A program made the position numbers and the translations under genes. Positions 1 through 64,000 of a DNA stretch of 64,000 nucleotides are shown here, piece by piece. The first letter of the stretch is position 1. Every line of letters starts with the position of its first letter. This DNA is from Mariannaea sp. PMI_226. Taxonomy: Eukaryota; Ascomycota; Sordariomycetes; Hypocreales; Nectriaceae. Location of the stretch: NCBI GenBank assembly GCA_024336345.1, contig JANFOG010000003.1, positions 2,548,501 through 2,612,500 of the forward strand, given 5' to 3'. The notes under the pieces are model-generated. The model had not been told where the DNA came from, ran no database searches, and worked only from the letters and a program-made list of their open reading frames with translations.

Positions 1-24
1 AAAACTAACAAACAATGTGTGCAG

Positions 25-298
25 TTCCATCACACTGCTTGAGTGTGTCAACAACTTTTTGCAGTGGACAGGAGCTACAATTCCCCAGGCTCTTGGAGCT
101 GTGACCTCAACTCCGGCAGCGATGCTAGGTCTTGAAGGAGTGAAGGGTACACTGACTGCGGGAGCAGATGCCGATTTGGTTGTGCTCTCGGAGGAAGAAG
201 TTGGAGGCGTTCACAAGCTGGTCTTGGACGAGGTGTGGAAGTTTGGCAAACGAGTCTTTCGGGCCGAAGGCGGTCATGTGAAGATGGAGTTGCAGTAA
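25..298 (+). CDS. dac1: N-acetylglucosamine-6-phosphate deacetylase, last exon (partial, 5' part outside window)
   Basis: This is the C-terminal exon of an amidohydrolase-family GlcNAc-6-phosphate deacetylase, which converts GlcNAc-6-P to GlcN-6-P and acetate in the cytosol. The visible part has the family's terminal pattern: a stretch reading TIPQALGAVTSTPAAMLGL, then GTLTAGADADLVVL, then DEVWKFGKRV, ending in a TAA. The exon begins after an acceptor GTGCAG at 19-24; a CTAAC branch point lies at 5-9, so the exon enters in mid-codon and an intron starts left of the window. The next genes (Ndt80-like regulator, GlcN-6-P deaminase, hexokinase) belong to the same pathway, which supports the call. 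The catalytic metal ligands lie in the missing part and cannot be checked. Confidence 0.88.
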
Positions 299-1220
299 CG
301 GAGGGGAAGCCTTGGCGACGGCTTGGGGAGGCTTAGAGGAATAGAGCAGTCCCAGAAGAGAGATAGAATGGTGCATCAGTAGATTTACGAATAAGACAAT
401 TCCAAGACAAAAAGGTGGCGCGGGGGTTAATTTTAGAGTTTTAGCATGGATACGGGATACAGGAAGATAGATACGGGATTGGGTTGGTTGGCGTTTTTTT
501 TTTTTTTTTTCGGGAGCAATTTTGGTGGTTTGGTAGATACCTATAGGCAGAGATAGATGTCTTATTATATTTGAAAAAAAAATATACATTCAATATTCTA
601 GACTATCATATTAAGCTACCAACGTGAATATTATTGTTTGTTGTACTTAACGGTTCTGAAAATAAGGTGCTTTGTCGCATCTGGCACTGATAGATCAGAA
701 CTTTCAGTCCTGTGAAAAACGCCTACAACCTCGCTCCCGGGCTCCGATTCATCCAGACTTGCATCTGATTTAGCGATGTGCTTCAGTGGAGTGTCTCGCT
801 AAATTCATTAGGGAATGGTTCTTGCCATGTTCCGCAGGTGATCTGGTACTCTTGCTGCAGCCAATAAACGCCACCTTCCTTGTGATAGGGCCATGGCTGA
901 TGAGAGGACGGCTCGGTGGGTCGCTGGAGTCACCTCCACAGCTTCTCCTCCACTCCTCCGCCTCTCCTCCGCTTTCCATTCACAACTACGGCTTCTGCAA
1001 TCAACTCCAGCTACGCTAGTCAATTCATCATCCGATCTCACCCAATTCTTCTGGGCAGACATCGACGCTACAGCATCGCTCGCTCTCTATTGACATCGCC
1101 GTCCCTGTCGCGAACCCGTCCCCGACATACTCGAGTCACACAAGACTCCCTCCTTTGTGTCGCTGAGCTCACGCAGCGCACCTAATCCAATGAAGCCATG
1201 ACAAGCTGCTGAACAATGCC
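299..1220. other. intergenic region, probable promoter of the Ndt80-like gene
   Basis: No credible coding region is seen. It holds the 3' end of the deacetylase transcript, a T-run near 496-510, an AT-rich stretch at 560-650, and the presumed promoter and 5' leader of the downstream regulator. Short open frames at 770-1185 on both strands lack any recognisable protein. Confidence 0.6.
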
Positions 1221-2965
1221 ATGGCCACCTTCAACTCCATGCCAGGGCTCTCTACAAGCACATCTTCCAACGACCACATGGCGATAAATCTCGGGACTGC
1301 TCAGGCCCAGAGCCTGAACATGGACGTGTTCGACCAGGAGTTGCAATTCGATGAGTCGCTACTGTCAGTGAAACCCCCTTCCCCCTCCCCCCCGCCCCCA
1401 AAAATGTAATCATTCAATTTCCCGATGCTGACATCTCTAGTGACGGAACCGCCTTGCAAAATCTTCCCTTCACGCCCGGATATGATCTAGATGCCTTCTC
1501 GACCACGTTCGAAGACCCCTTTTCATATTCTTCACGACATTATGAACCGCCACCGAACCAAGATACTCTGCACGAGGAATCCTCCCCTCAGGAGCTTGAT
1601 AACAAACTCCTTGGTTTCTCTGCCCCTGTCTCCTCCGCGACAGTTATTGATGAAAGTGGCCAGTTTGCGGAAACCCACATGACTGCAGAATTGTATGGCA
1701 TGTTTTTCGTAGCTGAGGATGTTTTTGGCGGCGAAACCACCGGACGACCGCTTGAGTTGACATGCTATCGACGCAATCTGTGGCAATGCTCTGGCCAGAT
1801 CACGTTACCTCGGGGAATTACCAATATTGTCAACGAACAAGGCAACCACATCCAAGTCTTCGAAATAATCGCAACCATCACAGCCACGGAATCTAACGAG
1901 GGCAAACCCGCTGAAATAATATCAATTCCTTGGAAAAATGCAAATGCACAGCCGAGTGATGAATCCAAAAGCATCGGACCACCGCCAAACGTCACACTGG
2001 ATCTCGCCTCTGGACAAGAAATTGATGCGCATCGCCTGACTCTACCCGTCTCGTGGAAGAGGCTTCAGTTCAAACATGCAACTGCAAACAACGGCCGCAG
2101 GAAGGGCCTGCAACAACATTTCATTGTGAAGATTGGACTGCACGGCAAAACGCAGAATGGAGAGCTCATCAAGATCTCGGAGATTCAGTCTGGCCCAGTG
2201 ATCGTTCGAGGACGTAGTCCCAGAAACTTTGACAGTAAGAAGGACGTTCCACTCACAAGCGATAAGAGAATGGATAGGAGAAGCACGGGGTCAACTGAAG
2301 GGTCTGGCATACGGGTAGAAAGGGAAACTTCACAGGGCTTTATGTCGAATTACCCTTCCCTTGGTGGTATCCAAGTATGTCCTGCTATCTCCCTCCCCGC
2401 GATGATACTAATCGATGATATAGCAATCGAATGACTGGTCAACTCCTCAAACTATACCCCAGGGAATCCCTAGCCCTCAGCCTAGTCCAAATCCGCATCC
2501 CGCTAAAAGAATGGCACTCTCTCCGAATATTCCGAAGCCACCAGTGCCAGCCTGGTCTGAGCCTAGTAAGCAACCCATCGCGCAACATAAACCTGCGCAT
2601 CGTCAGAGTACCTCTGCTCCAATCAATTTATCCCTCTCTGAAGATGAGCGAAGTGATAATCGATCAAGCTCAGACCTGCAAAGCCCTCAACCCGGAAAAA
2701 GCGTTCCGGTTGTAGGCCAAAATGCAGAGAATAGTCCTCAGGAGGACGACATGGATCCCCTATACGAATATTTCCCCCTGACAGTCGATGATTGGTAACG
2801 ACCCACTTTTTATTTACTGAAGAAGATCGTTCTCTGACTATAAACAGGATGCCTCCTGTCGACGCTATCTACAGACCCCATATCGTTCATCACACCATCG
2901 TTCCACCTGAGATGAAGGCTCAACAGATAAAGAACAAAGCAAAGCGATACTTTGCGGCCGACTGA
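1221..2965 (+). CDS. ron1: Ndt80/PhoG-like transcription factor (RON1-type regulator of GlcNAc catabolism)
   Basis: Proposed exons are 1221-1405, 1441-2374, 2424-2794 and 2848-2965, giving about 535 residues. An Ndt80-type immunoglobulin-fold DNA-binding domain occupies roughly residues 140-330, with the stretches MFFVAEDVFGGETTGRPLEL, CYRRNLWQCSGQI and SWKRLQFKHATANNGRRKG visible. The tail is low-complexity, rich in Pro, Ser and Gln, and ends in a short basic segment (KNKAKRYFAAD). In Trichoderma an Ndt80-like protein of this kind (RON1) controls the GlcNAc cluster, and here the gene lies between deacetylase and deaminase genes, so the same role is inferred. The first intron is uncertain: the model that keeps frame is only 35 nt (1406-1440) and follows a C-rich tract, so the exon 1 boundary may be wrong. 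The other two introns have ordinary signals. Confidence 0.82.
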
Positions 2966-3577
2966 TGGCATGTTGTCAAGTTGATGATTTTATGAATTGG
3001 GCAATTTGGAGTACTCGTTTTTGTATACCTATCCTTTACTTTCCAACATGTACGTTATCGGTTAATTGGTAGGGAGATTTTTGAATCGCTTTTAGGACAC
3101 CTTAACACCAGTCCTATTCGGGGCATACTTGGTAAGGACGAGGATTCTACTCAGATACCCTAGATTTTGAATGAGAAACTTGGTATTTTTTTTTTGGTAT
3201 TATTCTATTGACATACTAGGTAGTTTTCTTTTATTGGCATCCACAATGCCGAGTGACGCTAGCTATATAAAACAAAACCTCTTTTAACTAACGCCTATAT
3301 CATAACAAATATATATATATAAATGTACACAACCCCTTTACCAACGCCAGGCACTTTTCTTGTATTATCCATTTTCTCATTTACACCCATTGGAGCTACC
3401 ATAAGTCATGTAGCAATTTTGGTTATTCCGTCCTCTCAGTTACAATAAAATCTTAACTCCCTTGGCTTCTAACAGTATAAGCGACCGGACAAGACCAGCT
3501 ATGTCTCTCTATGCATGCAACACATTTCCTCCAATAGAAAAAGATGACAAAAGAAAAGAAAAAGAAAAACCCATATC
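2966..3577. other. convergent 3' intergenic region
   Basis: This lies between the converging 3' ends of the Ndt80-like gene and the deaminase gene. It is AT-rich, with a short TA repeat near 3308-3320 and T-runs near 3185. No coding region or RNA gene is seen. Confidence 0.6.
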
Positions 3578-4777
3578 TTAAGCTCCAACAGCGTTCACTC
3601 TCATCATCTGCTGTTCAGGGTTCGGTGTCAATCTACGGTTCAGGTTGGGCTCGGGAATTCGCGAGGCCATTCGGTCAGGAACGAGATCTGGCGAGACGGA
3701 GCGCGAGCTATGTCCGCTGGCTGGCGCTGCACGCAGGAGGTGCGAGGCAATTGGTTCGGGAGACAAGATAACAGGTGATGACACCTTCTGGATCTTGGTT
3801 TCGGGGATCTCGACATTGCCTGTGCGAACCTTTGAGGGGAGGATCTGCTCGAAACCCTGGTCACGAGCGACCTTTTCAATGCTCTTGAAATACTACAGAA
3901 GATGTCAGAACATATTCTTCTCTATTGATATGGGATATCGAGATTGGATTGTAACTTACCTTGACAGTCTTGACCTGGAGCTCCAGAGTAGCGTCTTCAT
4001 CCACAACAAGCATGGGATGAGGGTGAAGCTGCAAAGATGAGAGAGTCCACATATGGTTGAGACCTCCCTCAATGCACTTCTGCAGCGCCAGAGATTTGCG
4101 TGCGCCCAAGATGATCACCACGACTTCCTTTGCCTCAAGGATAGTCTGGACGCCTACAGTCAGGGCCATTCGTGGGACCTTGGTCAGGTCGCCGCCGAAG
4201 AAACGTGAGTTGGCCAGGATCGTATCATAGGCCAACGTCTTAACGCGAGTACGGCTAGCGAGACTTGATCCGGGCTCGTTGAAAGCGATGTGGCCATCCT
4301 CGCCGATGCCAGCCAGGAAGAGGTCGATGCCACCGACAGCCTTGATAGCATCTTCGTACGCATTGCACTCTGCCTCCAGATTGGGAGCATTTCCATCGAG
4401 GATGTGAACGTTGGAAGGATGGATGTTGACGTGGGACAGGAAGTGTTGAAAAATGAAGGAGTGGTAAGAGTTGGGATCATCCCGGGGAAGTCCCACGTAC
4501 TCATCCATGTTAAAGGTTACGACATTCTCGAAAGAGATCTTAACAGATGCTTGTTAGAAGGAAGGTTGGTTAAATCGAAGATGGTGTGATTGCTTACCTC
4601 TCCGGCCTTGTACTTGGAAACGAGAATATCATACACACCAAGGGGGCTGGATCCCGTGGGAAGACCGAGGACGAATGGGTGCTCGGGAGTGGGGTTGAAT
4701 GCCTTGATGCGGTCAACCACATAGTTGGCGACATACATGCTGGCCGCATGCTGGTCATCCCGAATGATCAAACGCAT
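3578..4777 (-). CDS. dam1: glucosamine-6-phosphate deaminase
   Basis: Converts glucosamine-6-phosphate to fructose-6-phosphate and ammonia, the last committed step of GlcNAc use. Exons on the minus strand are 4777-4598, 4538-3960 and 3892-3578, joined in frame to 357 residues. The NagB fold is clear: MRLIIRDD at the start, GLPTGSSPLGVY (phosphate-binding loop), NMDEYVGLPRDDPNSYHSF, then GIGEDGHIAFNEPGSSLASR with the catalytic Asp/Glu/His set, and GVQTILEAKEVVVIILG. Bacterial NagB is about 266 residues; this protein has some 80 extra C-terminal residues, Ser/Pro/Arg-rich, encoded mainly by the last exon. The gene is transcribed toward the Ndt80-like gene and away from the hexokinase gene. Confidence 0.95.
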
Positions 4778-7527
4778 GGTGGTGAGTGTCGACGGGGTGT
4801 AAGTGGGTGTAAGTGTAGAATGGGTATATGCGGACCAAAGCGGTCTAGTGCGAGTCGTATTTCGAATGCGAATAGGTATATGAGATGGGAAACAATCCTT
4901 TGTTTAGAAGAGTATTGAGAGTTCGCAGGGTTGTGTAGAAATCTCAGGGCATCACAATATTTCGGAGGAGGGGGGATGGACTATTGGGTTACTTAAGAAC
5001 TGGAGGAGAGGGTTGATGGGTGCCACGCCGCCGCCGCCTCCGCCGAAAGTAAAACCATGTGCCTTGGATTTTTGGTGAAGATCCACGAATCTGCTAACGT
5101 CGCCTTTCGCAATTCGGAATTAATTACACAGTCACCGGGTCGATGTGGGAAAAACTTGCGAGTTGGGGCGCACAGTACATTGTATCATGATGCCAGTGTG
5201 ATGGAACGTCACGGTAGAGTCGAGGTGAGGATTGGCACGGTACAGAAGTTCAACGTGCCGACCCAGCCCATCGTAGGGCGATAGCGCACTGTACATAGTC
5301 CACATGCCCCCGACCGATGGTTCCGAGCCTTTAGTGGTGCTGGACTGCTGCCAACGTTGCTCGCGGTCATATGACTGAGTTGCCACCATTCCCGATCCCG
5401 CGGGAGCTTACTCGATCGTGCGTGCCCGAGCGAGTGGGTATTAGTTAACCAGGGCCGGGACGGAAACTTTTTCAGTGCACATGAGGAGGTTTGATGGGTT
5501 GGTATTGGACTGAAGGGAAGTGCAACCTCTACTGAGAGTAAAACTTAAATGGAGCCATATTCCCGGTGAGAATTGGCTGCCTATAATACAGAGTGGGTTT
5601 TTGCGGCTCCGTCAAGACGGGATGGGTGGTTCTGGTGTTGATGTTACTTCAAGGTGTGCTTCCAGAATAACCTAGGAACTGCGTAATGCTGCTGCACAAG
5701 GTACGGGGCGGGGACCGGTTGGGCAAGGTGCAGCTGTGTGCAGCAGGGTGCAGCCGTATGCAGAAGAAACTGTTAAATCGCATTGGCATTCGGCCCTAAT
5801 CGTTGTTCGGGTCCCCGCGCGCAAGTCGGGTTTGAGGCGGCAGCTTGTGGGGGGGGGGCTGGTTGGTTCAGTGGTACATTGGAGACCCTTGATGATAAGA
5901 TGGAAGAGACGATGGAACGAACGGAATCATCCGTACGAATTGAATTGATGATTAGCTAGGTCACATCCCTGTCGAAGACAAAATATTCTGGGGGTAGCGT
6001 TGCACACACAATCTGTACTATGTCTGGAGTGCGTATGGAAGGTAGGTCGTAATTAGATGCGAAGAGTTCCTGAGCTTGCGTAAGCGGTGTTGGTCTCTTC
6101 TGCTCAAGCTGGATCGAGTTAAGTCGTCTTACTCTGAAGTGAATACCAAGTAATGACTACGATGTTGGCAATTGCGTGCGCAGTACGGAGTAGAGATGTA
6201 CAATATGTCCTGTAATTACGGTAAATTATCGATCCTTTTTGATGAGCCTCAAGCAGCGTGGGGTGAATGTCTCCGATCACTAGTGAAGTCGCAGGAAGGT
6301 GATATGCAAGTCTGCCAATAAATCCTTGACCGACGAATAAGAGCTCATCCACTCCCTGGCAATCATCCTTCCCTACTGCTTTGCCATTGAATTGAGTAAC
6401 CTACATAGGTACCTAAGGTGGATGATTGGTGCAATAAGAGTCTGTGTGTGTGTGCCCTGGGGAGAGAGAGGGAGAGTGAGCGCAGGGGAGGGTAGGTTAG
6501 GTACCTACCTTACCGAGGGTCTGGAGGAGGTAACTATCTATTGTACGTACCTCCGCCTTAGGTCCACTACCTTAGCCGTCTCACTGGCCTCTTTACTCCA
6601 CGCAACGTTACAACAACCCCATCCCATCTCGAGCCAGCTTCATCTCATCCGCCCGTCTCACCAGTTGATCGCACGCGAACAGCAAGGAAAAACGCAACGC
6701 GGGTGCATGCGCGTGCCCCGATTTCAGCAATGGGCCTCCAGGGGAAATGAGTGGCGACCGCCCCCCCAGATGCGGAACATGGCATCGCCTTGCCAATCTC
6801 CATACTACCTAGGTCTTGTTTGAATGTGGCGCCCTGTGCGACGTTGGGTCGAGACAATTACAGCTACCTCGACATCTCACATGTTGGTAGTGAAGTGACT
6901 GTCGCTGCTGGGCACGTCTTCATTGCTTATCCACTCCATTCGACATTCGACTAGTCAGGGCCATTGGCAACTAACTAGCAGACGATCAACATGGCCGTGC
7001 TGCACCACCCACTCTAAAATTCCCACTGCTTCGTGCCAATGCCACTCTCAGACAGGGCCACTGTCACTGCCGCTACCACCACTACCACCACTACCACCAG
7101 GGCCTGGTTCCTACCTACCTAGTAGACGTCTGCAACGTCTTTCTGCCGTCTCCTGTTCGTTGTTCCCTTTTGCTCCTCCCATCCTTCCGGGTCAGGCATG
7201 TTCCCCTTGGTTCGTATTGGGTCTTCCTCGTGTTCTGCCACTCGTCTCATCTTGAACCTCTCCATCCATTTGTTTCTCGCCCCCGAAATAAGCACCCGTC
7301 CACTGAACCCTCTGGACGGTACCTGCCCATCCGATCGCGTCTGTTGGGCCGCTTAGGGGCGTAAGATACCCGCCCCATTTGTTTCTCTCGAATAACTATT
7401 CGAGAGCTCGTTGGATTTTAGTATTTACTTCCCCCCCCCGCGTCCATGGCTTGCTGAGCTTGTCTTCGGCTGTCCTCTTCCGTCCCTTGTTGTTGCTTGT
7501 GTCCCTTTAGTATTCACTCGCTCCACC
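4778..7527. other. divergent promoter region between deaminase and GlcNAc-kinase genes
   Basis: A 2.75-kb space between two divergently transcribed genes of one pathway, so it is probably a shared control region. It contains no supportable gene. It is marked by repeated TACCTA/TAGGTA motifs at 6405-6560 and 7110-7125, a CT/CCA-rich leader at 7060-7110, and a GC-rich stretch near 5810-5870. Short open frames here code for nothing recognisable. Confidence 0.55.
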
Positions 7528-9288
7528 ATGGCAACCTTTCAGAAGCAGTTCCTCGCTGCTATCATCAAAAGTCTCCTCCGAGGCAAATCACTGGTCCAAG
7601 CCATTCTGGCTTACTGGATAAAATCTCTCGCAGTCACCGCTGACACCAAAGACTCTGCCAATACCTCATCGAGTCAGTCTCTACAAGAGTTTCTGAACGA
7701 AGCTGAGGCTCTTCTCCTCGAACCCGTCAATCAGAATGGCCTCCACCAGCTGGTTCGTGGTCTGAGGAAGCAGTACTCAGACCGCCTCAGAACGAGCACA
7801 GAGGCTATGCTCCCTTCTTACAACCACCAACTACCGAATGGAACCGAGAGGGGACATTATCTGGCGCTAGACGTGGGCGGTTCGACTCTCAGAGTGGCAT
7901 TGGTGGAACTCCATGGTCGTGTAGCCAAGGTTGGCAAGGAGAGTGGTATTGTCAGCATGATGAACTTCTCCATCACGCCCGAGATTAAGAAGCTGGAAGG
8001 GATGGCATTTTTCGACTGGATGGCGGCAAGGATCCGCGAGACTCTTGACGCGCAGTATGATCATCTTCATGGACCCGACCAACCACTGCTTATGTCGATG
8101 GCTTGGAGTTTCCCTATCGAGTAGGCCGAATCTTTGTCACATTGAATTGCCAACGACCCTTGAACTAACAGATGATAGGCAAACATCATTGAAAGGTGGA
8201 AAACTCAGTGCCATGGGCAAGGGCTTTCTAGCAAGCACAGGGTTGACTGGTCAAGACTTGGGTCAAATCATTGAGACAGCTTGCGGGAAACAAGGTCTCA
8301 ATGTGGAACTACAAGCCATCGTCAATGACTCCAGTGCTTGTTTACTGTCAGAGTCTTACTCTCATACGTCGACGCGTTTTGGCTTGATTCTGGGTACTGG
8401 CGTCAACATTGCTGCTTACTTGCCTGTTCTCACCATGGGAAAATCCAAGCTCGGCCAACGACCAGCCGAGTGGACCCATCTCATTGTCAACTCGGAGATC
8501 AGCATGTTTGGTACCGGCGTCCTGCCATTGAACCGCTGGGATCACCAGCTTCGTGAAGCTCACGCCCACCCTGATTTCCAACCCTTGGAAATGCTTGTTA
8601 GCGGCATGTACTTGGGCGAGATTTGCAGACTCATTCTCGTCGAAGCAATTGAGAAGACTGGTGTCTTTGGGGGAACAGTGCCAGCTTCGCTGGAGAAGCC
8701 ATACTCGTTGGCCACTGAAACTCTTTCCATGATTCAAAAGTATGTTTTTACCACGACCCCATCTCACTCTCGTTATCGTCGTTTGTTTCGTTTTTTCTTC
8801 CTGGTTGAATTCTTTCGATTCTAACTCATTACAGCGACACCAGTGACGAACTTGATGAAGCTTGCAAGGGATTCGCCCTTCGTCACCCATCACCTCACAC
8901 CCTAACAACCTCTGATCTTTCTTTCCTTCGACAAATCGCAACGTTTGTGTCGAAGCGATCAAGTGCTCTTGTGGCTGCATCAGTCTATGCATTCTGGCAA
9001 CTAAGAGTCGATGCCCAAATTGAGTTCGTTGACTCCCTCCCTGAGTCCTCGCCCTTACGACCACAAGCAGAGGCGGATAGGGACCTTGAGAATACTACTG
9101 TCGCATTCAACGGCAGTGTGATTGAGAACTACCCCGGGTACCTGGACAGTTGCCAAAATTATCTAGACGAAATGGTCGCTTCACAGAAAGACCTCAAGGG
9201 CCCTCGAAAAGTTCAACTCGTGTCAGCCAAGGAGAGCTCTCTCATGGGCGCTGCAGTAGCGCTTGCTTCCATCCAAGGGAATGCTTGA
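7528..9288 (+). CDS. hxk3: hexokinase-family N-acetylglucosamine kinase (HXK3/NAG5 type)
   Basis: Exons 7528-8120, 8179-8739 and 8835-9288 join to 535 residues. The protein has the hexokinase phosphate-1 loop LALDVGGSTLRVALVEL (about residue 112), the sugar-binding region with FLASTGLTGQD and IVNDSSACLLSESY, the phosphate-2 loop LGTGVNIAAYLP, and a C-terminal ATPase segment VAASVYAFWQL. These differ from glucose hexokinases (for example LGTGVN instead of LGTGTN), as expected for the fungal GlcNAc-kinase branch. Its place beside deacetylase and deaminase genes supports GlcNAc as substrate; sequence alone does not prove it. The start was chosen at MATFQKQF because the upstream in-frame part (from 7411) looks like untranslated leader. 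A related, non-catalytic regulatory hexokinase is the main alternative. Confidence 0.85.
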
Positions 9289-10141
9289 GACTTTGCAACA
9301 GCGGCACTTTGTTTTTTTTCTTTGCTTACACTTCTATTTTCTCCTTTTTTTTTCTGTCAGCTCTCTGTTGTTATGCTTTTTCAAGGTGTCCTATGATGAT
9401 GCATACGAAAACGGTTCGGCGTTGGATAGCATTCTCGATTTTCACGCATGGGGTTTTTGAGAGGGGCGACTGAGCGGTGGTCTCGTTTTCGTGGGTGGCT
9501 TTTCAAGTTTGATAGAGAAGTAAATGTAAAGGTACGAAGTACAAAGTGCTCCAGGGACAATCTAGAGTCGGGGCATTTGGAAGGGGAGAGAAAGAATCCT
9601 GAGGAGGTAATTGTAGTTTATGTACATAAAGATGTTATCTATATTCATTTGAGGCTGCGAGCTCCCCTCTCTCATTGATTGCTACTTGTACGGATTCTTT
9701 CTCATGATGTTGTGTGAACTCTGCGAGATGGATGTAGGGACGCAATTGACAGAAGGTTTTGCACTATGATATTAATAGATCTTGTCAATTGAAGCGCGTC
9801 GAAAAAGGGCCACCCAAGTCTTCTTAGGGTAAAGGTACAGGGAAGTATCTCCAGCAAGCACCCGCGTACCAATCAAATGTCGAGATTCTCTTATGTTGGC
9901 TTGAAGTTCCCGCAGACGCGGTCATGTGATACCCTGCTGCCTTCGCGTTGAGTGGGCGGGTCCCAAGGGCGTCGCGTTCACGGGGTACCAGAAGTATCAA
10001 TATTCTCTAAGCGTCGGCAAGTTAGGTAGACAAATATTCTTTCACGCACGCCAATTCACCCAAAAATCTCAGTAGACCGATGTCTCGCCTTCAGCAAGTT
10101 TTCCGATAAGCACCAAAAGTCTCCAACCACAGAACGCGAAC
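9289..10141. other. intergenic region
   Basis: Holds the 3' UTR of the kinase gene (T-rich at 9309-9355) and the promoter of the BRCT gene. No gene or RNA seen. CTTTTCC-like and GC-rich elements occur near 9950-9985. Confidence 0.55.
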
Positions 10142-12941
10142 ATGGGCGACGCCGCCAATACTTCGTCCAAACTCTTTGCGGAGTGCGCAGTGGCTTTTGT
10201 GCCTAGCAGTTCGCTCACCCCAAAGGTGATAGGCGAGGTATGTTGGATCGGACTTACTCTATGATAGTAGATACTGATCAGACTCCCAGCTCTCTATCCT
10301 AATGATAGAGCAGGGCTGCACTGTCTGCGAACCTCGGCGCGATGGCACCATTCCGATAGAAAAGACTACGCACATAATCTCCAACACTATTGATTTCCCA
10401 CAATATACCGAGTCCCAGGCAGTCATGATCCCGGTGGTAACGACGCAATGGGTTGTGTCTTCCATATCCAGACATAAGCAGGCTCAAGTTCGGCCATTTT
10501 CCCCCGATCCACGAATGATCTTTTCGCAAGTTGTCGTTACCTGTGCAGACCTCCCGGAGAATGACAAGGAGAGCATTGCTGGAGCTGTCATGGCCCTGGG
10601 TGGACAAGAGTCGAAGGACGTTTCTCGGTTAACAACCTACATTTGCGCCTTGTCCATGGACCATCCCAAAGTCCATACCGCTCTGCAAAAGAATTGGAAG
10701 GGAAAGATTGTTTTGCCACACTGGTAAGTGAGACTCCTGTGTGTAATAATGACAAAAAGGAAAGGAAGGAAGGAAGGAACAAAATCAACATAAGAGTGCC
10801 GCTAATTTTCTATAGGTTTGATGACTGCTTCAAGCTGGGTAAACGAATTGATGAGCAGCCTTATTGTCTCCCCGATCCCGAGATACTAAAAAAGTCACCT
10901 GAGGATGATTTAACAATTCCAGTCAATGCCAACCTCGAAGGAGCTACATCTGCTACGCCAACTTATTTGCAATCTCTTCCACCAGATGGAGAAGTCGTCC
11001 GTCCGCCGGTGACTGTGTTTCAAGATAAAATGGTCATGCTGGCAGAAGATCTGAGCATCTCACCCCGACTTGTCAAGGTAATTCGGGATATCATTAACAA
11101 TGGTGGCGGCAAGATCGTTACAGATGTGGAAGATTGCGACATGTTCATTTGCCAATACCGCGAGAGTCCTACCTATATCAAAGCTGCCCAGTCATGTAAA
11201 GAGGTGGGAAATCTGGCCTGGCTATATTGGCTTATTGTTCACAACGACTGGACCTCGCCTCTCCGAAGGCTTCTTCACTATCCCGTACCTAAACATGGAA
11301 TCGAAGGCTTCAAAGGCATGCGCATCACGGTTTCCAATTATGGTGGAGAGGCCCGCGTCTACCTTGAGAATCTCATCCGGGCCTGTGGCGCAGAGTTCAC
11401 CAAGACAATGAAGGCGGATAACACGCATCTCATCACTGCTCGGAATTCAAGCGAGAAATGCAAGGCCGCTCCTGAGTGGGGAATTTCCGTCATCAACCAC
11501 CTGTGGATCGAAGAATCTTATGCCAAGTGCGAATTGCGGCCTACGAACATTAAGAAGTACAACCATTTCCCTCCCCGTACGAACCTAGGCGAGATTATCG
11601 GTCAAACCTTCTTTGACGAGGCGAAACTCCGGGAACTATATTACCCAGGTGGCGAGGAGAGCATGTCCCCAGGCGCAAAAAGGAAGCGAAAAATCCTCGA
11701 GGCGGCTGAGGAGAATGCCTACTACCATGGACCTGCTGAGGGTGTTGTGATTGGTCGAAACCCTGAGCCGCAAGATACAGATGACCTCCAATTAGAGAAC
11801 CCGGAGACTGTTGAGCCTACCAAGAAGAAGAAAACAGTCAAGCCACTGAATGAGGTAGCAACTCCTATCCGAACTCGCCAGATTCCGTCAGGGAAAGAGA
11901 ACGGAACTCCCGCCCTATCTACAGGAGGTCGCAGTGCAAAGGCAAAGGCGCGGGATCTGCTTCAGAATATTGCCCCAGATATCGCCTTGTACGAGAAGGA
12001 GAAAAAGCGACATAGCAAAGGCAACGCCCCCTGGGGCGGAAAACGCGCAGCGGATGAGGTCAACAAGAGCAGGACTAGACAAGCCACCAGCCCTGTCGCT
12101 GACCCCGATGATGATGACGATGATGATACGGAGGGCAAGCGACCAGCCAAGAAAGCTCGGCCGTCGTTGCCAGATGTGGAGATGAGGGTCATCCTCACTG
12201 GTTTTTCACGATGGGTTGGAGACAAACACAAAGAAGATCAAGACCGGGTAAGTTGCATTGAAGATGTGTCCGTTAATTGGATATGAAGGTGGATACTAAC
12301 AATCCCAACAGAGGAAACTGCGAGATCTCGGAATTCAGATTGTACAAGAAGGTCAACCGTGTGACTATCTAGCAGCACCCCATGTGGTTCGGACAGTCAA
12401 ATTCCTTTGCGCCCTAGCTAGGGGACCAACAGTAATATCCTCAACCTTCGTTGACGCAGTCCTGGAGACTGGGAAAATCCCCGACATTGACGAATTCCTC
12501 CTGAACGATAAGGACACGGAATCAAGATATAACTTCAGTCTGGAGAAGTCAGTGGCCCGCGCCAAAGCCAACCGAGGCAAACTTCTCTTAGGGATCCCCA
12601 TCTATTGCACGGAGAAGATCCGCAATGGTCCGGAGAGTTATAAAGCCATCGCTGAGGCTAATAATGCCATCTTCAAAATCTACCGGGCACGTAGTGGAAC
12701 GACAATTCGACCCACAACAGCGGAGGAGGATGGTGGTGCGCCACCTGAGCCAGTCTATCTTTTGAGCAGTAACAGTCTCGAAGAGAAGGCAATGTGGGAT
12801 CGCTTCCGAGACATGGCGCGCAAGGGCAACATGGAGCCTCGAGTTGTGGCGCCTGACTGGCTATTAGACGTGACAATGGCCCAGCAAGTCAGGTTTGATG
12901 ATAAGTTTTTGGTGGAGAACTTTTATAAACCCCAGTTGTAA
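10142..12941 (+). CDS. rtt107: multi-BRCT genome-stability protein, Rtt107/Brc1 type
   Basis: Exons 10142-10237, 10290-10723, 10816-12247 and 12312-12941 join in frame to 863 residues, close to the size of S. pombe Brc1. At least four BRCT repeats can be read: an N-terminal pair (KLFAECAVAFVPSS to VVTTQWVVSSI; then FSQVVVTCADLPE to HWFDDCFKLGKRID), a central pair (VFQDKMVMLAEDLSI; GFKGMRITVSNYGGEARVYL to INHLWIEESYAKCE), and a C-terminal pair (MRVILTGFSRW; LLLGIPIYCTEKI to DWLLDVTMAQQ). Trp and Cys/Thr landmarks of BRCT helices are present. Between them lies an acidic/basic linker with DPDDDDDDDTEGKRPAKKAR, a likely nuclear signal. The family binds phosphorylated H2A and scaffolds replication-fork repair (Smc5/6, Slx4). 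The assignment rests on repeat number and layout. Confidence 0.85.
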
Positions 12942-13114
12942 GAAGAAGGGATGTGTGCGATAATGTAATGACGGAGTTTTTGGGGTGCTCGGTTTCAAAA
13001 GTACCCCCAGCCGTTGGACCGGCTGTGTGTTTGGCTATGGCCCCCTTGGGACTTCATTTAGGTTAAGGAGTCACCCATTTGTTTTTGTATGTCTTTATAC
13101 GACATGCGGGTGTG

Positions 13115-13772
13115 TTAGAAGAACTTGACACCTAAAGAATCATCTTCCCCAAAGATTTGGGCTTTGCCTCGCTTGACGAGAATGTTTAGTGCCTTCAGAA
13201 GAACGTCGTTGTCCATACCGTGAATTTCTGTTTAGATCAGTAAAGTTTCCTGTTTAACTTAAGTAGCAATGGTGTGGAGAGCGAGCTATACCGGTTCGTT
13301 TTGTTCCATCTCCCTCGACCAATTCATACACTGTCAAGACGCTGCCCTTCTGGCCTGTCTCCTCAACGTAGCTCTCCACCAGTGCCGCCCACTCTTCAGG
13401 CTTTCGCCAGTGAATGAAGACAACGTCTCCAGAGTTTCCGCCTCCCACATCCTCGGCAAGCCCATCCTTGCGCATGAAATCTATCACGTCCCGGATATCA
13501 TCCAATTGAAGACGGCGCTCGAGCCGGCGGTTGAAGAACAGGTCCGAGTCGGCGGCGGATGAGAGGGCAAGGCGGAAGATGCGATGGTGTCGGGTGTAGC
13601 CGAGGATGAGCGAAGACCACTTCTTGCGCTGGGCATGCAGAGTGGTCAGGTTGGTTTGGCGGGTATAGAAGGCGGGGAAGTGGTATTCGCGGGGCCAGAC
13701 GAAGGAGTTGGGATCGGAAGGGGTGGGGGTGCCTGTTGAAGTTGGCGCGGGAGCAGTCGAAGCCGTTGACAT
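13115..13772 (-). CDS. vps25: ESCRT-II subunit Vps25
   Basis: Exons on the minus strand are 13772-13292 and 13227-13115, with a 64-nt intron, giving 197 residues. Vps25 is the winged-helix subunit of ESCRT-II that acts on endosomes in multivesicular-body sorting. Visible family features are the N-terminal FVWPREYHFPAFYTRQ (the PPxY-like face that contacts Vps22/Vps36), the segment FFNRRLERRLQLDDI, VVFIHWRKPEEWA, and the C-terminal EIHGMDNDVLLKALNIL ... DDSLGVKFF ending. Length matches the family (about 180-200). An N-terminal Ser/Thr/Pro leader of about 20 residues precedes the conserved start. Confidence 0.95.
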
Positions 13773-14452
13773 GGCGGGAGAGAGGGAGGGTGGTGAACTT
13801 TGCAGGAACCGGAGATGCTGTTCTCAAGGGCTGTCGTCGATTGCAGGCTGAAGCTATCGCGTGCTCTACCAGGCACGCAAGAACGTACCTGGCCTCAGGA
13901 ATCGGTGTTAGTGCTGGTGGGGGGTTTCCCTTGAAGAATGACGTGGGTGGGGGGGCGTGATAGACGGTACGGTACGTACCAAGGCCGCTAACACATGCTA
14001 GATGTTGTTCCTGGAACCCACGAGATTCTAGGCTCTGGCACGCCACGCCCAACATGTGTGCTTGTTTGTAGATAAGGGGCCTTCTGATTAGTCGTTGGCT
14101 CAATTTGTAGATAAGGTAATGCTTGACAGCACAGCATAGTCGCCTCTCGAGAGAGAGCTAAGAGCATTGATTAGTTGCGCCGGTCAAATACAGTCTAATA
14201 AGCCTCCGCTTCCCAATTCTGGCGCTTCAGCTGCCGCTGGGTCTTCTGTGCACAAAGTTCTTCATGCGGGCGCTTGTCGTCTTTAGACAGCATAATCATA
14301 GACCCCGACACATTCTTCACATGCATGCGTACGTAAGACAAAATAATCCAATGCTCCTTTTGTCTTTATCTCGAGAGGATAAGGGGAACTAGCCAGTTAC
14401 AAGCGGGCGATTGCCAAGCGCCAGCAGTAGTTATACCAAATCAGCCTCAGAT

Positions 14453-14475
14453 CTTATCAGAGCAGCTCTGATAAG
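14453..14475. promoter_or_regulatory. palindromic double GATA (AreA/NIT2-type) site
   Basis: A perfect inverted repeat: 11-bp arms CTTATCAGAGC and its complement around a single central A. Each arm carries one GATAAG core, so two nitrogen-regulator GATA sites face each other. A further TTATC lies at 15026-15030. Position about 850 bp upstream of nitrite reductase suits nitrogen-metabolite control by an AreA-type GATA factor; binding is inferred. Confidence 0.6.
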
Positions 14476-14947
14476 AAACTCGAGCAGTGCAGAGGATGCT
14501 GGAGTCCTCCGGAGAAACACGGAGTCATTGATTCGAAAAAAAAAATACTGCATGCGCTCTGTGTGAAACATGAAAACTCACCAACAGTTAATTCTTCTAC
14601 ATGAAGTCTTACTGTCGAATTCTTATGTATCAATTTAGAGGAGGGGGGAACAACATGTAAGTGAGAGGCATAGTCCACACCACACACGCAGGTGTAGCAT
14701 CCATCCGCAACTCCCGCGTTGTTGTCCCCTACCAACCGAAAAATCCATTCTCACCTGATCGATCACCTTGGGTCAATTCTGCTTGACTCCGAACCCATAA
14801 TGACGCAGATACAAACATAAGTAAAAAAAAGAGGATACAATCCAATTCAATTGTCATAATGGCGATATTCTTCGTGGCTTGACATATGATAGCAACCTGA
14901 TTTCCAGGGACCCGAGCCCCACGGCAGGAGCCGCTCATATACACTTT

Positions 14948-14957
14948 CTCCGCGGAG
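14948..14957. promoter_or_regulatory. NirA-type site in nitrite reductase promoter
   Basis: The 10-bp palindrome CTCCGCGGAG matches the nitrate regulator NirA consensus CTCCGHGG on both strands. It lies about 370 bp upstream of the nitrite reductase start. Nitrate induction is inferred. Confidence 0.6.
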
Positions 14958-15328
14958 CAATTGTCAATCAGAGCCCAACATCTGATTGGTCTCCTCTGCC
15001 AACACTTCAAGTCTCCTTCGACTCCTTATCAAGATCGCCGTTGCTTCGCCGTTTATTTCCAACATCTCCCGATGGCTTAATCTGTACGTTGCGCCACTAT
15101 CCGGAAATGTCGCTTTTTAATGCACCATTTATCTTGTTATGTATCCGTTGCCGGAAATGCAAGATGTGGTCGAATACCCACAGTTGACGGCTGGTCGAGC
15201 CCAGCTCAGGGACGCTCTCATAAGCTCAGGAATATCCTAAATATTCCCCCGAAAGAAAGGTCGTCTTAATCTTAGAAGTAGTTTTTTTGGCCTTCACATT
15301 AAGTGGGCTTGATTACGCTTCGGTCGTC

Positions 15329-18300
15329 ATGTCACAACCACAGAAGCGCCTGGTTGTCGTAGGGCTGGGCATGGTTGGCATCTCATTCATGTAAGTCATC
15401 CTCCATCTCAGAAAACGTCTTTTGATAGCCCAGCACTTACACGGCCAAAGTGAGAAGCTACTAAAATACGATGCAAAATCGCGAGAATACAACATCACTG
15501 TCCTCGGAGAAGAACCGTATCTAGCATACAATCGAGTCGGCCTCACAAGCTTCTTCGAGCATCGAAAAATCGAGAATCTTTATATAAATTCTGCGTCATG
15601 GGTGCGTCTCTCCTATTTCAATCCACCGCCCGACGTCATAAACTTAGCACTAACAAATTGAATAGTACAAAGAGACTCCTGTAGGATCTCTAGATTGCCA
15701 TGTTAACACCAGGGTCACGGGCGTTGACCGGTCAGTCAAAATGGTCACTTGTTCTAATGGCCAGACTTACCCATACGACATCCTCGTCTTGGCCACTGGC
15801 TCAGATGCAATTCTTCCTTCCACTGTCCCAGGGCACAGTGCCAGTGGTGTATTTGTATACAGAACCATCGATGACTTGGAGAGCCTCATTGGCTTCGCTG
15901 ACAGCAAAAGAGGAACCAATGGTGTCGTCATTGGAGGTGGTCTCTTGGGACTCGAAGCCGCCAAGGCAATGATGGACTTGGAACGATTCGACAAGATCAG
16001 TCTTCTTGAACGTTCAAAATGGGTCCTTTCCCGGCAACTTGATGCAACAGCAGGCCAGATGGTAGTTGATCAGGTCCGGGACCTCGGCGTGGACATCATT
16101 CTGGGCAAGGGCGTGGCAAGCATCAAAACCGATGAGACCAACCATGTCAAAGGCGTTGTCTTCGAAGACGGTCAGGAAATCGAGTGCTCTACCCTCTGCT
16201 TTGCTATTGGTGTGAAGCCCCGTGATGAGTTAGGCCGGGCCTCTGGCCTCGAGATTGCCCAGCGGGGTGGTATCATAGTTGACGACTCTTTGCGCACCAA
16301 CATCCCGGATGTCTATGCCATCGGCGAGTGTGCAAGCTGGCAGGGTATGGCCTACGGTCTGATCGGCCCTGGCGTGGAAATGGCAGAGGTACTTGCGTTT
16401 AACCTCACACAAGCGAAAATGCATTCGCCTCGCACATTCAAGCGACCTGACCTCAGCACGAAGCTTAAGCTACTTGGAGTAGACGTCGCCAGCTTTGGTG
16501 ACTGCTTCGCTGATACACACGGCCCCCAATCTCTTCCTCCCAAGTTTTCAAGGACCCTGAAGAATGGGAATGGCAAGGCCGCAGGGCTAGCAAATGGGGT
16601 TAAGACTGCTGCCGCCCTTACGCAGACTGTCCAGGCTCTCACTTACAAAGACCCCTTTTTGAATATTTACAAGAAATACATCTTCACCAAGGACGGAAAA
16701 TACCTCCTTGGAGGCATGATGATTGGTGACACCAAAGATTACGTGAAGCTCGTACCCATGGTTAAGACGATGAAGGAGCTAGACATGCCACCCAGCGAGC
16801 TTATCCTGGGTGCCAAGAAGGATGGTGACGATGATGACGATCTCCCAGACGATGCCCAAGTCTGCTCATGCCACAACGTCACCAAGGGTGATATTGTCAA
16901 GGTCGTCAAGGATGGCACTTGCAAGGATATTGCAACTCTCAAAACGTGCACAAAGGCGGGTACGGGATGCGGTGGCTGTATGCCCCTCGTCACAACCATT
17001 TTCAACAAGACTATGGCGGCTATGGGCAATACCGTAACCAACTACGTGTGCTCGCATTTCAACTACTCGCGCGTTGATCTCTTCAATATCGTCATGGTAA
17101 AGCGACTTAAATCTTTGAAGGAAGTGATGCGTGAGGTTGGCAACGATAAAGACAGTCTCGGTTGTGAGCTGTGCAAACCTGCCGTAGCAAGTATCATGGC
17201 GTCGCTCTGGAATAGGCACGTCATGGACAAGACTAGCCATGGCCTTCAAGACACAAACGACCGGTACTTGGGTAATATTCAACGAGACGGAACTTACTCT
17301 GTCGTGCCCCGTATGTCTGGTGGCGAAGTTACACCAGAGAAGCTAGGAGTCATTGCTGAGGTGGCCAAGAAGTACAACCTCTACACAAAGCTCACTGGTG
17401 GTCAGCGCATAGACATGTTTGGTGCGAAGAAGCAAGATCTCCCTGATATCTGGAGTGAGCTAGTTGCTGCAGGCATGGAGTCCGGACATGCGTATGCGAA
17501 GTCACTCCGAACAGTCAAAAGTTGTGTAGGATCAACATGGTGCAGATTCGGAATTGGCGACAGTGTTGGTCTGGCTGTTCGTTTAGAGGAGCGCTACAAG
17601 AGCATTCGAGCGCCTCACAAATTCAAGGGTGGTGTGAGTGGTTGTGTGAGAGAGTGTGCGGAGGCACAAAGCAAAGAGTATGTTCCTCTCCTGACCCTCA
17701 ATTCAGGCGTAACTAACCGCTGATTACCTAGTTTCGGACTGATTGCTACCGAAAAGGGGTTCAACATATTTGTCGGCGGCAACGGCGGTGCTAAGCCGAG
17801 ACACGCCGAACTGTTGGCCAAGGACGTCCCTCCGGCTGAGGTCGTGCCCATTTTGGATCGCTATGTGATGTTCTACATCCGCACCGCAGACAAGCTTCAG
17901 CGAACAGCCCGTTGGGTTGAGTCTCTACCTGGCGGCATCAAGTACCTGCAAGAAGTCATCCTAGAAGATAAGCTCGGCATCTGCGCATCCCTTGAAGCGC
18001 AGATGCAAGAGCTTGTGGACAACTTCTTCGATGAATGGGCAGAAGCAATTCGCACGCCTGCCATAGCCTCCAAGTTCAAGCAGTTCAACAATACCACTGA
18101 TACGATAGCCAATATGGACATGGAAGAGGACCGTGGCCAAAAGAGGCCTGTGTTCTGGCCTAGCAGCTCAGTGACAGAGGACTTCAAAAGCCTGGGCGAC
18201 AAATGGTCCAGCACGGCTTGGGAGCCTGTCATTGAAACGTCGTACTTTGACGGAGCTGACGACCTTCCCAACGGAATTTCGGCTACCATTAAACGTGGTG

Positions 18301-18815
18301 ACACCCAACTCGCCGTCTGGCGCATCCGGGGCACGTACTATGCCACTCAGCAAATGTGCCCCCATAAGCGCGCCTTTGTCCTCTCTGATGGTCTCATCGG
18401 CCAAGAACGCACGAACCCTGAGGCGAACGGTGTGATTGAGATTCCAAAGGAAAAGGCTTCCCTCTATGTCTCATGCCCGCATCACAAGCGTAACTTCGAT
18501 CTCGAGAACGGGTCCTGCAAGACCGACTCTGCGCTATCCATTGCCACGTTCCCAGCGGAAGCCCGCGGGGACGGTATGCTTTATATCAAATTGCCATCCA
18601 TTGAAGAGCTGGATGCTGCTCTAGGCACCAAGAAGTGGATGGTCAAAAAGGGTGAGAGCAAGGCGGCTGACCCCATGAATGCGCTGGACAAGCGCATCAA
18701 CTTCATTGGAATTCGAGGCAAGAAGCCAAGCGTACGGCCTTTGGTGGGCACCAAAATGACGAAACCAGTTGAACTAATGGTAGGAGGAGGATGCGGAAGC
18801 GCGCCGGACTGGTAG
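15329..18815 (+). CDS. niiA: assimilatory nitrite reductase [NAD(P)H], siroheme and Rieske type
   Basis: Reduces nitrite to ammonium in the cytosol. Exons 15329-15390, 15451-15601, 15666-17677 and 17732-18815 join to 1102 residues, the usual fungal NiiA size. In order: N-terminal FAD/NAD(P)H part ([53 protein letters not shown]), a [2Fe-2S] Bfd-like domain ([13 protein letters not shown] ... [13 protein letters not shown]), the siroheme/4Fe-4S core ([46 protein letters not shown], supplying the cluster cysteines), and a C-terminal Rieske-type domain (QMCPHKRAF ... [14 protein letters not shown]). The start codon is followed after 20 codons by an intron, as in other fungi. Upstream GATA and NirA-type sites suggest nitrate induction and nitrogen repression. 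Confidence 0.97.
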
Positions 18816-19650
18816 AAACATCAGACCCACGCAGTGTTTATCCATTAGGTGTTTTGGTCGGATTAGAAACATCACGCATGGGTGTTCTTTGGGGGTCATC
18901 ATAGAGCATGTTGGAGTTTGGTAATCGGTTATTGCGAATATTTGGAACGTATCCCGTTCGTTGCCTTGAAATTATGTAGATGTACGCCCGCAACAGAGCC
19001 CGTCAACGCAGATAAACCATGACATCCAATGGCGGTGTCTTTCATCCCAGTCTTTATATTACCAAGGCTACAAGTATCATGACCCAAGGCGACTTTCTCT
19101 CGAGAAATGCCCAACAATACCAGGTGGCCCAGCAATGGACCAGGTCGCAAAAAAAAAACAACTCCCATTGTGGAGTGGGAGCTCTCCCCAAGTAGACGCC
19201 GGTCTCACCCACGAAGGGAAAAAAAAATTGGACCGAAAGTATAAATAAGAAAAAAAATGAGGGTTAGAGTAAGTTGTGAATAGAGAGATAAAGAATAGGG
19301 AAAATAGAGTAGCAAAAAAGAAAGAAAAAGTGGCTGTTGGTTGTCGTAGAAACTCTGAATACGCGCAAGTTCACATGGGCGTGTCGGTACTTTGAAAAGA
19401 AAAAAAAAATCCCCTGCTCCTCCATCCTGTATCGTCCCTTTTTATCCATTGCCAACAGTAAAACTCCGGAAAAAAACCCCTAGTGATCCCACTATTCTAG
19501 AAAACAGATACCCATGATCGTACAGAAGTCGTTTCAGAAGGACGAAATCGGGCAGAAAAAAAAGTATGTGGAAGTGACCAGTGGGAGCGTTGCTGAGAGG
19601 CTTCCTCCTGGGAGGTGCAAGATGCTGTTCTCTCACATTTCCCAACTCCT
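18816..19650. other. convergent 3' intergenic region
   Basis: Lies between the 3' ends of nitrite reductase (plus) and the SREBP gene (minus). A-runs occur at 19149-19157, 19219-19226 and 19399-19408. No gene is seen. Confidence 0.6.
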
Positions 19651-22600
19651 TTAGCATCCATCATCTTCACATTCACTCAAACTTCCGTATCCGGTATCTG
19701 ATTCCATTCCCACCACGCTCTTGGTGATTGCCAAACATCGGTCTACTACCCTTTCTCGAGTCTCAGAGGGCACACCGCACTCCTCCGCCGGACTGCCGCC
19801 TATCCAGAGCCGCAGGCCGCCAGCAAGCCGCTCGAGAGACGTTTGGAAAGTCTCAGCTGCATTCTTATGCTCATAAAGCTCTTCCATCAACTGGAATGCT
19901 CCAGTGCAACCGAGAAGCGACATTTCGCCACCAGCGTAGCCGCGGGCCATGATAGATTCAATCATTAGAAGACCTTTGTGAGGAATTCCGGCAGTGCTTT
20001 CGATTCGTCTAAGATGAGCAATGGCCATTGCACAGCGTAATGCGAGTCGGAGATCGGGTGTTGACGCCTGAAGGCTCGAGTCGATAATAGTCGTTGACGT
20101 ACAAACTAGACCGCTAGTCTTCTCCGTTCCCAGTGCCTGAAGGGCTGCAGCGATATTGTGACCCCGGCCCTGATTAACCAAGATAGCACGGGCCACAATG
20201 GCGCGTAACTGGGCAGTAGATCCAATGGGAGCAGCTCTGACAGCCAGCTCAGCTTCCTCGGCTAAATTGTGCAGAATCTCCTCATCCTTATCCATAACGG
20301 CCACCAGGGTGCGATGCAATCTCAGCGTCGACCACCAGGCTGCCACGGCATCCATAGGCGATCCTATCGCGTTATCGTCTACCACAGCATCCATTCCGTC
20401 CATGGGATTCGCAACGTTATCATTAGTGTCCAAGTTGAAGGCTAAGTTGTGAGCGCGTTGGATAACATCATCATTGAGAACCTCGCTGCTTTCTTGCTCA
20501 ACGAGGAGAGCAAGGTAGTCAGGCAGTTCGTCCTCATGCTGCTCCTCCGAGCCGTCTCGCATCTGAATAAGAAGTCGGTTTAGATGCCGGGCCTCATTCC
20601 ATTGGGTCCTCGCAAACTTGGAAGCGATCCACCGGATTGCACCAAGATGGATTCGCTTTTGACTGAGATCCCAAAGAAGCACGCGAATGTGCAGAGCTTT
20701 GAGCATGAGCCGGATCGGAGTATTAGGGAGGGTCCCGGAAGCAAGAAGAGTCAGGACAAGACGGCTCTTGTTGATCTCAACATCACCACCTGCCAGTTGT
20801 GAGTCAAGCGCAATAGACCATGCCTTCACACGGGCAGCCTCTTGTTCCTCAGTAAGGCCAGTGACCACCTGAAAGCCGTGAATACCAATAATGTTGCGCA
20901 CGCTCAGTTTAAGTGTTTTGAGAATGAGCGCAGCCGCCTCCAGGAATAAATCGTGGCGGGGAACCCACACAGTCTGGATGGCAGTGAGCCAGGCTTGCTG
21001 TCGCACGTGGATGGGAGAAGCCAACGAGGGAGCCGCCTGCAAGACATTGGATTGGGCCTTCTTGGACTTCTGCTGAGGTCGCATGAAAAGCGACGGCACA
21101 AAGACCCACAAGAACGCACCGAGGAGCATAATGACCCGGAGAGAAGTATGCAAATGATAGCCCTTGTAGCTGACATCCAGGCTAGAAGCTGCAGTCCGGA
21201 GCAGGCTCAAAGGCAAGGCGTACAAGCCACGGCCTTCGGTCGTCTCATTGCTAACCTCGTCTTCTCGAATGGCCTCCAGAATCATCAATCCTGCCAGAGA
21301 ACCAACCATGAGCTTACCAAAATATGGTCCCGCGTTATTCCACCGGTTCTGCTGCACCTGGTGTTGCTGTTGGATTTGTTGCTGGCGAATGAGCGCCGGG
21401 TTGCCACCACGGTAGGGCTGTTGAGGCACAGGGTAAGGCTGGCCAGCAGCCATCTGCGCCGAGATAATTCGTTTCATATCATCTGGAACCTGAATCATTC
21501 CCGCAGGCGGAGCGCTTCCGTCCGGCGATGTCGTCATGGGAGAACCGACAAACTGTTGGGTATCTTGTGCATACTGGATAGGGGTAGGTGGCTGCTGGAG
21601 AGGGGTCATAGCCCCATTCATCGCACCGGCCATGAACAGCTTCTCAAAGGCCGCAATTCTTGCTTGCATCGCGCCGTTCTCGTCGAGGAGTCGATTATTA
21701 CGCTTCTCCAGATGTCGGATATATTCAGTTGCCTTGCTCAGGACCTAGATTTTACATTAGCCACGGGCACAGAGAAATACAGAAGCGCCATCCCGAGACT
21801 TACGGTGGCCTTATTCAGCTTATGAGCTGGCGTCAGGCCGTGAAGCTCTTCGCGATCCTCAGTTGTGTCTTCACCTCTCGCACTCTTGGACATAATACGA
21901 AGACTTGGAACACTATCACGCAAAGCAGCAATTTTATCGTTAAGGTTGGTTCGGTATCGTTTCTCAATCATGTTATGGGCAGTCTTCTTGATGGGTTGGT
22001 TGCCATCATCTTCTTCCTCTTCCTCTTCGGGATCAGCGGAAGACTTTCGCTTTCGTGATGCTTTAGAGGACATTTCAGCAGGGTCTGGTGAAGAGAGAAC
22101 CCCCATTTTGGCCTCACCTGTCGCCGAGTCGGGGCTCGAGGCGCTCTTGGGGGACTGGTACTGTAGATGCGGAGGCATGGCGATGTTACGTAGTTTCTCC
22201 TGCAGAGCAGGAGTCAAGTGGCTAATGGCTCGTGGTTGAAGGTTACCGTTATCGGGTAGAGGATGGCCCTGTGGGACGAGCGGGTTCGTGGGAAGGACGG
22301 CGTAGAGGGAATCGGGACTTAGAGTAGTTGGCGCGAGGCCGTCGAGGCCGGCAGATACAGGAAGTCGGAGTTGTGGTTGCTGATCCTGACCAAATGAAAG
22401 ATTCCAGGGGGAAGTCTGATAGCCAGGTGGGGGAGGCGGCGCGGTAGTCGAAGGGTCATACGAATCGTAAGGTGGCGTGCCTGTGAATTGCCAGGCTGCG
22501 GCGTCGTAGAAAGAAGGAGGCTGAGGCTGAGGGTGTGGGTGCGGTTGCGGTTGCGGTTGAGACTGTGGGTGAGGGTGAGGGTTACTGGCGGAGTCGTTGG

Positions 22601-22703
22601 GTGTAGAAGAACTGTCATCCTTCACAACCGCGCCATCATCTATGAAGACGAGATTTGGGTCTTGGAGCCCAAACAGGCTATTCGCATTGTCATTGTCGGC
22701 CAT
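19651..22703 (-). CDS. srbA: SREBP-type membrane-bound bHLH transcription factor SrbA
   Basis: Exons on the minus strand are 22703-21804 and 21744-19651, joined in frame to 997 residues (A. fumigatus SrbA is close to this). An N-terminal Pro/Gln/His-rich acidic region is followed by a bHLH-zip at about residues 240-330: [20 protein letters not shown] with the SREBP-specific Tyr in the basic region, a loop, [20 protein letters not shown], then a leucine-zipper-like segment. Two hydrophobic segments follow ([16 protein letters not shown] and [17 protein letters not shown], about residues 450-550), the hairpin that anchors the precursor in the ER. The remaining C-terminal part matches the fungal SREBP C-terminal domain (DUF2014 type). 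The factor governs sterol synthesis, hypoxia and azole response after proteolytic release. The single intron splits the bHLH. Confidence 0.96.
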
Positions 22704-25700
22704 GTCAGAGAAACGCCGGCCAGGTTATGCCAGACCTAGGGACCATGCATCGATGGGCTGATGGCTGGATGGGCACCTTCGGAGGGACCCAGTCTGTTGG
22801 GGTGACCCCGAAGGCCTTCGCAGCGAGAGGACTGCGTGAGGTAGGATGAGTTTTGGGTCGAGGGAGCAAGGAAATGGCGTGTGAACCCGGGTGAGCTGGT
22901 ATGAGGTGAGCCTATGATGTCTTGTCTCTCTCGCACCGAGCTCACTGACTCTCACGCAAGGTACTCAATTTTCTGCTCCTACTTCCACTAATCTTCAGCG
23001 GGTTGAACTCGCTATCTCTGCGAGTGGTGCGTTGGCCAGTAGTGCAGTGCAAGCCGTCGTGGGATTGATTTTCAGGCTTGGGTCTCCAGGTTCTAGGCGT
23101 TGGATGAGGGCGAGAGAGTTGCGGATGACGAGGTGGGATCGACCGATGCGGATGCGGCCGAACGTTCGATGGAAGGCCAGGGACTGGGGCAAAGGGATCA
23201 AAAGCTGCAAAACGTGGTCTGACTGAACCACGGAGGATTGAGAGCACTTTTGGAGCTTTGAGATGGGAAATGGGGGTGATGGAGAGAGACTGAGAGCATG
23301 CAGGGAATTCGATTTGAGGAGAGTGGACATGGACGACCGGAAAATCGTACGATGGAAGCTGGACATCAGCCCAGGCAAGTTCTGCACCAGGCCAAGCCAA
23401 TTCAGTGTGGGGACCCACTGTTTCCGCTGGAGTCTAGGAGGGGAGGGGGTGTTTGGGGGGGGTGTCAGCCATGGCGGGCCTTGTTGGATGTGTACAGTGT
23501 GTGTATCTCGGTTCCGCTCTTTCTTCAAACTGTCTAGAAGATGGAGTGAGGACAGAGTACGGCGGAGTAGGGGTCCCATCTGCCATACGAAGTACTGCGC
23601 ACAACCCAACACGTTATTCTCGTTTCTTTTCTTAGGGGTCCCCCCAGTCGGTACTGCAAGGGAGAAAGCCCTTGTAGAGTCTGAAATGCAAATGCTCCAT
23701 GGCACAGTATACGCGCACAGTAATCTGAGCCCGGATCCCACGCTTCGTCGAGCCATTCAGTTAGACGATAACTCGCTCAATCAATCATTGAGGCCATCAA
23801 CTTCCTTACAAAGTCAGTAATAGACCACCAGATACGCATGGGGATCAACGCCCACTGCCGGGGTGGTTTCATGCACAGAACGTCCGCGGACGCCGGTAGC
23901 TAATTTTGTCCAGTCCTCTCTCTGCGACACATTCCCAGATCATTGGATGGACGGTTGAATACTAATTAACGCCGATGCTGATGCTGATGCTGATGTTGAT
24001 GCTGTAGCTCGTCCAATTCAGGGACATTGCCGTGCTATTGCACGGTATGCAGTATTGGCATCGTACTATGCACGTTTCACGGTCCTGGGCCTCTTGGAGA
24101 CATCCTTCTCTTTATGCACAGGAATGTATGGCAAAGTCGCACCAATTAGTCTGTACTTGTACTGTGCGTGCGCGTTCTATGGGTCCAGGCCTCGTGGAAG
24201 TCGGCACTAGCTATTTTTCTCCACGATACTCTGTCCAATCAAAATAAGCTCGGACAGAACTATGGCTGCCTTGGGTCTTGCGTCCTGGAGGCTGCGGTCC
24301 GGCGCCGCACAGATCACCACGGGCATCAGCGCAACAGGCATTGTTATTTGCACACCGAGCGCCAGACCGAGTATTATGCCAAACAAAGATGGTCTACTTG
24401 TTACCGAGAAAAAAGGCTGACCGCATACCAACGTTTTGCTACGTAGACTGCCACGAGGCGTTCGGGGTTTCACTTACACTACCCCGTAGAGATCATCAAG
24501 CAGCCTCGTCTGGAATACATGAGCAGAATGCCGTACACAGTGCATGGGTTAGAATGAGCATAGTCTTGTACTCGGAGGATAGCGCTCGACCAATACTTCT
24601 TAGTCGTCAGTACTATCTAAGGGATAACCTGAGCACATTTCAGTATGCCTATTTTCCCCCATAACGTCAGTTACTTTCTAAGGTTCTCATCAATTACCTT
24701 GGTAGGGGTAGGTTGGTGCACAAACGAAGCACTCCATCTATACGTAGCCCAAGGTAAATCATGGTCCAGACTCCATTGGCCACAACCTTGCCACCGCAAA
24801 GGAACTCGGCCCCAAAAACGCCCAAGCAGGTCTTCAAACACCTACGTTTTCGTCCCTTCTCCATTCTTGTCGTAGGTGGCGCCAAATTCTTATGGACAAG
24901 TTCATCCCATGGTTCCCGATTGACCTGCCACGAGACGAGGTAGCATTCCCAACGCAAAGTTCTGGTTCAGAAACATTGCGAAAAGTTGTACCAGAAGGTA
25001 CAGATTACATAACATTCTCTCATACCATAGTACATGTTCGCACTGCAATTGTGCAGTATTTACTCTGCTTCGTACAGTACAGATTACCCACTTACTACGG
25101 AGCACCCTCGCTGATAGGCACGCGGGGTTTCCGGGCTCTCCCTCGTTCCCGCTTCCGTCTCGAATATGACCCATCATTTTTTTTTTTTTTTTTCCTACGA
25201 AACGGGGAAATAAAAATGATCAACATTGTACCGATCACTCCCGAGAAACTATCAATGCCCCGGCCACATCATTGTGGCCAACGAGCGGATCCTCATCCGA
25301 AATTGGATCCAAATCCGAATTAAGTAACATTGGATTTCCTCTTCTGCCGGCTCTTCTTTGCCATATTATGCTTACACCTTTTCCATACTTTGTTCCTTTG
25401 CTATCAAAATATGTCCAGGTCCCTCTCCTGTAATAACGCTGTGCAACGAGATGCTTCGTATCGAGCAAGTAGACACGAAATTTCCTGGAATGCCAAATCA
25501 TGCAAGCCCGCATAGGATCTGAAAATTCGGTCAGCATTGGAAGATTAGAACGTTGTATTCGCCGCAATTCCGAAAACCGCAATGGTTGCGGTCACCGTTA
25601 CGGTCAAGATAGGCTAAGGTAGGTAGGCAACAAGAAAGATGGACTGTGCGAAGTACCTGTACATAGACAACCAGCCACAGACTCCCCTAATCATCTTTCA

Positions 25701-25946
25701 TTTCCAATGTCAATTTCCTCTGCCAATCCAAGCCCAGTGGTATAGGTAACAATTTCCCTTGAGGAATCCAAGAAAGCAAAACAAAAAGAGATCCAGGCCA
25801 TGGCGGCATGATTGATGACTTTGCAACGTCGCAATTCATCCTAATATCTAAAGAGAAATGGTTTGAAATGGAAGAGAAAGGGAAGAAGGAAGGAGAGAAG
25901 GAGACGAGAAAAAATATTTTGTTTTTTTTTTATCCCACATGAACGC
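22704..25946. other. long intergenic region upstream of srbA
   Basis: A 3.2-kb space. The right part is the 3' flank of the next minus gene and the left part is the srbA promoter and leader. Open frames at 22942-23820 on both strands overlap each other and show no family pattern, so they are not called. A GCTGAT-type microsatellite lies at 23972-24005. T/A-runs occur near 25159-25182 and 25921-25930. Confidence 0.5.
23972..24005. repeat. GATGCT hexamer/trimer microsatellite
   Basis: About five and a half tandem copies of a GATGCT-like unit, one with a T substitution. Not in a coding frame that can be supported. Confidence 0.75.
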
Positions 25947-27425
25947 TTACCACACCTCATCATCGCTCTTGACCATAGCCAAAGTTGGTGTCTTGGGTAC
26001 CATTCTCCTCATTCGCTTACGGTCTTCCTTGGTCACAAGCGAAGGAGTCATGGGCACACAAGGGGTAAAGGGCTGATAAGGTGAGTATGGTACCGCGGTC
26101 GCAGTGAAGGGGGTCATGCCGCCGCCAGGAGATAATGGTCCCCTTCGTTCAAACACAGTCTGCTTGGTAGTTTGGCCCTGGATACTAGGAGAGTTCATGG
26201 CAGGCTCATAGGCACGAAGAGGCAGATTACCGCCGCTGCGCATGGCTGAAATAGGGCCAGAGCGCGTAAAGGTTTGTCCAGGCTTGGGTGATGACGGGAG
26301 GCTTGGGAAACCAGCCCCGGGCTTTGGGGATGCCGGAAGGCCGACGAGGGCCGCTTGTGAGTGCTCTGAAGTAGCAGACGCCGGTTCTCCCTCTGTATGT
26401 GTCTGCGATACTGAGCGAGTATGAGAAGGAAGTTGAGATCCAATGCGTTCATCGATACTCATGTTACTCTCTGGAGAAACATCGTTCAGCGTCGAAGCCG
26501 AAGGCTTGGTTCTAACGACGCCGAAATTGCCTTCATTCGGAGGGCAAGGGGGCGGGGGTGCAGGAGCGTAATGACGAGGAGGGATCGTGCTCATCTCCTG
26601 CGACTCCTGACGAGGAAAGGTGGCTGATTGGGGAGTCATGATCGGGGACGAGATGCTCACAGCCTTCATGCCCTTCTTCCTACCTGGGGATCGGAGAGCG
26701 GACAGGAGTGAAGAGGTCCTTGACTGTGTCTTATCTTCATAAAGATTCAGGCCTGCCGGCTTCGACTTCTTAGCAGACCTGAAGGATGCAACTGAGGTAG
26801 GAGATCGCATTGATTGAGCAGGGGTAGCCACTGCAGGAATTTCGTACTCGATACCACGTCTCTTGGCATCTTCGTGCTCAAGCACGTGCTTGTACATTTC
26901 CTCTAGCTGAGACTGGGCCATGACTCTATCTTCGAGGACTCGGCCTTGGTCGACAAAAGGATGCACTCCGGGAGCTCCAAGGGAAGATACAGGTGACGGG
27001 GAAATCCAAGGGCTAGCAGTGACAGGAGTCTTTAGGGAATCGTAGCTCTGGGCGTTGTTGAGATTCTCGGTAATAATATTCAAGGAATTGACACCAGCGG
27101 CGTCGCCTGGTAGAGCAAAGCCTGGCTTGACAGGTTCCTTTTTGGTATCGAAGTCGGCTTCCTCGTTACCGTTGGTCAAATGATCACGACGTCTTTTGGA
27201 GAGAGCAAGGAGGAGGATGGCGACCAGCACCAATGTTACACCGTATGCTCCAACGATGCCACCAACTTCAGCGGGGATGCGTGTCTTGTCGTAGAGGGGC
27301 CCGTCGATAATGGGCTTGTCGCTGGATCGTGGGCTAAGCACCGAAGATTGAACACTGGAGGAAAGGAATGACAGAGATAGAATTAGACTTGGCAGTGCTG
27401 GATTGCGAATACACCCAGGCGGCAT
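25947..27425 (-). CDS. conserved fungal single-pass membrane protein of unknown function
   Basis: An uninterrupted frame of 492 residues. The N-terminus looks like a signal peptide (LPSLILSLSFLSSSVQSSV) followed by a short outer segment, one transmembrane helix at about residues 55-75 (GAYGVTLVLVAILLLALS) and a stop-transfer KRRRD. The remaining 410 residues are cytoplasmic by the positive-inside rule and are Ser/Pro-rich, with basic patches such as SPGRKKGMKAV and a conserved-looking C-terminus with KEDRKRMRRMVPKTPTLAMV. This layout is that of a small plasma-membrane sensor or adaptor, but no named family is recognised. Clear coding bias and a long Ser/Pro tail make it a real gene. Confidence 0.8.
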   Translation of the reverse strand: MPPGCIRNPALPSLILSLSFLSSSVQSSVLSPRSSDKPIIDGPLYDKTRIPAEVGGIVGAYGVTLVLVAILLLALSKRRRDHLTNGNEEADFDTKKEPVKPGFALPGDAAGVNSLNIITENLNNAQSYDSLKTPVTASPWISPSPVSSLGAPGVHPFVDQGRVLEDRVMAQSQLEEMYKHVLEHEDAKRRGIEYEIPAVATPAQSMRSPTSVASFRSAKKSKPAGLNLYEDKTQSRTSSLLSALRSPGRKKGMKAVSISSPIMTPQSATFPRQESQEMSTIPPRHYAPAPPPPCPPNEGNFGVVRTKPSASTLNDVSPESNMSIDERIGSQLPSHTRSVSQTHTEGEPASATSEHSQAALVGLPASPKPGAGFPSLPSSPKPGQTFTRSGPISAMRSGGNLPLRAYEPAMNSPSIQGQTTKQTVFERRGPLSPGGGMTPFTATAVPYSPYQPFTPCVPMTPSLVTKEDRKRMRRMVPKTPTLAMVKSDDEVW

Positions 27426-29761
27426 GGTGGAGGAGGAGGATTGTATGAAGGTGAGTGACCTTTCTTATAAAGGAAGCAATCGAAAGGATGCGACCTCCTG
27501 CGTGACAAGACGAAACATGATTGACAAATGCCAGACGGGATATGCGGCAATGCCGTTAGGTATATACAATTGCTGATGTCTGGTTAGCCGCTGGACTCGA
27601 CCTAGAGTGTTGTCTAGCGCCGACATCAACGAGCTCGTCGAATGGCGGGACATGCATGACTGCGACCGAGAATAGATCCATGTATTCAAGCTCCATGGTG
27701 AGTGTGATATGCGATGTGGGCGTGATGAGAATTGGTCTATTTGAGCCATGATTGGTCGCTTGGTCTTCGATTAAGCGCCGGGTCTAAGTCGACGTCACGA
27801 TGGCTGCTTTTGTGATTGGCGGCTGTGGGGCATCACCAGGGCCAGGTTCGTCCAACCACCTTGGTCCCCGCCTTTGTTTGTTTGCAATACCCACTCTTGA
27901 ACATCAGTAGTCCGAGTAGCATCACATCGTCCGCCTTGAATTCCTGTGCCCGCTGTTCGTTCTTTGGGTGCTGCAGTCATTGGCAATAGTAATTTGAAAA
28001 AAAAAAATAATAAACATAAATAAAACATTGGCAATGCTGCGAATCAAGGGTCAACACACCGCTTCCCATGATCTCATTCTGCCTGCAGATGGTAGTGGAT
28101 TTACTTAGTACTTCTCCTAGAAACTCATGAAGGTGTCCCCAGAGCCCACCAGGCCCGATATCGAAGCCAAAGCTACTATCGATGTGACACAGGGTGATGC
28201 ACGACGAGGGGTTTAGGGGTCAGTCTACTGCATAATTTTGGAGTGCCGAAATGGTGGGCTTCTCGGGGTATGATATGGTTGGTTCTTGAGGGTGATTTGC
28301 CTCATTGATATGCTTTGCACCCGTTCCAGACCTCATCACACCCCTTTTTGAGTCTCTTTCGGTTCTGGACAAGGCTGGAAGAGTAAGCTCCTCAACTGCG
28401 TACTATTGCTGAGGTTATGGTTTTTCCTCGTCTCCGCTAGCCAGGGTGCCTTTTACTTCGTATTTGCCAGATTTTGACTCAAGGTGACACCCTGCTCACA
28501 TTGTCCCCATGGTGATTGGTGATGTCCAGTGTGACAATCCATAAACCTGGCTTTTTAGTAGGCGCAGATCCGGTGCTATCACCTTTGATAGTCAGGTTCT
28601 GCAAATAATATTGCATGCAAGTGTGATACCACCAGATTCCCGCAGCCTCTTTACTTACTTTAGCGTGAAGGTCTTCAGCTTGAAAGGTCTTTGCTCGCTT
28701 GAACGGCGTCTAATTATGCGAAGTGGAATGATGATGGAGAGAGTGTGACTAGGATCCTTGTCACGGCAGTGAATCGTCCCGTTCAGCAAACAAAACGTCC
28801 CGTTTCCTCGACGTTTCAGTACTGTTATCATTAGCGCCGTGAGAAGTAAGTCTGGACGACGAACTTCAATATTCTATACCGGCACTATGGTGAATAAGCT
28901 TGGTATTATCTCATCCCAGAAATGAACACCTCAACCCTGCATCGAAGCGCCGATCATCGCATCAAAGCCACTTCTATTCCAGAGTAGCAATTTTGAGTGT
29001 GTTGTGGGCCCCTTGCATGCGCTAGTTATGCCCAATGTTTTCTATTGCACATTTTGTAATCTTGGTCGGATGGCAGATGACGACGATGGGGAAGCTAGAC
29101 GTGAGTGATGTGCTTTGGCTGATGTGATAGTGATACTTGCTACATCACTGCGGCATGGTTTTTTTCCCTTGGTTGATAATATTGGACACACAGTATGTCA
29201 CAGCATCTTCCGTCTTTAATCCAAGACTGTTATTGGGCGGAAATTTACCGCCATTTGCAACTATCACAATCCCTTCCAGTTAATATACCCTAACCACTTA
29301 CCATGCTTACTATGGCATCACTACAAGTTTATATCCGCATCCCACCCACAACATGACATTTGGTATAATGAAAAAAAAGGAAAAAAAAGAAAAGATAGGA
29401 TTTCACGGCGGTTACACCATGTTTGAAGAAAGGTCTGTTACCGTAGGATTTTAAATCGACGTCTCATGCCTACCACTACCCTAAACGTTGGACAACGGCG
29501 ACCTCCACAGCGGACCGGGATAATGGACATCACGTGACTTCGCGATGTGAAACGTGACGCGATTGCTCTTTGCACGCTGAGACAAGACGCTGAACATGCC
29601 CATATATTGATCACAGGATGATATTAAGGATTCAAAGACTCATCAGCACTATCATCAAATCATGAAAACTGGAAACCACACGACGGGCCACCAATCAGCT
29701 CAATGACCGCAATTCTCCTAATCAATCGAGCTCAACGCGTCGACCCATTCGCGACTCTACG
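27426..29761. other. divergent intergenic region
   Basis: A 2.3-kb space between the membrane-protein gene (minus) and the Srs2-type helicase gene (plus). Nothing coding is supportable. An A-run at 27998-28010 and A-rich DNA at 29369-29396 are the only compositional marks seen. Confidence 0.55.
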
Positions 29762-32695
29762 ATGCCATCTCCAAACCTTGAAGATTCGCGTCTGCGATCG
29801 CTGAATCAGGCGCAGCGTCGTGCTGTGACGTCTTCCTCTAATACCGTTGCCATTCTAGCCGGCCCAGGCAGTGGAAAAACTCACACCCTTACTTCTCGAG
29901 TTGTGTGGCTAATTGAAAATGTCGGATACCGGCCCAGCGATGTCATTGTCGCGACATTCACTGTCAAAGCCGCTAGAGAAATGAAAGAACGCATTGGGAA
30001 AGCATTAGGTGAAGAATCTGAGAAAAAAATTGTTCTTGGAACTTTCCATTCAATTGCCCGTCGTTACCTGACCACGTATGGAAAACGGATTGGGCTGGAT
30101 TCCAAATTCGGCATTGCAGATGATGGAGATTCTAAAGCCATCATTCAGAGAATTTGCAAAAGACTTGATCTCAACATTGAGCCTTCATATGCCAAGTCCT
30201 GGATCAGCAAGAAGAAGGCCAAGGGACCCAGCGGCGAGCCTACAACCAAGACCAAGAAACAGCAAGAAAATCCTGGATTAGAGACTTGCTATCAAGCGTA
30301 CCAAGAACAACTTAAATTATCGAATCTCCTGGACTATGACGACCTTTTGGTAAAGTGTGTCGAGTTGTTGAGAGACTGCCCATCGTGTGTCTCCAATGTC
30401 CAAGCCGTACTCATCGACGAGTACCAGGACACCAATGGCATTCAATATGAACTGATGCGCCTCTTTGCCCAGGCCAATAGGCGAATCACGATTGTGGGTG
30501 ATCCTGACCAGAGTATTTATGGTTGGCGCTCCGCCGAGATTAGAAATCTCTACCGTTTACTCCGAGATTACCCAGACACTGACGAAGTATCCTTGGAGGA
30601 GAATTACCGATCTTCACAATCCATTCTTAATGTATCACTCAATGTAATTCAACAAGACAAGAAGCGATATCAGAAGGTCCTTTTACCGGTTCACACCAAG
30701 GGTGCGCGACCTGTTTTGAGGACGTTGAAGAGTTCGGCTGCGGAGGGTGAGTGGATCGTGCAGGAGCTGAGACGCGCTGTCATGATGTTTGGGGAAATGC
30801 TGAAATTCGAGGATGTCGCTATTCTCCTCAGATCGGCTTCACTTTCCAGGCACATTGAGACAGCCCTGGGAAAGGCAGGCGTGGCTTATCGGATGATTGG
30901 AGGCCACAAGTTCTACGAGCGGAAAGAGATCAAAATTTTGCTGGACTACTTGCGAGTGGTTTATCAACCAGACAATAACGATGCTCTTGCGCGTATCATC
31001 AATGTGCCTCGCCGAGGAATTGGAGAGACAACAGTTAAACTGCTGCTAGAAGAGGCGGAGCAGAAAAAGATGAGCATGTGGACATTGTTGTGGAAACATT
31101 GCAGAGGTGGCCGAAAAGCCAGCACCAACATCCGGGCTAAGATGGAACAGAAACTGAATACTGAACTGTTGAGAATCATCTCAAACCTTCGCAATCAGGC
31201 GGACACAATTACCCAAAGCAGCCCTGTTACACTTGTCAACCTCATCGAACAGCTCGTCAGTCAGCTGAACTTTAAAAACTACCTGGAGGAGGAGTATGCA
31301 GAAGAATATGAGCAGAGATGGGCTAACGTCCAGGAGTTTGTCAGCTTGACGAGTGACTTCATGCGCGACTTCAGGGCATCCGAAGAAGATGTGCTCCCTG
31401 AGATTGAGCATCTTGAACAAGCAGAGGGGGATTCTATGCTTGGAAAGTTCCTTGCAAATGTGTCCTTAGCATCTGACGCACAAAAGGATGATGCCACAGC
31501 GGACAAAAAATCTCTCGTCACAATCTCTACGATCCACGCCGCTAAAGGTCTTGAGTGGCCTGTCGTCTTTGTGCCTTCTGTTCACACAGGCTCAATACCC
31601 CATTCAAGGGCTGAAAACATAGACGAGGAAAGACGGCTCCTCTATGTGGCCATGACCCGAGCGAAAGCGCTGCTATACCTCAGTTGCCCGCTCTATGGAT
31701 CGCAGGGAACGAGCTCTAAAGTGGAATTGTCTCCCTTTGTATCACCGTTTTCTGCAACTGCATTTGCGAAGAAGGGACCTTCATTCGATCGAGTTGTCGT
31801 TGAAGGTGCGGCTAAGATCTTAGGGAGAGAGGCGCCAACCGAGAAGGATGTCTTTGCGAAATTGCCGCCCATGTTCTCACCAGAAGACGATACTTTTCCA
31901 GTCGAGCCGTTTGATCAAAAAGACCGAGAGGGATTCGAGGATGATTCTGGCAGGCATTACTCTCGTGCCCCAAAGCGACAACGAACATCGCTCCCAATGG
32001 AGTCCAACGAAGCCGCGGAGGAAAGACCCTGGCAGCGGGAGTATGCAACTACAATGGAGCAGTCGTCCGGCTTCACGGTTGCCTCGCTTCCGGGCTTCAT
32101 GTCGGCGGGAGCCCACAAGGTAGCGCTCGAGGCTGCTGCCCAAGCGGAAGCGAGCGCGAAGGCGTCGTCATCGAAGACTATCGTGAAGAAGGGAACAACG
32201 AAGCGAGGGAGCGATCAAAGAAGCATGCTGGGATTCGTAACACAGCGATCTACTTCGGGTGAAAAAACTCTCGACAAGAAACAACTTTTACCAGCCAAAA
32301 ATCATGCTGCTCCATTGCAGCACCAACTGCGAGTTCCAGCGCCTCAACACAAGCCACTAAAGACTGACATTGGCACTGGTCTTGCAAATCACAAGCTTGG
32401 TGCAACTGGGCGTCTCGTGAGACCTAACATGCCGAAGCAAACCGAAGGAGTAAAGAAACCCTACGCTTGCTTCTCGAGCAGTCCACCGCGCCCTGCTTCG
32501 AGAGATGAAGATAAGAAAACTGTCGATGAGCCAACCCAGGTCGCCAATCGCCCAGCTAGCGTGTTTCATTCAACCACATTCACGTCAGTCAAGCCAAGGC
32601 GACCGGTTGGACTTGGACCCCCGCCGAAAATGGACAGGCTTTGCAAACCGTTCAAGCCTCTGACGATTAATCGACCAAAGGGGCCGTCGGCGTAA
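29762..32695 (+). CDS. srs2: UvrD-family SF1A DNA helicase, Srs2 type
   Basis: A single exon of 977 residues. All SF1A motifs are present in order: Q-motif LNQAQRRAV, Walker A AGPGSGKT (residues 33-40), motif Ia VATFTVKAAREMKERI, motif Ib GTFHSIARR, motif II DEYQDTN (about residue 220), motif III GDPDQSIYGWRSA, motif IV SLEENYRSS, motif V TISTIHAAKGLEWPVVF and motif VI RRLLYVAMTRAK. Srs2 is a 3'-5' helicase that strips Rad51 from single-stranded DNA and restrains recombination. The C-terminal 270 residues are poorly structured and basic, ending RPVGLGPPPKMDRLCKPFKP, as in fungal Srs2 tails. The start is set by the first ATG before the Q-motif. The yeast PCNA/SUMO-binding tail is not obvious here. 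Confidence 0.95.
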   Translation: MPSPNLEDSRLRSLNQAQRRAVTSSSNTVAILAGPGSGKTHTLTSRVVWLIENVGYRPSDVIVATFTVKAAREMKERIGKALGEESEKKIVLGTFHSIARRYLTTYGKRIGLDSKFGIADDGDSKAIIQRICKRLDLNIEPSYAKSWISKKKAKGPSGEPTTKTKKQQENPGLETCYQAYQEQLKLSNLLDYDDLLVKCVELLRDCPSCVSNVQAVLIDEYQDTNGIQYELMRLFAQANRRITIVGDPDQSIYGWRSAEIRNLYRLLRDYPDTDEVSLEENYRSSQSILNVSLNVIQQDKKRYQKVLLPVHTKGARPVLRTLKSSAAEGEWIVQELRRAVMMFGEMLKFEDVAILLRSASLSRHIETALGKAGVAYRMIGGHKFYERKEIKILLDYLRVVYQPDNNDALARIINVPRRGIGETTVKLLLEEAEQKKMSMWTLLWKHCRGGRKASTNIRAKMEQKLNTELLRIISNLRNQADTITQSSPVTLVNLIEQLVSQLNFKNYLEEEYAEEYEQRWANVQEFVSLTSDFMRDFRASEEDVLPEIEHLEQAEGDSMLGKFLANVSLASDAQKDDATADKKSLVTISTIHAAKGLEWPVVFVPSVHTGSIPHSRAENIDEERRLLYVAMTRAKALLYLSCPLYGSQGTSSKVELSPFVSPFSATAFAKKGPSFDRVVVEGAAKILGREAPTEKDVFAKLPPMFSPEDDTFPVEPFDQKDREGFEDDSGRHYSRAPKRQRTSLPMESNEAAEERPWQREYATTMEQSSGFTVASLPGFMSAGAHKVALEAAAQAEASAKASSSKTIVKKGTTKRGSDQRSMLGFVTQRSTSGEKTLDKKQLLPAKNHAAPLQHQLRVPAPQHKPLKTDIGTGLANHKLGATGRLVRPNMPKQTEGVKKPYACFSSSPPRPASRDEDKKTVDEPTQVANRPASVFHSTTFTSVKPRRPVGLGPPPKMDRLCKPFKPLTINRPKGPSA

Positions 32696-33005
32696 CGTAA
32701 TGATGATAATAAAAAAAACATTGGGGAGATATGAGGGTTTTTGGGAACACTGTTAGCGAAGCTTGGGGTTAATGGGTTATGTGAGGAACGATGACGGCAC
32801 CATAACGAATAATCATAACTGTCCAGGTAGCTACCTACGCACTTATTGGCGTTCAAGAATATGTATATAAAGGACTGAAAAGACGCACCATAATACCATG
32901 TATCAATACACTACAAATACAAGTCACATTACAAAGCCTTTTTTACCTGAAACCAAGAAAATACTCGGGCTTGAATTGCCTATTGTAAAGAACTATTCAT
33001 CCACC
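32696..33005. other. short intergenic region
   Basis: Contains the helicase 3' UTR and the leader of the next small gene. An in-frame upstream ATG at 32898 could extend the small protein by 36 residues, but that extension does not look conserved in character. Nothing else is seen. Confidence 0.5.
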
Positions 33006-33263
33006 ATGTCGCCCGTTGTCCTCGCTCGCATTATGACCTCTTCTGTGGCGCAGGTTCCGCGTCGCGCCAACTTTTCTACCGCGAGTCGCATGCTGGCTCC
33101 TGATGCAACCCGCACCGCATCTGGCCCCTTGGGCTCGAAATGGGCCTGGAGCAGCCTCTCCCCTCGAACACGTCGCTACGTTGTTGTCGGTCTCGGAGTC
33201 GGCGCTTGCGTGGACTCGGTCGTCGTTTACCGCTACTGGCCTCAAATTGTTGGGTCTGAGTAA
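33006..33263 (+). CDS. small probable mitochondrial inner-membrane protein, function unknown
   Basis: An 85-residue frame. Residues 1-35 form an Arg/Ser/Ala-rich, acid-free leader (LARIMTSSVAQVPRRANFSTASRM) typical of a mitochondrial presequence. A tryptophan-containing middle (KWAWSSLSPRTRRY) follows, then one hydrophobic segment VVVGLGVGACVDSVVVYRYW that could span a membrane. It looks like a small mitochondrial membrane protein, such as an accessory respiratory subunit or assembly factor, but no specific family is recognised. Upstream ATGs in frame start at 32898; the start at 33006 is preferred because it begins the presequence. Confidence 0.6.
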   Translation: MSPVVLARIMTSSVAQVPRRANFSTASRMLAPDATRTASGPLGSKWAWSSLSPRTRRYVVVGLGVGACVDSVVVYRYWPQIVGSE

Positions 33264-34108
33264 ACCTGGGAACAATTGCTGGTTTTTACTCGGAAGGTAT
33301 ATGCATGTGCATAAAGGATATGGGTTCTTGGTCGGAGAGAATTCATGGAGAAACGAATAGATTATAAATACATGTCCCAATAGATTTTGCTGTCGATCAA
33401 TGTAAATAATACGCTTTACTCGCTAGGTTTTCTGAATACTGTACATTAAGTTGATGCGCATTCTTTTGTCACAGAGACGACTATCATTTGACAACATAAT
33501 ACAGTTTATCCACTGGTTTAAATCATGATACCCATACCTCTCATAAACAGGCATGAATTTATAATACCTTGTCATTAATTATGGCGACCAGAAGATTATG
33601 ATATAACCAGTTCCATAGAATAAAAACAGAAATAGGGGAGAAGCAAAAGCATTCTTCGCCGCTACCAATAACAAAATAAAGAGTATACCAACTAGGAGGT
33701 CATTATATTAGCAAGTTGCGGTTCATTTCTAGCTCTTTCTACTCTCGTAACCTTCCTTGACTAGCCGTGGCTTTTATTGATTTGATGCTACACTTTGAGC
33801 AACTTTAAGATTTCTCTGTTGTTCTGGTATCTCACCAACCTCCATCTACACAAACATGAGAAGCCTAGAGAAAGGACACCCTGAGATGGAGTGACACAAC
33901 TACTCTATTCTACTGTCAAAAAAAAAAAAAGAAAAAAAAGAGCGCCCATAACTTTCATCGCTGTCGGAATTTCACTTTCTTGGGTTTTTTGTTTTCCAAA
34001 ATCTGGCTCCTTTACAAACTTCCAGATTTACTCTCTTATTAACTGCTTTAATCTTTTCAACCCATTGGTCAGCCAGGAAAACCCTGAGTTGCCTTCTACT
34101 TTTTTATT
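33264..34108. other. AT-rich intergenic region, start of accessory segment
   Basis: AT-rich with A-runs at 33919-33938. A stretch at 33673-33696 (AATAAAGAGTATACCAACTAG) recurs with one change at about 43035-43056, so this region shares repeated DNA with the 43-kb segment. No gene is seen. Confidence 0.5.
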
Positions 34109-34430
34109 CAACTACAAACTAACACACAGCCTCAGGTTCATCATTCAAGTTGTCGAAATGGACTCACAAGGATATCCAACAACACCTCCTCATTAGCAGG
34201 AGAAAGACTCACAATTACGCCAGAGCTATTACAACATTTACATCTTCAACTCAACTAAGCAACAAACAAATTGAATCCTTCCACGATATTTGGCCTGCGT
34301 TTCTGAGGACTTATTTTATTGAGAATAAGGCTTTCAACCTAGTACCTGACAGGTTTTCGATCGCTGGGACTCTAACATGACTGTTCGTGAAGATCTACCG
34401 ACCCTTCGAGAGTGAGCAGACAATAGCTTG
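34109..34430 (+). pseudogene. decayed copy of the unknown gene at 47.7-48.6 kb
   Basis: In two or three frames this stretch reads as a broken relative of the protein encoded at 47745-48617 (minus). Matching pieces are FIIQVVEMDSQGYPTTPP (intact copy FIIQIIEMDEQGYPIAPP), then in another frame SNKQIESFHDIWPAFLRTYFIENKAFNLVP (intact copy SHEQIETFHDICLEFLRA... NKTFNSVP), then DNA for DRWDS-MTVREDLPTLRE. It has a stop after TPPH, frame shifts, and a deletion of about a dozen codons. DNA similarity also covers the leader before the ATG, so this is a genomic duplicate, not a retrocopy. Confidence 0.8.
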
Positions 34431-34558
34431 GTTATCAATACTCGGCTAATTTTCTGAGTGTCGGTGCACTCATATTCGTAAACCATATACGTAAATGACT
34501 TTCACTTTCACAGCTTCGCCGCCTCCAAACCATCTCATCTTAGTATGCGCAGCTGCAT

Positions 34559-36750
34559 TTACAGTTGAGAGATGCCTTCGGTCAGCTTGGCGACATCCTC
34601 ACCCCAAGCTGCTCTGATCAGATCGGCACACTTCTCTCCGATACCGTATGCTGGCATTTGAGTGTGACCGTTGTTCAAGACTGGCATGATACTGCAATCG
34701 GCAACGCGAAGGTTCTTAACTCCCAAGACTCGCAATTGCTCGTCGACAACGGCATTCGGGTCTGAGGCTTTACCCATGGCACAAGTACCAGCGGCATGGT
34801 AGCCTACAAAATTGAGCTGTTAGATATACTCTGTTGGACAACGTATGGGTTTTGGAACTTACAAGTTGTGGCATTCTTCCTCACGTAGGCCTTCCAATCC
34901 TCACGAGTTTGGTTCTTATGGTGCGACTCTTGAGGCGGCCAGCTACCCTTCACAATATCCTTGGTGCCCTTACCAGTCATAACAATCTCGTTACCGAAAC
35001 GGCAGGCCTCTGCCAGGACTTCGACGTCGAGCGGATCAGAGAGGTAGTTGCAATCAACCACGGGAATCGCGAGAGCATCTGCGTTTCGAAGACTGACAGT
35101 GCCACGAGACTAAATTTTACCCAATATTAGTTTTGTAAGAAGAGAAGTTTAAGGATAGAGATGCTATACCTTGGGAGCAAAGAGCTCAGCTATGATGCTG
35201 AATGCATGTTTGTTGTCCACAGGAAATTGATCATACTGCTTGGGTCCGCCATAGCATTCCGTGGTGAAGAACTCAATGTTGGGCTGAGATGGGGTCAAAC
35301 CCATCGGATCGCGGCCCTCTTTGCGAGGTGCGTTGTTCCAGATCTCGGAGTCAGCGAGGCGCTCGTCCAGCCGAGCAAACGCGAAGATGCCAAAGGGGAA
35401 CGATGAGAGGAAGCCTTCCTTCTTCTCCTTCCAGAGTGCGTATGACTTGGCAAAGGCGTCTCCGTGATACACAAGATGATCGGTGGTTAGTCCTGCCTCT
35501 TCTGTTTCGTAGTAACTAAGTCGTCAAGTGTTAGCTGATAGGTAGAGAGAGGGTTAAAGTACTGGGATGATAAGAGGGCCTTACATAAAAACGATCAGAT
35601 GGTCTTGGAGGTTCTTGCCAACTCCAGGTAACTCCACCAGAGTAGTGATATTGTGCTTCTCAAGCTCATTCTTGGCTCCAACGCCTGAGCGGTTCAGGAT
35701 GTTGGGGCTGCAGTACGCTCCTCCGCTGACAATGACATCCTTGTTGGCCTTGAGCTCAATCACACTGCCATCTGCCTTGATGGCCCTCACGCCAGTAGCT
35801 TTGAACTCACCATCCGCACCCTTCTCGATAATCACCTTGTCTACATGAGTCTCCACCATGAGGTGAAGATTCTTCTTTGCTGGGACTCCCGTGATGAAAT
35901 CAGCGCCAGTAGTACGCAGTCCTCCGGTGGATACAGTACGAGTGGCATGGCCGCACCCGTGGGCGGTTTTGCCATGAGAGAACATGTCATGGTCAAGTGG
36001 CAGACCCTTGGACACCATTGAGTCTCGGATCAGGTTGGAAATGGGGGCAAGAGTGTGAGGAGTAGTATGGAGAGGACCTTGCTTGCCATGGGCACCCTCG
36101 GCCTCCTCGAACCATTCCTTCCCATTGAAAGTCTCCGACTAGTAGCATAATTGTCAACGTTAGGAGAAAGCAAAGTTACGTGAGGTTCAGCGGGCAATAA
36201 CTCACCTTGTTCATGTATCCAAAGAACTCATCACCGCCCCAGCCTGGAGCATCCCAGTCATCGTAGTCTTGCTTAGTGCCACGCACAACGAGCGTCCCGT
36301 TCAATCTAAGTATGGTCAGACAGTGAAAAATTGAGCTCTGCGGAACAGAATTCACCCTGAACAGCCACCAAGGAATTTTCCCCGGCTGAGCTTCACCTGG
36401 CGATCATTGACATCCGCTCCCTTTTCAGAGATGACGTTCCAGTCAGTCTCCTTGTCAAAGTTTTGGGACCAGCTAGGCAAGTCAGCAATATCTCTGGCAC
36501 TGTGTGTGACAGCAGACTCACCCCCCAACCATGTGAACATTCTCGAGATGCTCGTTATGCTGACCAGCTTCTATAACAAGAACTTTATTTTCAGGGTTCT
36601 CAGCAAGCCGAGCAGCAACGACACAGCCGGAAGTTCCTCCTCTGTTTTAAATTGTTAGAACTCACAAACTTGTCGATCCCTCCCTTCCCGGGAGGAAGAG
36701 GATGGTTGAAGTCCTTACCCACAAACGATAAAATCGTAAGAATCGGACAT
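34559..36750 (-). CDS. GMC-family FAD oxidoreductase (choline dehydrogenase / alcohol oxidase-like)
   Basis: Eight exons on the minus strand (36750-36719, 36641-36522, 36472-36356, 36305-36206, 36138-35585, 35515-35170, 35109-34863, 34803-34559) join in frame to 586 residues. The N-terminal FAD motif is [20 protein letters not shown] followed by NKVLVIEAG. The GMC signature [19 protein letters not shown] is present, as is [11 protein letters not shown]. The C-terminal catalytic region has [12 protein letters not shown] (His of the active-site pair), [18 protein letters not shown] and [12 protein letters not shown]. No signal peptide is seen, so it is probably intracellular or peroxisomal. Substrate cannot be told; secondary-metabolism or alcohol oxidation roles are both possible. 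It is divergently placed from the 7TM gene at 38.4 kb, and fragments of both recur at 42.3-42.9 kb. Confidence 0.93.
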
Positions 36751-38419
36751 GTTCAGTGTATAAACTTGTCCAATGATCAGAATAAGATATTGTGAGTGAT
36801 AAATTAGGAGATAACGAATCGAGCTGTGGATGTATGGAGTGAGTGCGCTACTCACGTTGCGTTTTATACTATCACTAAGACATTGTTTCACTGGACAGAT
36901 CCCTCGCAAGCCCGACCATCAGATCAGCCATATCCGTAGAGCCGCATGAAATTGAGATATCCCCTTGCCCTGAGCTTCTGTAGCCGGAACAGCTTTGTTA
37001 CTTCCGCATCAGGCCACCGCGAGAAAGAGGCTGTGTCCGAAAGGGGATCTCCTTCGGAGCTTCTCCAGGCAGAGTGACGCAGGAACTCGCTCAAATCAAC
37101 ACAAAACAAGGACGGGGAACCCGATGGGAAGGCAATCCCTGCCCATTCCTGATATCACTAGTTCCGCTGCACAGAGGGATACTCCATCCTGAACGATAAC
37201 ATAGGACCCACGACGTCCAACACACTGCCATCTCCATCAAGTAGCGATGTGTCTACATGCATGGATATAACAACCAATTACCATTTACCGACGTACGCGC
37301 CGAGTTACCCTTGTTTATGCTGCAGCTGGAGCTCAAATCTACGGAATAGAAGGCTATAATGGCGTGGTGGGTTCTGCTCATGTGTTTCGACTAACTCTAG
37401 AATAGCTATGCGGCTAATGAGCCCGGTCACTAGGTTCGTGATACAATCTAGAGCCATGCTTTGCACGAACTACCTTCTGTGACTTAATAGAGGTATTATT
37501 GACTTTGAGGTGAGACAAGCCCGTGTTGCGAGCGAAACGGCTGACGGACGTGCTTCTCCAGCTTGCGAAATCGCCCAAAGCCTGCTACTCTTTTCTCTTA
37601 TTTCCTCTTCTTCCTCCTTTCCGCGCTGTCTCGGCTTTCAGAGCTCACTCTCGGCTATGGGTTGGCTGGCTCTTGGCTGTTAGCTCTAGGGCTGGAGGAA
37701 CGTCTGCCTTAGCTACATGCTGGAGTATGTGATAATAAGCAAGGTCCCGGATTTGTTGCGGGTATGGATATGCCGAGATGTCCACATCTGCAGACTTCAG
37801 GGCACAGCTAGGATAGCCCTGCCTGACCCTGGCCCGGGAGGTGCCCGGATTGAAACAGACTGACTCGGACCCCTGCGAGCCTGTCAATTAATCCCCCGAC
37901 GCCAGAGAGTAGGTGTAGCTCATGGCCTATGAAGCAGAGGGACACGGATCCGTAACGCGATGGAAAGGAAGGGTTCTAGAGAAATTCAACCGCACATTTC
38001 TCGATGCAACGGTATGTTGGTAGACAAATATCTGCAGACGGAACCAGAGACGGCAGTCTGAGCGAAACCAACTCGCTCTCCTGGCCCTTTCTGCATGCAC
38101 ATTTTCACCTTTCGACTCGAATTTCTCTCCGCCTTATTGTGCAAGCCTCATCGACCCATTGCTCCAGGGCCCTCCATCACCAGACTGTACTAAGGAACGC
38201 CATCTTTTGTGGCGAGTCCTTCAATGGCATACATTGGTCTCGCCTGAACTGAAGCAAGACTAAGGTATTCCTACTTGGTATCCTCTCAGGCAAATAGGAA
38301 CATATTGTCATTCCCTTAAAAGAAAACTTGACCCAACAGGAAGTCAGGGCCCGTGTTCTTACCTCTCACACCTCCTCACCTGGGTTCTCAACCTACGAAG
38401 CGAAAATAAACACGCGAAG
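36751..38419. other. divergent intergenic region between GMC oxidoreductase and 7TM genes
   Basis: A 1.7-kb space between two divergent genes. No coding region is supported; small frames at 37523-37887 overlap on opposite strands and resemble nothing. Confidence 0.5.
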
Positions 38420-40143
38420 ATGCCGGCGACACCTTTCCAGACAGAAGCCTGGACGGAATATGGCATTGGGACCATCATCCTGTTGCTTCGCTACTTTGCC
38501 CGCTGGAAAACAGTTGGTTTCAAAGGCTGGGGGCTTGATGACATGTTCGCCGTGTTAAGTCTCGTGTTCTGGACTGTAAGACAATGTCTCTCAAGGCTGT
38601 CTGTGTCGAGCTGGTTGTTGGACGCCCACTGACGAATTGCAGAGTGAATTGGTGATGCTTGAATTGATAGGTGAGGTTGATGTGCTTTTTCCTAACTATT
38701 ACACACACACAAATACACAGACACATGCATCTGCAGGCGTGACACAACCTTGTTCAGACCCCCTTCCACTTCCCCTCCCATGCGGTTGGCACTTTGCTTT
38801 TGCCAAAGACAAAACAAAACAGCTGCGGTTCCAACCATTCACGTCAATGAGATAATTGAGCCGCATCACTAACCCCATTTCCAGGTCAAAATGGCACCAA
38901 CATTGGAGTGACAGACGAAATGGGTGCCGCCATGTCACCCGAAGAAATCGCTAAGTTAGAGTTTGGTTCTAAATGCCTCTTGGCGGGCTGGAATTTCTAC
39001 GTCTCTCTTATATGGTGTCTGAAGTTCACGATGCTATGTTTTTATTCTCGAATCACGTACGTCTCCCATTTGTTGTCTGTTTAATCCGCCTTTGTGCTTG
39101 CTGATAGCATCCATGTTTTCTAGTCTTGGATTGAAGCAACAAAAAGTTGTGACGTGGGCAAAGTACGGGACAGCTGTGGCATACGTCGGAGTCATCGCAG
39201 TCATTTGGGGACACTGCACACCAGGTATCTATTATATCTCACCTTCTACTCAAGGTATTGACTCGTTAACTGACCATTTGAAGTCCGCAAGAACTGGCAA
39301 GTCTATCCAAATCCGGGAGGAAAGTTAACCACGCAAATCTGACGCGGCTGCGCGTAGGAGAGAGATATGAAGGCGGTGGAACAAGAAGTTACTAACTGAA
39401 TACAGACACCTGTACCTTAGCCGTCCTCAATTACTTGGTCTTGGTCGTGTTGAACATCTGGTGAGTCCTAGTTCTGGTCATAGCTGCGGTTTTCACTGAC
39501 ATGTCACACGGCAGCACGGATTTCGTCATCGTCTGCATCCCCGTCCCTTTGCTGTGGAAGGTCAAGTTAAGCATCCAAAAGAAGCTAGTAATTGGCCTCC
39601 TCTTATGTTCTGGAATCTTTATCATGGTTGCGACGATTCTGCGATGCGTGTTGAGTCTTCGGGACATTAGCGGCATCAACACGTCTACTATATGGGCCAT
39701 CAGAGAGACCTTTGTGGGCATCATCGCCGTCAATGCCGCCGCCATCAAACCTCTATTCTCGGCGTCTCGCTGGATAGGCTCAAATAAGAGCAGCAGTGAT
39801 CGGTACAAGTCGAGCGGTTACGGCAACAACGGTTATGGTCATCAGCTTTCTAACCTCGGTGGCTCTGCGGTTGCGAGCACGAGCAACAATCGTCACCGCA
39901 AGATGATGACGGACCTTGGAGATAACTCTAGCGAGGAACATATCGTGCAAAACCCGGAATACAACGGTTTCAAGAACGAGGGCCATGCTCATGCCAGCGT
40001 TCGTGCTGGCAGCACAGCAAGTAACAGAACACAGGAAGGCATCATGGTAAGTATAGTGGCGTTACTTTTGTACCGAGCTGCGGCGTCTTGTTAACAGACC
40101 TCCTTAGATTACGCGCACATTCGAAACAAAATTGGATGTGTGA
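38420..40143 (+). CDS. fungal rhodopsin-domain 7TM integral membrane protein (one abnormal splice donor)
   Basis: Exons 38420-38575, 38643-38670, 38885-39056, 39124-39224, 39284-39319, 39406-39460, 39515-40046 and 40108-40143 give 371 residues, the usual size for the fungal 'rhodopsin domain' plasma-membrane family (CFEM-receptor-like, no retinal lysine implied). Typical marks are IILLLRYFARWKTVGFKGWGLDD after helix 1, HCTPVRKNWQVYPNPGDTCTL, LVLVVLNICTDFVIVCIPVPLLWKVKL and the C-terminal ITRTFET ending. Seven hydrophobic segments can be counted. Exon 5 should end at 39319, but the donor reads GAAAGT instead of GTAAGT; the only nearby GT (39324) would shift the frame. So the allele may be damaged. 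A relic of the first exon is at about 42862-42932. Confidence 0.85.
38698..38727. repeat. CA-rich microsatellite in intron 2 of the 7TM gene
   Basis: Imperfect CA/CACA repeat inside the unusually long second intron (38671-38884, 214 nt). Confidence 0.6.
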
Positions 40144-42345
40144 GAGAATTGTTCGGTTCGGTTCGGTTCGAAGAGAGTATTCAGAGTAGGCGAGCACATG
40201 GCATGCTGTAATCCATCACATAGTACAAGCTGAAGAAGCACTTGGCTCAAAAGCGCATAGGTCAGGCCATAATTTATTAGAGTATTAGTCCCCTTCATGA
40301 AAACCCCTGGCTTGACTGGCAACTGATTGGAGATTGGCGAATGGCACCGCTGGTCACTGTCAGTGGTTGGCCACCTTTAGCCGGGCCAACCTGACGACTT
40401 CGCTTAGAGTATTTCATTCTTCCATTGGACGAAGGAATCCTGGCTCCTTGCTCATATGGTCAATCATGTCGCATTAGAGGATGTGGAGCAAAGATCACTC
40501 CGCGCGAATTGATTCGCCTTGATGGAGTCGGCCAAACGCCACGCTTACTATGCACAATGGACGCCATCGCCATAACTTGACAGCCAAGCTTTTGCACAAA
40601 TTAAGCAACTTGAATTTGCAGTACATAATAAGTCAGGAACTCGTTGCTGCCTAGCCAACTGAGCCCGATTTTGCAACCAGATTTTAGCATAACTTATTCA
40701 TCGCGATTCTCAGGTACAAAGAAGCATAAATGAAGGCTGGTACACCATTCTCAGTGTGCTTACGACATAACCATGTCATAGTTTTGGTAATCCCTTCAAG
40801 AATCTTGCAATCTAATCCGAATTTCCTATTATGGCAATGTGAGAATACAATTAGGATGCATAATAATTATGCTATTCTTCTTCCAAAGACGATAAGATCA
40901 GGCAACAGCATTGGCTCTCTGCAGGTCTTGGTAAAGCATTAGGTTCGAGGCTGGTTTAGGTCGCACGACGATGTAATCGTTAGTGGAAAACCTGCGTCTC
41001 CCCGTTTCATTAATTGGTCCGTCAAGATACCGTAAAGAGAGTCGTTTCGTCTCGGGCTTTCCGCCCCTAAGTGCCAATTCAGTCCCGGACAATTATGTTA
41101 CTTCTTACGTCCCGCATTGGGCCTTGCATGGTCCAGTAGGTAATGAGGTTACCGCAACAGCCACATGGATAGAAGTTTACAGGGAGGCTGAAGATGCATC
41201 TTAGTCTCTGCCACTCCGGCTATGTGCGAATTTTTCGTACCTAATTGTTACAAAGCACTTATACAACAATGGATGAAACGGTGCAGTGCCGGGACAGGGG
41301 TCTTTGCGCACCCATATCTAGACCCCTGCTCGCCCTGGTCGATCTTTTCGCCAATGCAACGCTAAAGACGACCAGGGGGGATGGTGATCTTTCTGTACCC
41401 CAGCTCAAAGGGATCGAGATTACACAAGATGGAAGGGAAATAGACAGGAAAACAAAAAGAAAAGAAAGAACCAAGTGACGAACTCAATCTGGCATTGCAC
41501 ACTCGCATCTGAGAATGCGGCTTTAAATGTTCCGTACAGTACTCCATGGTCGTTTTTTCTCGCATCCACTTCAGATGCTCCCTCAGCACACATACGGATC
41601 GAGTCTTCCGGGATCCGCCAACGACCAACAGATGTCGAGGGGTCTGATAGAAGTGGCATGATATTCAATGGACTCAGGCTCGCCCACAAGACTCTTCCCC
41701 TAGACTTTTCCCCTTGCCGTGGAAATGAGATAGCGCAGATCTCACTGTCCTTAATTGATGGAATCCGGATGCCAGGAAAGATTCGTAACCTCTCCATGCT
41801 CCATTGTCATGACGGCAATGTGTGCCTTAATCACCCCCGTGCCCTTCAGCTTCTCCAACCTAGGAGGACCACAAGGTTTCCACTCGGCTTTCAACCAGAC
41901 CTCCCTGTCTCTCCTGATACCCGTTCCACGTAGCTTAGATCCAATAATGTGTACGTTTACTTAGGACATCTCTTCCCTTCGACCGGTGCATTGACCACCA
42001 CGCCCATGTCGATGACACATTGGGGGTTCTGCATCCCCAAGTCCGCTTGTCTGGCGTAAAAGTCAGGACCGCTATTGACAAGCATTGGAAGTAAGCCGTT
42101 AGGTGCTGCATCCTCTTCTCCCTATTTCCAGGAATCAAAACAATCAATGATTGATACAGATACGAGAATGCTATTTCTGGACTAGGGGCAAGATATCACA
42201 CAGGATGTCTGTGCTTATGGGCGGAAAATGCAAAGAGAAGGAGAAAGTATGCGTCTGTTGTAAATCTTTGCGATTTGTATGATATTGAAGCCTGATCAGG
42301 AAAAAAAAATAATAACTCTGTATTCAGGCGTAAAGTTTGGATCTA
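40144..42345. other. gene-poor region
   Basis: A 2.2-kb stretch with no supportable gene. A short GGTTC repeat lies at about 40154-40170. Open frames at 41245-41964 overlap on both strands and match no family. Confidence 0.5.
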
Positions 42346-42412
42346 TAACTATTCACCTGGTTCATATATTTAAAGAGCTTACTATCACCACAACCTGGGA
42401 CGTCTTAACCAT
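42346..42412 (-). pseudogene. relic of GMC oxidoreductase exon 4
   Basis: About 65 nt similar to 36195-36260 of the intact GMC gene, including the exon 4 / intron junction: the intact DNA has CTCACCTTGTTCATGTATCC followed by AAAGAACTCATCACC, the relic has TTCACCTGGTTCATATATTT followed by AAAGAGCTTACTATCACC. The residues equivalent to [13 protein letters not shown] are changed and the frame breaks. Confidence 0.7.
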
Positions 42413-42861
42413 TGTGTAAAAGGAGAAGCTTCCATCGTTCTAAATACTGGATCCTACAAGTTGTGCTGTAGTGTCGTCGATGAGGTTGCGATTCTCGTCT
42501 TGGTCTAGTCTCAAGGCTTCGATCGAATACGCAACCATATCGAATGTAATTTCCTCAAGTCTATTGTGCGTCGGGTTTATATCTTCGATAGGAAAATTAA
42601 CCTGTGTCATTTCCCCTAGATTTAGGTCACGACTACTGCCGACTTCTTGGCCCATAAGCATTGGTGCTAATAATGGTCCTGCAGTTGCGGCTATTTCTCC
42701 GGCGGTGGAGGATGTAGTTGGTGGCCTTGTGATCCACGACGGGGTTCCGCGCAAGGAATTGTCTACGAGGCATGTTTTTGAAACAAAGACAAAGGAAAGT
42801 TGAAAACGGCGATGTGGGAAATGAGGAGGTAAAATGCGTTGACCCGACAGAAGATGACGCT
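42413..42861 (-). other. unidentified short open frame between two relics
   Basis: A minus-strand frame at 42440-42754 encodes about 104 residues (including AGPLLAPMLMGQEVGSSRDL) with acidic character and no recognised family. It lies between relics of the GMC and 7TM genes, so it may be an exon of another decayed gene or chance. Low support. Confidence 0.25.
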
Positions 42862-42932
42862 GGTGCCATGGTACTATTGCTTCGCTACTTTGCCCACCTG
42901 AAAACAGTTGATTTCAAAGATTGGGAGAAAAA
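42862..42932 (+). pseudogene. relic of first exon of the rhodopsin-domain 7TM gene
   Basis: The frame reads MVLLLRYFAHLKTVDFKDW, matching IILLLRYFARWKTVGFKGW in the intact gene at 38420. DNA identity is high: TTGCTTCGCTACTTTGCCC is shared exactly. The rest of the gene is missing, and the following codons (EKNNKLFGVL) diverge quickly. Confidence 0.8.
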
Positions 42933-43032
42933 CAATAAACTATTTGGTGTACTAAATCATCAAGAAATAGTCATTCCTATAGGATAAAACTGCAAAAAGA
43001 ATAGAAGAAAAGCGTTCTCCGAGCATTATGTT

Positions 43033-43110
43033 TAATAAATAAAGAGTATATCAACTAGACAGGCAGCTATTACAATAAGAGGTCTTTAAATTTGCCAATT
43101 GCGACAGATG
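43033..43110. repeat. copy of repeated AT-rich segment also at 33.67 kb
   Basis: AATAAATAAAGAGTATATCAACTAG here resembles 33673-33696, and the following bases ending in TTGCCAATTGCG resemble AGCAAGTTGCGG at 33710. It lies just past the 3' end of the C2H2 gene. Confidence 0.55.
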
Positions 43111-43123
43111 ATGCGTTCCGTTT

Positions 43124-45124
43124 TCAAGGATGCTTAGCCTTTTTATGCCTCGTGAGCTTTGTCCTAGTGTAAAATGCCATTCCGCAGGTATCGCATGCAT
43201 ACGGCCTCTCCCCAGTATGACTTCGCATATGTACGGTCAACGTATCCTTACTGATGAATGCCTTCTCGCATAACTCACATTTATGAGGTTTCTCACCAGT
43301 ATGAATTTTCATATGTCGCGCAAGGCCGCCACGCTGAGTGAATTCTTTCTGACAGACCTCACACTTATATGGTTTCTCACCGGTATGAGTTCGCATATGT
43401 GAGGTGAGTTGGGTTTTTGAACTGCATGAGTGGCCGCAAATTTCACACTTATATTTGTCTCCCGCGTGAGCACTATGCATATGAGCATTGCGATTACTGT
43501 TGTTGTTGAATGCTTTACCGCACACCTCACACTTATAGGGTTTCTCTCCAGTATGAGTCAGCATATGTGCGTTGAGGGTCTTCTTCTCAGTGAAGCTCTT
43601 GCCACAGATCTCACAACTGTGAGGCTTTATTCCAGAATGAATTCGCATATGAACGGTGAGGTCTCCAGTCCTGCAGAATCCTTTCCCGCAAATCTCACAC
43701 TTATATTTATCTCCAGTGTGATTCCGCATGTGGGCGTCAAGGATCCATTCTGTATAGAATGCTTTGCCGCATATTTCACAGATGTGAGGCTTCTCGGTAT
43801 GAGATTGCATATGCCGTCTAAGGTAGAAATTTGAGCTGACCTCTTTCCCACAAACTGTACACTTGAAGGGCTTCTCCCCGGTATGAATCCGTATATGATC
43901 AGTCAGGTAGGATATTGTGTTGAACTCTTTCCCACAAATCTGGCACTTCAAGCTATTCCAGTAGTCATCGTCGATGGTATTCTGTTGGGCATTGTCCTCT
44001 GAAAAGCCTTCTTCGACACTATGTTTGTTGCGATAGTGCTGGACCAGTGAACCCATATTTGGCAAATTTTCGAGACAGCTGTCGCACTGGAAAGGACCAA
44101 GCATTTGACCGTTCACACCGGGGACCCATTCGTCGATTGCAATAAGCGGTATTTCAAATGATGGAATTGGTGGTTGTGGTATGAGATTTCGGTTCCACTC
44201 GCCCTTCCAAATTTGATTTCCCATTGACTTGTCGACTTTCCACAGTGGATGAGAAAGAGGCACCTGCCGAATAATGCTCAAAATATAAGCCCAGGACTTA
44301 TTTGAATAGTTGAACATTGTGTGGTTTGTAAACCAACTGTCGATGGTCACGGTAGCCGAGCTTAGGTCCATGTGGTGAGCTGGATCAAACGGATCATCCC
44401 CAGGGTTAGCCATTCCAAACTGCATGGCAATTCCATGGTCTGGCCCCTTGCAGAGAGAAGCCTTGAAAGCATGTGTCGTCCAAGGTACACATGGGAGGCC
44501 CCAACGATCGAGGAGATGGAAAGAGATTTCCTCCCAGTCTGCACCTGGCCGTTCTTCTCTGAGTCTTTGGATCTTCTGGCTCATGTGCGCTGCCATCCAG
44601 TAAATTAAAAGAGTGGCATCCACCCAACACTCTCCAAGCCCAGCTTTCTCTGCATGACGGTTGCACTCTGTTCTCATTATATTGAGCATATGATTGGCGA
44701 CTTTTTCTAGAATATGCCAATCCCACCCAATTGCTTCAGCTTGAGGCCTGGAGAGTATATAATAAGGGTAGAATACTCGGCGATCTGATCCCTGAGGCGA
44801 TGTAATCGTGCAGTAGTACTCAAACTCTTCAGATGTCAGGTCGTAGAAGGATGCAATCTTCAGAAGGGTATCGTAAACCTTTTGGAACCTGGGCAGTTCG
44901 TAGTCTGCCAATAATCCATGTTGATGGTTCATCCTCCAGTGACCCCGTTCAACATCTTGCAGGTGCAAGTGTTGTAATTCAGAGAGGGTGAGATCTACTA
45001 CGTTCTGTCGGGACCCAGTACGAAGGATTTCGAGGACCGCCTGTTGCTTTTCGGGGTCCCAAGCGTTCCACTTTGTCATCTTCTTCTCAGGCTTAGTCGA
45101 ACTGCATCCGAAAATGCGATTCAA
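43124..45124 (-). CDS. C2H2 zinc-finger protein with an 11-finger tandem array
   Basis: A single frame of 666 residues (an alternative start is Met16). Residues 1-350 form a domain rich in Trp and His with no recognised family (for example GWDWHILEKVANHMLN, CWVDATLLIYWMAAHM). Residues about 355-666 hold eleven C2H2 fingers: a divergent first finger (QCDSC...QHYRNKH), then ten close repeats of the CxxCGKxF...HxxxH type joined by TGEKP or similar linkers (TGEKP, TEKP, TGD, SGIKP, AGD, TGERP). Such long TGEKP-linked arrays are common in animals but rare in filamentous ascomycetes. Sequence-specific DNA binding in the nucleus is expected. No transposase domain or terminal repeats were recognised around it. 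Confidence 0.9.
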   Translation of the reverse strand: MNRIFGCSSTKPEKKMTKWNAWDPEKQQAVLEILRTGSRQNVVDLTLSELQHLHLQDVERGHWRMNHQHGLLADYELPRFQKVYDTLLKIASFYDLTSEEFEYYCTITSPQGSDRRVFYPYYILSRPQAEAIGWDWHILEKVANHMLNIMRTECNRHAEKAGLGECWVDATLLIYWMAAHMSQKIQRLREERPGADWEEISFHLLDRWGLPCVPWTTHAFKASLCKGPDHGIAMQFGMANPGDDPFDPAHHMDLSSATVTIDSWFTNHTMFNYSNKSWAYILSIIRQVPLSHPLWKVDKSMGNQIWKGEWNRNLIPQPPIPSFEIPLIAIDEWVPGVNGQMLGPFQCDSCLENLPNMGSLVQHYRNKHSVEEGFSEDNAQQNTIDDDYWNSLKCQICGKEFNTISYLTDHIRIHTGEKPFKCTVCGKEVSSNFYLRRHMQSHTEKPHICEICGKAFYTEWILDAHMRNHTGDKYKCEICGKGFCRTGDLTVHMRIHSGIKPHSCEICGKSFTEKKTLNAHMLTHTGEKPYKCEVCGKAFNNNSNRNAHMHSAHAGDKYKCEICGHSCSSKTQLTSHMRTHTGEKPYKCEVCQKEFTQRGGLARHMKIHTGEKPHKCELCEKAFISKDTLTVHMRSHTGERPYACDTCGMAFYTRTKLTRHKKAKHP

Positions 45125-45163
45125 GATTGAAACATTTGAAAGGGCATTGTATATCCAAGCCCA

Positions 45164-46696
45164 TTAGTGCTTCCGGGTCTCAAAACCAGGCTGGTCATGT
45201 ACCTTGAGCCAAGCTGCCACTAGCGGAAGGACAATGATGGGTTGGCCTCGCTTGGCCATATTCAGACAGCTCATGATGACGCCCACATTGGGGGATGCAT
45301 GGTAGACGAGGGACTGGCCTGAAGACAGGAAAGGGTAGAATGCCTCTATTGACATGCTAGAAGGGCCGGACGTGAACGACACTTGCAGCCCGGTATAGTC
45401 ACACAGGCGGGTCATGCGTTCGCCAGACTCGACAAAAGATCTAGTTAGATCCACAATGAGCCGATCTGATGCATCTTCGGGCCTCTCGTTGAAACCAGGG
45501 AGACGAGAGTCTGTCTTCCTGATGTTCACTTTGACTTTGGCGGATATGACTCTGGGCACATACCATTTTGGAGCGGACTTAACTTCTGTGACATATCCGA
45601 TAGGTTGCTGACCTATACGAATAAGATTATATTCGTCTTGGAATGCCACTGAGATCTTCTCTATCTCTTCGTCATCGCCGCCGCCGTCCTCTTCCTCTTC
45701 GTCCGTGTCTGAATGATCCTCACTAGATTGGTCAGACTCTTTGCCGGAGACTCTATATTCTTCATCAGGAATATGCAGACCAACTTCAGCCGCGGCATCT
45801 TCAAACTCATCGTCATCTAAAAAAGCAAAAAGACTTGCGACGTCCATGCTCTTCTTTGAGACTCGAGTGAGGCGGCTCGATCTTCTGAGGGCGTATTCAG
45901 CGGGCTTATCATCACCCTCTGCGATTGCCGGACCTCCGGTCTCTGGTAGGGCATCCTTAGCTCCTGACGCCAATGACTCGATGCGAGGCTTCTTGCTGGA
46001 CCTGGTTTTTGGAGGTGACCCGAGTTGACAAGGGGTTTCAAGAGTAGACTTGGCAGCTGAGCGAACTATCTTGGTAATTAGAGACCAAGTCCAACAGGAA
46101 CTGAGAGCAAATACGAAACTCACGTCTTTTGGATGGTGCCCTAGTAGTTGGTGTGGTCGAGCTAGAGCCTTGGGCTTGACTCTTTGTTCGTGGCCTGAGA
46201 GCTGTGACGATGTTAACGAGAGACAAGTCTTCTTGGGGAGAGCAAATGTACTTTGAGGAGTCTGATAAACAGCACCAGGTGCTTGTGACTCGGCATTGCA
46301 CTTTATATTGATCAGGCGGGAGCAGCCTTCTTGGACTTCAATCTCAAGTCTCTTGCCATGGGGAGACTGGAACTTGCGACCTAAAGCTTCTTGGACAACT
46401 TCGTCAAGGTCATCCCAGCTTCTGATGAATGTCAGGAGGAGTGGCTAGCTAGTATTCGAGAGTTTAGGCAGGACTTACACGTCACCCAGGACAGAAAGCA
46501 AGTCCAGTTGGGAGTTTAACCCTTCAGTGGCATGCTTGTCACCATTCTTGCCTTCAGCTTGAATCTCATTCCTATCAGAGGAAAGAGTCTTCGAGCACTT
46601 TAGAAGGTTATACCGGAACTTGGAAGTTTCCTAGTCTATCCAGTGTTCTTCAATCTTCTTGATGATGTCTGTGACATCATTCTGTAATTGGGCCAT
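45164..46696 (-). pseudogene. acidic, probably nuclear protein of unknown function, with an in-frame TAG near its start
   Basis: Modelled as exons 46696-46479 and 46421-45164 (minus), 491 codons. Frame and splice signals fit (donor GTAAGT, acceptor CAG), but codon 22 is TAG at 46633-46631, within EEHWID-stop-ETSKFRY. No later ATG lies in that frame before residue 100 or so, so the product would be lost or start far downstream. The long second exon carries a basic, Ser/Lys-rich part (TRSSKKPRIE), an acidic run (DTDEEEEDGGGDDEEIEK) and a C-terminal domain (RLIVDLTRSFVESGERMTRL, CDYTGLQVSFTSG) of unknown family. The reading frame could also be split by an intron near 46125. A TAG arising from CAG would fit a C-to-T change. 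Confidence 0.55.
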
Positions 46697-46782
46697 TTCG
46701 TTAACCTCAATATAAAAAAAGTAAAGGGGGGGCGGGGGAGTGAGAGAGGGGGAGGGTGGGAGGCGTATCCGGGAGTCTAGAG

Positions 46783-47000
46783 TCCTCTAAGTACCCAAGT
46801 AACAGCTGAGCTGAAACGAACCCTGCTCTGACGAGCCTGGTTGGGACTTCGATTCGTCGATGACCACCGGGAGAAGGGAAGGGGGAGCGTACTCGATGCT
46901 TCAGAGTCCTCTCGGTACCCGATTGAACAGCTAAGCTGAACGTGCCCGACCCTGACGAGCCTGGCTGGGACTTCGATTCTTCTTCCGCACCGGGACAAGG
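46783..47000. repeat. two tandem copies of a ~124-bp unit upstream of the acidic-protein gene
   Basis: Two related blocks start with AGAGTCCTCT...GTACCC and end with CTGACGAGCCTGG-(T/C)TGGGACTTCGATTC; the CTGACGAGCC cores lie at 46828 and 46952. A third related piece (CTCTGACGAGCCCGG) lies at 53189-53203, just upstream of the helicase gene. Confidence 0.65.
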
Positions 47001-47744
47001 GGGCAGTGGAGGCGGGGGAGGGGGAAGGAAGAGAAGGCAGGGTCGACACGAAAGCGGCAGAGCAAAGACGACCGAATTATATCGATCGTGATAGTAGCGA
47101 CAGGCGCGAAGACGGCAATGGTGACAGACAGGCAATGGAGACGGACAATGAGGAGAACGATGTGGCACTCATTGGGGAAGGGAGATGTGGCAGACATACC
47201 TCGTTTCTCATGTGGAAGGCATGATGAGTTATGTGTACTTTCCGTAGAGAATCCTTGGGAAAGTGCCAATGCATATGGGAAGGAAGGAGGTATTAGGTAT
47301 TATGGATGGTTCAGCAACACAATCATGCTATAAAACAAGAGTTCTCTGCGAATAAAGGAAGCATCGTCTAGATAATTATGTGGAGGTGCTAAGAAACGTG
47401 TCGTGGACGAGTGTATTGAACAGTCCAATGTGTGGTTCACCCAGTATCATCCTCTCCCTGTCTCACCTGATACTAATGGAATCCCAACATAGTAGAATAG
47501 CGAGAAGTAGACCTCAGGTGACTACCCGAATGATGGGAAATAGATTCATAATGCCTGTAAACTTGTGTGCCTTGAATAATCTAGTTCTTTCCTTCCCCAA
47601 CCCAGAACTCCAAACCCATAACTCAATATCAGTGATCCCAGATGCCGCTAGCGTAACTCCTTGTGTCCACAGTGTGAATGGTTATGATCCGTTTCATTCT
47701 GGTCAACAAAGAAGGAAAAAAGGTAGACGATTTAAATGATCCTT
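47001..47744. other. intergenic region
   Basis: Between the tandem repeat and the end of the next minus gene. No supportable gene; overlapping frames on both strands show no family pattern. Confidence 0.5.
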
Positions 47745-48617
47745 CTAGAAGCTGCGATTCGCATTATCGGATCCGTTCTCGTCCAAGTGCTTATTGAGTG
47801 CGATGATCGTGGCTTCCATGGGGATGGTAACATCCCGGCACAGAACCAAAGGCTGCATCAAGCCACTCACTTTGTCCTTCTCATGAACAAATGGTTCGGT
47901 CGGATCGTCCTGCTTTGCAAACTCCTTGATCCGACGTCTTGCAAGAGTGATACCCACCAAGGCATTGTGCCCCATGATACGCTCCCTCTCGGTTTCATCG
48001 TAGCGATCGACTGCCGCGATCTTGGCTGTGCAGTCATTGAAACCATTTGTAAACTCAACAAACTTTCTATTGACAAGTTTGCCTTTCGAGTCTTTGTACA
48101 TCCAGCGGATGCACTCTTCGCCCTCGTTCAGGCAAGGGGCAAGAAACGCGGGCGCTCCCCGACGACGCTCATCCGGGACGACCTCGGTGCCAGACGACTG
48201 GCCTCTCTTTCGTTTGGCAATAGAAACTGGCAGATCACAAGTGAATCTGCCAACCTGGATGGTAACGTCTGCCGAGTTTCGCTCCCGAAGGGTTGGTATG
48301 TCTTCACGGACTGTCATCTTCGAGTCCCAGCGATCGAAAACTTTCGTAAAAAGACTTTTCAAAAGAGGCTTGGGCACGGAGTTGAAGGTTTTATTTGCGA
48401 TAGGACGAGCCCTCAAGAATTCAAGACAAATGTCGTGGAAGGTTTCGATTTGTTCGTGGCTGAATTGATTGGAAGATGTATAAGTTATAGATGGCACCGG
48501 CGAGGCGTAGGCCTGTCTCCCTCGACGAGGAGGCGCGATAGGGTAGCCTTGTTCATCCATCTCAATGATTTGAATAATAAAACTAAAGTTGACTGTTAGT
48601 TTCTGGTTGAATGACAA
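47745..48617 (-). CDS. protein of unknown function, founder of a three-copy family in this window
   Basis: A frame of 290 residues; the start may be Met1 (48617) or the Met that begins MDEQGYPIAPPRRGRQ (48560). Features are a Pro/Arg-rich N-terminus, a middle with FHDICLEFLRARPIANKTF and VFDRWDSKMTVREDIPTLRE, a basic KRKRG patch, EGEECIRWMYKDSKGKLVNRK, and a Lys/Asp/Glu-rich C-terminus. No enzymatic motif is seen and no family is recognised. Two broken relatives occur at 34109-34430 and about 49305-49410, so it belongs to a multiplying family, probably carried by mobile or subtelomeric-like DNA. It has no obvious intron. Confidence 0.65.
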   Translation of the reverse strand: MSFNQKLTVNFSFIIQIIEMDEQGYPIAPPRRGRQAYASPVPSITYTSSNQFSHEQIETFHDICLEFLRARPIANKTFNSVPKPLLKSLFTKVFDRWDSKMTVREDIPTLRERNSADVTIQVGRFTCDLPVSIAKRKRGQSSGTEVVPDERRRGAPAFLAPCLNEGEECIRWMYKDSKGKLVNRKFVEFTNGFNDCTAKIAAVDRYDETERERIMGHNALVGITLARRRIKEFAKQDDPTEPFVHEKDKVSGLMQPLVLCRDVTIPMEATIIALNKHLDENGSDNANRSF

Positions 48618-49304
48618 GAGGAGGCTTGGGGCCTACATAGAGTGAATGTCTGGTTCGTAAGATAAAATTGGTTCAAGGAGTTGATGATCTGTTCAAACTC
48701 GAGAAGACTCTATGTAGAGGGTATTGTTCAGGAAATGGGATGCAGAAAAAGATGAAAGGAGGAGAGGAAAAGAAGTGAAAGGAAGAGAGAAAAGCTATGG
48801 TGTTGTTATATGTAGCAGTGAATCACATTAGGCGCGCCCCCATATCAGTTCATCTAATCTTCAACAGTGAATCACTGTAGCCCTCAAGCCTAAACTGAGA
48901 ACATATTCTCCAATATTCCCATTCTTCTCTGGGTTCTGTTGGTTCCAGACCTAGGCCAGGCCTAGGCCTGGCCTAGGCCTGGTCCAGGTAGATGCCACCC
49001 AGGCATGGGAACTCAAGAGTCAATCGATTAACTATGAGCACTCATGCCCCTAAGTGCCATAAATAGATCGAATGTAATTCTTCGTTTAGAAACTGTAACA
49101 TCAAAGTCTTTGCATAGTGCCTCAGCTTGCATTCTGCTCCTATATGGGTTTCAAGCCACTTCCACGCCACTATTCTTCATTAGAAGACTCAAATTTCATT
49201 AGAGTCTTTAATAAGCCTAAGAGAGCATATTCCGTTATGTTAGAAGTTGAATTTCCAGAATCGGCACCCAGCTGTGGGCCTCGATCGACACCTCGTGAGC
49301 AGGC
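48618..49304. other. intergenic region with palindromic GGCCTAGGCC cluster
   Basis: Apart from the inverted repeat copy at 48966-48994 and surrounding CCTAGGCC-type units (48948-48985), no gene is seen. Confidence 0.5.
48966..48994 (+). repeat. left copy of a 29-bp perfect inverted repeat
   Basis: Identical, in reverse complement, to 53853-53881. It contains the palindromic core GGCCTAGGCC. Outward of the repeat, similarity continues weakly (CTAGGTCTGGAAC here against TTAGGTCCGGAAC on the right) after an extra 11-bp unit on the left. Confidence 0.9.
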
Positions 49305-49500
49305 AACCGGTTTCTCACAGCCAGTTGAGGAACGAGCAGGTCGCTGCTCGCCAAGATATTTGTCTTACATACCTTAGAGCTCGCCGGCTGAAGGACGATA
49401 CATATGACCCTGTCACAACAAAAGGGGCACAAAACCTCATTTTTCATAAGGGACCAATAGGTTCTCACGCCTGGGGCTTTGGAGGCTACACTAGTACGTG
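49305..49500 (+). pseudogene. second decayed relative of the unknown gene at 47.7-48.6 kb
   Basis: The plus-strand frame reads SQLRNEQVAARQDICLTYLR then ARRLKDDTYDPV, comparable to the intact SNQFSHEQIETFHDICLEFL then RARPIANKTFNSV. Downstream similarity fades and no complete gene can be built. It is more diverged than the 34-kb relic. Confidence 0.6.
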
Positions 49501-49557
49501 GAGGTCGATGAAGCAGAAAGCTGGATACAATTATCAATTTTGGCTATATAGTAACCT

Positions 49558-52500
49558 CTACTCGGCTTCCTTGGCCTTAACCGGAATACGGATGACGCGA
49601 CCGCTCTCAACGACCCTTTGGTGGATGTTGCAGAGCATGGTACACCTCATCATATACCTCTCTCCGTTGACCCCCTTGACGGAGATGACACGATCCTTCC
49701 TATCCTTACCCTTCCCTTTGCCTTTACCCTTGCCCTTGCCCTCCTGGTCTCTGTTACCTCCCATCGTGCCGAGGACATTGATGTCCCCGAAGATGAGGAG
49801 CCCACACTTTTGACGGCTGAGCATCACATTGAGTCGCTGCTGGTCTGTGGTGAAACCAGGGCCAATGGCTCGTGCTGTGCCAAAAATGACAGCGACAATG
49901 TCTCCTTCTTGCCCTTGGAAGGAGTCAACGGTTGCTGCAGGTGGGAGGTCCCTGAGCACGGCGTAGTCACGTTTCATACCGTTGATGAGATTGACATTTG
50001 CCGTGTACGGTGAGATAACGGCTATCCGGGATGCGTCGACCTTGGATGTCTTGACAAAATCGGCAAGAAGTTCAAGGGCAATCTTGACCTGATCCGGGCT
50101 CTTCTTGGACATGGTCTCTCTGTCGACGATGCAGCGTGAGCCCTCGCAGTCAACAAATACCTCCCGGGCTTTCCCGGCAGGTGGAGGAGTCAGCTCTGGG
50201 TACTTATTTTGGAGGTAAGTTTCCAGAGCCCTGCCGATGTCGTGCCCGGGAAGGTGAATATCGCAACCTGGTCCGTAGGTAAAAGGGAGGTCGTTGTAGA
50301 CATGCTCATGGCATATGTCGAACAGACCTGTGGCCATGCGAAGCTGGGTACGTAGACGATAGATGGGCCAACCGATTGCCTTGATATACTCCAAAGGAGA
50401 AATCTTGGCATTCTTGGCTAGGCGGTTGACCGGGAAGTCGTCTGCATCCTTATCTTCAAGTGTCATGACGGCCGGGGAAAGCTGCTTTTCATCGCCGGCC
50501 AGGAGACAGGGCAGGAGGGTGTTGCCCCAGACACAGTAGAGGTCAGGTCGGCTGATGTTTCCAGCCTCATCAACTGCAATGCCCCGAGCCTTTTCATTCT
50601 TCCAAGCCTTGAAAGGCTCCTGGGAAGAAAGGGCGGGGGTGGTGCAGACAACATCAGCCTGGGAGATGAGGCTCCCGATGAGCAGCTCGACCCGTTTCTT
50701 CTCTGCCTTTTGGCCCTTGTCATACTCGACCCAGTCAATCTCCCCAGAGGCCACAGCACGAAGTCGAGCCAACTTCTCGTCCTTGTCGATCTCGCTACGC
50801 ATCTTATGAAGGATCTTGCTATCATCTGTGCGGAGCTTGCGAACAGCAGGGCAGCGTAACAGAACGAGGAGCCAGAAAGACGGGGACAGGTGCATGGTCC
50901 AACGGGACTTGGGCTGCCACGACCGAACTGGAGCTGCCGCATCGCCAGCGAAAGGATTCTCGAGCAAGTTGAGGAATGCCTCGTACTCGTCCGCGACCTT
51001 GTTTCCACGGATAACAAGCTTGTATTGAATCCGGGTCAGGTCGTCGGCATCCTTGTCTTTGTTGTATCGATCCGTGACGCTGGATGTGATCCGGTCGAGG
51101 CGAGCAGCAAAGTTGGACACGGCCACATGGCTGGGGGCACTGCCGTAAATCCTGCCCAGGGTCGTCATAGCAAGAGTTCCAACAGCAAGAGCTGTTGTCT
51201 TGCCGAATCCAGGTCCCTATAAAAGTCAGTGATGAAAGTCCGGCGGTAGATTTGCCAGCTGACAACTTACTGCTGTAATCGCGCCAAGTCCAAGAGGTCG
51301 CTCGCTGAGATACTTGCGGAAGCGACTGCGGTCGGCAGGGAGGGCCTCTTGGATGAGAGCCTCGATATACTCTTTATCATCGGTGGCTAGGTAATTGACC
51401 ACGGGAGGAAGAGACCGAGTTTGGTGGTTGAGGCTAGCTCTCTCAAACTTGGTTACCAGGTCCTCAGATGCGTCGGACGCATGTCGTAGACGCATGGATG
51501 GGTAGAAACCGGTGCCACGCAAGAGGTCGCGATGAAGGTCCATTCGAAACTGAACCTCATCGGGGATAGGTGCCCTGTGAGCTGGTTCATCGACATCCGC
51601 GGGGTTTGCATCCGGAGGCATGCCGCAGGCAACAGGATTGGACGGCCTGGAGCCGGGAGAAAACAGACACACCGCATCGACTTTTCGTTCATGATCTCTG
51701 AGAGGACACTCGAACTTCACAGCGGCCAGATTCTATCGGTCTCTGCTTTCTCTGAGGGCGAGAGTGGCTGAGGCACGGTCGCCGAACACGTTGACTTCAA
51801 GCCCAGGGAGGCGATCCTCCTGTTCCTCCTTGGGGCGGCGAACGAAAAGAACCATCTCGTGCTTCTCCACAGGGTGGGGATCAAGAACACTGATGGACTG
51901 CGGACGGGCAACGATCTTGGCATCCCAATCACCTTGGGCTCCGTTATGGAAAAGCCGGAGCTTGAGGAGACCGTCCTTACAGAGGCGACGCCAGACATCA
52001 TCATGTTCTTGGATGAAGTCCTTGGACAGGGGCAAGATAACATAGTAGTACTTGTTATCTTCCGACTCTGGCTTGGCGTTGACAAAGTAAACCGGGAACC
52101 GGACCTCTGCAATCTTGTCGGTAGCTACGTCAAGCCACATAACATCTTGCACGACAGACTGTGTCAAGGCAGCGAGGTGGGCGTTGTCGTCATGGAAACA
52201 CCATGCCTGCGCGAATTGATGGCCTCTCTCCTGGCCAAGCATATCCCTGTACCGATCGAGAGACCAGTAGTGGTCTTTGCCGTATGGATAGCTGAAGGAC
52301 TTGAGATCACCCTGTGCCCAGTCCCTGCCTAGCTGAACTGTGGGATAGAAAACGACAAAGGTAAACTCCCGTTGCTCCACGATGTCAAGCAGGGTGGTGG
52401 TGCCAACGATTGGCCCATTGTGGTTGAGCCATGCTTCGCTTGGGTGCCCTGGGTTGGCGAAAGGCAAGCCAAATCCTTCAACCTCCGAGAAACCTTCTCT

Positions 52501-53055
52501 CAAGGCGACTTTGACCACGGAGGAATTCGTCTTGGCACCAGGGAATCGAGCAAGTAAGCGTGGGCAATCCGTAAGGGGCAAGATCTGACAGTCAAATCCA
52601 CAGCGAGGGAATTTGACAGTGATTTTGTGCGAAACCGTTGGTGCAGTGACGCCCCCTTCGTGCACACCCCGGTCGACTATGGATGCTAATTAATACCGTT
52701 TATTTACTGTGTTAAAAGTGAGAAACTTACCTGAGTGACGAATTCCAAAGCCCTCATCCTCGATTTTGGGACCGAGGGGGAACTCCATGCTGAAGCCAAT
52801 GGAGGGGTCGGTATCGGGAAGATTGAAGCAGAAGAGCTTCATGTCGATACCGCTCTTCAGACCAAGGGGCTCTCCTCCGATAATAGGACCATCATATTCG
52901 CGCAAGATAATGGCACATGGCTTCCACCAGGTTGGTTTGGCCTTCTTGGTCTCTTTGGCAGGGGTTGGAGCGGAAGGTTGAGGAGCGGCGGGAGTGGAAG
53001 AAGAAGAGGAAGCGGGAACGGGAACAGGAGAGGGAGGGGAGGCGTTTTGAGACAT
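49558..53055 (-). pseudogene. UPF1-like SF1B helicase with an in-frame TAG
   Basis: Exons on the minus strand are 53055-52731, 52676-51271 and 51216-49558; together 1129 codons in frame, except that a TAG at 51735-51733 interrupts exon 2. The frame continues unchanged beyond it (RESRDR-stop-NLAAVKFECPL). The helicase domain is complete: GPGFGKTTALAVGTLA (Walker A), GIAVDEAGNISRP (motif II), DEKQLSPAVMT (motif III), RIAVISPYTANVNLI, ATVDSFQGQEGDIVAVIF (motif V) and RLNVMLSRQKCGLLIFGD (motif VI). The first 570 residues are of unknown type. A readthrough product, an intron that hides the stop (a weak GTGTTC donor 57 nt upstream keeps phase) or a fresh pseudogene are all possible. The region is flanked by 29-bp inverted repeats. 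Confidence 0.75.
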
Positions 53056-53852
53056 ATTGGTTTGAGGGGAGGAGAGAAAAAAAAATGACAACGAGGATGA
53101 ATCACTAACGTCGTGAACGCTCCCACAGAAACTGGTGCTTCGGCTCTTTAGTTGAGGCGATGTATCAGCGCACTGAATACGAACCTGACTCTGACGAGCC
53201 CGGCGTGCCTGCAACTAAAGAACTGTCAGCAAACAGAAAACTGTGGAAGGGTCCGCTTCGAGGAGCGCCCAACCACCCGACTAACTAAAAGGAAAGGAAG
53301 ATAGACCCAAAGTCTATCACAATCTGGGCGAACCAGAGAAAACCTGAGCACTAAGAGAAGCACACCACTGCAGGCAGTGATTCCTTTCGCAAAGAGTAGG
53401 TTATAGGAGAAAGAAAGAAAGAAGAAATCGAGCTAGAGATTGTTGTTTTCTTTAAACAATAGCATCGGCTTGTCAACAAGTGTCAGTTTAGTAAATTGAG
53501 TCGTTTATTGTGTTATAATTGGCTGTCTTTATGTCAAGAGTTAAAGTCTTCCATTGATTTGATTGGCCAGAAGTTTAGCGATATCTAGATATTTCAAGTA
53601 TGGAGGCTTAATGATTGAGGGAATCATGAAACAAGCCACTACAGACTCTCAGTCAAATTCAGCGTGGTTTCGAGAATAAGAAAGACTAAAATAAAACTAA
53701 CATCAAGCCCCCTGAATAGCGCCAAAGGTTTTTTTTTACCCTAAGAGGGTTTTAATAACAAGCACAAGTAGGTGTAGTGATAATTGATGAACTTACCTAA
53801 GGATTAGGCGAGTTAATTGTTGAAGAGTAGAAAGGAGTTTGTACAAGATACT
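53056..53852. other. intergenic region upstream of the helicase gene
   Basis: Contains the CTGACGAGCC-type piece at 53189-53203 shared with 46.8-47.0 kb, a GAAA-rich stretch at 53411-53425 and a T-run near 53729. No gene is seen. Confidence 0.5.
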
Positions 53853-53881
53853 CATCTACCTGGACCAGGCCTAGGCCAGGC
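53853..53881 (-). repeat. right copy of the 29-bp inverted repeat
   Basis: Perfect inverted copy of 48966-48994; the copies are 4.9 kb apart and enclose the relic at 49.3 kb and the helicase gene. Confidence 0.9.
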
Positions 53882-54043
53882 TTAGGTCCGGAACAGTTCT
53901 TTTATATAGAAGTTGGGTTGAATCTTGGAAAGCTGCCGGTGGCATTAAACATCAATATCAATTAAAAAAGTCGTATCGTGTAACTATCGGGTTCTATATA
54001 TATCTTTATGCATGACTCCTAGTAAAAACTTTTCAAAATGTCG

Positions 54044-55157
54044 TTACAGCTTGGCGGTCTCAACACGGCGGCCAGTCTCGTCAAAGTTGATCTTCTGACC
54101 AGAGTTCAAACTCTCCTGAAGGGCACATCCAATCTTGACAGCCTGGACGGCACCAGTGAGCTTGAAGGGCAGTTTGGTGTTCTCGAGACAACAAGCAGTG
54201 AACTCGTTGGCCTCGGTGACAAAAGCGTGTTCAAATCGGCCATAGTAGTCTCCGGGGATCTCACGACGGATGCCAGCGGGCTCATGCATTTCAACGAGAG
54301 TGCCTGTGGGGTTGGCATTGACAGAGAGTTTTCCCTCGGTGCCGATGACCTCAGTCATGTCATGCTGGCCAGCAGCCATCATGCGGGAAGAATAAAAGTA
54401 TGCTACCTTGCCACCCCAGAACTCAACAATACCGATGCCATTGTCGACATCCTTGTGCTTGCGGAGCTCGGGCTGGACGGCAGTGATACCAGTAGCGACG
54501 ACGCTCTTGACAATGGAGTCTTGGCCAAAGTACCAGAGAGCAAGGTCAATGTCGTGAATGTTGCAGTCAACAAAGATGCCACCAGAAAACTCGGCGTAGG
54601 CGACGAAGAAACCAGAAGGGTCGAGCTTATCGCAAGTCTGGGAACGGAAGACGGAGGGACGGCCAATGGCGCCGTTGTCCAGGCGGTTGAAAGCGTCGCG
54701 GTACGAGGCATCGAAACGGCGGGAGAAACCACACATGACCTTGAGATGAGGCTTCTTGGAGGCAGCATCGACAACAGATTGTGACTAGATGAAATATTAA
54801 TCATGTGGTGCCTCAAGGGGGAATGAAAGTGTAACCAACAATCTCGACACTGGTGCTCAGGGGCTTCTCGCACAGAACATGCTTATCGGCCTCAATGGCC
54901 TTGATGGCCTCCTCGGCGTGAGCTGTGGTGACGGTAGCAATAACCACAGCTTCGAGGCCGGGGTGTTTCAGCATCTCCTCATAGTCGCTGTAGATGGTCA
55001 CTCCCTCAAGGTGAGTGCGAGCCCAATCAGCTTCCTTCTGGACAGGAGTGAAGGCAGCAACGAGCTCGGCACGAGGAGTGCGGTTGTGGAAGTTGAGGGC
55101 ATGACGAGCGCCCATACGGCCGAGACCGGCAACAGCGACTTGAAGCTTCTTGGACAT
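54044..55157 (-). CDS. Gfo/Idh/MocA-family NAD(P)-dependent dehydrogenase, inositol 2-dehydrogenase-like
   Basis: Exons 55157-54840 and 54784-54044 (minus) join to 352 residues, typical for the family. The Rossmann domain begins KLQVAVAGLGRMGARHALNF, and EADKHVLCEKPLSTSVE is the conserved EKP motif. The C-terminal domain has CGFSRRFDASY, GGIFVDCNIHDIDLALWYFG (the catalytic Asp/His region of inositol dehydrogenases) and EVIGTEGKLSVNANP. Oxidation of myo-inositol or a related sugar is likely but the substrate is not certain. The intron donor (GTTGGT) is weak, but joining in phase 0 restores VEISQSVVDAASKK. It is divergent from the Zn2Cys6 gene at 57.8 kb. Confidence 0.92.
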
Positions 55158-57842
55158 GATGAATATTGTAGGCGGCGGGAGTTTGGTTTGTGTATGAAGC
55201 CTTGGTTCTCTGTCTAAGAGCTTTTGCTGGGGCTGTTTTGATGACACAAGAAGTTTCAGAAGCAAAGGGGAAACAGATAAGACTGTCTTCTAGGATCAAT
55301 TGAATGGTCTAGATGCTTCAAACACCCCTCTCTCATGAGGCGAGCTCTCAGAGTCTTATACCTTGAGAGCCCTTGAGAAGCCGGTGTTCGGAAATATGAG
55401 TCCCCCACCATCCCGGTGGAGGCGGAGCTGACCAGCTTGCCTCGGGGCTTTGGCAGGGAACGCAAGGGGAAGTTCCCATAGTGACAAGATCGTATGGATA
55501 CGACATGGGTTCGGGAATAGTTCCAGCCAATGGATCAAAGAAGAAGAATTTGCGAGACGAAGCGTTTGTTGAGATTGGCAATTCATGAACCCGCAGTCCG
55601 CAGTAGTGTAGGCGTTCGGCCCTTGTCTGTGTGTGGGGATGTTAGTATGGTAGCGGCCCGGAGGACAAGGCGGTCTCTTTTCCGGGCAAGTACCGCCGAT
55701 TGAGAATATCCCATTTAGGCAACCAATGGACGCTACGGTGGTTTTTGCCCAATTTGGGGCAACTCAATATTCCTTTCGGCATGCATTTCCAGAGGTACGT
55801 ACATGAAGTTGAGTGCCCGGTAAGTGGAGGGTGGGAATTGTCTCACACGCGCACCACACACACACGCAGTACTGAACTTTTTTTTCAGATTTGAGATGGC
55901 AAGACTAAAAATGATTTCCCTATCATTTCGCACGTCTTCTACTCTCTTCCTCTTCATGTTTCCCCCGGCGAGCTCAAGTATGTATCTCATGACATTGAGC
56001 TCGGAATCAGCATGTGTTAGCTACCTATATATACTAGGACATAGTGACACTAGACAAGTCCATTCGCATTTCGAGTGCGAAATGCACTAGGAGCCCTTTA
56101 AGTAGATCAAATCAATCTAACACACGTGGGAAGAGTAAAATGAGAAGACTTGTCTCTCTCACGGAACGAATTGCGTGTATTCATTGTACCTTCATCTGGG
56201 CTCATGGGGACCAGCCAACGAGGCTCCATTCTTACCTTTGCCGAAGGAACATCTCAATTTCAGGAAAAAAATCCGCTATAGTATCATCAAAGAAATGTTA
56301 GGCGGACTCGACATGCGTAACCCCCCCCCCTTTGTTTCAACTAGTAATGCGACGGAACAGTTTGATGGCTGCAATGAGTCCTCGGGACAAAGCACAAGCT
56401 CGATCTTCTAGCCTCTACGCAGTACTTCGTCCACTGAGGATGCGTTAGCAAGTACGCTAATCGGCTTGCTCCCCTAATTCAAATCGGCTTGCTGAGGCAA
56501 TCTCCCGTGGGTTAGGTAGATAAGTAGTCAATGAAGTTGGCGCTTCAACTACGAGGTACCAAATGGTGTTCATACAAAAAGGCAAGGGGGAAAAATCCCC
56601 AAATAAAGACAGTCAGGAAATATTGTCCGATGCGAGACTTGCCTCTTTCAATTTCTTCAGGCAATTCCAACCCCGCACTTATTAGACTCAACACCGCTGG
56701 GGCCGCCTTTGGGCAGAGGCGAAGTTCTTCCCCTTAGGCCAATAAAGGCAGCAGAAATAGCGGGCTCAAGCCATATTTCGCCTGTTTACCTCCTACGCAT
56801 TGACCAAAACTACGGGGTTTTTCGCATTGCCTGCAGCTCAGAATTTGGGGTAGCGTGATCCATGGCTGCCAGACAAATAGACCAGTTCTCCCCCCACAGA
56901 ATATCATCAACGCTCTGACCTTGCACTAATCCAAGTCTCGAGGTTCTCCATCTATATAGATCAGGTACATCACAACAGATTTGGTTGGTTGAACATCAAC
57001 GGCTCTAATGTCAAGACTTGAGAAGGACATGTTTGGATTTTCTGAAACTGTTGACGAAATTACAAATAGTCGGTCCAAAAGTTACACCCTTCCGATGCCC
57101 TCTTTTCTGTTCCTGATCCATTCCCGAACTACAACAGCACAGCTAATGGTGCGGATGATGACTTACATGCGAATGTCTCATCATTAGGCAAGGCATTTTT
57201 ACCTTGAAAAGCTAATATTGTAAGATATATATAATTCATTCGAAGCTTATGGTTGAGATTCTGAGCCTCAATGAGATTGGCTTAGTTGCACCAACCTTGT
57301 AAAGGTCAATATCGATACGATATTGAGATTTCGTATGAACACAGAGCCAACCAGCTGATATCTATCTCTTTAGCGCCCCATAAATCTCAAGTCCAACTAC
57401 TATTGTTAGAACTGTAAGATAAAATCCCGCGTAAACAAGCGCACATACCCCAGGATTATTATTTGTGTAGATGCGATGTCTTCCCTCCATCGCATATTAC
57501 AATGTAGGCAGATAGACATTGTCCCCCAACCTTACATGAACGCTACTACGTGCGGGGTGCGGGAGTGCGGGGAGGTGCACCTGCCTAAACAAAGTCAAAA
57601 AGGCAATCCCCCTCTTGTATCCCTTTCTTCCCTATTCTGCACCGTTTCGCCTCCCTCCTCCTCCTCTCCCCCCCCCCCATCATCACCATTCCAAGTGTTC
57701 ATGTTTCTGGAAGGGCCCGGCGTCAAGATACAGCTTTGGAGTATTCATGATTACCAGGTCTTGTGCACATCCTCTGTGGCGCCCTCGAAGAACCGTCTCT
57801 ATCTCAGGCCTTGTGACCTGTGGCGGTACTGTGCTGCAGTAA
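55158..57842. other. divergent intergenic region
   Basis: A 2.7-kb space with no supportable gene. A CA repeat at 55857-55866 and C-runs near 56321-56330 and 57669-57677 stand out. A frame at 57476-57850 is Pro/Ser-rich leader DNA and is not called. Confidence 0.5.
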
Positions 57843-60356
57843 ATGTATGATATGACGTCGTCCTCTCAAAATATGCAGACAACAACGACTTCAACAATCA
57901 AGCCAGTCAATCCCTGTAAGGTCAGTTGCTCCACACTCATCCAGTGTCTCTTGGTTGGCCCCCAGTTGTATTAATAGACTAATTCTATCTTATGTCTTAC
58001 CTCGTCTTAGGCCTGTAAGCAGAGGTTAGTAGTCCCTTGGCTGTCTTGACAACTGCCCGTGGGATATCGTCATGGAGATGTTTGGTTCTAACTCATACAT
58101 GCGTTCTATCTTTCTTTTAGACATGTAAAATGTAAGATGCCCGTTGTTTCTTTTTCTTGAGCAAGATCCGAAGCAGATGGATTCCTTTGATACCAATACT
58201 TTTTCTTGAACTAGCTCACTCACTGACTCCTAAATAACATAGGTGATTCTGACCGTCCCTGTGCAAACTGCCGGAAGAGTGACTTAGAATGTGTTCGCGC
58301 ATATACCGTGCGTTTTCGGCACAGCCTTAACCCGAGGTCTGTCAACCCCCTGCTCTCAGCGTATGTATTTGTCTCAAGGATTACAGCATCCGCTCGGGTA
58401 GAGCTTTGGAGCCTGCCAAACGATCCGATTACCAATTTTCTCATGATCAGCCCTGGGTCAGAACAAATCGGAGTTTGAACTTTGTTGATGAGACACCTGA
58501 TGTTATTAATACCCACGATTCCGGAACTGGCAACAGCAATTTTGACCCAATTAATACCGGCAACCCCCCTCTCGACATTGAAGCTGATGACCAAGACTCA
58601 TCACCCCCACAACAGCCGTCTCCCTCTCCCACTCCCACTCCTCCACTTGAAAAGCCTATATCCGAGCCTGGGAAGGTAGATCTAGAGACCACTTCTCGAC
58701 TGCCTCTGGAAAATGATCGGCCTTACAAGAAACGTGCGCTCAGCCATACTACATTCACATCTTGGGACATACCTCGATCCGATCCTAACCATGGTCGAAC
58801 TTCAAGTCACGGTTCCCAGGGTCTTCATGAAGGATACACATTCCACCTTCTCTCTAACTCATCTACTATTGGGAACCATCAGCTCTTCAACCTTTCGAGC
58901 AATCCCAGCACCCCTGAACTAGGCAATCTTCGCCCTACTGCACCATCGCCCCTCGGAGATTCCGTAGCCGAAGCGATATCTGGGATATACCTCGAGTCCC
59001 CCCGGTGGCCACTAGAGGATCCGATGGAAGCCATGCTTTTCCAAACTTACGTTAAAACATTGGCTCCCCTTTTTGACTTGTGTGATAGCGACCGACATTT
59101 TGCCACTGTTGTGCCGCGTCGAGCGGTCCAGTGCCCGCCACTTATGAACGCAGTTCTTGCTGCCTCTGCTAAGCGGTTGAGTAGGATTAGCAACTTCGAC
59201 CCTTTGGTGGGCGATAAATACCATCAAAACTGTCTCGATGCTCTTATTCCTGCATTATCGAGTACTGCGGCAGTCATGGATGAGAACTTGTTGACTGCCA
59301 TTGTTATCCTACGATTTATGGAGGAATTGGATGTTCCAAGCATGTCTGCAGAACCTACATCGGAGTCTCACCTCGTGGGCACACGAGTCTTTATTTCAGC
59401 ACAGGAGAAGCTGCCCGACTTTACCAGTCTCCGACGTGCAGCATTCTGGGTTGCTCTTCGTCAAGAGATTCACATGTCTTTCATACAGACTCGACCTGTC
59501 CATCCCAACTTTGATCTCGAAACCATATCACGACTGGTTGTTCCCGACGATAACGGCTGCAGTTTTGCCAACTTGACCATCCTGCACTGTGCTGCATGTG
59601 TACGATACTGTTACGGCGCTAATGAGCAGAGTATTGCAACTTGGGAAAGTTTGCGAGCCGCGCAAGAGCTCTGGTTGGCTGAGAGGCCCTGGATTTTTCA
59701 CCCGATGTACATCAATGAGGATAATGGCATCTTCCCTGAAGTCATCTACCTCAATGATGCAGTAGTTACTGGGGTGTTGCATTACTATCTTGTTCAGATT
59801 CTTCTAGCTGCCCATAATCCTAAAATTCCGAGGCTAGGTCCTGGTCAGGCCAAAGCCTTCCGAGAAATGAATGAAGAAATAAAGAAGAATGTTCGTATGG
59901 TCTGCGGAATCGCGGAGGTAATACCACTGACTATACTTCCGAACTCACTTCTGCTGACACATCTTTAGTCTAACGCACGCACAGTTGCATGTTATGCGTA
60001 TGTTTTCCTAGTGGTGTAGCATCTGCATGTCTCTAACCTTCCTTCTCATAGATACGTCTGCCTAGCGATCACCATGGCTGGTGATAGATTTACAGCGCCC
60101 GAGGAACAGGAAGCAATTTTAGACATTCTCCTTAGAGCAGACACACAGTACGCTTGGCCTACTGGCTCTACGTAAGTTTTATACCTCTTCAACGTCCCAC
60201 CATATCGTTCTTTTTTATTCACTTTTATGTAGCCGCCAGTATTTGAAAGAAGCATGGGGTTGGGAAGAATCGCCTCCCAACCTTCCCATGTCAATAGCTG
60301 GGATGCTTAACACAAGTACACGACCAGTAGATAGTATCTCCCCTGAAACTAAATAA
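57843..60356 (+). CDS. Zn2Cys6 fungal transcription factor with micro-exons in the zinc cluster
   Basis: Exons 57843-57920, 58011-58024, 58121-58131, 58243-58360, 58387-59917, 59969-59997, 60052-60171 and 60233-60356 join to 674 residues (the start may also be the in-frame ATG at 57852). Splicing restores a full binuclear zinc cluster, CKACKQRHVKC-DSDRP-CANC-RKSDLEC, which is split over four exons, two of them only 14 and 11 nt. The middle has an acidic Ser/Pro-rich linker, then a fungal transcription-factor homology region (MEAMLFQTYVKTLAPLFDLC, VLAASAKRLSRISN, LDALIPALSS, VGTRVFISAQ). The target pathway is unknown; the neighbouring dehydrogenase gene is a candidate. Confidence 0.85.
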
Positions 60357-62027
60357 TAAGTTAAATTGCTATCATTATGAGATTTCACCAGAATACCGTG
60401 AAATGATGACGAGGACGAAAGTGTGATAAAGTAGACACAAGGGGTGGGAGTTCACACCAAACGACAGCTTCTGGCAGAATCGATAATGCCAAGTCTAATC
60501 GGACAATCTCTACGATTGAGATCCCTCGCGTGCAGCAAAATTTTGGTATAATGCCACAGTATCTTTGATGCATAGGATCGACAAAGTTATTTATATAGCT
60601 TGTGTGTATTCTTCAAAGCACCATGCTGATTCCAGAATGACAAGGGCTAACCTACTTTGCGCAAAAAAAAAAAAAAAAATGAGCCAGATCCTCAAAGTAT
60701 GATGTTCTAGCTTGCAAACCATATACAAAGCAGAAAGAATCTGGAGCACGTTTTAGGTTATTGGCATAATTTGCTTTTAGATGGTAAATTTTTAAAACCA
60801 AGTGTGTGGGTTAAGCATCAAGATGAAGAGAAAAAGAAGAAGAAACGAGAGAGCACATATCGAACGCTGCCTTTGGGATGCTTTGCTTCGCCAGTATCCT
60901 TTACTAGAACACCGGCCGCTGTAGCCTGGAATACACCAGGCTGATCTGGAAAATATTTTGATGTAACTCTCACTCCAGGTTGCAAGGTAGGATATTTGGT
61001 TTGATCGGGGTTTCCATGAGTAGGACCAGGCTGATGTCGAGATTGAGGCAAGCGAGGTCTGGCCATTTCATCATCGTATAGATACCGGCATGGATACGAG
61101 CTGCTTTATATGGCAGTTTATCTATGTCAGTATCACGATGCTCCTCTAAGAAGTTTGCCTTCTATACTGATGTATGATGCAATTCTGGCACGACGTGCCG
61201 AAAGTGGTTGGTCTCTTTGGTCTCTTTCGTCTATTGGTTAGGTGGTCGCAACAAACCACTCATCTCAACCACCACACTTGCTGGCCTACAGCAAGACTTA
61301 TACCAATTTTTGCTGCCTAGGCTAGGTACAGCATATAATAAATTTGAAGTTTGGTATGGAGTTGAACCTATGGCACTGGGCATTGAGAAGGAAAATGAAT
61401 ATTGCTTCAAACGGATTAAGGAGCTTGTTGAATGTTTAGATGGCAAGTGGGAGGGTCAAAATGATGGACGGGCTAAGGGTTGTGTAAGTCTAGAAGTAGT
61501 ATAGAGGGTGGCACGGCTCTGAATGATAAGAGGCGAGCTGCCCCAATACATAACCTATGTGATGGAGACATGCAGAATAAAGAATCTAAATCTCTATATT
61601 GTGTCCGTCCATGTCACCAGCGATATGACTACTTCATCGAGGACCAGGCAACCCAACTGGAATCGGATCACATTCGCGACCAGCTTGGATGGCATCTCGG
61701 ATATATAGAGATAAGAGGAAGACCCCTTTCCCCTCATACCAACCCAACATTAGCCGTGTTCGGGAAGATTGGCTTTACACGTCGATGTTTCCAGCTTGAT
61801 TGAAGGCCCACGGCTTTCAGTCTGGTCGCGTGAACCTCATCAGATATGTGATCTGGAAATCACCAAAGTATGCTCGAGTGCTGCAGAAGGCACTGGAACA
61901 AGGGAACAAGGGAAAAGACTACTTGTTTATGTCAACAACCCTCTGAGTTCAATGCAAGTATCGAACCCGATCACCCTGGTCATGTCGAAGAAGCATGGAA
62001 GAATATTGAACAGAAAAAAAAAGAAAC
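60357..62027. other. region of gene fragments and low-complexity DNA
   Basis: No intact gene. Besides the fragment at 60818-61066, frames at 61208-61504 and 61480-62010 are short, overlap and resemble nothing known. A-runs occur at 60664-60679 and near 62012-62022. Confidence 0.4.
60818..61066 (-). pseudogene. truncated fragment of a fungal hypothetical-protein family
   Basis: An 82-residue frame. Its middle, KYPTLQPGVRVTSKYFP to FQATAAGVLVKDTGEA, resembles the N-terminal part of larger fungal proteins with a YPTLxPGVxVxS...TxxGVLV pattern (from memory, not searched). After GEA it turns to unrelated low-complexity sequence ending in a Phe/Ser run, so it is probably a 3'-truncated copy. Confidence 0.45.
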
Positions 62028-62034
62028 AAAAAAA
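62028..62034 (-). terminator. RNA polymerase III T-run terminator
   Basis: Seven consecutive T on the minus strand, beginning 9 nt past the 3' end of the tRNA-Phe gene, with a longer T-rich tract behind it. This is a standard Pol III stop. Confidence 0.6.
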
Positions 62035-62043
62035 TATGTTGTA

Positions 62044-62173
62044 TGCGGTTTATGTGGATCGAACACATGACCTTCAGATCTTCAGTCTGACGCTCTCTGT
62101 CAGTGAAGGTTAGTTTTTTGGTTCAACTGAGGGATTTTGTATTTGCAACATACCCCAACTGAGCTAAACCCGC
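62044..62173 (-). tRNA. tRNA-Phe (anticodon GAA) with a 57-nt spliceosomal-intron-like insert in the D-loop
   Basis: Read on the minus strand, 62173-62154 and 62096-62044 join to exactly 73 nt. They form a full tRNA: D-stem GCTC/GAGC, anticodon stem TCAGA/TCTGA with loop CTGAAGA (anticodon GAA, Phe), T-stem ATGTG/CACAT with TTCGATC loop, and an acceptor stem with one mismatch (G5/A68). Box A (TAGCTCAGTTGG) and box B (GTTCGATCC) are intact. Between tRNA positions 20 and 21 lies a 57-nt insert (62153-62097) that begins GTATGT, has CTAAC 16 nt before its end, and ends CAG. Normal nuclear tRNA introns sit at 37/38 and lack these signals. It may be a spliced gene or a pseudogene. Confidence 0.75.
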
Positions 62174-63349
62174 GCTGGTTGAAGGATGTGGCGAATAGAA
62201 CAGCTCTAGTACCAAGATTGGGAATGCCCGTAAGATGGCCCGGAAAGAGTTGTTTGAAACTCATAGGATGACTACGATATCATAGCAAGTTTTGAATTCA
62301 AGACGTGGCACCATATGGATATTGTACCAGAAGACTCTATGGTTCTCAATGAATCGAATTGACTTTGGGGCATGGTGCTATTCACTGCCGGCGTGCGCGG
62401 GCAGTATAAGGCTGAGGCTAGTTGACGAGGTTCCTAACCTATACCACAACTACAACACTTTGGTTGAAATACCTTAAAATCCAGGTGATATATGAACAGT
62501 AGTATTGGATATGATATAGACAGCACTGGCAATAGCAATTACCTCGGTGTCGTCTAGTTTAAGGCTCTAGAGAATCTTAGAGAGAGCCATGCAAGTACCC
62601 GTTCAAAGACGGTGGCGACAGTGTTCTAGAGATCATACCATTGTATTTCTGTCTAATTGAGTACGGTTAATAGCCTTATTGTTACCAGATCTGCCCGCCC
62701 AAAAAAAAACTTAAAAACTTGTAAGAGCACAGGGTAGTCTTATCGTGTATTGGTCCTGAATCGGACTGTTCGTCCAACTGGCATGGTCGGTATGATGAGC
62801 CTTTCTCGGCGTCTGGTCTCCTTTTGCCGATAAGCTAGCAATTTGATTGCCTAATTTGGTAAATATTTGGGCCGCCGCTCCACCCCCTCGCCTCCCATCC
62901 CTCCTCAGTAGCCTTGTCCACTACGCCCATTACGCCCACGAGTCAACTTACTAGGTGTACATAATTAGTACGCGATCCCATCCCATATGGTGGCGGGGTG
63001 AGCCTTTTGTAACCGGGGCTTGCTCAATTTCCTGGGGAAAGCCTTGTGAGCAAACGATAGTGGTCCCATCCCAGTTTCATGGAGATAGTTGCAATTGCAA
63101 CTCTCACTTCTCTCAATGACTCTATGAAACGATACTGTCTTGCAATTCCCCTTTGATAGCCTCAAGCAACATCTTTTGTTGCATTGCTCCATTTTGCCCT
63201 CTCCAACTCACACTACCCCAACCGCCATTCAAATCCACAATTTCAGCTTATGCGAGGTTTGTGAGATTACAACATCAGCTCGACCAAAAGGCGTCACACC
63301 AATTTGTTTTCAGTGCTTTTTTTCTTCTTTTCTTTTTCGGCCACCGCTA
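62174..63349. other. intergenic region and leader of the next regulator gene
   Basis: No gene is seen between the tRNA and the Zn2Cys6 gene. The last 200 bases are pyrimidine-rich, as for a fungal 5' leader. An A-run lies at 62701-62709. Confidence 0.5.
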
Positions 63350-64000
63350 ATGGAAGAGAATAAATATCCAAAACGCAAGCAACGGACCGCTTGTGATATC
63401 TGCAGAAGGCGGAAAGTCCGATGCGATGTCGCCTTTCAGTCCAGCGGGACGTGCTCCGCCTGTCGTCGTAGCGGGACAGAATGCCGGTATGAGGAGCTCA
63501 CCTCACCTCACCTCTCACTTCACCTCACCTCACCCTGAAGAGTGCATTCATGAATGAGCCTAGAGCTGACTTGATTTTATATCGATAAACTAGATCCACA
63601 ACAAAATGGTCTACAACAAGGCGGTCTCTAGCAGAGACACCAAGAACTCCTGGGCCCAGCATGCCAACTCACCACCGACCGGCCCCGTCTCTGGATGAGA
63701 ACATGTCAGGGCCACGGACTCCTCCAGCTGCGGAGCAGGCATCACCCCGGAATGGTGACGACGCTTCAGACAGCACCGAGCAGGAGAAGCTGGCGCGGAT
63801 CGGCCTGGCTCTCTTCCTCAAACATGGAATCGCAGACGACACCTGGGCAGTGTTCGACTCCATAGACAGACTTCGCATCGCCTACGTTGGGACTACTGCT
63901 TCCAATATCAGTCATCTGGTGGACCTTCACCGATCGTCTAGGCCTGCAGCGGCCCTTGGCGCCCTACCACCACCGACCTCAACAGCATCTGACACAGATC
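63350..64000 (+). CDS. Zn2Cys6 transcription factor, 5' part (continues past window)
   Basis: Exons 63350-63486 and 63594-64000 (open at the right edge) give about 181 residues. The zinc cluster is complete in exon 1: CDICRRRKVRC, nine residues, then CSACRRSGTEC. Exon 2 continues in frame (RSTTKWSTTRRSLAETPRTP) into a Ser/Pro-rich linker and a segment RIGLALFLKHGIADDTWAVF that looks folded. The intron contains a CACCT repeat (63498-63535). This is a DNA-binding regulator; its target cannot be told. Confidence 0.85.
63498..63535. repeat. CACCT pentamer microsatellite inside an intron
   Basis: Six to seven imperfect tandem CACCT/CACTT units directly after the 5' splice site of the Zn2Cys6 gene's first intron. 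Confidence 0.75.

Follow-up and report, generated by a model that had tools for sequence, protein, structure and literature searches.

All eight tRNA-Phe genes detectable in the 42.2-Mb assembly of this fungus (25 contigs) were interrupted in the D-loop, between mature positions 20 and 21, by a short insert carrying the 5' splice site, branch motif and 3' splice site of a U2-type spliceosomal intron, and no intact copy was detected. Judging from sequence, it is very likely that the eight are functional tRNA-Phe genes and that their introns are spliced out by the spliceosome.

One of these genes lies on the minus strand of the window, i.e., the whole 64,000-nt stretch of DNA that was analysed (Table 1). 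Joining 62173–62154 to 62096–62044, with omission of the 57 nt at 62153–62097, produced a 73-nt tRNA-Phe(GAA), in which ARAGORN recognized the acceptor, D, anticodon and T stems and which equals yeast tRNA-Phe at 66 of 73 positions. Neither program detected the gene in its unspliced form: ARAGORN found no tRNA in the unspliced window and Rfam gave no match there at gathering scores. With introns allowed, ARAGORN still called none of the eight tRNA-Phe precursors as Phe (0/8), and spurious Lys and Cys calls appeared in two of them. The sequences TAGCTCAGTTGG and GTTCGATCC, which resemble the box A and box B consensus of Pol III promoters, were present in 8/8 genes, and a run of T5–T7 began 8–11 nt downstream of each gene. 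With a box A-like element in exon 1, a box B-like element in exon 2 and a T run behind them, transcription by Pol III is the natural reading. In the window insert the branch A stands 13 nt from the intron 3' end; the probability that a random insert of window composition would bear all three splice signals was about 3e-7 per register, only two registers being able to leave the 73-mer.

The original prediction had proposed just this removal of 57 nt, with the stems left intact, as well as the T7 terminator 9 nt downstream (62034–62028, minus strand) and the intron signals GTATGT, CTAAC and CAG, and all of these were recovered. It had also seen a reason for caution in an acceptor-stem mismatch, G5/A68. 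The mismatch is real, but since all eight tRNA-Phe copies have it in common, it is no mark of decay in the window copy.

Table 1. Elements of the interrupted tRNA-Phe gene, in window coordinates.
Feature	Coordinates	Strand	Basis
tRNA-Phe exon 1, mature positions 1–20, 20 nt: acceptor 5' strand, D-stem 5' strand, most of D-loop	62154..62173	-	ARAGORN; identical in 8/8 genes
Box A-like TAGCTCAGTTGG, in exon 1	62166-62155	-	Exons identical in 8/8 genes; presumed consensus
57-nt spliceosomal-type intron at mature positions 20/21, GTATGT...CTAAC...CAG	62097..62153	-	Same position in 8/8 tRNA-Phe genes found
5' splice site GTATGT	62148..62153	-	Signal in 8/8 genes
Branch-site motif CTAAC, putative branch A at 62110	62109..62113	-	Motif in 8/8 genes
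3' splice site CAG	62097..62099	-	CAG in 7, TAG in 1 among 8 genes
tRNA-Phe exon 2, mature positions 21–73, 53 nt: D-stem 3' strand, anticodon arm, T arm, acceptor 3' strand, A73	62044..62096	-	ARAGORN; identical in 8/8 genes
Anticodon GAA, in exon 2	62083-62081	-	ARAGORN
Box B-like GTTCGATCC, in T arm of exon 2	62064-62056	-	Exons identical in 8/8 genes; presumed consensus
T7 run, probable Pol III terminator, starting 9 nt past A73	62028..62034	-	T run in 8/8 genes

The size of the family was established by several genome searches. A 301-nt query around the window gene matched eight places (E 0.001), and the same eight genes, each with 0 mismatches, were returned by a 25-nt anticodon-arm pattern and by a 28-nt T-arm plus acceptor pattern, both of which allowed up to three mismatches and the second of which was able to reveal copies with a 37/38 intron too. 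The uninterrupted D-arm pattern, with up to three mismatches, occurred at 0 places genome-wide. The joined 73-mer used as a DNA query (E ≤10) gave no full-length copy in the genome; it matched exon 2 of the eight genes over 54 nt and, in one case, a 15-nt stretch of exon 1 (E 9.3). The anticodon-arm 13-mer AGACTGAAGATCT had 11 genomic occurrences, eight in the tRNA-Phe genes and three at other places, where tRNA context was looked for and none was seen. A covariance model combining the joined 73-mer with yeast tRNA-Phe matched all eight genes at full length with a long D-loop insert but, being made from the exons of these same genes, gives no independent support. The check for normal tRNA-Phe copies called for by the original prediction was thus run, and none of the eight genes found in the assembly proved intact. 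It is possible that an intact gene lies in unassembled sequence or beyond the divergence limits of the patterns. Viral contigs searched with two patterns as a cross-species test gave no match.

The eight genes occupy five separate loci: one on contig C6, one on C20, two on C19 at a distance of 2.2 Mb from each other (one being the window gene), and a cluster of four on C25 (944566–945954), packed within 1.4 kb, with one gene inverted relative to the other three. The anticodon loop was uninterrupted in 8/8 genes, position 37/38 being free of any insert. Among the tRNA hits examined (58 loci, 76 ARAGORN calls with repeats) there was no D-loop intron in other tRNAs and no Phe gene; since the tRNA family search scored only 63 out of 1269 initial candidates and both programs prefer genes lacking D-loop inserts, these hits do not amount to a survey of other isoacceptors.

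The eight introns were 55–60 nt long and began with GTATGT (four genes), GTAAGT (three) or GTAAGA (one). All contained CTAAC, with the branch A at 12 nt (three genes) or 13 nt (five) from the 3' end, which was CAG in seven and TAG in one, so that a 5' site near GTAAGT/GTATGT, the CTRAY spacing and a 3' YAG of the U2 type were each found in 8/8. As the signals were scored on related copies, the number of independent events is below eight. In the alignment of the eight genes, 73/73 exon columns were invariant, as were 11/14 of the intron signal columns (5' site, branch motif and 3' site; p 2e-6) and only 4/43 of the non-signal intron columns (Fisher p 1e-26); four intron columns in which at least half of the rows had a gap were excluded from this count, and the p values serve only as a guide, the rows being related copies. 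The invariant intron columns were concentrated at GTA.G, CTAAC and AG. Mean pairwise identity was 0.70 for the introns (range 0.53–0.93), against 0.52 and 0.55 for the two flanks and 0.54 for shuffled introns. The introns thus appear to come from one ancestor and the surroundings to be unrelated, and the combination of identical exons, related introns and flanks at the shuffled level indicates strong constraint on these genes as tRNAs.

This constraint bears directly on the question of whether the family might consist of pseudogenes, in which case an ancestral copy would have been killed by the insertion and its dead copies spread, Phe codons being decoded by an intact gene that the assembly lacks or that has diverged too far to be recognized. 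Inserts in the D- or T-arm that affect one of many copies are usually taken as pseudogenes, according to a review (PMC4090602), and the assembly may be incomplete. However, the decay expected of dead copies was not seen: all 73 exon columns were identical in eight genes at five loci, next to introns of 70% mean identity and flanks at the shuffled level, and no other Phe gene emerged from five genome searches, the three extra places of the 13-mer lacking tRNA context. We regard a pseudogene family as very unlikely. The same observations contradict the second of the two readings offered originally, in which a newly arrived intron had inactivated a single copy, since 8/8 genes are interrupted, their exons are identical and no intact gene was detected. 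The first, a tRNA that needs the spliceosome, gains from the inserts at 20/21 in 8/8 genes, the identical exons, the conserved signals and the lack of an intact gene, which together make spliceosomal removal the probable fate of the insert.

Two types of intron were distinguished by their 3' parts: five introns share the exact 19-nt end AACTAACCTTCACTGACAG, and three have GTCTAACCA...AG. Both types are present in the four-gene cluster on C25. The identical 19-nt end (window 62097–62115) exceeds what generic splice signals need, and it is a possibility, suggested by folding models, that it pairs partly with the anticodon arm. A recently spreading mobile intron (an introner-like element), present in tRNA genes by chance, would be expected to leave copies elsewhere, and several similar short introns do exist here; yet the 301-nt query, which includes the window intron, matched only the eight tRNA-Phe genes (E 0.001), so the original suggestion to look for other copies of the insert led to none outside this family. 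AACTAACCTTCACTGACAG occurred nowhere else in the genome at 0, 1 or 2 mismatches beyond the five genes, and at 3 mismatches it was met at six other places, fewer than the 13 of a reversed-pattern control, all such counts being lower bounds. Moreover, 8/8 introns sit at one tRNA position. A mobile intron of this kind is extremely unlikely.

The insert had originally been described as similar to protein-gene introns, and this likeness held. The tRNA-Phe intron signals agree with the protein-gene intron candidates of this genome and with the consensus from four Fusarium species (2022 introns), given as GTAAGT, CTRAY in 91%, Y93AG and lengths of 42–529 nt (PMC5677156); fungal branch-to-3'-end distances are put at 6–36 nt in another paper (PMC5832005). 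The genomic comparison set, obtained by joining long reading frames, is small and noisy: 9 candidates in the window versus 2 in a reversed-window control, and, with loci of >2 kb added under three open-frame limits, 12, 17 and 20 versus 3, 5 and 9. TTTT was absent from all eight tRNA-Phe introns. A purge of TTTT as proof of Pol III transcription was considered and dropped, the protein-gene intron candidates often being free of it too (5/9 in the window, then 8/12, 12/17 and 15/20, or 67–75%). Among the protein-coding features of the window are a nitrite reductase-like gene (15666–18815) with Pyr_redox_2, BFD, NIR_SIR and Rieske domains, with a change of frame inside the NIR_SIR domain near 17723 such as an intron produces, and a 679-codon reading frame with many tandem C2H2 zinc fingers (43124–45163). 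The named proteins most similar to one of the window's proteins came from Thelonectria olida (82%), followed by Neonectria (76–77%), which puts the fungus near Nectriaceae.

Alternatively, the insert might be a tRNA-type intron at an ectopic position, with the tRNA splicing endonuclease making the cuts and tRNA ligase sealing the exons, as happens in Cyanidioschyzon merolae and Crenarchaeota; the GT...CTAAC...AG pattern would then be coincidental. Archaea are known to have non-canonical tRNA introns at 20/21, and both nucleomorphs and C. merolae have tRNA introns in the D-arm (PMC4090602, PMC9602550). The enzyme itself should be present in this fungus, as other isotypes (Met, Ile, Ala, Thr, His and Ser) have anticodon-loop introns according to ARAGORN, and some intron-exon pairing was predicted near the junctions. 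Against this stand the absence of a strict bulge-helix-bulge (BHB) in 8/8 precursors in both registers; a central helix of only 0–1 of four pairs in the GT-AG register and 1–2 of four in the other; a probability no higher than 0.020 for any single pair between the two junction regions; the lack of a covarying pair in the consensus fold; and a conservation that falls on the U2-type signals. Removal by the endonuclease is accordingly judged unlikely.

In the minimum-energy folds of the eight precursors, most copies had the D-arm paired with segments from the middle of the intron; the 3' splice site was located within or beside a hairpin formed with exon 2. The D-arm duplex was stronger than the shuffle mean in 8/8 precursors, with p below 0.05 in only three (0.000, 0.023 and 0.043; the rest 0.063–0.29), and for the 3' hairpin p was 0.10–0.13 in five copies and 1 in three. 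The RNAalifold consensus of the eight genes contained no covarying pair, and its pairs touched the intron only in the first three intron bases. With such shuffle statistics and no covariation, a conserved precursor structure was rejected as a result and kept as a suggestion only. The folds also predicted loss of the D and anticodon stems in the precursors, but the mature 73-mer was likewise not a cloverleaf in the same program, which makes this predicted loss weak evidence. Intron-exon pairing may keep the D-arm and the anticodon arm open until splicing. Two further routes of removal were rejected. Cleavage of the Ire1 type, as for HAC1 mRNA, was dropped because the loop at the 3' site appears unlike the Ire1 loop motif. 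Self-splicing was set aside because an intron of 55–60 nt would be too small for it.

The only U6 match found in the genome (47 of 2720 candidates scored; contig C2, around 1227814–1227909) contains a 56-nt insert, GTTAGT...CTAAC...CAG, just before ACAGAGA. The Rfam U6 model aligns its 5' end into this insert, and a U6-like 5' part was recognized upstream of it. Introns of this kind in Pol III-type genes are therefore not foreign to this fungus. The U6 insert also contains a box B-like GTTCGAATCCC, resembling that of a tRNA T-arm. Scoring of 39 among 1191 candidates for 5.8S rRNA gave a single match (C12, 3713567–3713721), which looks degenerate, like a decayed rDNA copy, when compared with the fungal 5.8S sequence.

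We propose that each tRNA-Phe gene is transcribed by Pol III from its internal A and B boxes to the T run, and that the insert at 20/21 in the D-loop would act as a U2-type spliceosomal intron. After recognition of the 5' site and CTAAC, the spliceosome would form a lariat at CTAAC and join G20 to A21, the 73-nt tRNA body being released before or alongside end processing; once G20 and A21 are joined, the cloverleaf would be able to form. The shared position, together with introns that are still recognisably related between flanks that are not, suggests a single intron gain in an ancestral tRNA-Phe gene, followed by spread through gene duplication.

As every detectable tRNA-Phe gene carries the intron, decoding of Phe codons would depend on the spliceosome. 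The evidence leans, with less assurance than for splicing itself, towards the strong form of this proposal, in which cytosolic Phe decoding in the lineage is wholly spliceosome-dependent: the Pol III precursor would be spliced via a lariat, the tRNA-endonuclease route would be unused for this isoacceptor, and the spliceosome would gate translation through the supply of tRNA-Phe. The 20/21 intron is probably common to related Nectriaceae, where we suggest that it has been overlooked because tRNA finders expect introns at 37/38. Should the proposal be correct, it would join two splicing worlds and place translation under a new kind of dependence on the spliceosome; it would also show that a Pol III tRNA precursor, which has to adopt the cloverleaf fold afterwards, can be a substrate of the spliceosome. 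For annotation it means that programs can miss a whole isoacceptor, as the lack of ARAGORN Phe calls illustrates, while the intron gain and a possible swap of splicing systems in a known gene family are directly testable across fungi. In the open-licence literature, titles and abstract beginnings among the matches listed mentioned no spliceosomal introns in nuclear tRNA genes.

A close parallel is provided by fungal U6, where the host is again a small RNA gene of the Pol III type and the intron is again short, with GT...CTAAC...AG. U6, however, is a component of the spliceosome, whereas the host here is a tRNA, all found copies of which are affected and whose D-loop is broken between box A and box B. 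An mRNA-type intron was reportedly described in the Schizosaccharomyces pombe U6 gene by Tani and Ohshima in 1989, and fungal U6 introns are said to have been surveyed by Canzler et al. in 2016. In common teaching, the introns of nuclear tRNAs form a class of their own that the tRNA endonuclease excises. Such canonical introns likewise reside in nuclear tRNA genes, including other isotypes of this genome, but they are placed at 37/38, in contrast to the introns at 20/21 described here, which are 55–60 nt long and of the GT-CTAAC-AG type. The Neurospora tRNA-Phe bears a 37/38 intron, and the eight genes of this fungus have none.

Introns outside 37/38, including in the D-arm and at 20/21, are also known in the tRNAs of C. 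merolae, nucleomorphs and Crenarchaeota, and the tRNA-Phe(GAA) of the Guillardia nucleomorph has two introns (PMC4090602, PMC9602550). In archaea and C. merolae these introns are tied there to the tRNA endonuclease and the BHB (PMC4090602, PMC9602550), whereas in the present genes the strict BHB is absent and U2-type signals are present. For nucleomorph tRNA introns the review calls the mechanism unknown, and it notes that a eukaryotic tRNA gene with an insert in the D- or T-arm is in most cases a single one among many copies, nucleomorphs and C. merolae being the exceptions (PMC4090602). Two papers refer to fungal U6 introns (PMC5832005, PMC9518982), and one of them, dated 2017, states that among small structured RNAs only U3 and U6 are known to have introns often (PMC5832005). 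The fungal U3 snoRNA introns, as characterized in that paper, are likewise short, spliceosomal and restricted to few positions, with GTRWGT, CTRAC and YAG in a structured RNA host (PMC5832005). U3 is, however, not a tRNA, and in eight of the genomes surveyed there intron-bearing and intronless U3 copies are found side by side (PMC5832005), whereas 8/8 copies are interrupted here. Spliceosomal introns in Pol III RNAs are thus known, and the new element suggested by the present genes would be an entire essential tRNA family as their host, as far as the assembly shows.
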